In this document: positions 1 to 47,822 of the stretch, in pieces
How the letters are laid out: the number at the start of each line of letters is the position of its first letter
Position numbering within the stretch: position 1 is the first letter of the stretch
From: Terriglobia bacterium
Lineage (GTDB): Bacteria; Acidobacteriota; Terriglobia; UBA7540
Assembly (NCBI GenBank): GCA_035712365.1
Contig: DASTAW010000014.1
Coordinates: 1-47,822 of the forward strand
Length of the DNA stretch: 47,822 nucleotides
Direction of reading: 5' to 3'
Made by a program: the position numbers and the translations under genes
Notes under the pieces: generated by a model
What the model was told of the DNA's origin: nothing
The model's input: only the letters and a program-made list of their open reading frames with translations
Database searches by the model: none

Positions 1-2
1 TC

Positions 3-128
3 GAGTCCACGCCGGATAAATTCAGTACCTTCATGCACCGGCAGCCCGAGCACGTCGAGATCGCTGGCGCTCTGGGATTGGGCGTATGGGACCGCGACAA
101 AATCGACTTTCGGCAGGCGAAGGTCTAA
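3..128 (+). CDS. C-terminal end of an unidentified protein (partial)
   Basis: An open frame enters from the left edge of the window and ends at TAA 126-128, giving 41 residues that finish in AGALGLGVWDRDKIDFRQAKV-like sequence (tail ...DKIDFRQAKV). There is no start in the window. I do not recognise the family from this tail. It stops 40 bp before the convergent radical SAM gene. Confidence 0.45.
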   Translation, partial: ESTPDKFSTFMHRQPEHVEIAGALGLGVWDRDKIDFRQAKV

Positions 129-167
129 ACGGCAACGGCGGTTTTGTGAATTCGCCGGTGAGGCATG

Positions 168-1526
168 TCAGGCTGACGGTCCGCAACACTTCTTATATTT
201 CCTGCCGCTGCCGCAAGGGCAGGGATCGTTTCTTCCAGGCTGTCCGTCGCCGGGGCTTTCTTCTTCCCGCATTCGGACCCAGTCCATCACGTTCGCGGGC
301 GCTTTGCCCTGCTGGAGTTCCCCGGCCATAAACCTCATGCACGGATCGATGTGGCGGAAAAACTTCTTGTATCCTGCGCACAAGTAGTTCAGGCCTTCCT
401 CCCCGTCCGGCGTCCGGATAAAGCGGTGCTTGGGACACTCGCCGTTGCAGGCAAAGCGCACTTCGCATTCCCGGCAGTATCGCGGCAGCTTATCGAGCTT
501 GTCCTGGCCGAATTTGAGCTGCTGGGGAGAAGTGACAAGCGAACTGAGGGGATTGTCCATGATGTTGCCCAGCTTGTTTTCCGGATACACAAAATGGTCG
601 CAGGAATAGAGGTCGCCGTTATGCTCAATGGCCAAGGCTGATCCGCAGGTCTCGCGAAAAACACAGAGGCTGGCCGGGTATCCCATCCAGCTTTCAAGCG
701 CCACGTCGAACATCTGGACAAAGCAGCGACCCACATCGTTGCGGACCCATTCATCGAAAATCGCGCACAGAAATTTCCCGTACTGCAGCGGCTCCACAGA
801 CCACTTTGATACCGGCGCGGACTCCTCCGATTCAGGGCTGATCAGAACCAGGCCGTCCGGATTCGGCGACTTGGCCATTCTTTCCACGATGGGAATGAAC
901 TGCATAAAGCCGCTGCCGTGCTCTCTCAGAAAGCGATAGACCTCCAGCGGATGGTGCGAATTGTGGCGCTGGACCACCGTCAGTGTGTTGAACTCCACGC
1001 CGTGCTTTTTCAGATACCCCAGGCCGCGCATTACGCGCTTAAAGGTTGGCTGCCCGCCCTTGTCCACGCGATAGTGGTCGTGCAGTTTTTGCGGCCCGTC
1101 GATTGAAAGACCCACCAGGAATCCATTTTTGGAAAGAAACTCGCCCCATCCGTCATCCAGCAGAACTCCATTGGTCTGAAAGGCGTTTTCGATCCGTTTC
1201 CCATCCGCATACTCCTTCTGCAGTTCGACGACTTTCTCGAAATATTCAACGCCCAGCAGGGTGGGCTCGCCTCCCTGCCACGCAAAGGAAACCTGAGGCA
1301 CATTCTGGGTTTGGATATACTCCCGGACGTAGGTTTCCAGCACGTCTTCGGGCATGGCCCAACTGGAAGTTCCTGGGTAGAGATTTTCTTTTTCGAGATA
1401 GAAGCAGTAGCGGCAATCCAGGTTGCAGATGGGACCCACGGGCTTAGACATGATGTGGAAAGCCGTGAGCGCTGGATGCCCGGTTTGCGGCTTCTCAGCG
1501 ACGCTGCTGCGGGGTGGCGGAGACAT
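168..1526 (-). CDS. Anaerobic sulfatase-maturase-like radical SAM/SPASM protein with SEC-C tail
   Basis: The 452-residue product begins the radical SAM core with CNLDCRYC (CxxxCxxC, about residues 34-41), the site that binds the 4Fe-4S cluster reducing S-adenosylmethionine. Further cysteines in the C-terminal half (CGSA, CDHF, CRECEVRFACNGEC, CAGY) fit a SPASM domain with auxiliary clusters. The order and spacing resemble anSME enzymes, which convert a Cys or Ser of sulfatases to formylglycine. The last 20 residues form a SEC-C zinc motif (GRNDPCPCGSGRKYKKCC). The ATG at 1526 has no clear ribosome site; the second Met (residue 26) is an alternative just upstream of the core. No sulfatase lies in the window, so the substrate is unknown. 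Confidence 0.85.
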   Translation of the reverse strand: MSPPPRSSVAEKPQTGHPALTAFHIMSKPVGPICNLDCRYCFYLEKENLYPGTSSWAMPEDVLETYVREYIQTQNVPQVSFAWQGGEPTLLGVEYFEKVVELQKEYADGKRIENAFQTNGVLLDDGWGEFLSKNGFLVGLSIDGPQKLHDHYRVDKGGQPTFKRVMRGLGYLKKHGVEFNTLTVVQRHNSHHPLEVYRFLREHGSGFMQFIPIVERMAKSPNPDGLVLISPESEESAPVSKWSVEPLQYGKFLCAIFDEWVRNDVGRCFVQMFDVALESWMGYPASLCVFRETCGSALAIEHNGDLYSCDHFVYPENKLGNIMDNPLSSLVTSPQQLKFGQDKLDKLPRYCRECEVRFACNGECPKHRFIRTPDGEEGLNYLCAGYKKFFRHIDPCMRFMAGELQQGKAPANVMDWVRMREEESPGDGQPGRNDPCPCGSGRKYKKCCGPSA

Positions 1527-1704
1527 ACAGGGTCAGTCTATTCCATGCGGCAAACACGTGCAACCAAGCCCCCTGTCGTCCGCAGTCCAGTGCTGATCAT
1601 TCAAGCCACGGCGCTGATGCCACGCGCTGATTGACGGAAAACGGTGCGCATGCTATTTTCAGGGTCGCTTTCAGGCCCTCGATTGAAAGGATTCCAGGCC
1701 CGCA

Positions 1705-2853
1705 ATGATTTCTGTCGTCATTCCGACTTACAAAGAGGCGGGTTCGATCCAGGATGTCATCCGCCGCTGCGGCAAAGCCCTGGCAGAGTCCGGCGAAGAA
1801 TATGAGCTGATTGTCGTTGACGACAACAGCGGCGACGGGACCGCCGAACTGGCCGAGCAATTGAGCAAGGAATTCCACGTGCGTGTGCTGCGACGCGCCG
1901 GGCGCCTGGGACTTGCCACGGCCGTGGTGGATGGCTGGAAGCTCGCCCAGGGGGACTTGCTCGGCGTGATCGACGCAGACCTGCAGCACCCGCCGGAGAT
2001 CCTCGTGGCGCTGGCGGCCGCTCTGCGCCAGTCTAACGCCGACCTGGCGATTGCCAGCCGCTACACCGCAGGGGGCGGGACCTCCGATTGGGAATTCATC
2101 CGCCGGGTGATTTCCGGCGGCGCCACCCACCTGGCTGCTTCCGTTTTGCCTCTCAAGCTTTCTGCAATCAGCGACCCCATGTCGGGCATGTTCGTCGTAC
2201 GGGCGGCGGCGATTTCAGGCGTGGAGCTTTCACCGTTGGGCTACAAAATCCTGCTGGAAGTTCTGGCCAGAGGCCGAATCGAGCACGTCGCAGAAGTCGC
2301 TTACCAGTTTGAAGAGCGGACGCGCGGCGCTTCCAAGCTGGGCGCTCGCCAGTACGCAGAGTACCTGGCCCACCTGGTTCGGCTCGCCTTTGCCACGGGC
2401 CAGTTCCGCGCCTGGGCGTTGTACAGCCTGGTGGGGATCACTGGAGCCGTGCTGGACGTCGGCATTATTCATTGGGCGGCGAGGCGTGCCGGAGGCAGCA
2501 TCGTCTGGGTCGTTCCGGTGGCCGTTGAGGTTGCACTGCTGTGGAACTTCCTTTGGAACCAGCATGTCACCTTCGCGCGCCGCCTCCGCAGTCCTTCCGG
2601 GGAAGTCGGAACCATCTCCCGTCTGTGGCGTTATCAGAAAGTGTGCCTGCCTGGGGCCGTCCTGAATGTCGTCCTCACGCTTGTTCTCGACTCACAAGGC
2701 GTGCAGTTGCTTCTCGCCGCAGTAGCCGGGGTGCTCCTCGATGGTGTCGTGAATCTTGCCTTCAATGTCCCCTCCATATGGAAAGTCTGGGGCCCGAAGC
2801 CTTCTACCCCCAGCGACCGGGTTGGAAGCCAGTCTGGAATCGAGAGTTTCTAG
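1705..2853 (+). CDS. Family 2 glycosyltransferase (dolichol-phosphate-mannose-synthase type) fused to a GtrA membrane domain
   Basis: Residues 1-215 are a GT-A fold: the start VVIPTYKEAGS, the VVDDNSGDGT nucleotide-binding segment (about residues 37-46) and the metal-binding DADLQHPPE (about 91-99). Residues from about 230 to 360 hold four hydrophobic helices of the GtrA/DPMS type, beginning near WALYSLVGITGAVLD. Proteins of this build transfer a sugar from a nucleotide to a polyprenyl phosphate and help present the lipid-linked sugar across the membrane. It precedes two GT39 genes, which use exactly such donors, by 62 bp on the same strand, so a joint role in envelope glycosylation is likely. 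The ribosome site is weak. Confidence 0.88.
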   Translation: MISVVIPTYKEAGSIQDVIRRCGKALAESGEEYELIVVDDNSGDGTAELAEQLSKEFHVRVLRRAGRLGLATAVVDGWKLAQGDLLGVIDADLQHPPEILVALAAALRQSNADLAIASRYTAGGGTSDWEFIRRVISGGATHLAASVLPLKLSAISDPMSGMFVVRAAAISGVELSPLGYKILLEVLARGRIEHVAEVAYQFEERTRGASKLGARQYAEYLAHLVRLAFATGQFRAWALYSLVGITGAVLDVGIIHWAARRAGGSIVWVVPVAVEVALLWNFLWNQHVTFARRLRSPSGEVGTISRLWRYQKVCLPGAVLNVVLTLVLDSQGVQLLLAAVAGVLLDGVVNLAFNVPSIWKVWGPKPSTPSDRVGSQSGIESF

Positions 2854-2915
2854 TTCTGAATTTTCTTGCCCTCACCCGCATCCCCGATCTTGCCGATAAA
2901 TAGCTTGATCGCGCT

Positions 2916-4577
2916 ATGCGCAAGCTCGGCGAAACTTCGGGCGGTCCTGATTCGTTGCGCGACTCTCGAATCTGGCTGATTGCGGCCATGGCTGCGGTTT
3001 TCATCCTCTCCCTGCCCAATCTTCAATATCTCATCGGCCGTGATCAGGCGACCTATTGTGTGATTGCTGAGGGCCTGCTGAAGGGCAAGCATCTCTACCG
3101 TGATCTTTGGGACAACAAACCGCCGGGGATCTTTTATCTCTATGTTCCCATCGTTACGCTACTGGGGCGGGCAACCTGGCTGGTGGGCGCGGTGGACCTG
3201 ATTTGCACTTTGGCTGCTGCAGTGGCCACATTTCATTTCTGCGAGCGGTATCTGGGACCGCAGGCGGGCGCCCTCGCAGCCGTGCTTTATGCATATTGGC
3301 ACGACAGGAAGGGTTACATCGACGCTGCGCAGCCGGAGGTCTTCGTCGTCTTGTTCGTATTTGTGGCCTTCTTCCTATTGCCTTGCGAATGGCGCTTTAC
3401 CAAGTGGCGGAGCTTCGCTGCAGGGCTGGCGCTGGGCGCGGCTTTCTGGATCAAATACAATGCGCTTGGATTCCTGCCTCTGGTCATCTTGCTTCCTTAC
3501 CTCGATACCAGACGCGTCGATGCACCTTCTCCGCGATTGTCGCTGACAATTCCAAGGCGGGAATGGCTCACCCGGACCGCTGTACTGCTCGGCGGGCTTG
3601 CCCTTACCATCGCAGCGGTCCTGGCCTGGTTCCAGCTATCGGGCGCGTGGCCGGCCATGATGGAAGTCCAGTTTCAGGTTCTGCCGCGCTATGCCGCGAT
3701 GGTTGTTGAGCGAACGCCTCACTATTTTCTCTGGTCGCTCGGCCAGATCAACTTCAATCTTGGAAACTGGCCGGAGTCGGGCGTAGCACTGGCTCTGTTC
3801 ATCACCTGGAGATGCCGCGACCTCCATCGCACCGCTCCAATTTTCCTGGCCGCCGCCTCAGGGCTGCTGGTAACGGCGTCCCAGGCGCGATTCAACGCCT
3901 ACACCTTTGAAACCTTCTTTCCATTCTTGGCCATGCTCTGGGCCTATGTGGCCGTACAGACTTTTCAAGGCTTCCGCGCACTTTCCGGGCATTTCGTCGG
4001 CAGCGGTTGGCGCACCGCAAGAATCGGCGTATGGCTGGTCTTTATCAATTGTGCTTACTTCCCACTTCCCGTGCCGGCCATGCGCCAGGTGGAACGATAC
4101 CAGGGTCTCGTGAAGTGGTGGCGCAGTCCCGAAGAGTCATATGCAAGCTACTGGTGGCCGCTGGGGATTGAACACTTCGGCGGAGAGCTTCAGGTCGTCC
4201 GTTACCTCCAAAACCATTCCGTCCCGGGCGACAAGGTCTACGTGTGGGGAACCGCACCTCTCGTGTACTTTTTATCCGGGCGCGAGTGCCCATCGCGCTT
4301 CGTTTCCAACCTCGCACTGGTTTCAGACTGGGCGCCGGCAGCGTGGCGTGAGGAACTCGTCCAGACGCTGAAGTCAAAGCGGCCGCGCTTCATCATCGTC
4401 GAACACCGTGATGCCATCCCCGCCGTTTCCGGAACCACGCTCGATTCCCAGGAATATCTCGTGCGGTATTCTGCACTGGCTAACCTGCTCCATCAGCGGT
4501 ACCGTCTGGCTAAGGTCTTCAGGAACTTCACCGTCTACGCGCGGCTGCGGGCGTCAGCAGCAGGCGGCGCGTGGTGA
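2916..4577 (+). CDS. GT39/ArnT-like polytopic membrane glycosyltransferase, copy 1
   Basis: The 553-residue protein has about ten hydrophobic segments. Its N-terminal loop carries GRDQATYCV (about residues 44-52) and LYRDLWDNKPPG (about 65-76), the acidic and DxKPPG motifs of protein mannosyltransferase/ArnT-type GT-C enzymes, which take a sugar from a polyprenyl-phosphate donor outside the cytoplasm. The C-terminal part is soluble. The gene follows the GT2-GtrA gene, the likely maker of the donor, and overlaps the next gene, a paralogue, so the two are probably translationally coupled. The acceptor (protein, lipid or glycan) cannot be told from sequence. Confidence 0.83.
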   Translation: MRKLGETSGGPDSLRDSRIWLIAAMAAVFILSLPNLQYLIGRDQATYCVIAEGLLKGKHLYRDLWDNKPPGIFYLYVPIVTLLGRATWLVGAVDLICTLAAAVATFHFCERYLGPQAGALAAVLYAYWHDRKGYIDAAQPEVFVVLFVFVAFFLLPCEWRFTKWRSFAAGLALGAAFWIKYNALGFLPLVILLPYLDTRRVDAPSPRLSLTIPRREWLTRTAVLLGGLALTIAAVLAWFQLSGAWPAMMEVQFQVLPRYAAMVVERTPHYFLWSLGQINFNLGNWPESGVALALFITWRCRDLHRTAPIFLAAASGLLVTASQARFNAYTFETFFPFLAMLWAYVAVQTFQGFRALSGHFVGSGWRTARIGVWLVFINCAYFPLPVPAMRQVERYQGLVKWWRSPEESYASYWWPLGIEHFGGELQVVRYLQNHSVPGDKVYVWGTAPLVYFLSGRECPSRFVSNLALVSDWAPAAWREELVQTLKSKRPRFIIVEHRDAIPAVSGTTLDSQEYLVRYSALANLLHQRYRLAKVFRNFTVYARLRASAAGGAW

Positions 4578-6247
4578 ACTCCGATCGGCCATCTTCGCGC
4601 GGCTGGTTTCACGCGGCCGGCTCAGGACGCTGGCTGGCGCTGGCACTCGGGCTAGTCCTGCTGATGGCCATTCCGAATCTCAGCTACCCCATCGGGCGCG
4701 ATCAGGCGACGTATTGCGTGATCGGGCGTGGCCTTCTCGACGGAGCGCGGCTCTACCGGGACCTCTGGGACAACAAGCCACCCGGCATCTTTTATCTATA
4801 CGCAGCCATAGTGAAGGTCTTCGGGCCTGCGATGTGGAGCGTCGGGCTGCTGGATATTCTCTGGTTGCTGGCCATCTCGGTCTGCATATTTCGCTTTACG
4901 GAACCAAGCCTCGGCAAGGCCGCTGCGTTCTTCGCCGTCCTGGTGAACGCAGCGCTGCACATCCGGGCGGGCTACTGGGACGCGGGCCAGCCGGAAACTT
5001 TCCTCATGCTCTTCGTCTTCGGCAGTTACTTCCTGCTTTCCGGCCGCGGCCGGGGGATGAAGCGCAGGGAAATGCTCGCCGGAGTGCTGTTCGCCGCCGC
5101 CTTCTGGCTGAAGTACAACGCCGCCGTGTTCCTGCCTTTCTTGCTACTGGCACCGCTGCTGCAGGCGGGCGAGGCCGGCGACACCTCGCTGGGGGGAAGG
5201 CTCGGAATTCCCTCTATCAATTGGACTTCCTCTGTGTTCAGGTTTGCAGCCGGCTTCCTTTTGGGCAGTTTTTTGGTCGTCTCCGGCTGCTTGTTCAGTG
5301 GCGGATGGAGCGGATTCATCGAAGAGCAATTCCAGGTGCTTCCGCGGTATGCCGCCACCGCGTCCGCCGGCGTGCCGGATTATTGGGCATGGGCGGCCGG
5401 ACGCATCGAATTCTGGTTGGGCTTCTGGACGCTTGGGGCGGCGCTCGCGGCCGTCATCCTGGCCTGGAGGCAGCACCACCTGCTCCGTCTGGCCCCAGCT
5501 CTCGTGGGCGCGGCTGCCGGGTTTGCGGCGCTGGCTGTGCAGATCCGCTATCAGCCCTATTATTTTGAAACCTGCTACCCGTTCTTTGCGATCTTCTCGG
5601 CCTATCTCATTGTCCAAACGTACGAAGGTGCGCTGACGCTGGCGCGTTACTTTGCCCGCCGCAACTGGCAAGTGGCGCGCGTACTCACCTGGGTTGTGTT
5701 TGCGAACCTGGTTGGCCTCTGCGTTCCGGGGCCGTTGATGCGAATGGTGACAAACTACCGGGCGTTCAACCAGTGGCGGCAGAATCCGGTCAAGTTTTAC
5801 TCCAATTATTCCTGGCCGGGCGCGGCGGAAGACTTCCACGATGTCCTGCGCGTCGTTGATTACCTCAAGCGCCATCCCGGCACCGCGAATGGCGTCTACG
5901 TGTGGGGCAACGAGCCGCTAATCTATTATCTCAGCGGCTACCGGCCGCCCGTGCGCTTTGTCTGGAACCTGCCTCTGATCGCTTCCTGGCGGCTGCCCGG
6001 CTGGCGGCGGGAACTGGTCAGCCAGTTCAGCGGGACCCGGCCCGGTTACATCATCGTGGCGAGGCGTGACGAGGTCCACGATCTATCGGGCACCTATCAG
6101 GATTCCGCCCAGGCGCTCCGCAATTTTCCGGGACTTAACGATTACCTCCGCAACTTCTATCAGCCATGCGCAGACGACGTAACGTTTGAAATCTACTGCC
6201 GCGCGCCGGGCGCGGCAACCGCCGCCTCCACCGGCCCGCCTTCCTGA
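4571..6247 (+). CDS. GT39/ArnT-like polytopic membrane glycosyltransferase, copy 2
   Basis: The 558-residue product is a paralogue of the preceding protein, with the same GRDQATYCVIGRGLL and LYRDLWDNKPPGIFYLY stretch and the same layout of helices and soluble tail (YVWGNEPLIYYLSG matches YVWGTAPLVYFLSG in copy 1). It starts at GTG 4571 or GTG 4574, overlapping the stop of copy 1 by 7 or 4 bases, a typical coupled arrangement. Its last 55 bases overlap the end of the convergent YfhO-like gene. It is probably a tandem duplicate that has diverged in acceptor or donor use. Confidence 0.83.
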   Translation: MVNSDRPSSRGWFHAAGSGRWLALALGLVLLMAIPNLSYPIGRDQATYCVIGRGLLDGARLYRDLWDNKPPGIFYLYAAIVKVFGPAMWSVGLLDILWLLAISVCIFRFTEPSLGKAAAFFAVLVNAALHIRAGYWDAGQPETFLMLFVFGSYFLLSGRGRGMKRREMLAGVLFAAAFWLKYNAAVFLPFLLLAPLLQAGEAGDTSLGGRLGIPSINWTSSVFRFAAGFLLGSFLVVSGCLFSGGWSGFIEEQFQVLPRYAATASAGVPDYWAWAAGRIEFWLGFWTLGAALAAVILAWRQHHLLRLAPALVGAAAGFAALAVQIRYQPYYFETCYPFFAIFSAYLIVQTYEGALTLARYFARRNWQVARVLTWVVFANLVGLCVPGPLMRMVTNYRAFNQWRQNPVKFYSNYSWPGAAEDFHDVLRVVDYLKRHPGTANGVYVWGNEPLIYYLSGYRPPVRFVWNLPLIASWRLPGWRRELVSQFSGTRPGYIIVARRDEVHDLSGTYQDSAQALRNFPGLNDYLRNFYQPCADDVTFEIYCRAPGAATAASTGPPS

Positions 6248-8934
6248 ATCTCCTCCGCCCGCTCGGCCCCACCGTCATCTTCGGAGCGGCGCTCGATCAC
6301 CGCAACCTGCAAATCCAGCCAAAACAGAATCCCGCACAGCGCCAGCGCACCAAGCGAGACTGCCAGTCCCGCCCCAAGTCTGCGCTGCCGGTAAAAGAAG
6401 CGGACGGTGTGCTGGCCGGTGCTCGCCCGAACGGCGCGAAACAGGAGGTTGGCGCGCAGGGTCGGCACTTCCTGCCCATCAACGGTGGCGTGCCAGTTGG
6501 GATCGAACCGATCCAGCAGCACCACATAGCCGGGCCGCGAGAGCGTCACCTGCAAAGTGACGGTGTTCGGCTGGCGGTCGAACGACTCCACCTGCCCGGC
6601 GGGATACGAAGCGGCTGCGGGAGGCCCCGCTATCTCCTTCGACGCCAGCAGCACCGTGTCGCGCGCATCAAACCGTGGATCGGCCAATCGCGCCAGCGTT
6701 TCGTCGGGATTGGGTGAATAGACGGCGCTGCCTGCCACGTAGGCCCTGGGCAGGAAGCATCGGTTCTCGTAAAGATAGCTCGGAAAGGGCGTGCCATCCG
6801 CCACGGGCGCGACCTCGTGTGCCGTTTCATAACTGCCCGGCCGGCCGAGAATCTCGTAACGCACGTTGCTGCGCCCCATCAGGCATAGCGTCTGGGCGGG
6901 ACTCGCGGCCTTGTGCAGCGCGAACAGCCAGAACCGGTAGAGCGGCACCGGGAAGCTCCATTCGGGATCGACGTTTGAGATGCCCTCGGCGCCTTCCAGC
7001 ATGCCGCCGTGCTCCAGCAGCAGCCGTTCCTGGAACGCCGCAGGCGCGGGCGCATCAAGATTCCGTACAGCAGGGACGGAGGAGAAATCCAGCGACTGCT
7101 CCAGCGCATCGGTTGAGACGGCCGCCAGCGCCGAGCCGCCAAAAATATCGCAGTAACGGTATGGCATCGGCGACGGCGCGAAGTGCCGCAGCACCGGCGG
7201 TCGATAGGCGTAGAAAGCGGCGGGAACGGTGGGGTTGGCGGAATAATTCACCAGCAAAAGCTGACCGGCCCCGACAGCGAGTGCCAGTGGCAGCCCCAAT
7301 CGCACGCGGCGGTCGCCCCGTTTGAGTCCAGCGAACCAGAGCGCTGCGCCCAGCGTCAGCCCCGCGAGGCCCGGTGCCTGCCACCGCAGCATGTTCAGGA
7401 AATAGCGCGCTGCGCCGTCCACGGCCGTGCGGCCATACGCCGCCAGAGGATGGATTCCCATGGCCGTAATGGCGTGGCCGAGCGCCCGCCCTGCGGCCAG
7501 CTCCACCCATTGCGGAGCGAGCCACGACGCTCCCCACACAAGCCAGGCCACAGCCGCCGCAACAGTCAACATCCCGAAAACGCCCGTGGCTTTTCCCGAC
7601 CGCAATGGGCCCGGCTGGCGCACCACATCAATGCCCCAGCCCGCCAGCAGCGCCACCGGCAGCATCACTGGGACCAGCAGCTTGATGGGAAAGCGCACCA
7701 GCTTCAGGATAGGCAGCGCCACAAGCGCCAGCCTGTAAAGCGGCGTGAATCGCCCAAAGGCGAGCAGTAGCAGGACCAGCGCAGCCCAGCCTGCAAATCG
7801 CCGTCGGCGGTCGCGGCCCAGGGCGAAACCGATAAAGGCCAGAAACAGCGGCACAAATCCCAGAAAGAGCGACGGGAAATAAGGCTTGTTGTCGAAATTC
7901 AAAACCGGCGTCCACAGCGACGTCGCGGTGAACATGGGGTCGGGAAAACCCGCGACGAATGTTCCGATCAACTGCAGCGGATGGAGCGACCAGTAGGTGT
8001 TCTGGCTGAAAGGGAATCCGATGGCTCCGCGCAGCGAGCGATGCAGCAGCACCGTGGCCGGAAACAGTTGCACGGCAGCGAGCGCCATCATCAGCCCGCC
8101 CGAGCAGACGAAGGCCGCAAGCACCCGCAGGTTCGCTCGCGCGAGCGGCCGCCGAAAGAACCCTGCCTGAAAGAGCGCGTACGCGAAGCACAGCCCGAAC
8201 GTTGCCAGCAGCGTGAATGGCTCGCCGGCCAGAAACTGCATCAGGAATACCAGCGTCAGCAGCATCCAGGACCGAATCGACCGGCCGGCGATGGCGCGGT
8301 CGGCGGCGAGCAGCGCCCACGGAATCCAGGCTGCGCAGGCGGCTTCATTATAAAAACTTCCAAGCGACAGTACCGGCCCGCTGAACATGAAAAACAGAGC
8401 CGCAAAAAACGCCGCCAGGTGCGATTGCCGCCAGCGCCGCGCCAGGCAGTATGTCCCGGCCGCGGCCAGCAGGAAGTGCAGAACAAAATGCAACTGGAAA
8501 GCCAGACGGACCGGCAGCAACACAATCAGCAGCGTGGTGGGGTAGAAGAAGAGCGCGTTGGGATTTTCCAGGATGGGCTGGCCGAAGTTCAGGTACGGGT
8601 TCCAGTAGGGCAGCGAACCGCTGCGGCAGATCTGGTGAATGAGGCGCGCGAGGGGATAACTTTGGTTCAGGATGTCGCGGTAAAACAGCATTTGGGAAGC
8701 GAACAGCACCTTCCAGAACATCAGCGCCACCGCGCCGGCCAGCATGGACAGGGCGTAATAGTCCCGGCGGTCAGGGAAAGGGGCGGCGGCGCTCAGCCCG
8801 GTTTCGGGCTCGCCGTAGGCTTGCGATGTTTCGCAAGGCCCGCGGCCAGGAAAGCTCTGGCCGCGGCTCCCGTTGCCACTCGTGCGCCGCCCGGGATTTG
8901 TGAGGGAGAGAATTCGCATAGCGGCCGGAACCAA
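6193..8934 (-). CDS. YfhO-like large membrane protein (GT-C superfamily)
   Basis: The 913-residue product has a dozen or more hydrophobic helices from about residue 60 to 540 and a soluble beta-rich end (GYVVLLDRFDPNWHATVDGQEV near residues 800-820) followed by one last helix and an acidic tail. FYRDILNQSYPLARLIHQ (about 85-102) and the YWNPYLNFGQPILENP loop match the YfhO family, GT-C-type proteins linked to decorating teichoic acids or envelope glycans. The first 55 residues are polar and low in complexity, so translation may begin later, for example at MLAGAVALMFWK (about residue 64). It lies convergent to the GT39 pair and overlaps the second by 55 bp. Confidence 0.8.
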   Translation of the reverse strand: MVPAAMRILSLTNPGRRTSGNGSRGQSFPGRGPCETSQAYGEPETGLSAAAPFPDRRDYYALSMLAGAVALMFWKVLFASQMLFYRDILNQSYPLARLIHQICRSGSLPYWNPYLNFGQPILENPNALFFYPTTLLIVLLPVRLAFQLHFVLHFLLAAAGTYCLARRWRQSHLAAFFAALFFMFSGPVLSLGSFYNEAACAAWIPWALLAADRAIAGRSIRSWMLLTLVFLMQFLAGEPFTLLATFGLCFAYALFQAGFFRRPLARANLRVLAAFVCSGGLMMALAAVQLFPATVLLHRSLRGAIGFPFSQNTYWSLHPLQLIGTFVAGFPDPMFTATSLWTPVLNFDNKPYFPSLFLGFVPLFLAFIGFALGRDRRRRFAGWAALVLLLLAFGRFTPLYRLALVALPILKLVRFPIKLLVPVMLPVALLAGWGIDVVRQPGPLRSGKATGVFGMLTVAAAVAWLVWGASWLAPQWVELAAGRALGHAITAMGIHPLAAYGRTAVDGAARYFLNMLRWQAPGLAGLTLGAALWFAGLKRGDRRVRLGLPLALAVGAGQLLLVNYSANPTVPAAFYAYRPPVLRHFAPSPMPYRYCDIFGGSALAAVSTDALEQSLDFSSVPAVRNLDAPAPAAFQERLLLEHGGMLEGAEGISNVDPEWSFPVPLYRFWLFALHKAASPAQTLCLMGRSNVRYEILGRPGSYETAHEVAPVADGTPFPSYLYENRCFLPRAYVAGSAVYSPNPDETLARLADPRFDARDTVLLASKEIAGPPAAASYPAGQVESFDRQPNTVTLQVTLSRPGYVVLLDRFDPNWHATVDGQEVPTLRANLLFRAVRASTGQHTVRFFYRQRRLGAGLAVSLGALALCGILFWLDLQVAVIERRSEDDGGAERAEEIQEGGPVEAAVAAPGARQ

Positions 8935-9142
8935 CGAGACGCCGCCACGGCGGGTCCTAATGAAGGAAATCGTCGGAATCGGCCTGAGGGTTTATGGGTT
9001 TAGTTTTGCGTGGGGTGGCACAGGCATTATGCCTAGGCTTAAGTGGTCAGCGTAGCTGGGTGGGGTTAAAAGGTCATACGGTGACGCTGAAGTACTGGCG
9101 GCACTGTCGCATCAGGAAAAGGGGGCCAGGAGACGCAGCCTC
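8935..9142. other. Short intergenic stretch with a REP-like fragment
   Basis: There is no gene here. At about 9012-9040 the sequence GGTGGCACAGGCATTATGCC resembles half of the CACAGGCA/TGCCTGTG hairpin repeats found near 44.1 and 44.9 kb. This stretch marks the border between the GC-rich glycosylation genes and the A/T-richer island that follows. Confidence 0.35.
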
Positions 9143-9886
9143 CTAAAGTCGATTCGCCAATTCCTGGAAAGCCGTAATGATAAAGGGCATCTGCGGGAGG
9201 ATAGTGCTGATGTCCACATTCACACGCGGGTTATGGGCCGCTGTGTCCCCGAGGAACTTTATTCCCTTGATCTCGTGTGCTGTTTTTGGTACTAGGAATG
9301 GTATCCCATTCAGTTTTTCACGCGCAGCAGTTTCCATCAAATCCTTCAGCCCTACCCAACCGCCAGGCCGAGAGCGATCCTCAAGCAGATGTTCTTTCCC
9401 GTGCTTGGCAAATACGATAATTATCAGCTTCTCAAGAATCTTCCTGAGGAGAAACGCAGTGCAGTTCCCGTTCCTGCCAAAATTTTCTCGGAGTTCAACC
9501 AGTTCTTTCCCAAAGTCCTTTTCGAGCGATTTGGTGAGTTGTTGGGAGAAAAGCTCTTCCTCGATTTTTCTGATCTTTCCCTTCTTCTCGATGGCCCTCA
9601 GAGCGTCCTCTGGATCAACGCAAGCGAGAACCCAGTAGTTGCCGTTGTGACCTGGCCGCTTGACAGCCTGGATGATATCTTCCTTCATGAACTTCTTCAT
9701 ATAAGTGTGCACATGATTTGTCTTCCATCTTTTACCCGACTTGGTGAGAATTCGCGACACCACCATCTCGCTCGGCACCGGAGAGTCGAAGAAACCGCCC
9801 AGGATTAGCTTTTGCAGCTGGCCGTGCCTACTGTGGGGATCAATTGGAAGGCTTCGAGCGTTCTCTTTTAGCAGTTCTGCGGACAT
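9143..9886 (-). CDS. Unknown protein: N-terminal putative winged-helix domain plus C-terminal HEPN/DUF4145-like helical domain
   Basis: The 247-residue protein is the last gene of a four-gene minus-strand operon. Residues 27-90 (from LILGGFF to NYWVLACV) form a small alpha/beta unit that recurs in the three genes upstream. Residues 91-130 are charged and probably coiled. Residues 130-247 are helical and end with IKFLGDTAAHNPRVNVD, which resembles the GN.AAH signature of DUF4145/HEPN-type domains common in restriction and RNase-toxin systems; the R-x4-6-H catalytic form is not evident. AGGAGA sits eight bases before the ATG, so the start is firm. The function is unknown; recognition of nucleic acid by the N-terminal domain is inferred. 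Confidence 0.7.
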   Translation of the reverse strand: MSAELLKENARSLPIDPHSRHGQLQKLILGGFFDSPVPSEMVVSRILTKSGKRWKTNHVHTYMKKFMKEDIIQAVKRPGHNGNYWVLACVDPEDALRAIEKKGKIRKIEEELFSQQLTKSLEKDFGKELVELRENFGRNGNCTAFLLRKILEKLIIIVFAKHGKEHLLEDRSRPGGWVGLKDLMETAAREKLNGIPFLVPKTAHEIKGIKFLGDTAAHNPRVNVDISTILPQMPFIITAFQELANRL

Positions 9887-9907
9887 GAAACATCTCCTCT
9901 TTTATCG

Positions 9908-10186
9908 TTAGTCATCGAGGTGTCTCATCTTTTCCCCTCGAGATTTCTCCTCGACGAGCGGATATTTTTGGATGTATTCATAGCATCCTCTCGTCCCCCT
10001 GCGAGTGAGGTATTCGGCCCTTTTAAGTGCCATCCCAAGCTCGGGCGCTCCAAAATTATGGCCCGTCCCAGCCAGATGGGTGACGATTTGTGGCTGGGTC
10101 TTCGGCGTCCGGAACAATCCATCTCGCCAAAGCATTCTTAGTGCCTCCGTTGCGGTTTTGGCGACTGTAATTTTCGGATTCCTCAT
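9908..10186 (-). CDS. Small unknown protein made almost entirely of the shared putative winged-helix domain
   Basis: Translation from ATG 10186 gives 92 residues and is favoured by a strong ribosome site, AAGGGAGG, upstream of it. A second option is ATG 10267, which overlaps the stop of the previous gene (TGATG) and would add 27 residues. Residues 18-75 carry the motif shared by this cluster: DGLF at 22-25, a hydrophobic helix (QIVTHLAGTGHNF), a second helix (LGMALKRAEYLTRRG) and a closing GCYEYIQKY. The last 17 residues are charged. It lies 21 bp before the HEPN-like gene, in the same operon. Confidence 0.62.
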   Translation of the reverse strand: MRNPKITVAKTATEALRMLWRDGLFRTPKTQPQIVTHLAGTGHNFGAPELGMALKRAEYLTRRGTRGCYEYIQKYPLVEEKSRGEKMRHLDD

Positions 10187-10266
10187 TCTTTTCACGCCTC
10201 CCTTTACGACCATCTCGTTGCGATGCTCTCCATTTCCGTTAGGTGGCGATAGACATTTACTCGTCA

Positions 10267-10695
10267 TCAAGCATTGGAATACTTCCAAACCTTTTTCTTC
10301 CCTTCGACAGCCTTTTGCCGCCGCAGTTCGCGACGCTGCACGAGGTCCTGCAAGACTCCGCTCAGCGCAGTCAGTGGGTAGTGCCATCCGTGTGTCGCGA
10401 GCTCTTGCCGGACTTCACTGATGGTCCGTTGATCACGGAAATAATCTTCGTTCCTTAGCTCCAAGATGCGATCCCGCTTTGAGGTCGGGACCGCCGCTTT
10501 CTTCCTTGCCCGCCCTTCAGCTGAATCCAGGTGCGCGGCTGGGCTTTCTTCCCTGCGAACCTGCCTGTGCTCCCTGGCGAGCAACAGGTTGGTCAGGATC
10601 ACCTCAAATGCTTTCAGCTTAAGCTCGCCTTCAGGCATATCGGAAACCGCTTCCTCGGCCTTACGCCTCAACTTGATCATCTGTTCCGCGTCCAT
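10267..10695 (-). CDS. Small unknown protein with N-terminal helical region and C-terminal shared putative winged-helix domain
   Basis: The 142-residue product starts at ATG 10695, five bases after AAGGAGG; the GTG six bases upstream lies inside that ribosome site and is unlikely. Residues 1-45 are predicted helical and charged, 46-72 are a basic linker (RKKAAVPTSKR), and 75-140 hold the shared domain: EDYF at 83-86, ISEVRQELATHGWHY, LSGVLQDLVQRRELRR and KVWKYSN. The linker plus domain arrangement resembles DNA-binding proteins, but no named family is recognised. Second gene of the four-gene operon. Confidence 0.68.
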   Translation of the reverse strand: MDAEQMIKLRRKAEEAVSDMPEGELKLKAFEVILTNLLLAREHRQVRREESPAAHLDSAEGRARKKAAVPTSKRDRILELRNEDYFRDQRTISEVRQELATHGWHYPLTALSGVLQDLVQRRELRRQKAVEGKKKVWKYSNA

Positions 10696-10752
10696 CTTCA
10701 CCTCCTTGTACTTGCAACAAGACCGTTATCGCGCCGCGCGACTCGGAAGCCT

Positions 10753-11097
10753 TCAAGCTCGCGGCGGGAACTTCTGTACGAATGAATAGGTGCCCCGTTT
10801 ACCAGTCAACGCAAGGAACGGAGCAGCTTTCAATGCCATGAATATGCTCTGTCTACTGAAGTTGTAGCCTTCTTCGCGAAGCCTCGCACAGACATCTGGA
10901 AGTCTGCGAGACTCCTTGAAGAAACCACCTTTATAAAGGAACTCAACACTCCCGGAGGGCTTGGTAGCGTAATCACCCGGTGATGGCTCCGCAGAGGCAC
11001 GAGTCATCGCGTGTACTTTCCGAGCCGCCACGGCTTGGACCTCTACTTCGCCGACGTACGTCTGGCCCTCGTGCATAATCGTTAGTTTGACCAACAT
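10753..11097 (-). CDS. Small unknown protein, first gene of the four-gene cassette, C-terminal shared putative winged-helix domain
   Basis: Starting at ATG 11097, eight bases after GGAGG, the product has 114 residues. An ATG at 11124 is in frame but lacks a ribosome site. Residues 1-30 form a short beta-strand region (LVKLTIMHEGQTYVGEVEVQ). Residues 53-110 carry the shared domain: GGFF at 57-60, RLPDVCARLREEGYNF, a second helix (SIFMALKAAPFLALTG) and GTYSFVQKF at the end. It lies about 100 bases downstream of a near-consensus promoter, so it leads the operon. Confidence 0.65.
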   Translation of the reverse strand: MLVKLTIMHEGQTYVGEVEVQAVAARKVHAMTRASAEPSPGDYATKPSGSVEFLYKGGFFKESRRLPDVCARLREEGYNFSRQSIFMALKAAPFLALTGKRGTYSFVQKFPPRA

Positions 11098-11185
11098 CTG
11101 ACTTTCCTCCACTCCGGGGCTCATTCGACTTGCAATTATCTTCCAATTTGCCCGTCAGATTTGAACAGATTCTCTCTCCTGCAAA

Positions 11186-11197
11186 CGTCAATTGACG
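11186..11197. promoter_or_regulatory. 12-bp perfect palindrome at the cassette start site (candidate operator)
   Basis: CGTCAATTGACG reads the same on both strands. It lies 10-21 bases past the -10 box of the minus-strand promoter, overlapping the expected first transcribed bases, a common place for a repressor site. One of the four putative winged-helix proteins could bind it, giving self-control; this is inference. Confidence 0.45.
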
Positions 11198-11201
11198 CCA
11201 T

Positions 11202-11229
11202 TTAACAATATACACTGAGATTTTATATA
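11202..11229 (+). promoter_or_regulatory. Candidate promoter for the first ncRNA copy
   Basis: TTAACA (11202-11207) and TATATA (11224-11229) are spaced by 16 bases and point toward the ncRNA copy that begins about 48 bases later. The match is modest and the area is A/T-rich, so chance is possible. Confidence 0.25.
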
Positions 11230-11235
11230 TGTCAA
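11207..11235 (-). promoter_or_regulatory. Near-consensus sigma-70-type promoter of the four-gene cassette
   Basis: Read on the minus strand, TTGACA (11235-11230, six of six consensus) is followed after exactly 17 bases by TATATT (11212-11207, five of six). Transcription would start near 11200, inside or next to the 12-bp palindrome, leaving a leader of roughly 100 bases before the first gene at 11097. Confidence 0.6.
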
Positions 11236-11276
11236 ACGATATATGCGTAAAATGTTTAGGGTATCTAAGAGCCGAT

Positions 11277-11534
11277 GCTATTTCATCACGGAACGGATCT
11301 TTCCCACAGCAGACCGAATTCGGCGGTCTGCGGTATGGATCGAGTCAACAGCTTCTCGCCCGAGGTGGCGCTGTGACAGCTCGGCATCGTGGTGTAACTA
11401 GCTGCATGAAAACATGTTGTCTTGAAAGCTCGGCTTTCGTCCACCGCCTGAGTGACGTTGCGCTGGTGTGGCGAAGGGGCCTACTGCCAGGTTCGAACAG
11501 CTGCGAACGCAAGGGAAGTTTGATGGGTTGGAGA
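11277..11534 (+). ncRNA. Candidate structured non-coding RNA, copy A
   Basis: A 258-bp unit that recurs without any gap at 11725-11982 with 24 substitutions (about 91% identity). The substitutions fall evenly over the three codon phases (7, 8 and 9), so the open frames crossing it are not under protein selection. It folds into clear hairpins: GCAGACCG/CGGTCTGC (11309-11331), CATG-AAAA-CATG (11405-11416), GAAAGC-TCG-GCTTTC, AGTG/CGCT (11451-11464) and GTTCG/CGAAC near 11491-11508. Several differences keep pairing on the plus strand only (A-U to G-U; U-G to C-G), which fits a plus-strand RNA. No known RNA family is recognised. Confidence 0.6.
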
Positions 11535-11724
11535 TGCAGACAGGTCGATTAACATTTAATATAAGGAACACTTAACAACTGCTTAAGCGTGGTCTTAGCT
11601 TTATACCGATCATAATTAGCACAAACTAATAGTGATACTTATCACAATATGTGCTGGTCCTTCAGAGTCTTGAGATATCGTAAATTATTACGTTCGTAAA
11701 ATTCAATGTAATCTCGCAGCCCAG
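11535..11724. other. A/T-rich spacer between the two ncRNA copies
   Basis: These 190 bases hold no credible open frame and are markedly richer in A and T than the flanks. TTGAGA at 11670 and TAAAAT at 11697 face copy B but are 21 bases apart, so no firm promoter is called. The spacer does not repeat elsewhere in the window. Confidence 0.4.
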
Positions 11725-11982
11725 GCTATTTCATCACGAAACGGACCTTTCCCACAGCGGACCGAATTCGGCGGTCTGCGGTTTGGACCGAGTCGACAGC
11801 TTCCCGCCCGAGGTGGCGCTGTGACAGCTCGGTATCGGGGTGTAACTAGCTGCATCAAAAGCTGTTGTCTGGAAAGCTCGGCTTTCGTCCACCACCTGAG
11901 CGACGTTGCGTTGATGTGGCGAAGGGGCCTGCTGCCAGGTTCGAACAGCTGCGAACTCAAGAGAAACGTGATTGGTTGGAGA
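11725..11982 (+). ncRNA. Candidate structured non-coding RNA, copy B
   Basis: Second copy of the unit at 11277-11534, same length and strand. The first hairpin becomes GCGGACCG/CGGTCTGC (a G-U pair replaces A-U), the AGTG/CGCT stem becomes AGCG/CGTT with pairing kept by wobble, and the AAAA-loop hairpin shows a closing G-C turned to C-G (with one new mismatch next to it). ACCGAG and CTCGGT pair fully in this copy but only partly in copy A. About 200 bases without evident content separate its end from the hairpin before the protease operon. Confidence 0.6.
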
Positions 11983-12182
11983 GCTCTAGGGCAGAAAGTG
12001 ATTTTAATGCGGGCCCGCGTCAGATCCATACCGTTCTCGAAGAGGACGAGCCGAGGCGCCTGCTCACCCAGTACCCAGCAGATTGTTCAAGGCAGACCCG
12101 GCGGTGACGGGCTACGTCCCGGACCTGGCCATTTTCCCAGGTGTCTACCCAGCCGTTTGGCTGATGTGGAAGCATTGCAAAT

Positions 12183-12203
12183 CCTCCAGAATGGTTCTGG
12201 AGG
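12183..12203 (+). promoter_or_regulatory. Perfect 9-bp hairpin sequestering the ribosome binding site of the first protease gene
   Basis: CCTCCAGAA and TTCTGGAGG pair fully around a TGG loop. The 3' arm contains the GGAGG ribosome site, which lies six bases before the ATG at 12210. In the folded RNA the site would be hidden, so translation should need the hairpin to open by heat, a protein, a small RNA or ribosome loading. This resembles RNA thermometers of stress genes; temperature response is inferred. Confidence 0.55.
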
Positions 12204-12209
12204 TAGAAA

Positions 12210-13118
12210 ATGCAAAACGCATTGGTAAGTCTTTCAGACGAGCTTACAAAGCTCGTTGAAGAGTTTCAGTCTGAAGTTGTGGCTGTCCACGCGCGTCCTC
12301 GATACCCATCGAGCGGCGTTCATTTGAGGCCGGGGCTGGTGGTAACGGCGGACCACACCATTCGCCGGGAAGAGGACATCCAGGTGACGCTCGACGGCGG
12401 CAAGACGGTCAACGCAACGCTCGCCGGCCGCGACGGCGGAACGGACCTTGCGCTGCTGAAGGTGGATGGCCTGGGCTCCCCGCACGCTCGGACGAATGAC
12501 GGCGAATCTGCGCGAGTGGGCGAGCTGGCGCTGGTGCTCGGACGTTCGCCGGATAGCGGCCCGAATGCCAGCCTTGGAATCATCAGCGCCGTTTCCGGCC
12601 CCTGGCGCACCTGGCGAGGCAAGCGCCTCGACCAATACATTCGTCTTGACGCAAATTTCTTTCCCAATTCATCCGGGGGCGCGGTAATTGATGGCCGGGG
12701 GCGCCTGGTGGGAATTGCCACGGCGGGCCTTTCGCGGATTGCAGGCCTGGCGATTCCGGCTGCGACGGTCAACCGCGTGGTCGATGCTCTGCTCGAGAAG
12801 GGGCATGTGCCCAGCGCCTACCTGGGCGTGGGCGTTCAGCCGGTTGGCATACCGGATGCCCTTCGAACCAAGCTGTCGCTGGCGAACAGGAGCGGAGTGA
12901 TGGTGGTGAGCGTCGAGCCTGACGGCCCAGCCAGCCGGGCAGGTGTGTTGCTGGGTGACATTCTGGTGAGCCTGAGCGAAATACAAATCGAGCAGATTGA
13001 AGATCTTCAGTCTGTTCTAGATTCGCTGGGAGTTGGCAAGGCGGCCAAAGCGCGGCTGATCCGCGCCGGAGCGCTGCTGGAAGTGACGATCACATCGGAG
13101 GAAAGGCCGGGAAAGTGA
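12210..13118 (+). CDS. HtrA-like (S1C) trypsin-type serine protease with PDZ domain, no signal peptide, copy 1
   Basis: The 302-residue protein has a chymotrypsin-fold domain (about 15-205) and a PDZ domain (about 205-295, from AYLGVGVQP). Catalytic residues are visible as the His of VVTADHT, the Asp of GTDLALLKV and the Ser of NSSGGAV, the last deviating from the usual GNSGG. There is no signal peptide or membrane anchor, so it would act in the cytoplasm, unlike DegP/DegS. It forms an operon with a second protease 9 bp downstream and a LuxR-type regulator. Its ribosome site lies in a perfect hairpin. Altered SSGG and ADH motifs raise the option of reduced activity. Confidence 0.85.
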   Translation: MQNALVSLSDELTKLVEEFQSEVVAVHARPRYPSSGVHLRPGLVVTADHTIRREEDIQVTLDGGKTVNATLAGRDGGTDLALLKVDGLGSPHARTNDGESARVGELALVLGRSPDSGPNASLGIISAVSGPWRTWRGKRLDQYIRLDANFFPNSSGGAVIDGRGRLVGIATAGLSRIAGLAIPAATVNRVVDALLEKGHVPSAYLGVGVQPVGIPDALRTKLSLANRSGVMVVSVEPDGPASRAGVLLGDILVSLSEIQIEQIEDLQSVLDSLGVGKAAKARLIRAGALLEVTITSEERPGK

Positions 13119-13127
13119 GGTACAGGC

Positions 13128-13979
13128 ATGGCGCTCTATGGATTCGGCGAGATTGCCGAACAGTTGCGCCGGTCGACCGTCGAGGTGAAGAGCGGCCGGC
13201 GCGGGCAAGGGTCAGGATTCATCGTAAAATCAGATGGGGTCATCGTGACCAACGCGCACGTGACAGGCAATGCCGGGCTTTCGGTGCGGCTGTGGGATGG
13301 GAGTTCATTCCCGGCGCATCTTGCGGCGCGAAGCACCCGGCGCGACCTGGCTCTGCTTGAAATTCCTGCGCGAAATCTCATGCCTGCCACGCTGGCGAAT
13401 TCGGATGAATTGCGGGTGGGCGAACTGGTGATGGCGGTGGGCAATCCGTTCGGGTTTACTGGGGCCGTGACCACGGGCATTGTCCACGGCATTGGACGCC
13501 TGCCGGGCCTGGGGCCGACCAAATGGATCCAGGCGGACGTGCAACTCGCGCCGGGAAACTCGGGCGGTCCATTGGCTGATGCGCGCGGGAACGTGGTCGG
13601 CGTCAATACAATGATCGCAGGCGGGCTGGGGCTTGCGGTGCCAGCCAACGCAGTGGCGCGCCTCATGGCGGGGGACCTTGAGCAGGCGCCGCTGGGCGTG
13701 GTGCTGCGTCCCGTAGTGGTCAGAGTGTCGGGAGCGGAGCGCCTGGGACTCCTGGTTCTTGAAGTGGTCCCGAACGGCGCGGCGGAATATTCTTCCTTGA
13801 GCGCCGGCGATATTCTAACCGGAATCGAGGGGCGGGCGATCAAGTCGCTTGACGACCTCGAGGAGAAGCTTGAAGGCAGTGGCGAGCGGCTGTTGCATCT
13901 GCAATTCGTCCGGGGCGATCCGGGCAAGGTTCGGAATGTGACGGTACGCCTCGGCGCTCCGCAGGCGGTCATGGCATGA
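13128..13979 (+). CDS. HtrA-like (S1C) trypsin-type serine protease with PDZ domain, no signal peptide, copy 2
   Basis: The 283-residue paralogue has intact active-site motifs: GSGFIV and TNAHVT (His), TRRDLALL (Asp) and PGNSGGPL (Ser), in a protease domain spanning about residues 8-185. A short PDZ domain follows from LGVVLRP to the end. As in copy 1 there is no signal peptide, so a cytoplasmic quality-control or regulatory protease is likely. The stop overlaps the start of the next gene (ATGA), so protease and regulator are translationally coupled. The pairing of one canonical and one altered protease suggests hetero-oligomers or an inactive partner; this is inference. Confidence 0.9.
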   Translation: MALYGFGEIAEQLRRSTVEVKSGRRGQGSGFIVKSDGVIVTNAHVTGNAGLSVRLWDGSSFPAHLAARSTRRDLALLEIPARNLMPATLANSDELRVGELVMAVGNPFGFTGAVTTGIVHGIGRLPGLGPTKWIQADVQLAPGNSGGPLADARGNVVGVNTMIAGGLGLAVPANAVARLMAGDLEQAPLGVVLRPVVVRVSGAERLGLLVLEVVPNGAAEYSSLSAGDILTGIEGRAIKSLDDLEEKLEGSGERLLHLQFVRGDPGKVRNVTVRLGAPQAVMA

Positions 13980-14608
13980 TTCGCGTGCTGGTGAAAGCAT
14001 CGTCCACGATCGCCCGGGCAGGCCTCGAAAGCCTGGTCAGAGAGCATCCAGGTTTTCAATTGATCAGGGATTCGCCCGGCGGCGGTTCTGCGGGCGGCGC
14101 GGAATCGCTGGCGGACGTTCTGGTTGTCGAAGCAGAGAGCGTGGCTGACGACTCCGCGCGGGAGGCTTTGGACTGGGCAAGCGCCAACGGGGCGGTGGTC
14201 CTGCTGGTTCGGAACCTCGCCAGCGAGTCAATTGCTGAGGCGCTGCGCGAAGGCGTCAAGGCGGTGCTCCCAGCGGGCTTGACGGCGGCAGAAATCGCCG
14301 CAGCCATCGAGGCAGCAGCCGCAGGCCTGGTGGTGCTGGATGGGATTGGCGCGGAGGCGCTGGTGCGCTCGGCGGCTCCCGTTGGCGGCGGCGAGGTGAA
14401 GCCGTTGATCGAAGCGCTAACGCCGCGCGAGATCGAAGTGTTGCGCCTCGTTGCCGCAGGGCTGGGAAACAAAGAGATTGCTTCGCGTCTCGAGATTTCC
14501 GAGCACACCGTCAAGTTCCACGTGGCGTCTGTAATGGGCAAGCTGGGCGCCTCAAGCCGTACCGAAGCCGTGACTCTCGGAATCCGCCACGGCTTGATTA
14601 TGATTTGA
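13976..14608 (+). CDS. LuxR/NarL-type transcriptional regulator with degenerate receiver domain
   Basis: The 210-residue protein ends in a clear LuxR helix-turn-helix (about 146-208: LTPREIEVLRLVAAGLGNKEIA, then SEHTVKFHVASVMGKLGA). The N-terminal 120 residues have the alternating pattern of a response-regulator receiver, but the phospho-acceptor position reads VLVVEAES, with Glu where Asp is usual, and the acidic pocket near the start is absent. It may therefore act without phosphorylation. Its start overlaps the protease stop by four bases, so it probably senses or governs the protease operon. Confidence 0.85.
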   Translation: MIRVLVKASSTIARAGLESLVREHPGFQLIRDSPGGGSAGGAESLADVLVVEAESVADDSAREALDWASANGAVVLLVRNLASESIAEALREGVKAVLPAGLTAAEIAAAIEAAAAGLVVLDGIGAEALVRSAAPVGGGEVKPLIEALTPREIEVLRLVAAGLGNKEIASRLEISEHTVKFHVASVMGKLGASSRTEAVTLGIRHGLIMI

Positions 14609-14683
14609 TCCGCAATCCGGGACAGCCACGCCCTGGCGTTCCGCTCCCCCGCGAATGGGTCAATGGTGTGGTAAGATGAGGGC

Positions 14684-14908
14684 GTGAAATTGTTCACTTA
14701 TCCGATTACGGTGGAGCGCGAAGGCCGTACCTATTACGCCTACAGCGAGGACTTTCCGGGCGTGTACGGAATCGGGAAGTCTATCGAGGAAGCCAAAACG
14801 AGCATCCTTGAAGCCATGCGGATTTATATCCGCGAATGCCGCGCCCGCCGAAAGCCCGTGCCTCGCGCCAGGACGGTGTATACCGAAACTGTATCGATAG
14901 CTGTCTAG
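14684..14908 (+). CDS. hicB: HicB-family antitoxin-like protein
   Basis: The 74-residue product starts at GTG and shows the HicB fold: YPITVEREGRTYYAYSEDFPGVYGIGKSIEEA, then a helix with EAMRIYIREC. HicB binds and blocks the HicA mRNA interferase, and longer forms also repress the operon. No C-terminal DNA-binding domain is seen, so this is the short type. Its partner is unusual in facing it from the opposite strand with a 34-bp gap, rather than lying in the same operon. Confidence 0.8.
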   Translation: MKLFTYPITVEREGRTYYAYSEDFPGVYGIGKSIEEAKTSILEAMRIYIRECRARRKPVPRARTVYTETVSIAV

Positions 14909-14942
14909 GCTTGAGCAGGCGTGTCCGTGATTTGTTAGTTTG

Positions 14943-15146
14943 TTAGCCCTTCAGGAAGTTGTCTTCGGTAAATCCCGCGTCCTTAAGAATTCTCAGGAAC
15001 AGCCCGCGAGGGATATCTCCCTTGTGGACTGGAATTACCAGCATGCGCCGCGAAGGGTGATCAAGTATCAGATGGGAACCCTTCTGCCTCTGCTGAACGT
15101 ACCCCTGCTTTCGCAGAAATCGAAGAAGTTGTTTCGCAGTCGGCAT
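14943..15146 (-). CDS. hicA: HicA-family mRNA interferase toxin-like protein
   Basis: The 67-residue protein fits the YcfA/HicA family: an N-terminal helix (AKQLLRFLRKQGYV), the GSHLIL strand with the catalytic His, a VIPVHKGDIPRG strand and LFLRILKDAG at the end. HicA cleaves mRNA by a double-stranded-RNA-binding-like fold. It is full length. It converges on hicB, so expression of toxin and antitoxin cannot be coupled as in normal hicAB operons; read-through from one would be antisense to the other. Confidence 0.82.
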   Translation of the reverse strand: MPTAKQLLRFLRKQGYVQQRQKGSHLILDHPSRRMLVIPVHKGDIPRGLFLRILKDAGFTEDNFLKG

Positions 15147-15249
15147 AAGGCAAAAAATCCGCGTTCCCTTAGCGCGCCTCGCCGTTGCCGGAGTGTGGCT
15201 GAGCGCAGGCGCGCGCTGCGGCTGGGCATCGCGCTATTTTAGCCACACT

Positions 15250-15325
15250 AAGCTTCGCTGAACAAGGCGGATTCCTCTTCACCCTCGCGCTGGCGAGGCT
15301 CCTCGGGATGACGGGGCTGAATGCG
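15250..15325. repeat. Degenerate palindromic repeat of the GGATTCCTC...GGGATGACGG type
   Basis: GCGGATTCCTC and CTCGGGATGACGGGG resemble the ends of the longer palindromic elements at 19839-19934 and 32745-32839. The remainder of 15147-15368 shows no gene. Confidence 0.45.
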
Positions 15326-15368
15326 CTGCCCATCATAGTCAAGAGAGACTCGACCTTCTTGCGAAGGG

Positions 15369-16724
15369 TTACGCCTGGGAGCGGGCGAGTGTGCCGGCCT
15401 GTTTCTGGATTTTTCTGATGGCCTCTGCGATCTGGTCCATGTCGCTCCGGGGGCCCAGGAACATGGTTTGTTCGAGCCACACCGCCCGTTCGCAGAGCTT
15501 GTCGTTTTCAGGGCAGTGGTTCCGCTCCGCGTACTCGGCAAGTTCCTTCTGGGTGTAAATAGCCTTGAAGGCGCGCGAGCCGAGGGCCTCTTTCAGGAAA
15601 GGTTCCTTGTTCAGCGGCGTATATCCACCGGAAGCTGGAACGCCTTCCGCCTCGAGCGCCTTCAGGAACCGCGAGCGTGGCAGGCCGGCAAAATGCGCGC
15701 TGTCATAATGGAACATATAGAGATGGTAGGCGTTCCGGGTGCAGCCGTCGTACATACGGGCGGGCGAAATTCCGGGAATCTCCTTCAGTTGCTTCGTCAG
15801 GTATTCGGCGTTCTCAGTCCGCCTCCGGCTTTGAGCTTCCAGGCGGGTCAATTGCTGCAGCAGGAGCGCGCCCTGAAATTCCGTCATGCGGAAATTCGCT
15901 CCGTTCCGCACGTAGCTCAAACCCGAATTGTATTTCCCTCGGCCCTGGTTGTGGAAGCTCAGGCAATATTCGTAGAGATCGTGATCGCTGGTGAGGATGG
16001 CCCCGCCTTCGCCGGAGTTCAAATTCTTTGAGGCCTGGAAACTGAAGCAGCCGAGATTGCCGAGCGTGCTCACCTTCTTGTGCCGCCACTCGGCCAGATG
16101 GGCCTGGCAGGCATCCTCAATGACAAAGAGCTTATGCCGATTTGCTACATCGAGAATGGCGTCCATGTCGGCGGCCGATCCGCCCAGATGAACGGGAATG
16201 ATGCAGCGCGTCCGTTTGGTAATGGCAGCCTCGACCTTGCGCGCGTCAATCTGGAAGGTTTCGGGATCGGTATCAACAAAAACCGGAAGGGCGTGCTGCA
16301 GCAGGACGATGTTTACCGTCGCCACAAAGGTGTAGGGCGGCACGATAACTTCGTCGCCGGGACCGATGCCCAGCGCGTTGGCCGAGGTCAGCAGCGCCGT
16401 TGTGCCGCTGGCAGTGGCCAGGCAGTATTTCGCGCCCAGCAGCCGCGCCCAGGTGGTTTCAAACTGGTGCGCAAAGTGGCCGTCCAGCCGGTTCCATTTG
16501 CCGGTCATCAACACCTGCATCCAGCCCTTTTCGTCGTTCTGCTCGATCACGGGCCATGATGGAAAGAGTTTTGTCCGTACGGGGCTGCCGCCCAGAATCG
16601 CCAGGCCCGCGCCTGCCGATGATTTCGGCGGAGCCTTCGGAAAGGCGTTTGCAGGCGCTGCCAGTCCCGCAGCCACGCCGACCGCGCTCCCTAGAAAATC
16701 ACGACGTGTAAGATTGCTTTTCAT
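15369..16724 (-). CDS. Tat-exported DegT/DnrJ/EryC1/StrS-type PLP aminotransferase
   Basis: Translation from ATG 16724, after GGGAGG, gives 451 residues that open with a twin-arginine signal ([24 protein letters not shown]). The rest is a type I PLP fold like sugar aminotransferases: [10 protein letters not shown] near the cofactor phosphate, [11 protein letters not shown], and [13 protein letters not shown] with the Schiff-base Lys. DegT enzymes normally transaminate keto-sugar nucleotides in the cytoplasm; export already folded with PLP through Tat is unusual, though it occurs in some Acidobacteriota- and Planctomycete-like proteins. It is the last of five minus-strand genes for exported enzymes. 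An upstream TTG/ATG frame at 16787 is rejected because it would bury the signal. Confidence 0.85.
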
Positions 16725-16801
16725 ATTTCCTCCCTGAAATTCCGCTTGAAATACGGGGATGCGTCTCCCGCTTCGCGGGATCAGCATGACAGATCAGAGT
16801 C

Positions 16802-18205
16802 TCACTGCTCCCGGAGCTTTCCAATCACCTGGTGGACCTCGCCGATGATGGTTTCTTCAATGCCGGGAGCGAACGGGCCGGGCTGCCCATAGTAGATCAT
16901 CGCTCCACCGCCTTCGTAACCGCCTTCCTTAAGGATTCGTTCCGAAGGAATATAGGCAAAGACATCGTTGCTGTACCCGGCCACCCAAAGCTTGTCCGCT
17001 CCCAGTTCCTTCTTCAACCTCAAATCGTAATCGACGACCACCTCGCCCGCCAGGCCGACCAGGGTGAGGCTTCGCCCGAATTGCCATACCTCGAGCGAAT
17101 ATGGATAGCTGGATGGCACATGGCCCTGCTGGTCAATAATCTTCAGCATGTCCTCGGCATGCTTTCGAACGTAAATGTCGTCGCTCTTGAGCCGTGATTC
17201 ATAGTCCGCGCGGGTTGGCGGGCCGGCGAACTGGACGGGGAAGACCTTAAACGCCGTCCTGAGCGGCCCGGTGATCGGAGCCAGAGGACCGCCCGCCGCC
17301 TTTTCGACTGCTGCGGCCATTTCCTGGCCGTGTTGCTGCGCGAGTGGCACTCCGCTTCGCTCCTTGTCCCAGCGCGGATAAGGATTGGCGTCTGCTCCGC
17401 ATCCCTCCACAAACATGGCGACCGCGCCGCCGTAGCGTTTCTCCAGCCGCTGCTGGGCAAAGCCAGCGTAATCGCCGCTGAACTTGTAAAAATTTGAGCC
17501 GATGGTGGTGTTGTGGCAGGCGTAACCGAAAAGGATGCCGAGGATTTTGCCGCGCTGATTGCGAACAACCAGGACGGGAACATCGTGATCCACGGGACCG
17601 TCCCGGTTGACGCCTCCAACGTACCCGGCGGCGGTTTTTACGCGGCGGTTGATGGCGAAATCGGCCTGCCCATGGCCAAGGCTGAGCGTGGCCGGCCGCA
17701 GCTTGTGGAGAGCTTCTCCCACCACTTTCACCATCTGGTCCTCCAGATGGCCGGTGTATGCCTGCACGGCTTCCCACTGTTCGGCGTTGATGCCGTGCTC
17801 GCCTTCGTATGCAACCGACAGCATGTTGCCGATCACCGGCCCGGAATGCGTGTGCGAGGAGTTCAAAAACAACTGATCGCGGCTGAGGCCATACTTCTGC
17901 TTGACACGGCTGGCGACTGCTTCGCTGACGGGCCGAGGAAGTCCCAGCAGGTCGGTGGAAACCAGCACGGCACGGCGGCCTGTCTCGTCTTCGAGCGCCA
18001 GGGCCTTGGCGTGCAACTCGAGAAGCGTTCCCTCGGAGGCGTGGGTCCTGGCGGCATAACCGGCCATCCAGAGCGGGCCGTGGGGCGTAATGTTGATCTT
18101 GGCGAATCCCGCTTTCCAGGCCGCGCGAGCAGGAAGGGCCGCGCCAACGAGCAGCACAGAGAGCATCAAAGGAATTGCGGTGTTGAACAACCTGGGATGT
18201 CGCAA
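16802..18205 (-). CDS. Neutral/alkaline ceramidase-like exported hydrolase
   Basis: Starting at TTG 18205, five bases after AGGAGG, the product has 467 residues with a Sec signal peptide (LFNTAIPLMLSVLLVGAALPARA, then AWKAG). The body matches the N-terminal catalytic domain of neutral ceramidases: GFAKINITP, LNSSHTHSGP (metal-binding His), FGYACHNTTIG (His) and EGCGADANP. Those enzymes use zinc to split an amide bond; in soil bacteria many relatives have unknown amide substrates. The usual C-terminal immunoglobulin-like domain is short or absent. An ATG at 18301 would place 32 polar residues before the signal and is disfavoured. Confidence 0.78.
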   Translation of the reverse strand: MRHPRLFNTAIPLMLSVLLVGAALPARAAWKAGFAKINITPHGPLWMAGYAARTHASEGTLLELHAKALALEDETGRRAVLVSTDLLGLPRPVSEAVASRVKQKYGLSRDQLFLNSSHTHSGPVIGNMLSVAYEGEHGINAEQWEAVQAYTGHLEDQMVKVVGEALHKLRPATLSLGHGQADFAINRRVKTAAGYVGGVNRDGPVDHDVPVLVVRNQRGKILGILFGYACHNTTIGSNFYKFSGDYAGFAQQRLEKRYGGAVAMFVEGCGADANPYPRWDKERSGVPLAQQHGQEMAAAVEKAAGGPLAPITGPLRTAFKVFPVQFAGPPTRADYESRLKSDDIYVRKHAEDMLKIIDQQGHVPSSYPYSLEVWQFGRSLTLVGLAGEVVVDYDLRLKKELGADKLWVAGYSNDVFAYIPSERILKEGGYEGGGAMIYYGQPGPFAPGIEETIIGEVHQVIGKLREQ

Positions 18206-18335
18206 AGTCTCCTCCTCGCGCGCCGGCAGCAAAAATTTGTCTGCCTTCCGGCCGGTCTTTGCACGACTTGCAAATAATATGCGTACCCAGGCCATTTGCA
18301 AGAGGCGCGGCGCGCTCGCGGGCTTGTGCGCTACG

Positions 18336-19796
18336 TCAGACGGCGCTCAGGCCCAAGCCGCCGAGCCTCTCGGTGTGCAGTTTGCCATCACGCACCTCGA
18401 ACAGCCCGGGAAATTTTTTCAGCCACGGCTTGTTGGCTGCCGGCACGTACTCCCGCCCATTCGACTCCAGCAGATTAATCGGTGCAACGTGGGCGGCGAT
18501 GCCTGCGGACTGTATCAGCGACGCTCCAGGGCAGGTGAGGTCCTGCGCTGACATATACATTTTGAACTTCTGCGCGGCGGCGTTCAGCAGCACGGTCTGG
18601 CTCTGCCCCTTGCAGGCCTTGAGGGCCACGCCCGTATATCCAAGCTTGCGGCCCCGCAAAAGCGCGTCGTAGCCGGTCAGCGATTCGTCCATCACCACGG
18701 GCTTCAGCTTGGAGACTTCGAAGAGCATTTGTGACGGATTGTCGATCAGGTCGCGCGACTCCGGCTGCTCGAGATAAAGGATGCGCTCGTAGCCGCCGGG
18801 CGACTTTTCCTTGATGCGGCGGATCGATTCCATCAGGTAATCGGCGTTCGGGCACCCCTCGTTGAAGTCCAGCGTGTAATACCAGTGGCGGACGCCGCGG
18901 CGGGTTTCCGCCTCCGTCGCTACACGGTCAATGCGCAGCACCCGGGCGACATCGGGTCCGAGATTGTTGCCGTCGAGCTTGATTTTGAAGTGCGTGAGCC
19001 CGTCCGCCACAATCCATTCAGCAAGCGTTTGCGGCAGTCCGTCATTCAGGCGCTTCTTAACGTCGGAAGCATCGATCGGATCAGAGGCTCCCACGGAATG
19101 ATTGCACCACACCCAGGACTTGGGCTTTTGCAGCAGATACCGGCTGGGATACTCGCCTTTGAATTGCGGCGCGAGGTAATGGCCGAGGTCATGGCTCATG
19201 AACTCCGGGCCGTAGGTCTGGTAGCAGTTGAGGCCGTGGGCCTTTCCGAAAGCATCGTGGATGGCGGCGTCAAAGGCGCTGGCGGTGACCAGCGTGCAAA
19301 GTTTGGGGATGGGCTGGCCAAGATTCGATTCCTTGGTGACCTCGTCCGCCGCCCGCAGATATTCCGGCTCGAGCGCGAAGTTGATGTCAACGGGGTGGCC
19401 CGGCTGGTTGTAATCCGCGGTGATTTTGGAGATGCGCCCGGCCAGCCGCTTCATGGCCTCGAGCGTGGCGTCGTAGGAGAGCGTTTTCGACGGGAAAGCC
19501 CATTCATTGCCCATCGTCATGGAGCCGAATCCATGGGCCACGCGGCCGCCAAGGGTCTCAACGGTGCAATGAACGTCGAGGAGCGTCACTTTATCAACGC
19601 TGCGCCCGCCGAATTCATAGGGAGTGCGATAAGGGAAGTCCTCATAGCTGACGCGAATCTCCTTCACGCGAATGTCGCTGGGTTTGCGCTTTGGCGCGGC
19701 CATGGTGATTCCCGCTGCCAGCGGCGAGAGCGATGCTGCCGCGGCAGAGGCAGCTTTCAGAAAATTCCTCCGCGTGATTTTACAGCGCGGTTGCAA
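18336..19796 (-). CDS. Tat-exported enolase-superfamily (mandelate racemase/muconate cycloisomerase-like) enzyme
   Basis: TTG 19796, five bases after AGGAGG, is the preferred start; the GTG six bases before overlaps the ribosome site. The N-terminus KITRRNFLKAASAAAASLSPLAAG is a Tat signal. Enolase-superfamily landmarks follow: FKIKLDG (KxK catalytic Lys pair, about residue 270), LDFNEG, YLEQPE and VMDESLTG (metal ligands) and ALKACKGQ (second-side Lys). Members abstract a proton next to a carboxylate, acting as acid-sugar dehydratases, racemases or epimerases. With a sugar isomerase and a PQQ dehydrogenase upstream, an acid-sugar substrate made in the periplasm is plausible. Confidence 0.8.
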   Translation of the reverse strand: MQPRCKITRRNFLKAASAAAASLSPLAAGITMAAPKRKPSDIRVKEIRVSYEDFPYRTPYEFGGRSVDKVTLLDVHCTVETLGGRVAHGFGSMTMGNEWAFPSKTLSYDATLEAMKRLAGRISKITADYNQPGHPVDINFALEPEYLRAADEVTKESNLGQPIPKLCTLVTASAFDAAIHDAFGKAHGLNCYQTYGPEFMSHDLGHYLAPQFKGEYPSRYLLQKPKSWVWCNHSVGASDPIDASDVKKRLNDGLPQTLAEWIVADGLTHFKIKLDGNNLGPDVARVLRIDRVATEAETRRGVRHWYYTLDFNEGCPNADYLMESIRRIKEKSPGGYERILYLEQPESRDLIDNPSQMLFEVSKLKPVVMDESLTGYDALLRGRKLGYTGVALKACKGQSQTVLLNAAAQKFKMYMSAQDLTCPGASLIQSAGIAAHVAPINLLESNGREYVPAANKPWLKKFPGLFEVRDGKLHTERLGGLGLSAV

Positions 19797-19838
19797 ACTC
19801 ACCTCCTGTTAAGGGTTGCTGAACAAATGTCCTCGCCG

Positions 19839-19934
19839 GTCATTCCGAGGGCGTTCTTCTTTATCGCCCCGAGGAAGCTGCTTTGTTTTAAGCGCACAGA
19901 GCAAAAGCAGATTCCTCGCTTCGCTCGGAATGAC
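19839..19934. repeat. Palindromic dispersed repeat (GTCATTCCGAG ... CTCGGAATGAC)
   Basis: The 11-bp ends are perfect inverted repeats. Inside, GAGGAAGCTGCTTTG faces CAAAAGCAGATTCCTC, an imperfect second stem, so the whole can fold as a long hairpin. It sits between two genes of the exported-enzyme cluster and may act as a transcript stabiliser or be a non-autonomous transposon-like element. Confidence 0.65.
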
Positions 19935-19962
19935 GGAGTCCAAAGCGTCTGTAAGCAACCCG

Positions 19963-20940
19963 TTAAGCCCCTCCATAGGCCTCGTGAATGACCGATTTAA
20001 TGTAATCCAGATTTTCTTTGATCGCTGCCATCACTCTGGGAACTTTATCACGCGACAGCACAATTCCCGATGGGTGAGAGTAGCCGGGAATTCCATACTC
20101 ATGCTGGTAAGAGATGGGGCCATGGAAATCGGACTTGGCGAGGAGTTGGAAAAATTCCTTCCAGCGGGACATCCCCTGGCCCATGGGGCAGATTTCAGCT
20201 CGCCACTCGTGAGGCCCGGTGCTTTTCCAGACAAAATCCTTGGCGGCCACCATCTTCAGACGAGGCATGACGAGATTGGTTGAAACTCTCCATCCGCTTT
20301 CTCCGCCCTCGATGGTGGCCTGGCACAAGTCATAGTAGTAGCCGCACCACTGCGCATCGAGCGGTTCGATTACCCTTGCCATGTCCCAGATGGCTTCGCC
20401 GATATAGCGAGGGTGATTATGATACCCCACCTGGATCCCGTGGTCCCTGGCCAAATCGACGAGGGTGCGGAACTGCCGCCCGGCCTCGTCAACCTCCTCC
20501 ACAACGTTGATCAGCTTGTACTTGTAATATCCCGGCTTCAGATAGGGGATGTGAAGTTTGCTGGCCGTGCTGATGATCGGTTTCGCTGTGGGATCATCGC
20601 CGGAGAGCAGCTCGGTTGTAATCATTGGGACTTTAAGCCCAGCCTCCCGGATGGCCTCCACCGCCTTCGGAAGATCGGTCTCCGCGCGCTCGGGAAGGAC
20701 GTGGCCCTCCGGGCGTACGGTCAGGTCGATCCCGTCAAAGCCCGCGCGCCTGGTGCTCTCCGCCAGCTCCTTCCAGTTCAGTTGCGGGACGGGCTTGGAG
20801 AATAAACAGAGGGTGCCCCGGAACGGCCCGCGTGTGGCCGCTGCCGCGGCTGTGCTCCGCGCCTGAAGCGCCACAGTTCCCCCCAGCGCGCCAGCCGACG
20901 ATACCTTTAAGAATTCACGTCTGGAAATATCTTCGTCCAC
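19963..20940 (-). CDS. Tat-exported TIM-barrel sugar-phosphate isomerase/epimerase-like protein
   Basis: The 325-residue protein starts at GTG 20940, nine bases after GGAGG. The N-terminus DISRREFLKVSSAGALGGTVAL is a Tat signal. The rest is an AP-endonuclease-2-type TIM barrel of the xylose isomerase-like family: FDGIDLTVRPEGHV, IQVGYHNHPRYIG, GYYYDLCQA and a late ISYQHEYG supply His, Asp and Glu metal ligands. Relatives isomerise or epimerise sugars and inositols or act as 3-keto-glycoside lyases. It is 15 bp downstream of the PQQ dehydrogenase, so it may process the oxidised (keto) product; that link is inferred. Confidence 0.82.
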   Translation of the reverse strand: MDEDISRREFLKVSSAGALGGTVALQARSTAAAAATRGPFRGTLCLFSKPVPQLNWKELAESTRRAGFDGIDLTVRPEGHVLPERAETDLPKAVEAIREAGLKVPMITTELLSGDDPTAKPIISTASKLHIPYLKPGYYKYKLINVVEEVDEAGRQFRTLVDLARDHGIQVGYHNHPRYIGEAIWDMARVIEPLDAQWCGYYYDLCQATIEGGESGWRVSTNLVMPRLKMVAAKDFVWKSTGPHEWRAEICPMGQGMSRWKEFFQLLAKSDFHGPISYQHEYGIPGYSHPSGIVLSRDKVPRVMAAIKENLDYIKSVIHEAYGGA

Positions 20941-20955
20941 TGTGTTTTTCCTCCT

Positions 20956-23358
20956 TCAGGGCAGACCAAAGCACAAGATGTTGGCACCGACTGTAAGCGC
21001 CACGTACTGTTTTCCGTTCACCGTGTAAGTCATGGGCGATGCCTTGTTCAACCCACTGGTTGGGAAGCGCCAAAGCGTCTTCCCGTTGCGGGCATCGGCA
21101 GCCACAACGTAGCCGCTCGGATCGCCATAAAAAAGAAGCCCGCCTGCGGTCGCCAGGATTCCCGAATCCTGCTCTTCCGCATCTGTGTCTGAGCCGGACC
21201 CGAACTGCTGGACCTCCCACGCTGTTTTCCCAGTGTCGATATCGATCGCGCGCAGATATTTCCTCGCCGGCTCTGCCTTGAGGTTTTCGGTGTTCCGGCG
21301 GCGGGACGAGAGCCTCACCGTACACGCATCCAGCGCCATCACATAATACAGGCGGGTGAGGGGACTGAAAGCCTTGGCGTTCCAGTTGGTTCCAATTCTC
21401 GGGCAGACCGGGCCGCTTTCGGGCAAAAGCTGGGGACGCCCGTCCGCGCCGATGCCGCTCGCCCATGTCACTCGCGCAAACGGGCTAGCGAGCAGAACTT
21501 GGCCATTCGTCCGGTCGAGCACGTAAAAAAAACCATTCTTGTTCGTGTAAAGCAAAAGCTTACGAGGCTGCCCCTGATAATGGGTATTGACCAGCACCAG
21601 CGGCGCGGTGGCGTCCCAGTCATGAACGTCGTGTGGCGTGACCTGGTAATACCACTTCAGTTTTCCAGTCTCCGGCTCCATAGCCAGGATGCAGTTGGTG
21701 TAAAGGTTATCGCCCGGCCGGATGCCTCCATTCGAGTCCGGGTAAGGATTGCCGGTGGTCCAGTAGAGCGTGTCGGTTTCGGGATCATAGGAGCCGGTTA
21801 GCCAAGTGGCGCCGCCTCCCACGTTTTTCGGCAGATTCCCGCCCCAAGTCTTCACCTCAGGATCGCCGTCGTCTGGAATGGCCCGGCGCCTCCAAACGAG
21901 TTGGCCATTCGAGGCTTTATAGGCGGCCACGAATCCGCGCACGCCGGGCCAGTCGCCGCCGGAAACACCAGCGATCACCATGTCCTTGACGATCAACGGC
22001 GCCACGGTTGAGCCATAGTTGGTGAGCTCTCCGGGCGGCATGACCACGTCCCAAACGGGCTTTCCCGTGGTGCGGTTCAAGGCGATCAGATGCGCATTCT
22101 GCGTCACCTTGAGAACCTTGTCGCCGAGAATGGCCACGCCGCGATTGGTGCCAAGCGCCGCGTCTCCCACGTTCAACTCCGGCGGGCGCGGACGCCGGTA
22201 GTCCCAGATTTGCTGTCCGGTGCGGGCGTCGAGCGCGAAGGCCTGGTGCGGGCCCGTTGCGTACATGATTCCATCCGCAACGATTGGCGTGGTCTCCACG
22301 CCAAAATGCTCCATTTTGCTGCGGAAATAAGCCGTGTCAGGAGGAAGCTGCTTCCACAGCGGTACCGTAAAGATCCACTTCAGGCGCAACTGGTTGATGT
22401 TTGATGGGTTGATCTGCGCAAGCTCGCTGTATCGGTTCCCGCTCAGATTGCCGTTGTAAGTCAGCCAGTCGCCCGGCCGGGGATGGAGAATTCGGGAGAA
22501 AGGAACGTCGCCCTCGCCCGAGGGCCCGCTGCCCATGGCCGCCGTGCCCGGCTTTACACCGGCGAGGCCGCTGAGAAAGGCGACGAGGTCCTGGAGTTGC
22601 TCAGCGCTTGCTTTGGCCGGAGGCATCTGGGATTCGTGGCTTTCGCTGAGGGCTGAAATCTCGTCCATCGGCAGCAGGTGGAACTGCCCCTTCAGGTCCT
22701 GCACAACGATCTCAAAATTGCTGCGGCTCCGCGCAAAACCGCTCAAGGTGGCTCCGTCGCGCAGGCGCGCCGTCACCATCTGATAGCCGGGAGCAATATG
22801 CTCGCTCGGTTGCAGCAGGCTCGACCGAATCTCCTCAGTGGTCATCTCGCCGCCAGCATCAGACAGATCGGGCCCCACGGCTGATCCCTTGCCGTAAACC
22901 ATGTGGCAAGAGGCGCATTGTCCCGCGCCGAAGAAATACTCTTCCCCGGCCGCGCGATCGCCGCGAACGCTGTTTTCAGCAGCCGGCGAATTCAACGAGT
23001 GGACCAGCGCGGCAAGCGCGTCCAATTCGCCGGCCGGCAGGGTGTTGAACGCCGGCATGCCTCCGGTGGGAATTCCGTCGTGAATTGTGCGACGCAACCA
23101 GGAAATTGAGCGTCCTTGCAGCCTGCGGTTGGCTGCCAGGGGAGGCCCATACTCGCCGCCCCGCGCGTCCACCCCGTGGCAGCCGGAGCACTGCGTTGCG
23201 TAGATGTCGCTGCCTGGCGTCTTTGACTGGCTGGCAGGCGTTTGGCCCCTTAGCATCGCCAGGCTAAAGGCTACGGCCACGAGCGCCGGGCCAGCCGCCC
23301 GCCGGAGTCGTGATTTGCGGATCCGTTTGCGCACCGTTGAACAGAACCTCGTTGACAA
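20956..23358 (-). CDS. PQQ-dependent dehydrogenase with N-terminal diheme cytochrome c region
   Basis: The 800-residue protein has a signal-like N-terminus (AGPALVAVAFSLAMLRGQ) after a basic stretch. Two c-heme sites follow: CSGCH (about residue 58) and CASCH (about 152), in the style of a cytochrome c domain and a heme-bearing extension (GPDLSDAG). From about 290 an eight-bladed quinoprotein propeller begins (GDWLTYNGNLSGNRYSELAQINPSNI, with repeated TGKxVW/TGQxIWDY strands). Such enzymes oxidise alcohols or sugars in the periplasm and pass electrons to c hemes. Hemes at the N-terminus, not the C-terminus as in type II alcohol dehydrogenases, are less usual. Start is TTG 23358 or GTG 23334. 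It heads the exported-enzyme cluster. Confidence 0.85.
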   Translation of the reverse strand: MSTRFCSTVRKRIRKSRLRRAAGPALVAVAFSLAMLRGQTPASQSKTPGSDIYATQCSGCHGVDARGGEYGPPLAANRRLQGRSISWLRRTIHDGIPTGGMPAFNTLPAGELDALAALVHSLNSPAAENSVRGDRAAGEEYFFGAGQCASCHMVYGKGSAVGPDLSDAGGEMTTEEIRSSLLQPSEHIAPGYQMVTARLRDGATLSGFARSRSNFEIVVQDLKGQFHLLPMDEISALSESHESQMPPAKASAEQLQDLVAFLSGLAGVKPGTAAMGSGPSGEGDVPFSRILHPRPGDWLTYNGNLSGNRYSELAQINPSNINQLRLKWIFTVPLWKQLPPDTAYFRSKMEHFGVETTPIVADGIMYATGPHQAFALDARTGQQIWDYRRPRPPELNVGDAALGTNRGVAILGDKVLKVTQNAHLIALNRTTGKPVWDVVMPPGELTNYGSTVAPLIVKDMVIAGVSGGDWPGVRGFVAAYKASNGQLVWRRRAIPDDGDPEVKTWGGNLPKNVGGGATWLTGSYDPETDTLYWTTGNPYPDSNGGIRPGDNLYTNCILAMEPETGKLKWYYQVTPHDVHDWDATAPLVLVNTHYQGQPRKLLLYTNKNGFFYVLDRTNGQVLLASPFARVTWASGIGADGRPQLLPESGPVCPRIGTNWNAKAFSPLTRLYYVMALDACTVRLSSRRRNTENLKAEPARKYLRAIDIDTGKTAWEVQQFGSGSDTDAEEQDSGILATAGGLLFYGDPSGYVVAADARNGKTLWRFPTSGLNKASPMTYTVNGKQYVALTVGANILCFGLP

Positions 23359-24008
23359 TGTCCGGGTCTCCAGAGCCGACGAAATAAGTTAAGCGCCGGT
23401 CGGTTGCGCCAACTCTTACCGGAGGTTTATCTATCCCGGCGCGCGGCTCAGGTCCGTTTTCTGCCGTAGCCGGTCAGGGCATCGCAGGCAGTAATTATTA
23501 GCTTTCTTTTTCCCGTGCATCCCGAGACCGGCTCCCATTGTACTCCTGGGTTCAAGAATGTAGACGTTTTCTGCTGGGGGAGATCGAATTAGCGCAGGCG
23601 CGAGCCGTGGGGACAAGGAGAGAAGTCCGGAGCCGGAAGGCGGTAGGCGGCAAAACCCCGTCCAAGCGTCGAAACCCCCGAAGAATGCCGAAAACGACGC
23701 TTCAAAGCAACCTTTCACCACCCGGATTGCGTCAGAAAGTAGTCCTGGCGTTTGACTATGGCCTGAAGAATTGGTGTGCCATGCCTCGGTGCCGCCGGTA
23801 ATTGGCGCCTCCTGGCCTTGTTATAATGTCCGGCTTGATACCAGCAGCATCCGGCAACCGCCGGAATGATGATGTTGCATCGGGAACCAACAGGTTGTAT
23901 TGTATTTTGAATATCAGCGTATCAGGAGATGGACTTTGTCCAGCGCGCGGGGCAGGTGCGGAGTTTTCGTCGCTAAGGCCTTGTGCTCTATGCTAAAGGA
24001 TAAACCAA
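23359..24008. other. 650-bp intergenic region, divergent promoters expected
   Basis: No credible gene is seen. A TATAAT box at 23822-23827 faces the gene at 24009, but the best -35 candidate (TTGGCG at 23802) is only 14 bases away. CCGGCAACCGCCGG near 23849 is a small inverted repeat. The open frames crossing the region have no family features. Confidence 0.35.
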
Positions 24009-24950
24009 GTGGGGAAAATCTACAGGGTACTGCTCGTCGCCATACTTATCTTCTGGGTCCCAGTTTGCAGCAGGGGACAGGACTCTCAAGACCAGCAGGG
24101 CCAGGAAGCTCAGACTGCCGCGGCGGCGAGTCCGACGGGGCCGACGGCCTTCGCCGCTGTCGTTGGCAAACACTCTAATCTGGGAGGGGTCTACAGCGCG
24201 GGCATCGGTATCGGTTACAACATCACCGAACATCTCGGGGGCGACGTCGGCGCGTCGCTCTACACGATTCAAAGCCCCTTTTCCGTGATTTCGAAGCGCG
24301 ACTGGACCTGGACAACCCTTGCCGGGGACCCCTTCGTGGACCTCCGATACACGATGAAGTGGCATGGGTTGGACGCGACTTCCGTTCTTACCGGAACCAT
24401 ACCCCTTTCGAACCCCCAGCGCGTTTTCACCACGGGACGCTTCGGCGTGGACTGGTATAACCACGTCAGCGCGAATTACGCCGGGTTCACTCCTTTTCTG
24501 AATTTCGGGGCGGCCAACGAGACCGTTGACCGATGGCTTTTTCCGCGTCCTTACAATATCGCCCGGCCGTATCAGATTTTTGGCCCCAACGGGAATGCTG
24601 AAGCCGGAGCCAGCTTCACCATATTCAAACGCTACACGGTTGGCGCTTCCGCATACGGCATCGTTCCTGTCGGGAAGCAAAAGGTTTTCAGCAGGCTGGT
24701 CACCCCTAACACCAGTGTTGTCGGAGACGCGGACCACAACCGCGTCTGGAACCATGCCTTTGAAACCATCGGCGACTCCAGGCTCGGGCGCGACAACGGC
24801 TATTCCGGGTGGCTGGACGTCGCCCGGGTCAAGAACCTGACCGTCGAGGCTGGGTATACCTATAGCACTCATTACAAATGGGGCTCCGCCTACATCATGC
24901 TGAGATACGACGGGACTCGGCTGATTCGGTTCCTGACGGCAACCGAGTAG
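24009..24950 (+). CDS. Exported beta-rich envelope protein of unknown function
   Basis: The 313-residue product starts at GTG after AGGA and has a signal peptide (YRVLLVAILIFWVPVCSRGQ; VCS could also be a weak lipobox). The remainder alternates polar and aromatic residues with many Gly, Tyr and Trp (for example YSAGIGIGYNITEHLGGDVGASLY and GYTYSTHYKWGSAYIMLRYDGTRLIRF) and ends near an aromatic residue, as outer-membrane beta-barrels do. No specific family is recognised. The next gene starts within 100 bp on the same strand, so the two may be co-transcribed. Confidence 0.7.
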   Translation: MGKIYRVLLVAILIFWVPVCSRGQDSQDQQGQEAQTAAAASPTGPTAFAAVVGKHSNLGGVYSAGIGIGYNITEHLGGDVGASLYTIQSPFSVISKRDWTWTTLAGDPFVDLRYTMKWHGLDATSVLTGTIPLSNPQRVFTTGRFGVDWYNHVSANYAGFTPFLNFGAANETVDRWLFPRPYNIARPYQIFGPNGNAEAGASFTIFKRYTVGASAYGIVPVGKQKVFSRLVTPNTSVVGDADHNRVWNHAFETIGDSRLGRDNGYSGWLDVARVKNLTVEAGYTYSTHYKWGSAYIMLRYDGTRLIRFLTATE

Positions 24951-25043
24951 ATGCGTGGCAGGGACAGTGAAGCCCAGTTGCGGCCGCCTGAATTCGAACA
25001 GGCGAACCCAGCGAACTTTTCTGGAGCGAAGGGAAAGAAGATT

Positions 25044-28000
25044 TTGAAAAGGAACACGGTCGTCTGCCTCCTGACATCCATCTTCATCGGGCTCGCGACC
25101 TGGTCATCGAGCCATGGCCAGGAGAAGGCCCAGGTCCGTTTGCAGCCCGCCGCGGGCCTTCAGGCCAGGCAAGCCGTTTCGTATGGCCGCCTTCCCCTCA
25201 GCTTTGAGGTCAACAGAGGCCAGGTAAGCCCGCAGGCCCGATACCTCGCTCGCGGCCAGGGGTTTACGCTTTTTCTTACTCAGGCCGATGCCATTCTGCA
25301 ATTCACGAAATTCATGCCAGACAATCCAGCAGTCGGGGCGACGGCTTCAGGGTTTAAGAACGATCAGGCGGAAGCGGCATCGCCGGGGACAGCCGACGTG
25401 CTTCGCCTGAAACTGCTGGGGGCAAACCATCGGGCCAGGATTACGGCCTCGGAGCGGCTTCCGGGGAACACCAGCTACTTCCTTGGAAACGACCCTGGGA
25501 AGTGGGTTACCAATGTCCCCAACTACGCCCGCGTCCGCTATCGCCAGATTTATCCCGGTATTGATCTCGCCTACTATGGCCGCCAGGGACAGCTAGAAAA
25601 CGATTTCATACTAGCCCCGGGATCTGACCCAAAGCTGGTCCGGCTGGCTGTGGAAGGCGCCAGGAAGGTGCGCTTCAACGCCTCCGGGGACCTGGTGCTC
25701 ACGGTGAGCGACGGGGAAGTTTATTTTCGGCGGCCTCGTGCCTATCAGGGCAACGGAGCCAATCGCCGGGAGGTTGCAGTGCGCTACGCGCTCCAGGCGG
25801 AGAACAGCGTTGGATTTGCCGTTGGCCCCTACAATCACCACGAGGAACTTGTCATTGACCCTGTACTGTCATATTCGACCTATCTCGGAGGAAGTGGCGG
25901 GGATGATGGGCTCGGGATCGCAGTTGATGCCGCGGGAGACGCCTTTGTAACAGGCACGACGGCGTCGGTCAATTTCCCCAAGACGGGCGGACAGGCTAAC
26001 CTCGGCGGAGGCAAGGACATCTTTGTGGCCAAGCTCAATCCCTCGGGGTCCGCTTTTCTGTATTCGGTATTTCTCGGCGGAGGTAACCTGGACCGGGCAA
26101 CCAGCATTGCGATTGATTCCTCGGGGAATGCCTATTTGGCCGGTTACACCACGTCCACCGATTTCCCGACCACTTCGGGGGCCTACAAGACAAGCAATGC
26201 CGGAAGCACGGATGCTTTCGTTACCAAGCTGGACCCAACGGGCGCCAGCCTGGTTTACTCGACTTATCTCGGCGGCGGCGGCATCGATTACGGGCGAGGA
26301 ATAGCCGTGGATGCCTCGGGCGACGCGTTTATCACCGGTTCGACTCAATCAACAAATTTTCCCACGGTGAATCCGCTCCAGGTGGGAAATGACGGCGGCT
26401 CGGACGCCTTTGTCGCGGAGTTCGATCCGACCGGCGCCTCCCTGCTCTACTCGACATACCTCGGCGGGAGCGGCGCGGATGAGGCGCTGGCCATTGCGCT
26501 GGACGGTTCGGGGAACGCCTATGTGGCTGGCTACACATTCTCTTTAAACACTTTCCCTACGCAAAACGCCTTGCAATCCTCCCTGTCGGGGGCCTCGGAC
26601 GCTTTTGTGACTGAGATCAATCCCGCGACCTCCTCGCTGGTGTTCTCAACCTATCTGGGCGGAAGCGCGGACGAAAGCGCTCAATCCATTGCCATCGATT
26701 CGGCTGGCAGCATCTACGTGACCGGCAAAACTTCGTCGAGCAGTTTCCCGGTGACCAACGGGGCGTCTCAGGCGGCTTATGGCGGGGGAACGGATGCCTT
26801 TGTCACCAAGCTCGCCCCCGGCGGAACGCAGATGGTCTACTCGACCTTCCTGGGCGGCAGCGGTTTGGACCAGGGGAATTCAATAGCTCTCGACTCGTCG
26901 GGGGACGCCTTCATCACCGGCTTTACGCAGTCAAGCGACTTGCCTTTGACCAACGCCCTGCAACGGGTCCTGGGCGTTTCCGGAGCCAGTTCGTGCGGCA
27001 CGACTCCCTGCGCGGACGCCTTTATCACGGAACTCGGTCCCTCCGGCAATGTAGTCTTTTCCACCTTCCTTGGAGGAAGCGCCACGGACCTTGGGCAAGC
27101 CATCGCAACCGACCCTTCAGGGGCAGCCTACCTGACCGGCAGCACGAGTTCTACCAACTTTCCCGTCATTGCAGGAGCGCCCCAGTCAACTTATACGGGA
27201 ACAAATCAAAGCAACAACGTCTTCATCGCCAAAGTCAGCCCTCAGGATGCACCGGCCGCAGCCCTCAGCCCCCAGACCCTGAACTTTGGCAACCAGGTGA
27301 TCCTCCACGCCAGCAGCCCGCAGACGGTGACGCTGGTCAACGCCGGGAGCGCGCCGCTGGGCATCACCAGCATTTCAGCCACCGGCCAGTTCACCCAGAC
27401 CAATGATTGCGGGTCCGTTGTTCCAGCCGGCGGCGGAACGTGCTCAATTCAGGTGACCTTCACGCCCACTCAAACGGGCTCCGTAACAGACCAGATCACC
27501 ATCACGGACAATGCTGCCGGAAGCCCTCAGGCCATTACGGTCACCGGGGGCGGTGTCACATCCGCGGGCACCCTGTCGATCACCCCAACGTCTCTTACCT
27601 TTGCTGCGCAGACGGTGGGGCAGGCCAGCCCTGCACAGACCGTCCAACTGACCAACACGGGCAATACAGCCATCAACATCAGCAACATCACGACCAGCGG
27701 AGACTTTGCGCAAACCAATTCCTGCGGGACCCTGCCCACCGTGCTCAACGTGGGCGCCACGTGCAGCATCAGTGTCACCTTTACCCCGGCATCCACGGGA
27801 AGCCGCACAGGATCGCTGACCATCGACGACGATGCCAACAACAACCCGCAGGGAGTGTCGCTGACCGGGACCGGCAACGCGGTGTTTACGCTCTCTTCCA
27901 ATGTGAGGTCAAGCGTGGTGCTGATAGGGACAAAGTCGGCCACGTTCACGGTCACCGCTGCGGCCCCCAGCACCTTCCAGGGCGCGATCAACCTCGCTTG

Positions 28001-28760
28001 CACGACTGGGACATGCGCCTTTAATCCTACGTCCATCTATGCGGGGCAGTCGAGCACGGTCACTGTCAGCGGCTTGTCGGCAACCACGGCGAACCCCTTT
28101 GATTTTTCGGTTAAGGGTACCAGCAGCGGCCAGGACACAACCGTGGCCTTGACCGTCTTCCTTGCGGACTTCACGCTGTCGCAAACGCCGCCTTCGCCGG
28201 CGCTTCGCACGGTGACTGCCGGCGATGCCACAACCTATACGGTTACTGTGACGCCGATCAACGGGTTCAACCAGGTGGTGCTGCTCGGCTGCGCGAACCT
28301 GCCGCCGCAAACTACCTGCACCTATTCTCCGCCGGGCCTGACCCTGGGCGGGTCAAGCCCGGTTACTGCGACTGTGACCGTCCAGACGACCGCTGAGACG
28401 CCCACCCAGGTCGCGCCGCGGCCGCCGGGAGGGACGCCCCCGTGGGGACCCGTGAATTTCCGCTGGTGGAGTTGTGTTCTGGCACTCTTTATGATTTTTG
28501 CTGCTGCCTTTGCCCTGGGCAGGCGCCGCCGGTCGGGCCAAACACCAGCAAGGCTTTGGGCCGGAGTTGCCGTGCTTGCCATGGCGGTATCGGTGGGTGC
28601 TCTCTCGACGGCCTGCAATGACACTTTTGTCGGCCCCAAGACAACTCCCGTGACAACGGGCACTCCGGCGAATACCTACAAGATTACCCTCGTGGGTACG
28701 CTGGGAAGCGATGGCAGTATTAAGAGAGCGGCGACGGTGAACCTGGCCGTCGCGCCTTGA
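25044..28760 (+). CDS. Giant surface protein with SBBP repeats and choice-of-anchor-D domains, copy 1
   Basis: TTG 25044, behind GAAGGGAAAGAAG, is the preferred start; ATG 24951 abuts the previous stop and would bury the signal. The product (1238 residues) has a signal peptide (TVVCLLTSIFIGLATWSSSHGQ), a conserved beta domain (LPLSFEVNRGQ..., about 35-270), nine or so SBBP beta-propeller-type repeats (YSTYLGGSGGDDGLGIAVDAAGDAFVTG pattern, about 290-740), two choice-of-anchor-D immunoglobulin-like domains (LNFGNQV..., LTFAAQTVG...), a further Ig-like part, then two membrane helices separated by GRRRRSG and a short tail. Exposure on the surface is likely; the role (adhesion, matrix) is inferred. 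Confidence 0.82.
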   Translation: MKRNTVVCLLTSIFIGLATWSSSHGQEKAQVRLQPAAGLQARQAVSYGRLPLSFEVNRGQVSPQARYLARGQGFTLFLTQADAILQFTKFMPDNPAVGATASGFKNDQAEAASPGTADVLRLKLLGANHRARITASERLPGNTSYFLGNDPGKWVTNVPNYARVRYRQIYPGIDLAYYGRQGQLENDFILAPGSDPKLVRLAVEGARKVRFNASGDLVLTVSDGEVYFRRPRAYQGNGANRREVAVRYALQAENSVGFAVGPYNHHEELVIDPVLSYSTYLGGSGGDDGLGIAVDAAGDAFVTGTTASVNFPKTGGQANLGGGKDIFVAKLNPSGSAFLYSVFLGGGNLDRATSIAIDSSGNAYLAGYTTSTDFPTTSGAYKTSNAGSTDAFVTKLDPTGASLVYSTYLGGGGIDYGRGIAVDASGDAFITGSTQSTNFPTVNPLQVGNDGGSDAFVAEFDPTGASLLYSTYLGGSGADEALAIALDGSGNAYVAGYTFSLNTFPTQNALQSSLSGASDAFVTEINPATSSLVFSTYLGGSADESAQSIAIDSAGSIYVTGKTSSSSFPVTNGASQAAYGGGTDAFVTKLAPGGTQMVYSTFLGGSGLDQGNSIALDSSGDAFITGFTQSSDLPLTNALQRVLGVSGASSCGTTPCADAFITELGPSGNVVFSTFLGGSATDLGQAIATDPSGAAYLTGSTSSTNFPVIAGAPQSTYTGTNQSNNVFIAKVSPQDAPAAALSPQTLNFGNQVILHASSPQTVTLVNAGSAPLGITSISATGQFTQTNDCGSVVPAGGGTCSIQVTFTPTQTGSVTDQITITDNAAGSPQAITVTGGGVTSAGTLSITPTSLTFAAQTVGQASPAQTVQLTNTGNTAINISNITTSGDFAQTNSCGTLPTVLNVGATCSISVTFTPASTGSRTGSLTIDDDANNNPQGVSLTGTGNAVFTLSSNVRSSVVLIGTKSATFTVTAAAPSTFQGAINLACTTGTCAFNPTSIYAGQSSTVTVSGLSATTANPFDFSVKGTSSGQDTTVALTVFLADFTLSQTPPSPALRTVTAGDATTYTVTVTPINGFNQVVLLGCANLPPQTTCTYSPPGLTLGGSSPVTATVTVQTTAETPTQVAPRPPGGTPPWGPVNFRWWSCVLALFMIFAAAFALGRRRRSGQTPARLWAGVAVLAMAVSVGALSTACNDTFVGPKTTPVTTGTPANTYKITLVGTLGSDGSIKRAATVNLAVAP

Positions 28761-28847
28761 TGGGGCGAGGACGGGACCGCGGTCGCCGGCGATTCAGGCC
28801 ATGACACGCCTGAGAGAACTTTCGGAGCTGCAGGGGAGAATTCCAGT

Positions 28848-31800
28848 ATGTTCAAGGAGAACAGTGTGAAATCGAAATGTTCTACCGGGAGGGGGCCCAG
28901 CAAAGCCCGATGGGCAGTTCTTCGGGGGCGGCGCCTTGCGGGGCTCAGCATCTTTGGCCTCGCACTCATCGGCCTGGGTCTGGCGCTGAGCAAGACGCAG
29001 GGACCTTCTCCTCGCGATGCCCGCAATCCGAAAGCCTGGAGCAGCCGCTACGCCCAGCTTCCACTCAGCTTTGAGGCCAACCACGGGCAGACCGACTCGC
29101 GGGTTAAGTTCCTTGCGCGTGGGCAGAACTACACGTTGTTTCTGACCGGGCATGAGGCCGTACTCTCCCTAAGCTCTGGGAAATCCGGCCGCGCGGCAAA
29201 ACACCCTGCCTCCTCCGCGGTCGTGCGCTTCCGGCTGTTGGGCTCCGCGCCTGCCGCGCCTGTTACCGGCCAGGACTTGCTGCCGGGGACCAGTAACTAC
29301 TTCCTGGGGAACGATCCTAGCCGATGGCACACCGGGATTCCCAATTATGCAAGCGTCCGGTACCACCAGGTGTATCCCGGCATCGATCTTGTTTATCACG
29401 GCAACGAGGGGCAACTGGAAAACGATTTCGTGGTGTCCGCGGGTTCGGACCCCAACCTGGTCCGCATCGGGCTCGCGGGTGTAGACGGCTTGCGCCTGGA
29501 CCGCTCCGGAAATCTCGCCCTGAAGGTCGATGGAGGAGAGGTCCAACTCCGGAAACCGCGCGCCTATCAGGGAAAGAATGAGGTGCCGGTTAGTTACGTG
29601 CTGAGGGCCGGCAACGAGGTCGGGCTGAGGCTTGGGGCCTATGACCATCGCCAGCAACTGGTGATTGACCCGGTCCTTGCCTATTCCACCTACTTCGGAG
29701 GCAGCGGCGGCGATATTGGATACGGCATTGCCGTCGATTCCGCTGGCGACGCGTATATCACTGGAATTTCAAACTCTGCCAATTTCCCCACTTCGACAGG
29801 CTCGCAGAGCGGAGCTTTTGGGGGCGGTGGCGACGCTTTCGTCGTGAAACTGAACCCGGTCGGAACAGCATCCAGCTCATCATCCACGCCGCAGCGCGTG
29901 TACTCGACGTTTCTGGGCGGGAGCGGGACAGACTCCGGCAATGCCATCGCGGTTGACGCCGGCGGCGATGCCTATGTCACCGGAAGCACAAATTCTTCGG
30001 ACTTTACAACCACCACCGGAGCATTTCAGACGGTTCCCGGAGGCGGCAGCGACGCTTTCGTGGCCGAGTTGAACAGCACGGGCGCCGGACTGGTTTATTC
30101 CTCTTACCTGGGCGGCTCCGGGGACGACGCCGGCCAGGGCATCGCAGTCGATTCCTCAAATAATGCCTACGTTACAGGCTCCACGCAGTCGCCAAATTTC
30201 CCCACCTTGAATCCTTTGCCAGCACACAACACGAATGCGGGATCCTCAGACGCCTTCATTGCCAAAGTGAACTTTACCGGCACCGCCCTCCTGTATTCCA
30301 CTTACCTGGGTGGGGCGAAGGCGGATGTCGGCCAGAGCATCAAGGTTGATGGTTCCGGGAACGCTTACGTGGCAGGATACACATTCTCCAACGATTTCCC
30401 GATCCAGGGGCCTGTGCAAGGCTCCAACCTCGGAACGGTGAACGCGTTTGTTACCGAACTGAACTCGGCCGGTTCGGCGATCACTTTTTCCACCTACCTG
30501 GGAGGAAGCGGAGACGACCGCGCCTTCGGGCTGGCGTTGGACTCAAGTGGAAACATCTATATCGCCGGCGGGGCGCAATCAAATAACTTTCCCACCACCG
30601 TTGGCGTGTTTCAGGGAGCCAACCACGGACAATCTGACGCTTTCGTCGCAAAGATCAATCCCGCGGGGCCAACCCTTGTCTACTCCACGCTGCTCGGGGG
30701 TTCGGGCGTCGACCAGGCCAATGGCATCGCCGTGGACTCTTCCGGGGATGCTTTTATAACAGGTTTTACAAACTCGAGCCCGACCGACTTTCCACTTTTT
30801 AGCCCCATCCAGAGCACCCTGGGAATTTCCGGAGGCAGTTCTTGCGGCGCCTCCGCCTGCTCCGACGCCTTTGTCTCGGAGCTGAACCCCGCGGCTACCG
30901 CGTTGATCGAGTCAACCTACCTGGGAGGGAGTGGCGCTGATTTTGGCCAGGCGATTGCCCTCGGCCCCACGGGCATCCCTTACATCACCGGAACCACTGC
31001 CTCTACCAACTTCCCCGCGAGCGCGGGAGCGTTTCAGGCCAGCCTGACGGGCGTTGCCGGCAATGCCTTCGTCGCCGAGATTAAGCCCGACAACGCCGCG
31101 GGCATTTCGGTTGTGCCTCAGTTGGTCGACTTCGGGAACCAGACTTTGAACGTCCGCAGCGCCATCAAAACCGTCGCCGTCACCAACGAAGGCACTGCGC
31201 CCCTGAATATCACCCAGATCACCTTTACCGAAACGGACACGGGCGGCACCACCGATTTCGCCGAGACGGACAATTGCGTTGGGACCGTGGCCGCGAGCGG
31301 CGGCGCCTGCAACATCAACATCACGTTCACTCCGGGTTCAGCGGCTGCCAAGACCGGGACCTTCAGCATAACCGACAGCGCGGCAGGAAGCCCGCATACC
31401 ATCAGCGTTAAAGGCGCCGGCGTCAGTTCGGCGACCGCGGTCACCGTGACCCCTTCGAGCCTTTCTTTCGGCAACGTGACCGTGGGCGCTGTCAGTACCG
31501 CTCAGAGCGTGACGATTACAAATACGGGTACGCAAACCCTGACTTTCACCGGCATCAGTGCCGGTGGTGATTTCTCATCGACGAACACTTGCACCACCAA
31601 CGTCCTGAATGTTGGCCAAAGCTGCACGGCCAGCGTCACCTTTTCCCCCACCGTGTCCGGCGCCCGGGGTGGCAGTCTGTCCATCAGCGACAACGCGGCA
31701 GGGAGCCCTCAATCCGTGGTGCTTTCGGGAACGGGCGTCGCGCAGTTTACGATGTCTTCGCCGTCGCCAAACGTCACCACCCTCATCGGAAGCGGCTCTA

Positions 31801-32576
31801 CGACATTCACCGTCGCGGCCGCAGGACCCAGCAGCTTTACCGGAAGCATTACTCTCGCCTGCCCGGGCGGCCTGTCATGTTCCTTCAATCCGGCAAATAT
31901 TTTTGCGGGGCAAACCAGCACTCTGACGGTCAGCGGACTCACGGCCTCGATGGCCAATCCCTTCGTTTTTGCCGTGACCGGCACCAGCGGATCGCAGGCC
32001 GCCGCGGTCAATCTGAACCTGCTGTTTGCTGATTATGCGCTCTCAGCCTCACCGGCGCTCAACACCATCGTCGCGGGATCTGCGGCAACCTACACCATTG
32101 CGGTGAACCCCATCAACGGGTTCAACAGTCAGGTGCAGCTTGCCTGCGGAAACGGCATGCCTCCTGGGGCAACCTGTACCTTCTCACACTCCTCGGTGAC
32201 TCCAAGCGGCGGAGCTGCCACAGTCACACTGAGTTTGCAGACCACCAAGAATGCCGGCGTTCCACCGCCACCGGCTGTTCCGCCGGGCATGGTCCCGCCC
32301 CTGATGGTGTTCCTCCTCGTGGTTGTCCTGGCGGGACTGGTTGTCTTGCGCCGCCGCCGCAATCGCTTCCCGCGTCTGGCTGGAAGGCGGTGGGTGCTGG
32401 TTCAGGTCTCGACGCTCTGCCTGCTGATTGTGTGCGAGACCTTCCTGGTGTCCTGCCGGAGTACTCCGACGGCCACCGGATCGACAACCGGAAATTACAT
32501 CATCACCATCAATGGCACGCTTGGCTCCAACTCGGCTGTTGTCAGGACCGCGACGATCGACCTGTCCGTGACGTAG
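28848..32576 (+). CDS. Giant surface protein with SBBP repeats and choice-of-anchor-D domains, copy 2
   Basis: The 1242-residue paralogue repeats the layout of the preceding gene: signal-anchor (AGLSIFGLALIGLGLALS), LPLSFEANHGQTDS domain, SBBP repeats with the YSTYLGGSGxD...AVDSxGxAYxTG pattern, anchor-D domains (VDFGNQTLN, LSFGNVTVGAV), cysteine-bearing Ig-like domain, then helix, VLRRRRNR, helix with LVSC, and a TGNYIITINGTLGS tail. Similarity extends through the whole length, so the pair arose by tandem duplication. Start ATG 28848 follows GGGGAGA. Pairs of Cys in matching positions (SCGA.AC; DNC..AC) suggest disulfides and export. Confidence 0.84.
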   Translation: MFKENSVKSKCSTGRGPSKARWAVLRGRRLAGLSIFGLALIGLGLALSKTQGPSPRDARNPKAWSSRYAQLPLSFEANHGQTDSRVKFLARGQNYTLFLTGHEAVLSLSSGKSGRAAKHPASSAVVRFRLLGSAPAAPVTGQDLLPGTSNYFLGNDPSRWHTGIPNYASVRYHQVYPGIDLVYHGNEGQLENDFVVSAGSDPNLVRIGLAGVDGLRLDRSGNLALKVDGGEVQLRKPRAYQGKNEVPVSYVLRAGNEVGLRLGAYDHRQQLVIDPVLAYSTYFGGSGGDIGYGIAVDSAGDAYITGISNSANFPTSTGSQSGAFGGGGDAFVVKLNPVGTASSSSSTPQRVYSTFLGGSGTDSGNAIAVDAGGDAYVTGSTNSSDFTTTTGAFQTVPGGGSDAFVAELNSTGAGLVYSSYLGGSGDDAGQGIAVDSSNNAYVTGSTQSPNFPTLNPLPAHNTNAGSSDAFIAKVNFTGTALLYSTYLGGAKADVGQSIKVDGSGNAYVAGYTFSNDFPIQGPVQGSNLGTVNAFVTELNSAGSAITFSTYLGGSGDDRAFGLALDSSGNIYIAGGAQSNNFPTTVGVFQGANHGQSDAFVAKINPAGPTLVYSTLLGGSGVDQANGIAVDSSGDAFITGFTNSSPTDFPLFSPIQSTLGISGGSSCGASACSDAFVSELNPAATALIESTYLGGSGADFGQAIALGPTGIPYITGTTASTNFPASAGAFQASLTGVAGNAFVAEIKPDNAAGISVVPQLVDFGNQTLNVRSAIKTVAVTNEGTAPLNITQITFTETDTGGTTDFAETDNCVGTVAASGGACNINITFTPGSAAAKTGTFSITDSAAGSPHTISVKGAGVSSATAVTVTPSSLSFGNVTVGAVSTAQSVTITNTGTQTLTFTGISAGGDFSSTNTCTTNVLNVGQSCTASVTFSPTVSGARGGSLSISDNAAGSPQSVVLSGTGVAQFTMSSPSPNVTTLIGSGSTTFTVAAAGPSSFTGSITLACPGGLSCSFNPANIFAGQTSTLTVSGLTASMANPFVFAVTGTSGSQAAAVNLNLLFADYALSASPALNTIVAGSAATYTIAVNPINGFNSQVQLACGNGMPPGATCTFSHSSVTPSGGAATVTLSLQTTKNAGVPPPPAVPPGMVPPLMVFLLVVVLAGLVVLRRRRNRFPRLAGRRWVLVQVSTLCLLIVCETFLVSCRSTPTATGSTTGNYIITINGTLGSNSAVVRTATIDLSVT

Positions 32577-32606
32577 CAGGAAGGTAAAGAAAGTCTTGCA
32601 GGTAAC

Positions 32607-32650
32607 GCGGCGTCCGGATGTCAACCACTTGATGTGGCTCCGGACGCCGC
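32607..32650 (+). terminator. Strong hairpin after the second SBBP gene, probable terminator
   Basis: GCGGCGTCCGGA (32607-32618) pairs perfectly with TCCGGACGCCGC (32639-32650); inside, CCAC/GTGG adds a second stem. TTCTGTCTCT follows, only a weak U-tract, so it could work as a terminator or as an RNA stabiliser. Confidence 0.5.
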
Positions 32651-32744
32651 TTCTGTCTCTGGGGATTTTAGTTCAAGCGACCGTGAGGCCGGGAAGCATT
32701 TTACGGTGGCGCCCCAATAACTTGTTACAACACGGCGTGACGCC

Positions 32745-32839
32745 GTCATTCCGATCCCGCAACGCGGCAGAGGAATCTGCTTTTGCTCTGGCGCTGAAGC
32801 AGATTCCTCTGCCGGGAGAGTACCCGCCCTCGGAATGAC
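32745..32839. repeat. Palindromic dispersed repeat with perfect 17-bp inner stem
   Basis: GTCATTCCGA and TCGGAATGAC bound the element. GGCAGAGGAATCTGCTT (32766-32782) and AAGCAGATTCCTCTGCC (32797-32813) are perfect complements around a 14-base loop. It is the best preserved copy of the family also seen at 19839 and, more divergent, at 36746 and 15250. It lies between convergent genes. Confidence 0.7.
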
Positions 32840-32848
32840 GGGGCGCGC

Positions 32849-35800
32849 TTACTTTGCGGGATCGTAGTTGAGGTAGGGGCCCAGCCATCGCTCAAGGGTC
32901 GGCAGGTCCATGGCCTTGCGACGCTGGTAATCAAGCGCCTGGTCGCGCCCGATCTTGCCCACGGCAAAATACCGCGATTCGGGGTGTGAAAAATACAGGC
33001 CGCTGACCGAGGCGGCAGGATACATCGCAAAACTCTCAGTGAGCCGCACGCCCGCGTCCCGCTCGGCTTGCAGCAGATCGAACAGGGCGCGCTTTTCCGT
33101 GTGGTCGGGTTGGGCGGGGTAGCCCGGGGCCGGACGAATGCCGCGGTATTTTTCGTGGATAAGGTCATCGTGATTCAAGTTCTCTTTGCACCCGTAGCCC
33201 CATGCGTCCCGGGCGCGTTTGTGCGTGAGCTCGGCCAAAGCCTCGGCCAGGCGGTCCGCCAGTGCCTTCGTCATAATGGCGTTGTAGTCGTCGTTTTCTT
33301 TTTCGAACCGTTCCACCAGCCGCTCGATGTGGATGCCCGCCGTTACCGCAAAGGCCCCCAGGTAGTCCGCAAGGCCGGTGTCGCGCGGCGCAATGAAGTC
33401 CGCCAGGGCAAGGTCCGGCTCGCCGTCGGGCTTCTCCATCTGCTGGCGCAGTGTGTGGAAAGTTGCCCTGACTCCCGTGCGCGCTTCGTCTTCGTACACC
33501 TCAATATCATCGCCAACGCCCGCGGCCGGAAAGAAGCCCACCACCGTGCGCGCTTCCAGCAGCTTCCCGTCAACAATACAATCGAGAAGTTTCTCTGCGT
33601 CGTCAAACAATTCCCTCGCCTTCGCGCCCACCTCGGGTTGGTCGAAAATCCGTGGGTAGATGCCGCGCAGCTCCCACACGTGGAAGAAGGGCGTCCAATC
33701 GATGTAAGGAACGATCTCCTCGAGCGGCACGGGATTGCACACGCGAATCCCGGTGAACGAAGGCCGCGGCGGGCTATAGCGAGACCAGTCGAATTGCAAT
33801 CGCCGCCGGCGCGCCTCGTCGAGCGTCCGCAGTTTTTGCGATTTTGGCGCTCCGTGAGCTTCCCTCAGCTTTTCCTGCGAGCCCTGGTTCTCCTTTACAA
33901 GCGCCGGCTTCAGCTCCGCGCTTGACAGGCGTCCCACCACGCCAACGGCGCGCGACGCATCCAGCACGTGGACAACCGGCTGCGAGTAAGCAGGGGCAAT
34001 CTTCACAGCCGTGTGAGCGCGGCTGGTGGTCGCGCCGCCGATCAGCAGCGGAATGTCAAAACCTTCGCGCTCCATTTCCCTGGCCACGTGTACCATCTCG
34101 TCGAGCGAGGGCGTAATCAGGCCGCTCAGGCCGATCATGTCGGCGCCCGTGTCGCGCGCCGTCTTCAGGATTTTCTCGCTCGGCGCCATGACGCCCAGGT
34201 CCACCACCTCGTAATTGTTGCAGCCCAGCACCACCCCCACGATGTTCTTGCCGATGTCGTGTACGTCGCCCTTCACGGTGGCCATCACAATCTTCCCGGC
34301 GGCCTTCGCGCCCCCGGTCAGGCGCTTTTCGGCCTCGAGATAGGGCAGCAGGTACGCCACCGACTTCTTCATCACGCGCGCGCTCTTCACCACCTGCGGC
34401 AGAAACATCCGGCCGGAGCCGAACAGGTCGCCCACCACGTTCATGCCCGCCATCAGCGGCCCTTCGATCACCGCCAGCGGCCGGCCGTATTTGATGCGGG
34501 CCTCTTCCGTATCGGCTTCGATGTAATCCACAATTCCCTTGACGAGTGCGTGCGCCAGGCGTTCGTCCACCGTCCCTTTGCGCCAGGCGTCTTCCTCAAC
34601 TTCCTTCCTGCCGCTCTGCTTGACGGAGTCGGCAAAAGCGAGCAGCCGCTCGGTTGCGTCCGTGCGCCGGTTGAAGATCACGTCCTCCACCAGCCCAAGA
34701 AGGTCTTTGGGGATCTCCTCGTAGATGCCCAACTGGCCCGCATTGACGATGCCCATATCCATGCCGGCGTGGATGGCATGATAGAGAAACGCCGTGTGCA
34801 TCGCCTCGCGCACAACATTGTTGCCGCGAAATGAAAATGAAAGATTGCTGACGCCTCCGCTCACCTTGGCGTGCGGCAGCGTCTCTTTGATCCGGCGCGT
34901 GGCCTCGATGTAATTCACCGCGTAATTGGCGTGCTCCTCCATGCCTGTGGCGATGGTGAGGATGTTGGGATCGAAAATGATGTCTTCGGGCGGAAAGCCC
35001 ACTTCCTGCGTCAGAATGCGGTAAGCCCGCGTGCAGATTTCAACCTTCCGCTCCGTAGTGTCCGCCTGGCCGCGTTCGTCGAAGGCCATCACAACTACCG
35101 CCGCGCCGTAGCGGCGCACCAGGCGCGCGTGGCGCTTGAAGACCTCTTCGCCTTCTTTCAGGCTGATGGAATTCACCACGCCCTTGCCCTGCACGGCGCG
35201 CAGGCCCGCCTCAATCACACTCCACTTGGAACTGTCAACCATGATGGGCACGCGCGCAATGTCCGGCTCGGAAGCCACATAATTCAGGAAGGTGGTCATC
35301 GCCTGTTCCGATTCCAGCATGCCCTCGTCCATGTTGATGTCGATAATCTGCGCACCGGCGTCCACCTGCTGACGCGCCACGGTCAGCGCCTCTTCGAACT
35401 CGCCGTTCAGAATGAGCTTGGCAAATTTCGGCGAGCCCGTCACGTTGGTGCGCTCGCCGACGTTCACAAAGTTCATGTCGGGACGGAAGGTGAGCGGCTC
35501 AAGGCCGCTGAGCCGCGTGGCATGGTCCGGCTGCACCAGGCGGTGAGGCTCGGCGCCGCGCACGGCCGCAGCAATGGCCCGGATGTGCGCGGGAGTGGTG
35601 CCGCAGCATCCTCCGACGATGTTCAGCCAGCCGTTCCTGGCAAACTCGCCTAGGTCCCGCGCCATGCTCTCCGGCGTCTCGTCAAATCCGCCAAAGGCAT
35701 TCGGCAGGCCGGCATTCGGATAGCAACTGATGTAGACCGGCGCAATCTGCGAAAGCTCTTCGAGGTAGGGCCGCATCTGCTTTGCTCCCAGCGCGCAGTT

Positions 35801-36544
35801 GATGCCCACGCTGAGCATCGGAATGTGCGAAACGGAAATCCAGAAGGATTGGATGGTCTGCCCTGAAAGAGTGCGACCGCTCTGGTCCACAATGGTCACC
35901 GAAACCATCACCGGCACGCGCCGCCCCGATTCCTCGAAGTACTGCTCGACCGCAAACAGCGCCGCCTTGGCATTCAGCGTGTCAAAGATCGTCTCGAGCA
36001 GCAGCAGATCAACGCCGCCTTCCACCAGCGCGCGCGCCTGCTCGTAGTAAACAGCCCGCAACTGCTCGAAGTTGGTGCCACGGTCGGCAGGACTCGAAAC
36101 GTTCTGCGAGACGGAAGCTGTCCGGCTGGTGGGGCCCATCGAACCGGCCACGAAGCAGCGGCGATCCGGGTTCTCTGCGGTGAATTTTCCCACCGCGCGC
36201 CTCGCCACCGCCGCGGCGGCAGTGTTCAACTCGTGGATGTGATTCTCAAGTCCATACTCCGCCATCGAAATGGCGTTTGAGTTAAAGGTGTTCGTCTCAA
36301 TAATGTCCGCGCCCGCTTCAAGATACTGCCGGTGAATGTCTTCGATGATGTGCGGCTGCGTGATGCAGAGTACGTCGTTGTTCAGCCGCAGGTCGCGCGA
36401 ATGGCCGGCAAACTCAGCGCCGCGATAGTCCGCCTCGGCGAGGTTGTGCGCCTGAATCATGGTACCCATGGCCCCGTCGAGCACCACAATGCGCTCCCGC
36501 AGGAGGCTTTCAAGCGGATTGTCAGGATTTTCGTCAGCGCTCAT
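32849..36544 (-). CDS. metH: Cobalamin-dependent methionine synthase
   Basis: Full-length MetH (1231 residues from ATG 36544; a TTG 24 bases upstream is less likely). It transfers a methyl group from methyltetrahydrofolate via cobalamin to homocysteine. The modules are in the usual order: homocysteine domain with zinc cysteines (INCALG and GGCCGT, about 235-315), pterin domain ([14 protein letters not shown]), B12 cap, B12-binding [11 protein letters not shown] with the His that ligates cobalt (about residue 750) and LSGLITPS, and the reactivation domain ([17 protein letters not shown] near 1165, then [11 protein letters not shown]). No MetF, SAM or cobalamin riboswitch is visible beside it. 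It stands alone between repeat elements. Confidence 0.97.
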
Positions 36545-36925
36545 GCGGCTAATATTTCCCTTTCTCAACCCTCCGGTATGAAACGGTGGCGAGAGCAGTC
36601 AGCAGTCAGCAATCAGCAGCCCGATGAGGCCCGGATTTCGTCCCCATCTTTTCAGTATAGCAAGAGAACCCGCGCGCAACGGGCCCGCAGGTCCGCCCTT
36701 GGCCGCGCTGAAAAATGCCGATTTGTCATGCTGAGCACGTTCGCCTGTCATCCTGATCCCGCGGCGCGGGAGAAGGATCACCGCAGTTCGCTCAGGGCCG
36801 TTCTCAAATTGAGGACGAACGCGCTCAGGATGACACGAGCAAAAGCCTTTGTTGGCAAACTGTTAGATGCAACTGCGGCCTGAAAGTTTCGCCTGATCGC
36901 GACGTTCACTCGCCCCGGACTGCAA
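36545..36925. repeat. Intergenic repeat region with a GGATGACA-type palindrome
   Basis: No gene is seen. TGTCATCCTGA (36746-36756) and TCAGGATGACA (36825-36835) are perfect inverted ends of a divergent member of the dispersed family. Closer to metH, a run of CAGTCAGCA units (36597-36620) forms a short imperfect tandem repeat. I looked for a cobalamin or SAM riboswitch on the minus strand and saw none. Confidence 0.55.
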
Positions 36926-39061
36926 CTACCGCCGCGGCAGGCTGTGGAGCAGCGGGCCGAGGGCATTCGACATCTGATAATTGTCTCCCCGGTCCGCCTG
37001 GATGTTCCAGAACATGACGCCATTGAAATTGCGATAGCCGCCGTTGCGCTGCAGGCTGTACTCGCCCCCGAAAGGCTTGCCGGTGATCAGATACTTCACG
37101 GACTTCTCGATTTCGCTCAGCTTCGAGCGACCCACCAGAAACCCGACCGCCACCTTCTCGGGCGCGAGCGGCGGGAAGTAGGACCTGGAATTTCGTCCGA
37201 CATGGAAGCCGTGGACCAGCATCTCCGTCATCGCCACATAATAGTCGGCCGTTTCCGGCATGTAGTAGTTTCCGTCCATTCCCTCGAGCGGCGGCGTATT
37301 GTAATCCTGCACGTCAACGAACGACAGCATGTTGCGCGTGGCATAAATCACCGGCAGGAATGAGCCGAACTGCCCCGCATACGCCACGTACCCCGCCGGA
37401 ACCTGCGGACCCTCGGGGACCTCTGCCAGCATAAACTTCGGTCCAAAGCGATTGCGAAGCTGCCGCATGGCCTCGATCAAATTCACCACGCACGGCGTCG
37501 TCGGCTTGCGGAAGTCCGTATCGCCCGCATCCAGAATCAGCGATGGCGTCTCGAGATCGAGATCGACGCCGTCAAAACCGTAGTCCGCAACCACGGCCCC
37601 GACGCTCTCCACAAAATTCTTCAGGTCTTCCGCCCTGTCCAGCTTTACCACCTGGCCGCCGCCACCGAGCGAGATAAGAATCTTTTTCCCCTTGCGCTTC
37701 ATGGCGGCGATCTCATCCCTGAACTGCTCTTTCGTATAGCCGGCGGGCGTTTCGAATTGCAGCGTGCTGGTTGAGCCTTTAACCGGCGCGGCAAAGGCCA
37801 CGATAATGATGTCCCATTGCGGTGAAACGTCGCGCAACGGAATTGTCTTCGAACGCGAATATCCCACCCAGTAGCCGATCAACTGGTGGCCGTTGGGCGC
37901 GTGCGGGTTCGGCGCTGGCGATGCGGTCGGCGTGGCCTCCAGCCGCTGCCCGCGCGGCGCGCAAGGTTCGGCGGCAGCTTTCAGCACGCCGGTATCAGGA
38001 AAGCTGTAGGCGCCCTGGTAGCTATCGGGATGGGCATTTTGCGCATACCACGGCAGCAGGGCGACGTTCTCCAGGTGATACTCGCCCGCCTCGGTCTTCA
38101 CCACGGTCGCATTCGATTCCGAAACGCCGTCGGTGGGCAGCGCAAACCTATAGTGCGTGCCGATCCCTTGCCCTCCGCAGCCTCCTTTCGCAACCGGTTT
38201 CTGCCATGCCGGGAAAGTATTCTCCTGCTGGCCGTGCAAGGGGTCATTCATCCACGCGGCAAGCTGCTGGGTGAGCGGCTGGATGTCGTCGTAATCCGGC
38301 ACGACGCCCGGGTCGAGATACGTGCTCAGAACAAACGGTTGAAGCGCCTTGGACGAAGCATCGGACTGCGCTCCGTGGGCGCCCCAGGTGCAGCAAACCG
38401 TCGCATCGTTCAATTCGTAGAACTCTGTGTTCTTCGTCAAAGCAATTACCAGTTCGTCCGGCCTGGCCTGCATTTTCGCGAGATCGTTGAACAATTCTTT
38501 CTGGACGAAATCGAGGTCCACAATGGCCAGCAAATTTCCGGTCTTCTTTGATGTCAGCAGGTATCCGTTGGCGGGCGGAATCGTGATCCGCAACGAAGAA
38601 GTGACGCGAGGCTGTCCCAGCATCGTGTGCCAGTCCTTCGCCGAGGCTTCGTTGTAAAACTGCGCGCGCTGGACGGCGTCGCCGTACTGCGTGTCGCCGG
38701 TTGCGAATGCATACTTTTGGAAAATAGGAGACTGCGCCACCTTTTGCACGTCGTCGGCCGCGCTGATTTCCACCTTCTTCCCCGCCTTGCCCGCTGGCGC
38801 GTCAAAAACCAGCGACACCGGCACTACCACAGTCGGAATGGTGAGTGTTCCGCCCTGCGCGGGATCTTTGCCCACCACCGTGTAGTGGTACTCGTGGCCG
38901 GCAGCCGCGAACGATCGGATGAAAGTGGGCACGGCAATCGTCGGTCCCGAGGGCGCCTTCTTTTCGCACCCCGGGCTGAGCGCAACGCACACCGCCAGCA
39001 GCAGGTAAACATTGGCACGCCGAAACTGGAAACAACCGTTGCCTCGATCTTCACCGGCCAT
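36926..39061 (-). CDS. Lipoprotein with C-terminal GH18 (chitinase-fold) domain and uncharacterised N-terminal domain
   Basis: From ATG 39061, seven bases after AGGGAG, the product has 711 residues. NVYLLLAVCVALSPGC is a lipoprotein signal with lipobox LSPGC, so it is membrane anchored outside the cytoplasm. Residues about 30-400 form a conserved-looking but unrecognised region (FVLSTYLDPGVVPDYDDIQ, WMNDPLHGQQ). The last 300 residues are a GH18 TIM barrel: IGYWVGYS, ILISLGGGG and FDGVDLDLET, giving the DxxDxDxE motif with the acid Glu, and later MLAEVP. It probably hydrolyses a beta-1,4-linked amino-sugar chain such as chitin or peptidoglycan. The frame is open to 39586 but that extension would run into the divergent hydrolase gene. 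Confidence 0.78.
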   Translation of the reverse strand: MAGEDRGNGCFQFRRANVYLLLAVCVALSPGCEKKAPSGPTIAVPTFIRSFAAAGHEYHYTVVGKDPAQGGTLTIPTVVVPVSLVFDAPAGKAGKKVEISAADDVQKVAQSPIFQKYAFATGDTQYGDAVQRAQFYNEASAKDWHTMLGQPRVTSSLRITIPPANGYLLTSKKTGNLLAIVDLDFVQKELFNDLAKMQARPDELVIALTKNTEFYELNDATVCCTWGAHGAQSDASSKALQPFVLSTYLDPGVVPDYDDIQPLTQQLAAWMNDPLHGQQENTFPAWQKPVAKGGCGGQGIGTHYRFALPTDGVSESNATVVKTEAGEYHLENVALLPWYAQNAHPDSYQGAYSFPDTGVLKAAAEPCAPRGQRLEATPTASPAPNPHAPNGHQLIGYWVGYSRSKTIPLRDVSPQWDIIIVAFAAPVKGSTSTLQFETPAGYTKEQFRDEIAAMKRKGKKILISLGGGGQVVKLDRAEDLKNFVESVGAVVADYGFDGVDLDLETPSLILDAGDTDFRKPTTPCVVNLIEAMRQLRNRFGPKFMLAEVPEGPQVPAGYVAYAGQFGSFLPVIYATRNMLSFVDVQDYNTPPLEGMDGNYYMPETADYYVAMTEMLVHGFHVGRNSRSYFPPLAPEKVAVGFLVGRSKLSEIEKSVKYLITGKPFGGEYSLQRNGGYRNFNGVMFWNIQADRGDNYQMSNALGPLLHSLPRR

Positions 39062-39219
39062 GGCACACTCCCTGGCAGAAATCAGATTTGTGTTTACGTC
39101 CAGGCCACTGACCATAACACTTCGCCGACCGGACGACAATCCGCCAACGGTGGCACATTGACTCACGCCCCCGCCCGGCATAGGATTCTTGGGCTGTCGA
39201 AATATCCCGCAGTGAGGGC

Positions 39220-39292
39220 GTAGCGCGGCGGGTTTACCCCGCCAGAGAGTCCGCGCTTTCAATCTGGGTTGGCGGCGTAAAGCCGCCGCTAC
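39220..39292. repeat. GTAGCGCGGCGGGTTTA...GCCGCCGCTAC dispersed inverted repeat
   Basis: The two ends are near-complementary and each contains its own short hairpin (GGCGGGTTTACCCCGCC; GGCGGCGTAAAGCCGCC). A second copy is at 45337-45385. It lies between two divergent genes. Confidence 0.6.
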
Positions 39293-39332
39293 AGCGACAG
39301 ACTGTCGGGTCTCAGTATTGGAAGCTTGCGAG

Positions 39333-41420
39333 ATGCCGCGCGCCATCGATAACTCCGCGACTGTAAACCTGAACAAGAATCCGGTGGTGTCGCTTGTGCT
39401 TGTCCTCTTCCTGTGTGTTCCTTCGCTCTCGGCGCAGGATAAGCCCCGCGATGCGCTCGTAGAGTGGATGAACCGAATTGCCCAGCAGCAACTCCAGCAG
39501 CGAGCGGAATTAATCCGCGGGATCCGCACGAAAGCGCAGGCGGAGAGCCGAAAACGGTGGGTGCGCAAGCAGATGCTGGACGACATGGGCGGCCTGCCCG
39601 ATTACCGCGGTCCGTTGAACGCGAGGTTTACCGGCCAGCTTCGTAACAATTCTTACACCGTCGAAAAGGTGATCTACCAGAGTCTGCCGGGTCTTTACGT
39701 CACGGCCAATGTCTACCGGCCGAACCAGCCGGGCCGTTATCCTGCCGTGCTGCTGCAGGCCGGCCACACGCAGGAGGGGAAACCGGAAGACCAGCGGATG
39801 GCCGCGAACCTGGCGATGAAGGGCTTTGTGGCTTTGTGTTTCGATCCCATCGGGCAGGGCGAACGCGAGCAAACGTACAGCCCACAGCTCGACGCGCCGC
39901 TCGCCGGCTGGTCTGTTCCTGAGCACATCCAGATGGGCGCGCAAGCGCAATTGATTGGCGAGGGTTTGGCCCGATACTTCATCTTTGACGCGATGCGGTC
40001 GCTCGACTATCTTTCCAGCCGGCCTGATGTGGACGCCTCGCGCCTCGGCGCCGCAGGCTGCTCGGGCGGCGGCGCGTTGACCACGTTCCTCGGCGGCCTC
40101 GACCCGCGGGTCAAAGTGGTGATTCCGGCCTGCTATCCCAGTTCTTTTCAGACGTTGTTTGCCACCTCGGGTCCTGACGTGGAAATGGTGTTGCCGCGCT
40201 TTCTCGCGAGCGGCCTGGACACCGCCGATTTCGTGGAGCTCCCCGCACCAACGCCGTGGCTGCTGCAATCAACCGAACATGATGAATACCACTTCAGCCA
40301 CCAGGGCGTGCGGCTGGTCTATGATGAGGCCCGAAACTGGTACGCGCTTTACGGCGGGCAGGACAAGGTTGGATTTACGGTGGGGCAGGGACCGCACGGC
40401 ATGCCGCTCGAGGCGCGGGAAGCCGTCTACCAGTGGATGATTCGCTACCTCAAGAACGGGCAGGGTGATTTCCACGAACAGCCGGTCGAAATGTATACCA
40501 ACCATCAGCTTCAGGTAACGGCCAGCGGCAACGTTGAGAATGAGCCGGGCAGCCGGAAGCTCTACCAAGTGCTTCGCGCTGAATTTAAGGCGCGCAAACG
40601 TGCCGGAACCGCGGCTGAGTTGCTGGCGAAGCTGCGCGAACTCAAGATTCCCACCGATCGCTCCGCGCCAAAAATCCAAATTCTCGATCAATCGAGTGAT
40701 GCCGCCGGTCAAAAGGAGCGCATCAAATTTGAGAGCGTGCCAGGCATCTGGCTCCGCGCCACTTTGCGCATCCCTTCGTCTCCCGGAAAAAAGCCCGCCG
40801 TATTGGTGCTCAGCGGCGGCAACATGTTTGGCCTGATGCCGACGGCCACCATCGCGGAACACATGGCCAAAGCCGGCCGCGTGGTGCTCGAGATGGAGCC
40901 ACGTCGATCACAGATGGAAATCCACGAGGGGCCGTTTGCCGGAGATTATGTCGCCGACGTGCAGGCCAACCTGATCGGCCTCGATCTGCCGGCCATGCGC
41001 GCGCACGACATTCTGCGCGGCGTTGATCTATTGGCGGCGCGCTCGGATGTCGGTCCCGGTTCGATTCGCGCCGCCGCCCGCGGCGTAAGCGGCATCTGGC
41101 TGCTGCTCGCCGCCGCCGCCGATCCGCGCATCGGCAAAATCTGGATTGACCGGACGCCTTCGAGTCTGCGCTCGGCGCTCGACAACACCATGGCCGCCGA
41201 CCTTTGGGACGCGGTCATCCCCGGTTTTATTCTCCATTGGGACCTGAACGATCTCGTAACCGCCATGGGGAAACGGCAGGTGATGTGGACCGACCCCACC
41301 AACTGGCTCCGCCGCGTCGTCCCGCTTGGCGCGGGCTACGAGTATCGGTACGTTCTCGGCGACACCACCGACCTGGCCCAGGCGCAGGACGACGCCTACA
41401 TCCGCGAGCTTTTGCAGTAG
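39333..41420 (+). CDS. Exported two-domain alpha/beta hydrolase (acetyl-xylan-esterase-like)
   Basis: Starting at ATG 39333, the 695-residue product has a signal peptide (PVVSLVLVLFLCVPSLSAQ). The first hydrolase domain (about 60-370) shows PAVLLQAGHTQEGK near the oxyanion hole, FDPIGQGER, and the nucleophile elbow GAAGCSGGGA; the acid and base lie further on (EHDEYHFS, GPHGMPLEAR). A second, diverged alpha/beta hydrolase domain fills about 450-690 (PAVLVLSGGNMFG..., GVSGIWLL in place of GxSxG), so it may be inactive or structural. Relatives deacetylate plant polysaccharides. The neighbour on the other strand is a GH18 lipoprotein, which fits polysaccharide use. Confidence 0.78.
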   Translation: MPRAIDNSATVNLNKNPVVSLVLVLFLCVPSLSAQDKPRDALVEWMNRIAQQQLQQRAELIRGIRTKAQAESRKRWVRKQMLDDMGGLPDYRGPLNARFTGQLRNNSYTVEKVIYQSLPGLYVTANVYRPNQPGRYPAVLLQAGHTQEGKPEDQRMAANLAMKGFVALCFDPIGQGEREQTYSPQLDAPLAGWSVPEHIQMGAQAQLIGEGLARYFIFDAMRSLDYLSSRPDVDASRLGAAGCSGGGALTTFLGGLDPRVKVVIPACYPSSFQTLFATSGPDVEMVLPRFLASGLDTADFVELPAPTPWLLQSTEHDEYHFSHQGVRLVYDEARNWYALYGGQDKVGFTVGQGPHGMPLEAREAVYQWMIRYLKNGQGDFHEQPVEMYTNHQLQVTASGNVENEPGSRKLYQVLRAEFKARKRAGTAAELLAKLRELKIPTDRSAPKIQILDQSSDAAGQKERIKFESVPGIWLRATLRIPSSPGKKPAVLVLSGGNMFGLMPTATIAEHMAKAGRVVLEMEPRRSQMEIHEGPFAGDYVADVQANLIGLDLPAMRAHDILRGVDLLAARSDVGPGSIRAAARGVSGIWLLLAAAADPRIGKIWIDRTPSSLRSALDNTMAADLWDAVIPGFILHWDLNDLVTAMGKRQVMWTDPTNWLRRVVPLGAGYEYRYVLGDTTDLAQAQDDAYIRELLQ

Positions 41421-41487
41421 CCAAATATGCCGGTCAGTGATCGATGAGACGAGATTCAATTTGCCCGCGGCGATCGAGCGTCATTTC

Positions 41488-43962
41488 TTAATACCCGATG
41501 TTGTGGCACTGGCCGCAGGAAACCGTGGCTTTGCGCAGATTGTGGCAATTGACGCAGCTCATCATGGAGACGTCTTTCGCCTGCCGCATGGCGTCCATGC
41601 CGCGCACCACGCCGTGGCACACCGCGCAGTCCACTTTGGCGTCAAGGTGTTTCTGATGGCTGAAGAAAACGAAGTCCGGCAGGTGATAGACGCGCACCCA
41701 CGGAATGCTGCCTCCCGCCTTTTGCAGGCTGGCGAGCTTCTGGATGGCCGGACGCTCCGTGGCTATCCCTTGGTGGCAACCCATGCAGTAGTTCGCATTG
41801 GGAATCTGCATCTGCTTGCCGTCTTGTGCCAGCCGGTGGCAACTCTCGCACGGGAGACCGGCGTTTGAATGCGCCTTGTGGCTGAAGGGAATGGGCTGCA
41901 CCGGCGCCGCAGGCTGCGGCATGATGTCAACCGGTTCGCTTCCCACGCCTCCCGGGACCACTCCCAGCTCAACCGGTAGCCGTGTCTGGGGTTGCAGCTT
42001 TGCCTGCGCCGGGCTGGTTTGGCCTTTGGGAAAAAGCGTATAGGCCGCAACCACGGTGGGAGCCGACGCGCCGGTGCTGAAGCGCGAACTCGGCCCGACC
42101 GCCAGCACCACAAACTGCTTCCCGGTTTTCTTTCCCATATACGTCAGCGGCGTTGCGTAGCCGTTGGCTTCAAGTTTGCTCACCCACAGTTGTTTCCCGT
42201 TCTGCGCGTCAAACGCTCTGAAGCGGCGGTCGGCTGTGGCGGCGATGAACACCACGCCGCCGGCGGTGACAATCGAGCCGCCCAGGTTGTAGATGCCAGT
42301 TTGGGGAACGCCCTTGGCCGCGAGAGCATCCACAACTCCCAGCGTCACGCTCCAGGCAATCTTACCGGTGTTCAAGTTGACGGCGTTCATGGTTCCCCAG
42401 GGCGGCTGCTGGCAGGGATAATGGTTGTCATCTTCAAAGCGCGCGTAGGAGCCCCATTTGCTGGTCCGCTCATACGCTTCAGGAGAGCCTGCGGGCTGCT
42501 TCTTCATCATCCCCACCGAGCCCAGGTTCGTCGCATTGGCGTACATGTAGCCTGTCGAGGGATCGAACGAAACGCCGCCCCAGTCGGTGCCTCCCATGGT
42601 TCCCGGAATAATCACCGTAGTATCGAGGCCCCAGGGATTGAAAATTCGCCCCGGGAGGGCCGACCCGAAATTTTCCATGCAGTATTTGCGCGACTCAGGC
42701 GTGACGCTCGTGATGTCATCGCGCGTCACCAGGATTTTCGCCAGCGGCGGGATGGCCGTCGGAAACGGCTGCGTGGGCGAGGTGGCTTCGCCGGGCACTT
42801 TGCTTTGCGGCACGCTGCGTTCTTCAATCGGGTAGAGCGGCTTGCCGGTCAGCCGGTTGAACACAAAAACGAGTCCCGTTTTGCCCACCACAACGACGGC
42901 GGGAACCTGCTTGCCATCGCGATGAATGGCAACCAGCGACGGCTGCGAGCCCACGTCCATGTCCCAGATGTCGTGATGAACAAGCTGATGGTACCAGGCC
43001 AGTTTTCCGGTGTCCGCCTTCACCGCCACCAGCGAATTCCCGTAAAGCGTGTTTCCCTTCCGGTCAGCGCCGTAAAAATCATACGAAGGCGAGCCGACGG
43101 GCAGGAAGACAAGTCCGTTCTCAATGTCAACGCTCAAGGGCGGCCACGCGTTCACGCCCGAGCGGTCCTTCCAACTGTCTCCCTGCCAGGTGTCGTGCCC
43201 CGGTTCGCCGGGCTGCGGAATGGTGTTGAACGTCCACGCCAGCTTGCCGGTGTGCACGTTGAAGGCGCGCACCGCTCCGCTGTTGCCCTTTGACGGAAAC
43301 TCCTGCAACTCCGACCCCGTGATAATCAGGTCCTTGTAAATCACCGGCGGCGACGTCAGGTCATATTGGCGCTCCGGATATTTCGTCGCCACGCCGTCTC
43401 GAAGATTGATCGAACCAGACTGGCCAAACTCTTTGCAGGGTTTGCCGGTGGCCGGGTCCAGCGCGAACAGGCGGTCGTCAGGAGTGGCGTAGAAAATCCG
43501 GCGGTCATCGCCGTCGCGGCGGCCGTCGCAGGTTTCGGAAGATTTCCCTTTCCAGTAAGCCATGCCGCGATTGGGCAGCGGACGCACCTTGCCGCTGGCG
43601 GCCCCGTAAGGATTAAACGTCCAGAGCTGCTTGCCCGTTTCGGCATCGAGCGAGATGGCCATTCCCGTCTGGGTGGCGAAATAGAGCGCGCCGTCCACCA
43701 TCAGCGGCGTGCTCTCAAAAGCCTGCAGCCAACTGTTCGGCGTGGTGGGGACCTCGTAGGTCCAAGTTCGCTCGAGGCGCTGCACGTTCGCGCGATTGAT
43801 CTGGCGGAGCGGCGAATACCGCCTCGCTCCCGGATCATGCCCCGCCACCGGCCACCCCTGCCCCGCGCCGCCCGCCGCCTGCTGCCCAATCGCCAGCCCA
43901 CACCCCATCAGCACAGTGATGGGGAGGTAAATTGTCAGCCCTCGTCGCTTGTTAAATCTCAT
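41488..43962 (-). CDS. PQQ-dependent dehydrogenase fused to a C-terminal pentaheme cytochrome c
   Basis: From ATG 43962 (right after GGGAGGA) the product has 824 residues with a signal peptide (GLTIYLPITVLMGCGLAIGQQ). Residues about 35-650 form a quinoprotein propeller (GWPVAGHDPGARRYSPLRQINRANVQRL; repeated TGKLAW, TGKQLWTF blades; WGGVSFDPSTGYMYAN). From about 700 come five CxxCH heme sites: CESCH, CMGCH, CAVCH, CVNCH and CGQCH, with FSHKAH and FSHQKHL supplying distal His ligands as in cytochrome c7/c3-type proteins. The fusion would carry electrons from the oxidised substrate through a heme wire to a partner. It is convergent with the hydrolase gene. Confidence 0.85.
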   Translation of the reverse strand: MRFNKRRGLTIYLPITVLMGCGLAIGQQAAGGAGQGWPVAGHDPGARRYSPLRQINRANVQRLERTWTYEVPTTPNSWLQAFESTPLMVDGALYFATQTGMAISLDAETGKQLWTFNPYGAASGKVRPLPNRGMAYWKGKSSETCDGRRDGDDRRIFYATPDDRLFALDPATGKPCKEFGQSGSINLRDGVATKYPERQYDLTSPPVIYKDLIITGSELQEFPSKGNSGAVRAFNVHTGKLAWTFNTIPQPGEPGHDTWQGDSWKDRSGVNAWPPLSVDIENGLVFLPVGSPSYDFYGADRKGNTLYGNSLVAVKADTGKLAWYHQLVHHDIWDMDVGSQPSLVAIHRDGKQVPAVVVVGKTGLVFVFNRLTGKPLYPIEERSVPQSKVPGEATSPTQPFPTAIPPLAKILVTRDDITSVTPESRKYCMENFGSALPGRIFNPWGLDTTVIIPGTMGGTDWGGVSFDPSTGYMYANATNLGSVGMMKKQPAGSPEAYERTSKWGSYARFEDDNHYPCQQPPWGTMNAVNLNTGKIAWSVTLGVVDALAAKGVPQTGIYNLGGSIVTAGGVVFIAATADRRFRAFDAQNGKQLWVSKLEANGYATPLTYMGKKTGKQFVVLAVGPSSRFSTGASAPTVVAAYTLFPKGQTSPAQAKLQPQTRLPVELGVVPGGVGSEPVDIMPQPAAPVQPIPFSHKAHSNAGLPCESCHRLAQDGKQMQIPNANYCMGCHQGIATERPAIQKLASLQKAGGSIPWVRVYHLPDFVFFSHQKHLDAKVDCAVCHGVVRGMDAMRQAKDVSMMSCVNCHNLRKATVSCGQCHNIGY

Positions 43963-44037
43963 TCCTCCCTCAATGTTCAATCCACCATACACTAACCACT
44001 CATCACTAACCACTGCTTTTATGCTATGGTTTGCCGC

Positions 44038-44160
44038 AAAGTAGCACAGCCGCTCCTGGCTGTGGGCGTGGGATAAACACGAAACGTAGCACAGCCACTC
44101 CTGGCTGTGGGATGTTAGGATCGAATAAAGACACAGGCAAGAGTGCCTGTACTACGGCTA
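44038..44160. repeat. REP cluster upstream of the RAYT gene
   Basis: Three hairpins lie in line: CACAGCC-GCTCCT-GGCTGTG (44045-44064), CACAGCC-ACTCCT-GGCTGTG (44090-44109) and ACAGGCA-AGAG-TGCCTGT (44133-44150). The same three, in the same order and orientation, recur after the transposase gene at 44793-44911. Confidence 0.75.
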
Positions 44161-44173
44161 CGGATATAGCGCA

Positions 44174-44800
44174 ATGACTTTCTATCGCCGCAACCTTCCA
44201 CACTGGCATCCTGAAGGTAAAGCTATTTTTCTGACTTGGAGGCTGTTTGGGTCACTGCCCAGGTCAATCCAGGCCGCCGGCAGAATTGCAAGCGCGGGTG
44301 TCACCAAGTCTCGTGTTATCCAGACCACCGGCAGGAGTGCCGGTGCCACGAGCGCCGGTGCCACAAAGGGTGGCATCACTGAAGCAGGGAAAAGGTTTCG
44401 CCGGTGGGACGCTGAGCTTGACAAGGGCCTTGTCGGTCCGGTCTGGCTCCGGGACGCCAGGATTGCCCGGTACGTCGAGCTGGCCATCCATCGCGGCGAG
44501 CAGTTGGGGCATTACAAACCCTACGCTTATGTGGTCATGCCGAACCACGTTCATGCGCTCCTTGTCCCGCTTGTTCCGCTGGCCCGCATCACCAGGGGAA
44601 TCAAAGGCGTCTCCGCGCGTGACGCAAACGCGGTGCTCGGACACCAGGGCCAGCCCTTCTGGCAGAACGAATCCTTTGATCATTAGGTACGAGACGACAG
44701 CGAATTTGAGCGGGTTCGAGCCTATATCGAATGGAACCCTGTTGCAGCCGGACTGGCCGCAAAGCCTGAAGAGTGGCAGTGGTCGAGCGCCAGAAAGTAG
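44174..44800 (+). pseudogene. REP-associated tyrosine transposase (RAYT, IS200-like Y1 family) interrupted by an in-frame stop
   Basis: The frame opens with TFYRRNLPHWHPEGKAIFLTWRL and carries the HUH motif VVMPNHVHALL (about residues 120-130). At 44684-44686 a TAG occupies the place where relatives have Trp (DHW-VRD); the same frame then goes on for 37 codons with the proper family end: EFERVRAYIEWNPVAAGLAAKPEEWQWSSA. The catalytic Tyr (AYIEWNPV) is therefore beyond the stop, so the 170-residue product should be inactive unless read through. Residues about 36-70 are an insertion made largely of a REP hairpin sequence. The gene is flanked by matching REP clusters. Confidence 0.82.
44326..44345. 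repeat. REP hairpin embedded in the RAYT coding sequence
   Basis: CACCGGCA-GGAG-TGCCGGTG is a perfect 8-bp stem of the same build as the flanking CACAGGCA-AGAG-TGCCTGTG repeats, followed at once by a partial second unit (GCGCCGGTGCCAC). It keeps the reading frame open. Confidence 0.65.
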
Positions 44801-44911
44801 CACAGCCGCTCCTGGCTGTGAGCGTGGGATGGATGAACACAGAAAGTAGCACAGCCACTCCTGGCTGTGAGGATGGGATAAAGACACAGGCAAGAGTGCC
44901 TGTGCCACGGA
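44793..44911. repeat. REP cluster downstream of the RAYT gene
   Basis: Direct repeat of the upstream cluster: two CACAGCC/GGCTGTG hairpins and one CACAGGCA-AGAG-TGCCTGTG hairpin. The stop of the transposase frame (44798-44800) lies in its first bases, so the transposase tail and the REP overlap. Confidence 0.75.
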
Positions 44912-45508
44912 TAAGGTGAGGCAGGTTTCTCATCTTTCCGGCCCATCACTCATCACTTACCATTCTTCACAGCTTTTTGACCGGCTGAGGGATCTTTTCA
45001 CGCCTTTCCACTAATCACCAACCACTATCCACTATCCGCTGCTTCTTCGCTTGCATCTGTGCCACCTCCGGGTGTATATAGGCGTGTCGCGACCGCTCGC
45101 CGTGGCTCCAGGATGGCCGGGCTTCAATCTTCATTGCCGCCGGCTCTTTGTTCTGGAATCTTAAATCTTGAATTTGAAATCCCACGGAGGGTGGCCGCGC
45201 ATCGCGATCGGGGAGAGGTGTTTTCAGGAGGGCCGTGCTTCAGCTCGACCATAACGCGCTGTGCCGCAAATTTAGCCAGCTCTCTCCGAACGGAGAGGGT
45301 GTCGCGCAGAGCCGCGACGGGTGATCGAGCATTTTCGTAGCGGCGACTTTACGTCGCCATCGTGGCAGGCTAAACCCGCCGCTACAAGGCGACAAGTGCT
45401 CACGCCTCTGCCCGCCCTCGAAGCCAAGGCAGGAATGAAAGACGAGTATCAGAGCAAGAGTAAGTGATTGATCGCCGCGCTGGCTGGGCCGGATGAGGAG
45501 GTGCAGGT
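44912..45508. other. Gene-free stretch with repeat remnants
   Basis: About 600 bases without a credible gene. They contain GTAGCGGCGAC...CCCGCCGCTAC (45337-45385), a second copy of the repeat at 39220, and near 45271-45325 a fragment like the GGAGAGGG repeats found at 46.9-47.2 kb. Runs of ATCACTAACCACT-type sequence at 44946-45035 are low in complexity. Confidence 0.5.
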
Positions 45509-46006
45509 TTGGAAATCCTCGGTGTCATATTTTTGGCCATTCTGCTTTTGTGGATTTATTCAAAGGTGAGAGGCGCGCGCCCGGCCCCCTCCGTTCAAGG
45601 TGGTTATTCCTCCACGAAGGTCGCTCTGGGCGAAATCCTACCGCCGGAGCTGGCCCAGCTCGAAATGGAGGATCACTATATTGTCAGGGTCGCGGGCGTT
45701 TCTCACCAAAATGACGATGGGACCAGCCGCCAAGAAATACTCGCACGGTGCAAGGTTCCCGAGCTCCTCGAATTACGGAGACAGCCAAACCATCGTCATG
45801 ACAAGAATGCGGTTCAGGTTCTAAGACAGAACGGCGAAATGCTGGGATTTATTCCGAGAGATGAAGCGGCCATCATGGCGCCGGAGTTGGACAAAGGCAG
45901 ACGATACGTCGCTTTGTTGACAGCCCTAGACGGAGGGAGCGGCCAGAAGCGATTTCGAGGCGCGGGGGTGTTGATCGTCAAGATCAAGGAGGACGCCAGC
46001 GCGTAG
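45509..46006 (+). CDS. Membrane-anchored HIRAN-domain protein
   Basis: The 165-residue protein starts at TTG 45509, seven bases after AGGAGG. Residues 2-20 are one membrane helix (ILGVIFLAILLLWIYSKV). Residues about 55-160 are a HIRAN domain: HYIVRVAGVSHQ, EILARCKVPELLELRRQPNHRHDKNAVQVL, GEMLGFIPRDEA and a final strand region. HIRAN domains bind DNA ends or single-stranded DNA in helicases such as HLTF, and in bacteria also occur alone. Attachment to a membrane helix is uncommon. Its neighbours are repeats and an unknown membrane protein, so no pathway can be given. Confidence 0.8.
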   Translation: MEILGVIFLAILLLWIYSKVRGARPAPSVQGGYSSTKVALGEILPPELAQLEMEDHYIVRVAGVSHQNDDGTSRQEILARCKVPELLELRRQPNHRHDKNAVQVLRQNGEMLGFIPRDEAAIMAPELDKGRRYVALLTALDGGSGQKRFRGAGVLIVKIKEDASA

Positions 46007-46272
46007 GCGTACGGCAGAGACAGCACAAGGTGAGTGCCTGCGCCACCCGCGGGATTGGTACCGCAGGCCGCAGAGTTAGAGAACAACTCTGCGCTACCAA
46101 AGCCTACGGAAATCGTATAGCCTAAAAAGCAGCCTCTGCGCCAGCCCCGGCACCACAACCGCTTGGTAGTCGCCAACTTCCACAGTCAAGAGGGGCCGAC
46201 GGATATGGAGCTCAAAAGCGTGTCTCTCGCTTCGCGAGATCGCAGAAGCGACAATGCGACCATCCGTGACGC
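46007..46272. other. Short intergenic region without a gene
   Basis: No gene is seen. CTCTCGCTTCGCGAGATC near 46222 is a small hairpin resembling one near 16767 (CTCCCGCTTCGCGGGATC), so both may be remnants of one repeat family. Confidence 0.35.
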
Positions 46273-46788
46273 GTGACGCTATACAAATCTGAACTCAGAC
46301 TAGATGGGGGCCCATTCATGCCACCGGTAGAACCTACGTCACGCCCACCAATTGTCCCACCGGAATTGATTGATTTTCAAAAGACGATGTATGACAAGGC
46401 GACGACGTACACGAAAGTCATAATGGGCCTGGGATACGGTGGCTTTTTCGCCGCGTGGTCGGGCACAAAGGGTTACCTTTCACCTAAATTGCTTGTGGGT
46501 TCAGCGCTGCTAGTGACGTTCTCGCTGGTCCTGTTTGTCCTGTACGAAATCTGCGAAACCATGATCTCATCCTACCTTTCGGTAGACTTTGCGAACACCT
46601 TGAGCAAGCCTGGCATAAACGTGTCCGCAGCCTTATTGGCACATAAGGACAAGATGTCAAGGTCGGTAAGGCCGTTGCTGTCATTATGGAAAGTCACTTT
46701 TCCGCTGAGCGCGTTAACCGGTCTGTCAGGTGCCGGGATTCTGATCTATGCATTTGTTGCCAGCCTAGTCCGTATGTGGGCGGCGTAG
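46273..46788 (+). CDS. Unknown small membrane protein
   Basis: Translation may start at GTG 46273 (171 residues) or ATG 46318 (156 residues); neither has a clear ribosome site. Three hydrophobic segments are visible: VIMGLGYGGFFAAWSG, LLVGSALLVTFSLVLFVLYEI and, at the end, LTGLSGAGILIYAFVASLV. The loop after the second is soluble (SVDFANTLSKPGINVSAALLAHKDK). I recognise no family. Confidence 0.6.
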   Translation: MTLYKSELRLDGGPFMPPVEPTSRPPIVPPELIDFQKTMYDKATTYTKVIMGLGYGGFFAAWSGTKGYLSPKLLVGSALLVTFSLVLFVLYEICETMISSYLSVDFANTLSKPGINVSAALLAHKDKMSRSVRPLLSLWKVTFPLSALTGLSGAGILIYAFVASLVRMWAA

Positions 46789-46863
46789 GGGCTAGCCAAA
46801 GCACCGGGTTAGCTCAGTGGGCTTTTTGCGCGCGGGGATTTGCGAGCCAACAGATGAAGAAAA

Positions 46864-47190
46864 CACCCCTCACCTGCCGTCGTACCTCCGGCACCCTCTC
46901 CCCTTGGAGAGGGCCTTAATTTCTACGAGGGAGTCGTACCTCCGCCACCCTCTCCCCGGGGTAGAGGGCTTTCATTTTTTGGAGGGAGTGACCCCTCACC
47001 CGTCACGCCAGGTCGTGACACCCTCTCCCCAGGGTAGAGGGCCTTGTTTCTTTTGGGCGGGTCGCTTTTCCGAGTCGCTGCGGTTACAATGCCGGCGTCA
47101 GCCAATGGATATTTGAAGGCTGAGCCCTCTCCGAGGGGAGAGGGTGCCCCGTCCCGCCTTGCGGGACCGGGGCGGGTGAGGGGTCATTTC
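46864..47190. repeat. Cluster of CCCCTCACC...CCCTCTCCC dispersed repeats
   Basis: At least four related units occur: CACCCTCTCCCCTTGGAGAGGG, CACCCTCTCCCCGGGGTAGAGGG, CACCCTCTCCCCAGGGTAGAGGG-like, and a reverse one, CCCTCTCCGAGGGGAGAGGG. Each can fold into a short hairpin. Another copy follows the DUF559 gene at 47563-47611. The region codes for nothing recognisable. Confidence 0.65.
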
Positions 47191-47194
47191 AACC

Positions 47195-47563
47195 GTGCGA
47201 ATCAGCACCCAGCGCGTTCGCGAATTGCGGCACGCGCAGACAGAAGCCGAAAGGCACGCCTGGCATCTGCTGCGTGACCGGCGGCTGGGCCTGAAATTCA
47301 GGCGGCAGCATCCCATCGAGAATTACGTTGTCGATTTTTACTGCTGCGAACTCCGCGTGGCCGTGGAACTCGACGGAGGCGTCCACTCGCAGCCCAGCCG
47401 GATGAGAAAGGACGCGGCGAAGGATGCGTACCTTGGAAAGCTTGGTGTGCGCGTGCTCCGGCTGCCGAATGGGTTGGTGACCGAGGACCCGGAAAGATTT
47501 GTCCGTAAAGTGCGCGAAGCGGCGGCAGAGAGGGTGCGGGATAAAGACCGCCGAAGTAAGTGA
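47195..47563 (+). CDS. DUF559 protein (very-short-patch-repair-like PD-(D/E)XK endonuclease fold)
   Basis: The 122-residue product starts at GTG 47195. It has the family landmarks: RELRHAQTEAERHAWHLLRDRRLG, KFRRQHPIENYVVDFYC (with the catalytic-type Asp), LRVAVELDGGVH (Glu-x-Asp-Gly-Gly-x-His) and LGVRVLRLPN. Relatives resemble Vsr endonucleases and often lie alone among repeats; the cellular role is not settled. It is flanked on both sides by copies of the CCCTCTCCC repeat, which could mean that it moves or spreads with them; this is inference. Confidence 0.85.
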   Translation: MRISTQRVRELRHAQTEAERHAWHLLRDRRLGLKFRRQHPIENYVVDFYCCELRVAVELDGGVHSQPSRMRKDAAKDAYLGKLGVRVLRLPNGLVTEDPERFVRKVREAAAERVRDKDRRSK

Positions 47564-47702
47564 CCCCTCACCCGCCGTCGTAGCTCCGGCACCCTTTCCC
47601 CAAGGGAGAGGGCATTGCATTTTGGGGGGAACGGGTAGATTCTCTCTTGAATTTCAAGGGTATTTTTTCTTTTGAAGGTGAAGGAATCTTTTCTTTTTTG
47701 CA

Positions 47703-47822
47703 TTAGGCGGCGGCCTCTGCTGTGGAAATTTGCGCTGCGGGGAGCGGGTACAGCTTGTGGCCGTCGAAGGCGGCTTGGTGTTTGAACATGCCGAAGATGG
47801 CGTGAAGCAGTTTACGCATAAC
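47703..47822 (-). CDS. C-terminal end of an IS110/IS116/IS902-type transposase (partial)
   Basis: Reading leftward from the right edge, 39 residues are open to TAA at 47705-47703: VMRKLLHAIFGMFKHQAAFDG, then HKLYPLPAAQIS. This resembles the conserved end of IS110-family DEDD transposases, whose last helix reads MRKLLHxIxxxxKxxxPF. The rest lies beyond the window. Between this gene and the DUF559 gene, 47612-47702 is T-rich with no recognised element. Confidence 0.65.
   Translation of the reverse strand, partial: VMRKLLHAIFGMFKHQAAFDGHKLYPLPAAQISTAEAAA

Follow-up and report, generated by a model that had tools for sequence, protein, structure and literature searches.

A PQQ-type dehydrogenase fused to an ActA/QrcA-type pentaheme cytochrome in a Terriglobia bacterium

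The window, the whole stretch of DNA analysed here, comprises 47,822 nucleotides of a contig (DASTAW010000014.1) from a Terriglobia bacterium. An open frame on its reverse strand, running from 43962 to 41488, encodes 824 amino acids followed by a stop, and both a PQQ propeller and a heme part lie within this one reading frame. The features at the locus and the residues discussed below are listed here, with the basis of each assignment in brackets.

41488..43962, minus strand: fused gene for a PQQ-type dehydrogenase and an ActA/QrcA-type pentaheme cytochrome (single ORF, Pfam, same ORF in relatives)
43882..43962, minus strand: N-terminal Sec-type signal region with Cys at residue 21 (LMGC), a candidate lipobox (sequence)
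42109..43854, minus strand: PQQ eight-bladed propeller, residues 37-618 (PF01011, Gcd alignment, AlphaFold2, Foldseek, VIA-align)
Propeller residues: putative catalytic Asp D334, plus D336, K361, W273, N271, E221 and N476 (Gcd alignment)
41908..42042, minus strand: Pro/Gly-rich linker, residues 641-685 (alignment of fused proteins, low pLDDT)
41491..41907, minus strand: pentaheme domain, residues 686-824 (Pfam, NCBIfam, PDB matches, ligand alignment)
Five CxxCH motifs: residues 705-709, 726-730, 779-783, 803-807 and 816-820 (sequence)
Two HxxH segments: H695/H698 and H769/H772 (sequence)
Conserved extra ligand residues: H695, H698, H769, H772 and M800 (alignment)
39318..41420, plus strand: convergent neighbour, an AXE1/DLH-type esterase (Pfam)
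41421..41487, no strand: apparent site of two lost Amidohydro_2 genes, about 1.75 kb in G002 (synteny with G002, L210 7660-9408)

At the place of the lipobox, [AG]C[GS] was found in six of the nine intact fused proteins that were aligned (window, G002, G022, G033, G017, G006) and was absent from G365, G105 and G352. A possible SPase I end lies after the Cys at this place. The fused protein is predicted to be secreted or periplasmic, perhaps lipid-anchored.

Linkage to ActB or ActC was absent; downstream of the fused gene lies the esterase and then a GH18-type gene (Pfam). A counterpart of the esterase adjoins the fused gene region in four relatives, confirmed as AXE1/DLH by Pfam in G002 and G022 and assigned by BLAST grouping only in G017 and G061. 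By BLAST grouping, two Amidohydro_2 genes follow the fused gene in G002, G017 and G061, with the esterase beyond them, and two amidohydrolases precede the fused gene in G022; Pfam confirmed PF04909 for 6 of these 8 genes, the other two being assigned by the grouping. The synteny alignment with G002 breaks off at window position 41468 and continues from 41403; about 1.75 kb of G002 has no counterpart in between, and the first bases of the first lost amidohydrolase gene remain in the window. When one of these amidohydrolases was used to search the bacterium's genome, with no positive control, nothing was found. The alignment indicates that both genes are deleted in this genome. The esterase and amidohydrolase neighbours offer a lead, in that they would suit a pathway in which a sugar is oxidised to a lactone and the lactone is then hydrolysed, but PF04909 is a broad family.

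Elsewhere in the window, the spaces between genes contain interspersed repeats of 29-54 bp that belong to several families (44033-44916 and 46865-47633), with similar stretches matching repeatedly in G002. On the plus strand, two tandem genes encode large proteins with DUF7948, SBBP beta-propeller and ASH/Ig domains (24951-28760 and 28848-32576).

Recurrence of the fusion and its origins

A reading made earlier from the sequence alone had placed a full propeller and five CxxCH motifs in one protein, and this was confirmed: PF01011 matched residues 37-618 over its whole profile (positions 1-595 of 595, E 4.3e-199, 663.5 bits versus a cut-off of 26.7), and the five motifs follow in the same 824-residue frame. 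By its sequence, the protein is a quinohemoprotein, with a PQQ propeller and c-type heme sites in one chain.

When databases were searched for the architecture, the same fusion was found in further genomes of the class. A single frame with five CxxCH motifs was present in G002, G022, G033, G017 and G006, plus G365, G105 and G352, the G002 homologue being 86% identical to the window protein. Fused-length frames were found in 7 of the 39 genomes of the family (matches at 1e-25 or better), and the class sample of 399 genomes, 95 of which had a match at 1e-36 or better, yielded fused frames in 12. Nine of these 12 are intact, two are cut by contig ends (G061, G085) and one has a broken frame (G323). 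In the phylum sample, which overlaps in genomes with the class sample, the only fused frame among the 17 of 396 genomes with a match was that of the window's own genome. Both parts also occur at four named loci, all of them from Acidobacteria MAGs.

The sequence-only reading had also raised the possibility that the heme part is a separate gene joined to the propeller by error. The own genome (98.9% complete, 65 contigs) does hold two unfused pairs of a PQQ dehydrogenase and a pentaheme gene, on C19 and C30, in which the second frame starts 7 and 12 bases past the first, a layout that an assembly or sequencing error might join. However, the same single frame with five CxxCH motifs recurs in the eight relatives named above, which excludes chance or a joined-gene error, and the linker is under constraint: dN/dS against G002 was 0.147 overall, with 0.133 for the propeller, 0.110 for the linker and 0.140 for the tail. 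The probability left to such an error is negligible. Values against G022 (0.098), G033 (0.126) and G017 (0.117) were similarly low, dS being near saturation in these three comparisons. Both the propeller and the heme part are under purifying selection.

The fusions did not form a single group on the propeller tree, which was built from 45 rows once 13 loci had been set aside because their sequences were long, cut, distant or unlabelled. Ten fusions, here called the core, and two propellers cut by contig ends made one group (support 100), while G105 and G352 fell outside it among two-gene copies and other PQQ dehydrogenases. One of the core members by propeller, L221 8111-10139 in G009, consists of two frames, and its contig ends before any heme part. 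A grouping of all twelve fusions was rejected (AU p 3.6e-14), as was that of the core with G352 (AU p 3.5e-12), and the core with G105 stood at p 0.013, the p-values of these last two tests being less strict because they were named after the tree had been seen. On the heme tree, G105 grouped with nine core rows (93/87) and G352 lay beside the C19 gene. The propeller tree rejects a single fusion origin; the heme domain, a short alignment of 138 columns with 11 fused rows, does not reject placing those rows in one group (p 0.362). From these trees, at least two joins to PQQ dehydrogenases are well supported and three separate joins are likely; a possible alternative is that fusions were split and later regained, or that tails were exchanged. 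Members of the core come from families f1, f6, f8 and f10, a spread that suggests transfer from one lineage to another. In general, repeated gene fusion is strong evidence that the two proteins involved work together.

The propeller and its supply of PQQ

The closest NCBIfam subfamily of the propeller was TIGR03074, which scored 508.6 of 832.65 bits and remained below its cut-off. The match starts at profile position 153 and the membrane part is missing, so the protein falls outside the glucose/quinate/shikimate dehydrogenases. The best folds found by Foldseek and VIA-align were quinoprotein alcohol dehydrogenases (1yiq: Z 36.2, 499 residues, rmsd 2.5), and the AlphaFold2 pLDDT was mostly 70-97 across the propeller. 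D334, K361 and W273, which we take to be the catalytic Asp, the PQQ-contacting Lys and the stacking Trp, are present in 16/16 aligned proteins, E. coli Gcd included, and equivalents of Gcd R266, W404, D466, D468, K493 and N607 are kept in the same 16. D336 lies two residues past the catalytic Asp, presumably the position that marks Ln-type enzymes; an equivalent is also present in E. coli Gcd and the lanthanide reading is therefore not pressed. In the alignment with Gcd, H262 is replaced by Pro and D354/N355 by Gln/Glu, so that the substrate and the metal may differ from those of Gcd.

The profile search of the own genome found neither PqqC nor PqqE over cut-off. Both passed in the same 4 of 61 relatives, and none of the six intact fusion carriers in the 61-genome set (G000, G002, G006, G017, G022, G033) passed for either. 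The PqqC model matched 0/14 controls, with the four passing genomes as its positive control; weaker matches exist below cut-off, including one at 61 of 240 bits in G002. The PqqE model gave matches below cut-off in 61/61 genomes and 14/14 controls, which were read as other radical SAM proteins. G009, the carrier of the cut core propeller, passes the cut-off for both PqqC and PqqE. A clear PqqU was not found in the own genome either, the best match to the E. coli PqqU query having an E of 3.2e-9 and 30% over residues 30-178. Given that neither PqqC nor PqqE exceeds its cut-off in the host, its PQQ must, judging by gene content, be scavenged, or else PQQ is unused by the fused protein. According to passages of PMC12124388, scavenging of PQQ without synthesis is common among bacteria, and diffusion has been suggested for its uptake in Acidobacteria that lack PqqU.

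The second of these options amounts to an "empty" quinoprotein, a cytochrome carrying a propeller that no longer uses PQQ and serves for binding or as a scaffold. The missing synthesis genes are in keeping with it, as is a match to TIGR04528, "acido-empty-quinoprotein group A", at 225.3 bits against a cut-off of 650. It nevertheless appears improbable, since 1) PF01011 and TIGR03074 match the propeller much better than TIGR04528, 2) the catalytic Asp, Lys and Trp are kept in every aligned protein and 3) imported PQQ is used by many bacteria that do not make it, according to the same passages of PMC12124388.

The pentaheme tail and its partners

Three cytochrome c3/c7 Pfam models exceeded their cut-offs between residues 686 and 821, among them PF14522 (cytochrome c7; 41.9 versus 24.8 bits), whose best stretch, 765-821, corresponds to the last three CxxCH motifs. 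The best NCBIfam match of the tail was QrcA, NF041781 (E 2.3e-20), at 72.9 of 180 bits, the equivalog cut-off not being reached. The best PDB matches were 8k9e, 6f0k, 6btm and 6lod (E 6e-27 to 4e-20), compared with 3.5e-7 for the best c7 protein. The table name of 6btm is alternative complex III, and 6f0k, 6lod and 8k9e are structures that we take to be of the same complex. A plain c3/c7 tail was accordingly rejected, because the ActA-type chains and QrcA match far better; "c7/c3-like", as the tail had been called, is imprecise, although PF14522 does exceed its cut-off.

The five CxxCH motifs together with H695, H698, H769, H772 and M800 are invariant in all 80 pentaheme rows among the matches listed, window included. 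These rows are distinct loci drawn from the best matches, at most 30 per search; duplicates and L217, which is cut after three CxxCH motifs, were dropped before the tree was built. The same ligand set was found in 5/5 ActB-linked rows among the matches listed, and each of the four ActA-type chains (8k9e, 6f0k, 6btm, 6lod) has an aligned Met three positions ahead of the fourth CxxCH. In the R. marinus ActA, as described in passages of PMC5928083, five hemes form a line of about 45 Å, all bis-His except for one His-Met heme, with potentials from -45 to +230 mV; the hemes of ActA-type chains form a wire (passages of PMC5928083 and PMC8552683). By analogy with the solved ActA, these conserved residues lead one to expect bis-His ligation for four hemes of the tail and His-Met ligation for the fifth.

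This result divides the earlier proposal of a low-potential, bis-His wire. Bis-His ligation would apply to four of the five hemes, the fifth distal ligand being most likely Met (M800, in 80/80 rows among the matches listed), so that the conserved distal ligands are four His and one Met and not five His. A low potential does not follow, given the range of the solved ActA hemes in those passages of PMC5928083. Wire-like transfer, in contrast, is supported by homology with the five-heme line of the same protein.

Structure prediction was much less certain for the tail than for the propeller: AlphaFold2 on the tail alone gave a pLDDT of 47.1 and a pTM of 0.29 (five-row alignment), and in the whole chain the heme blocks had a pLDDT of 23-39 (20 rows, the other 19 being without a pentaheme). 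The VIA-align rows span mainly residues 34-653, so that the missing heme-fold match there says nothing.

The same pentaheme also occurs as a separate gene. Among the matches listed, 11 of the 80 rows are part of a fusion; a PQQ dehydrogenase adjoins a further 21, a QrcB-like gene 16 and an ActB-like gene 5, and the remaining 27 are without these neighbours. Ten neighbour proteins from nine of these remaining loci comprised 5 GMC oxidoreductases, 2 amine-oxidase/FAD proteins, 1 FMN-dependent dehydrogenase and 2 with no match (Pfam). The partner labels of L184, L189, L199 and L201 were given by sequence resemblance, as was that of L186, which had no Pfam match. Pentaheme genes adjoin GMC, amine-oxidase-type or FMN dehydrogenases at L148, L174, L177, L179, L181, L187, L188 and L194, possibly as undescribed flavoprotein-pentaheme pairs. 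The partner labels cluster on the heme tree (15 changes versus a shuffled mean of 51.2, to which near-copies add). The ActB-linked pentaheme of the own genome, on C50, falls on a branch separate from the tail (100/100).

The range of neighbours suggests that the pentaheme may act as a plug-in electron collector beside PQQ, GMC-flavin, amine-oxidase-type and FMN dehydrogenases as well as CISM complexes. A wider proposal is offered only tentatively: the ActA/QrcA-type pentaheme of the phylum might be a general periplasmic collector, shared by or fused to soluble PQQ-, FAD- and FMN-dehydrogenases, whose electrons would skip the quinone pool and go straight into the cytochrome c/oxidase end of the ACIII chain; the ACIII subunit might itself be one recruit of this older module.

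Electron acceptor and comparison with known systems

The fused protein is probably a periplasmic quinohemoprotein whose propeller uses PQQ to oxidise a sugar or alcohol and whose tethered pentaheme conducts the electrons to a respiratory acceptor. PQQH2 would pass single electrons to the covalently tethered pentaheme domain, and the latter, if loaded with its four bis-His hemes and one His-Met heme in an ActA-like geometry, would store them and conduct them along a short wire. They would most likely be delivered to a c-type cytochrome or a caa3-type oxidase, at that end of the respiratory chain which the ACIII of the same bacterium would also feed. The ACIII cluster of the own genome includes a 4Fe-4S subunit, NrfD and a monoheme CBB3-type cytochrome, with COX2, bearing a cytochrome c domain, and COX1 adjoining it. 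No shared acceptor gene was found among the neighbour groups listed for 13 loci; the window was left out of this grouping, and its neighbours were compared with those of G002 through the synteny alignment.

An 800-residue quinohemoprotein with an N-terminal class I cytochrome c domain, a PQQ propeller and two CxxCH motifs is encoded elsewhere in the window (20956-23358, minus strand). In G006, G105, G009 and G022 (Pfam, 4/4 tested), and probably in G323, a quinohemoprotein with class I cytochrome c, PQQ propeller and two CxxCH motifs also lies close to the fused or core-type gene; the coordinates are L214 5597-8146, L216 2-2245, L221 5645-7969, L211 1251-3587 and L220 1130-2806. The cytochrome domain of such a neighbour is a possible electron partner of the fused protein.

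Two other destinations for the electrons were considered. Docking of the tail, in the manner of QrcA, on a Qrc-type CISM complex (C39) with reduction of menaquinone is unlikely. QrcA is indeed the best NCBIfam match to the heme part, albeit below cut-off, and the own genome has a Qrc-like cluster (QrcB model, 324 of 440 bits), but this cluster includes a pentaheme gene of its own, placed on a separate branch, and has no gene linkage to the fused gene, and transfer from PQQH2 to menaquinone is less favourable than transfer to cytochrome c. Somewhat less likely still is extracellular electron transfer, with a low-potential pentaheme wire leading to an outer-membrane conduit or to minerals and humics. 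The multiheme tail and the N-terminal export signal are compatible with it, and an outer-membrane or extracellular acceptor had been put forward in the sequence-only reading. That suggestion gained no positive evidence: a search for this conduit type found no MtrB/PioB homologue in the own genome, where ACIII and a caa3-type oxidase are present, the nearest kin of the tail are inner-membrane respiratory subunits, and the homologous ActA hemes lie at potentials (passages of PMC5928083) that argue against a low-potential wire. Delivery to the cytochrome c/oxidase end thus remains the favoured reading.

The ActA/QrcA-type heme subunit has, to our knowledge, been described only from quinone-linked membrane complexes, and the fusion suggests for it a role as a dehydrogenase partner. 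The earlier view that the architecture is new has held, in that open-licence PMC text yielded no description of such a fusion or of this pentaheme as a dehydrogenase partner; PQQ is not mentioned in PMC5900883. Each half is known; what appears new is that they are combined, that this combination recurs and that dehydrogenases of several types share the tail. As a single-chain system, the protein would allow electron entry, the heme wire and the choice of acceptor to be measured together. It would also bear on the oxidation of sugars or alcohols in bacteria that have numerous quinoproteins yet lack PQQ synthesis genes, and, as a naturally occurring enzyme with a long wire, it may be of use in electrodes for direct electron transfer.

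Among known systems, E. coli Gcd (TIGR03074) shares with the fused protein the HHDxWDxD catalytic segment and K493. The fused protein differs in lacking the membrane domain, in the changes at H262 and D354/N355 and in presumably passing its electrons to hemes instead of straight to ubiquinone. The quinohemoprotein alcohol dehydrogenases 1yiq, 1kv9, 1kb0 and 8gy2 are the best PDB matches of the propeller by sequence and fold. These enzymes likewise combine a PQQ propeller and a c-type heme part in one chain, but that chain has one class I heme and no ActA-type pentaheme. QrcA, although the best NCBIfam match to the tail, belongs to a CISM complex, the Qrc menaquinone reductase, and the tail scores far below its equivalog cut-off. 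ActA shares with the tail the two HxxH...CxxCH...CxxCH halves and the Met before the fourth CxxCH, with five hemes in the R. marinus protein. In the fused protein, however, this unit is C-terminal to a PQQ propeller and has no ActB partner, its fourth and fifth CxxCH motifs start 13 residues apart and, as a further difference, the R. marinus ActA has a transmembrane anchor (passages of PMC5928083).
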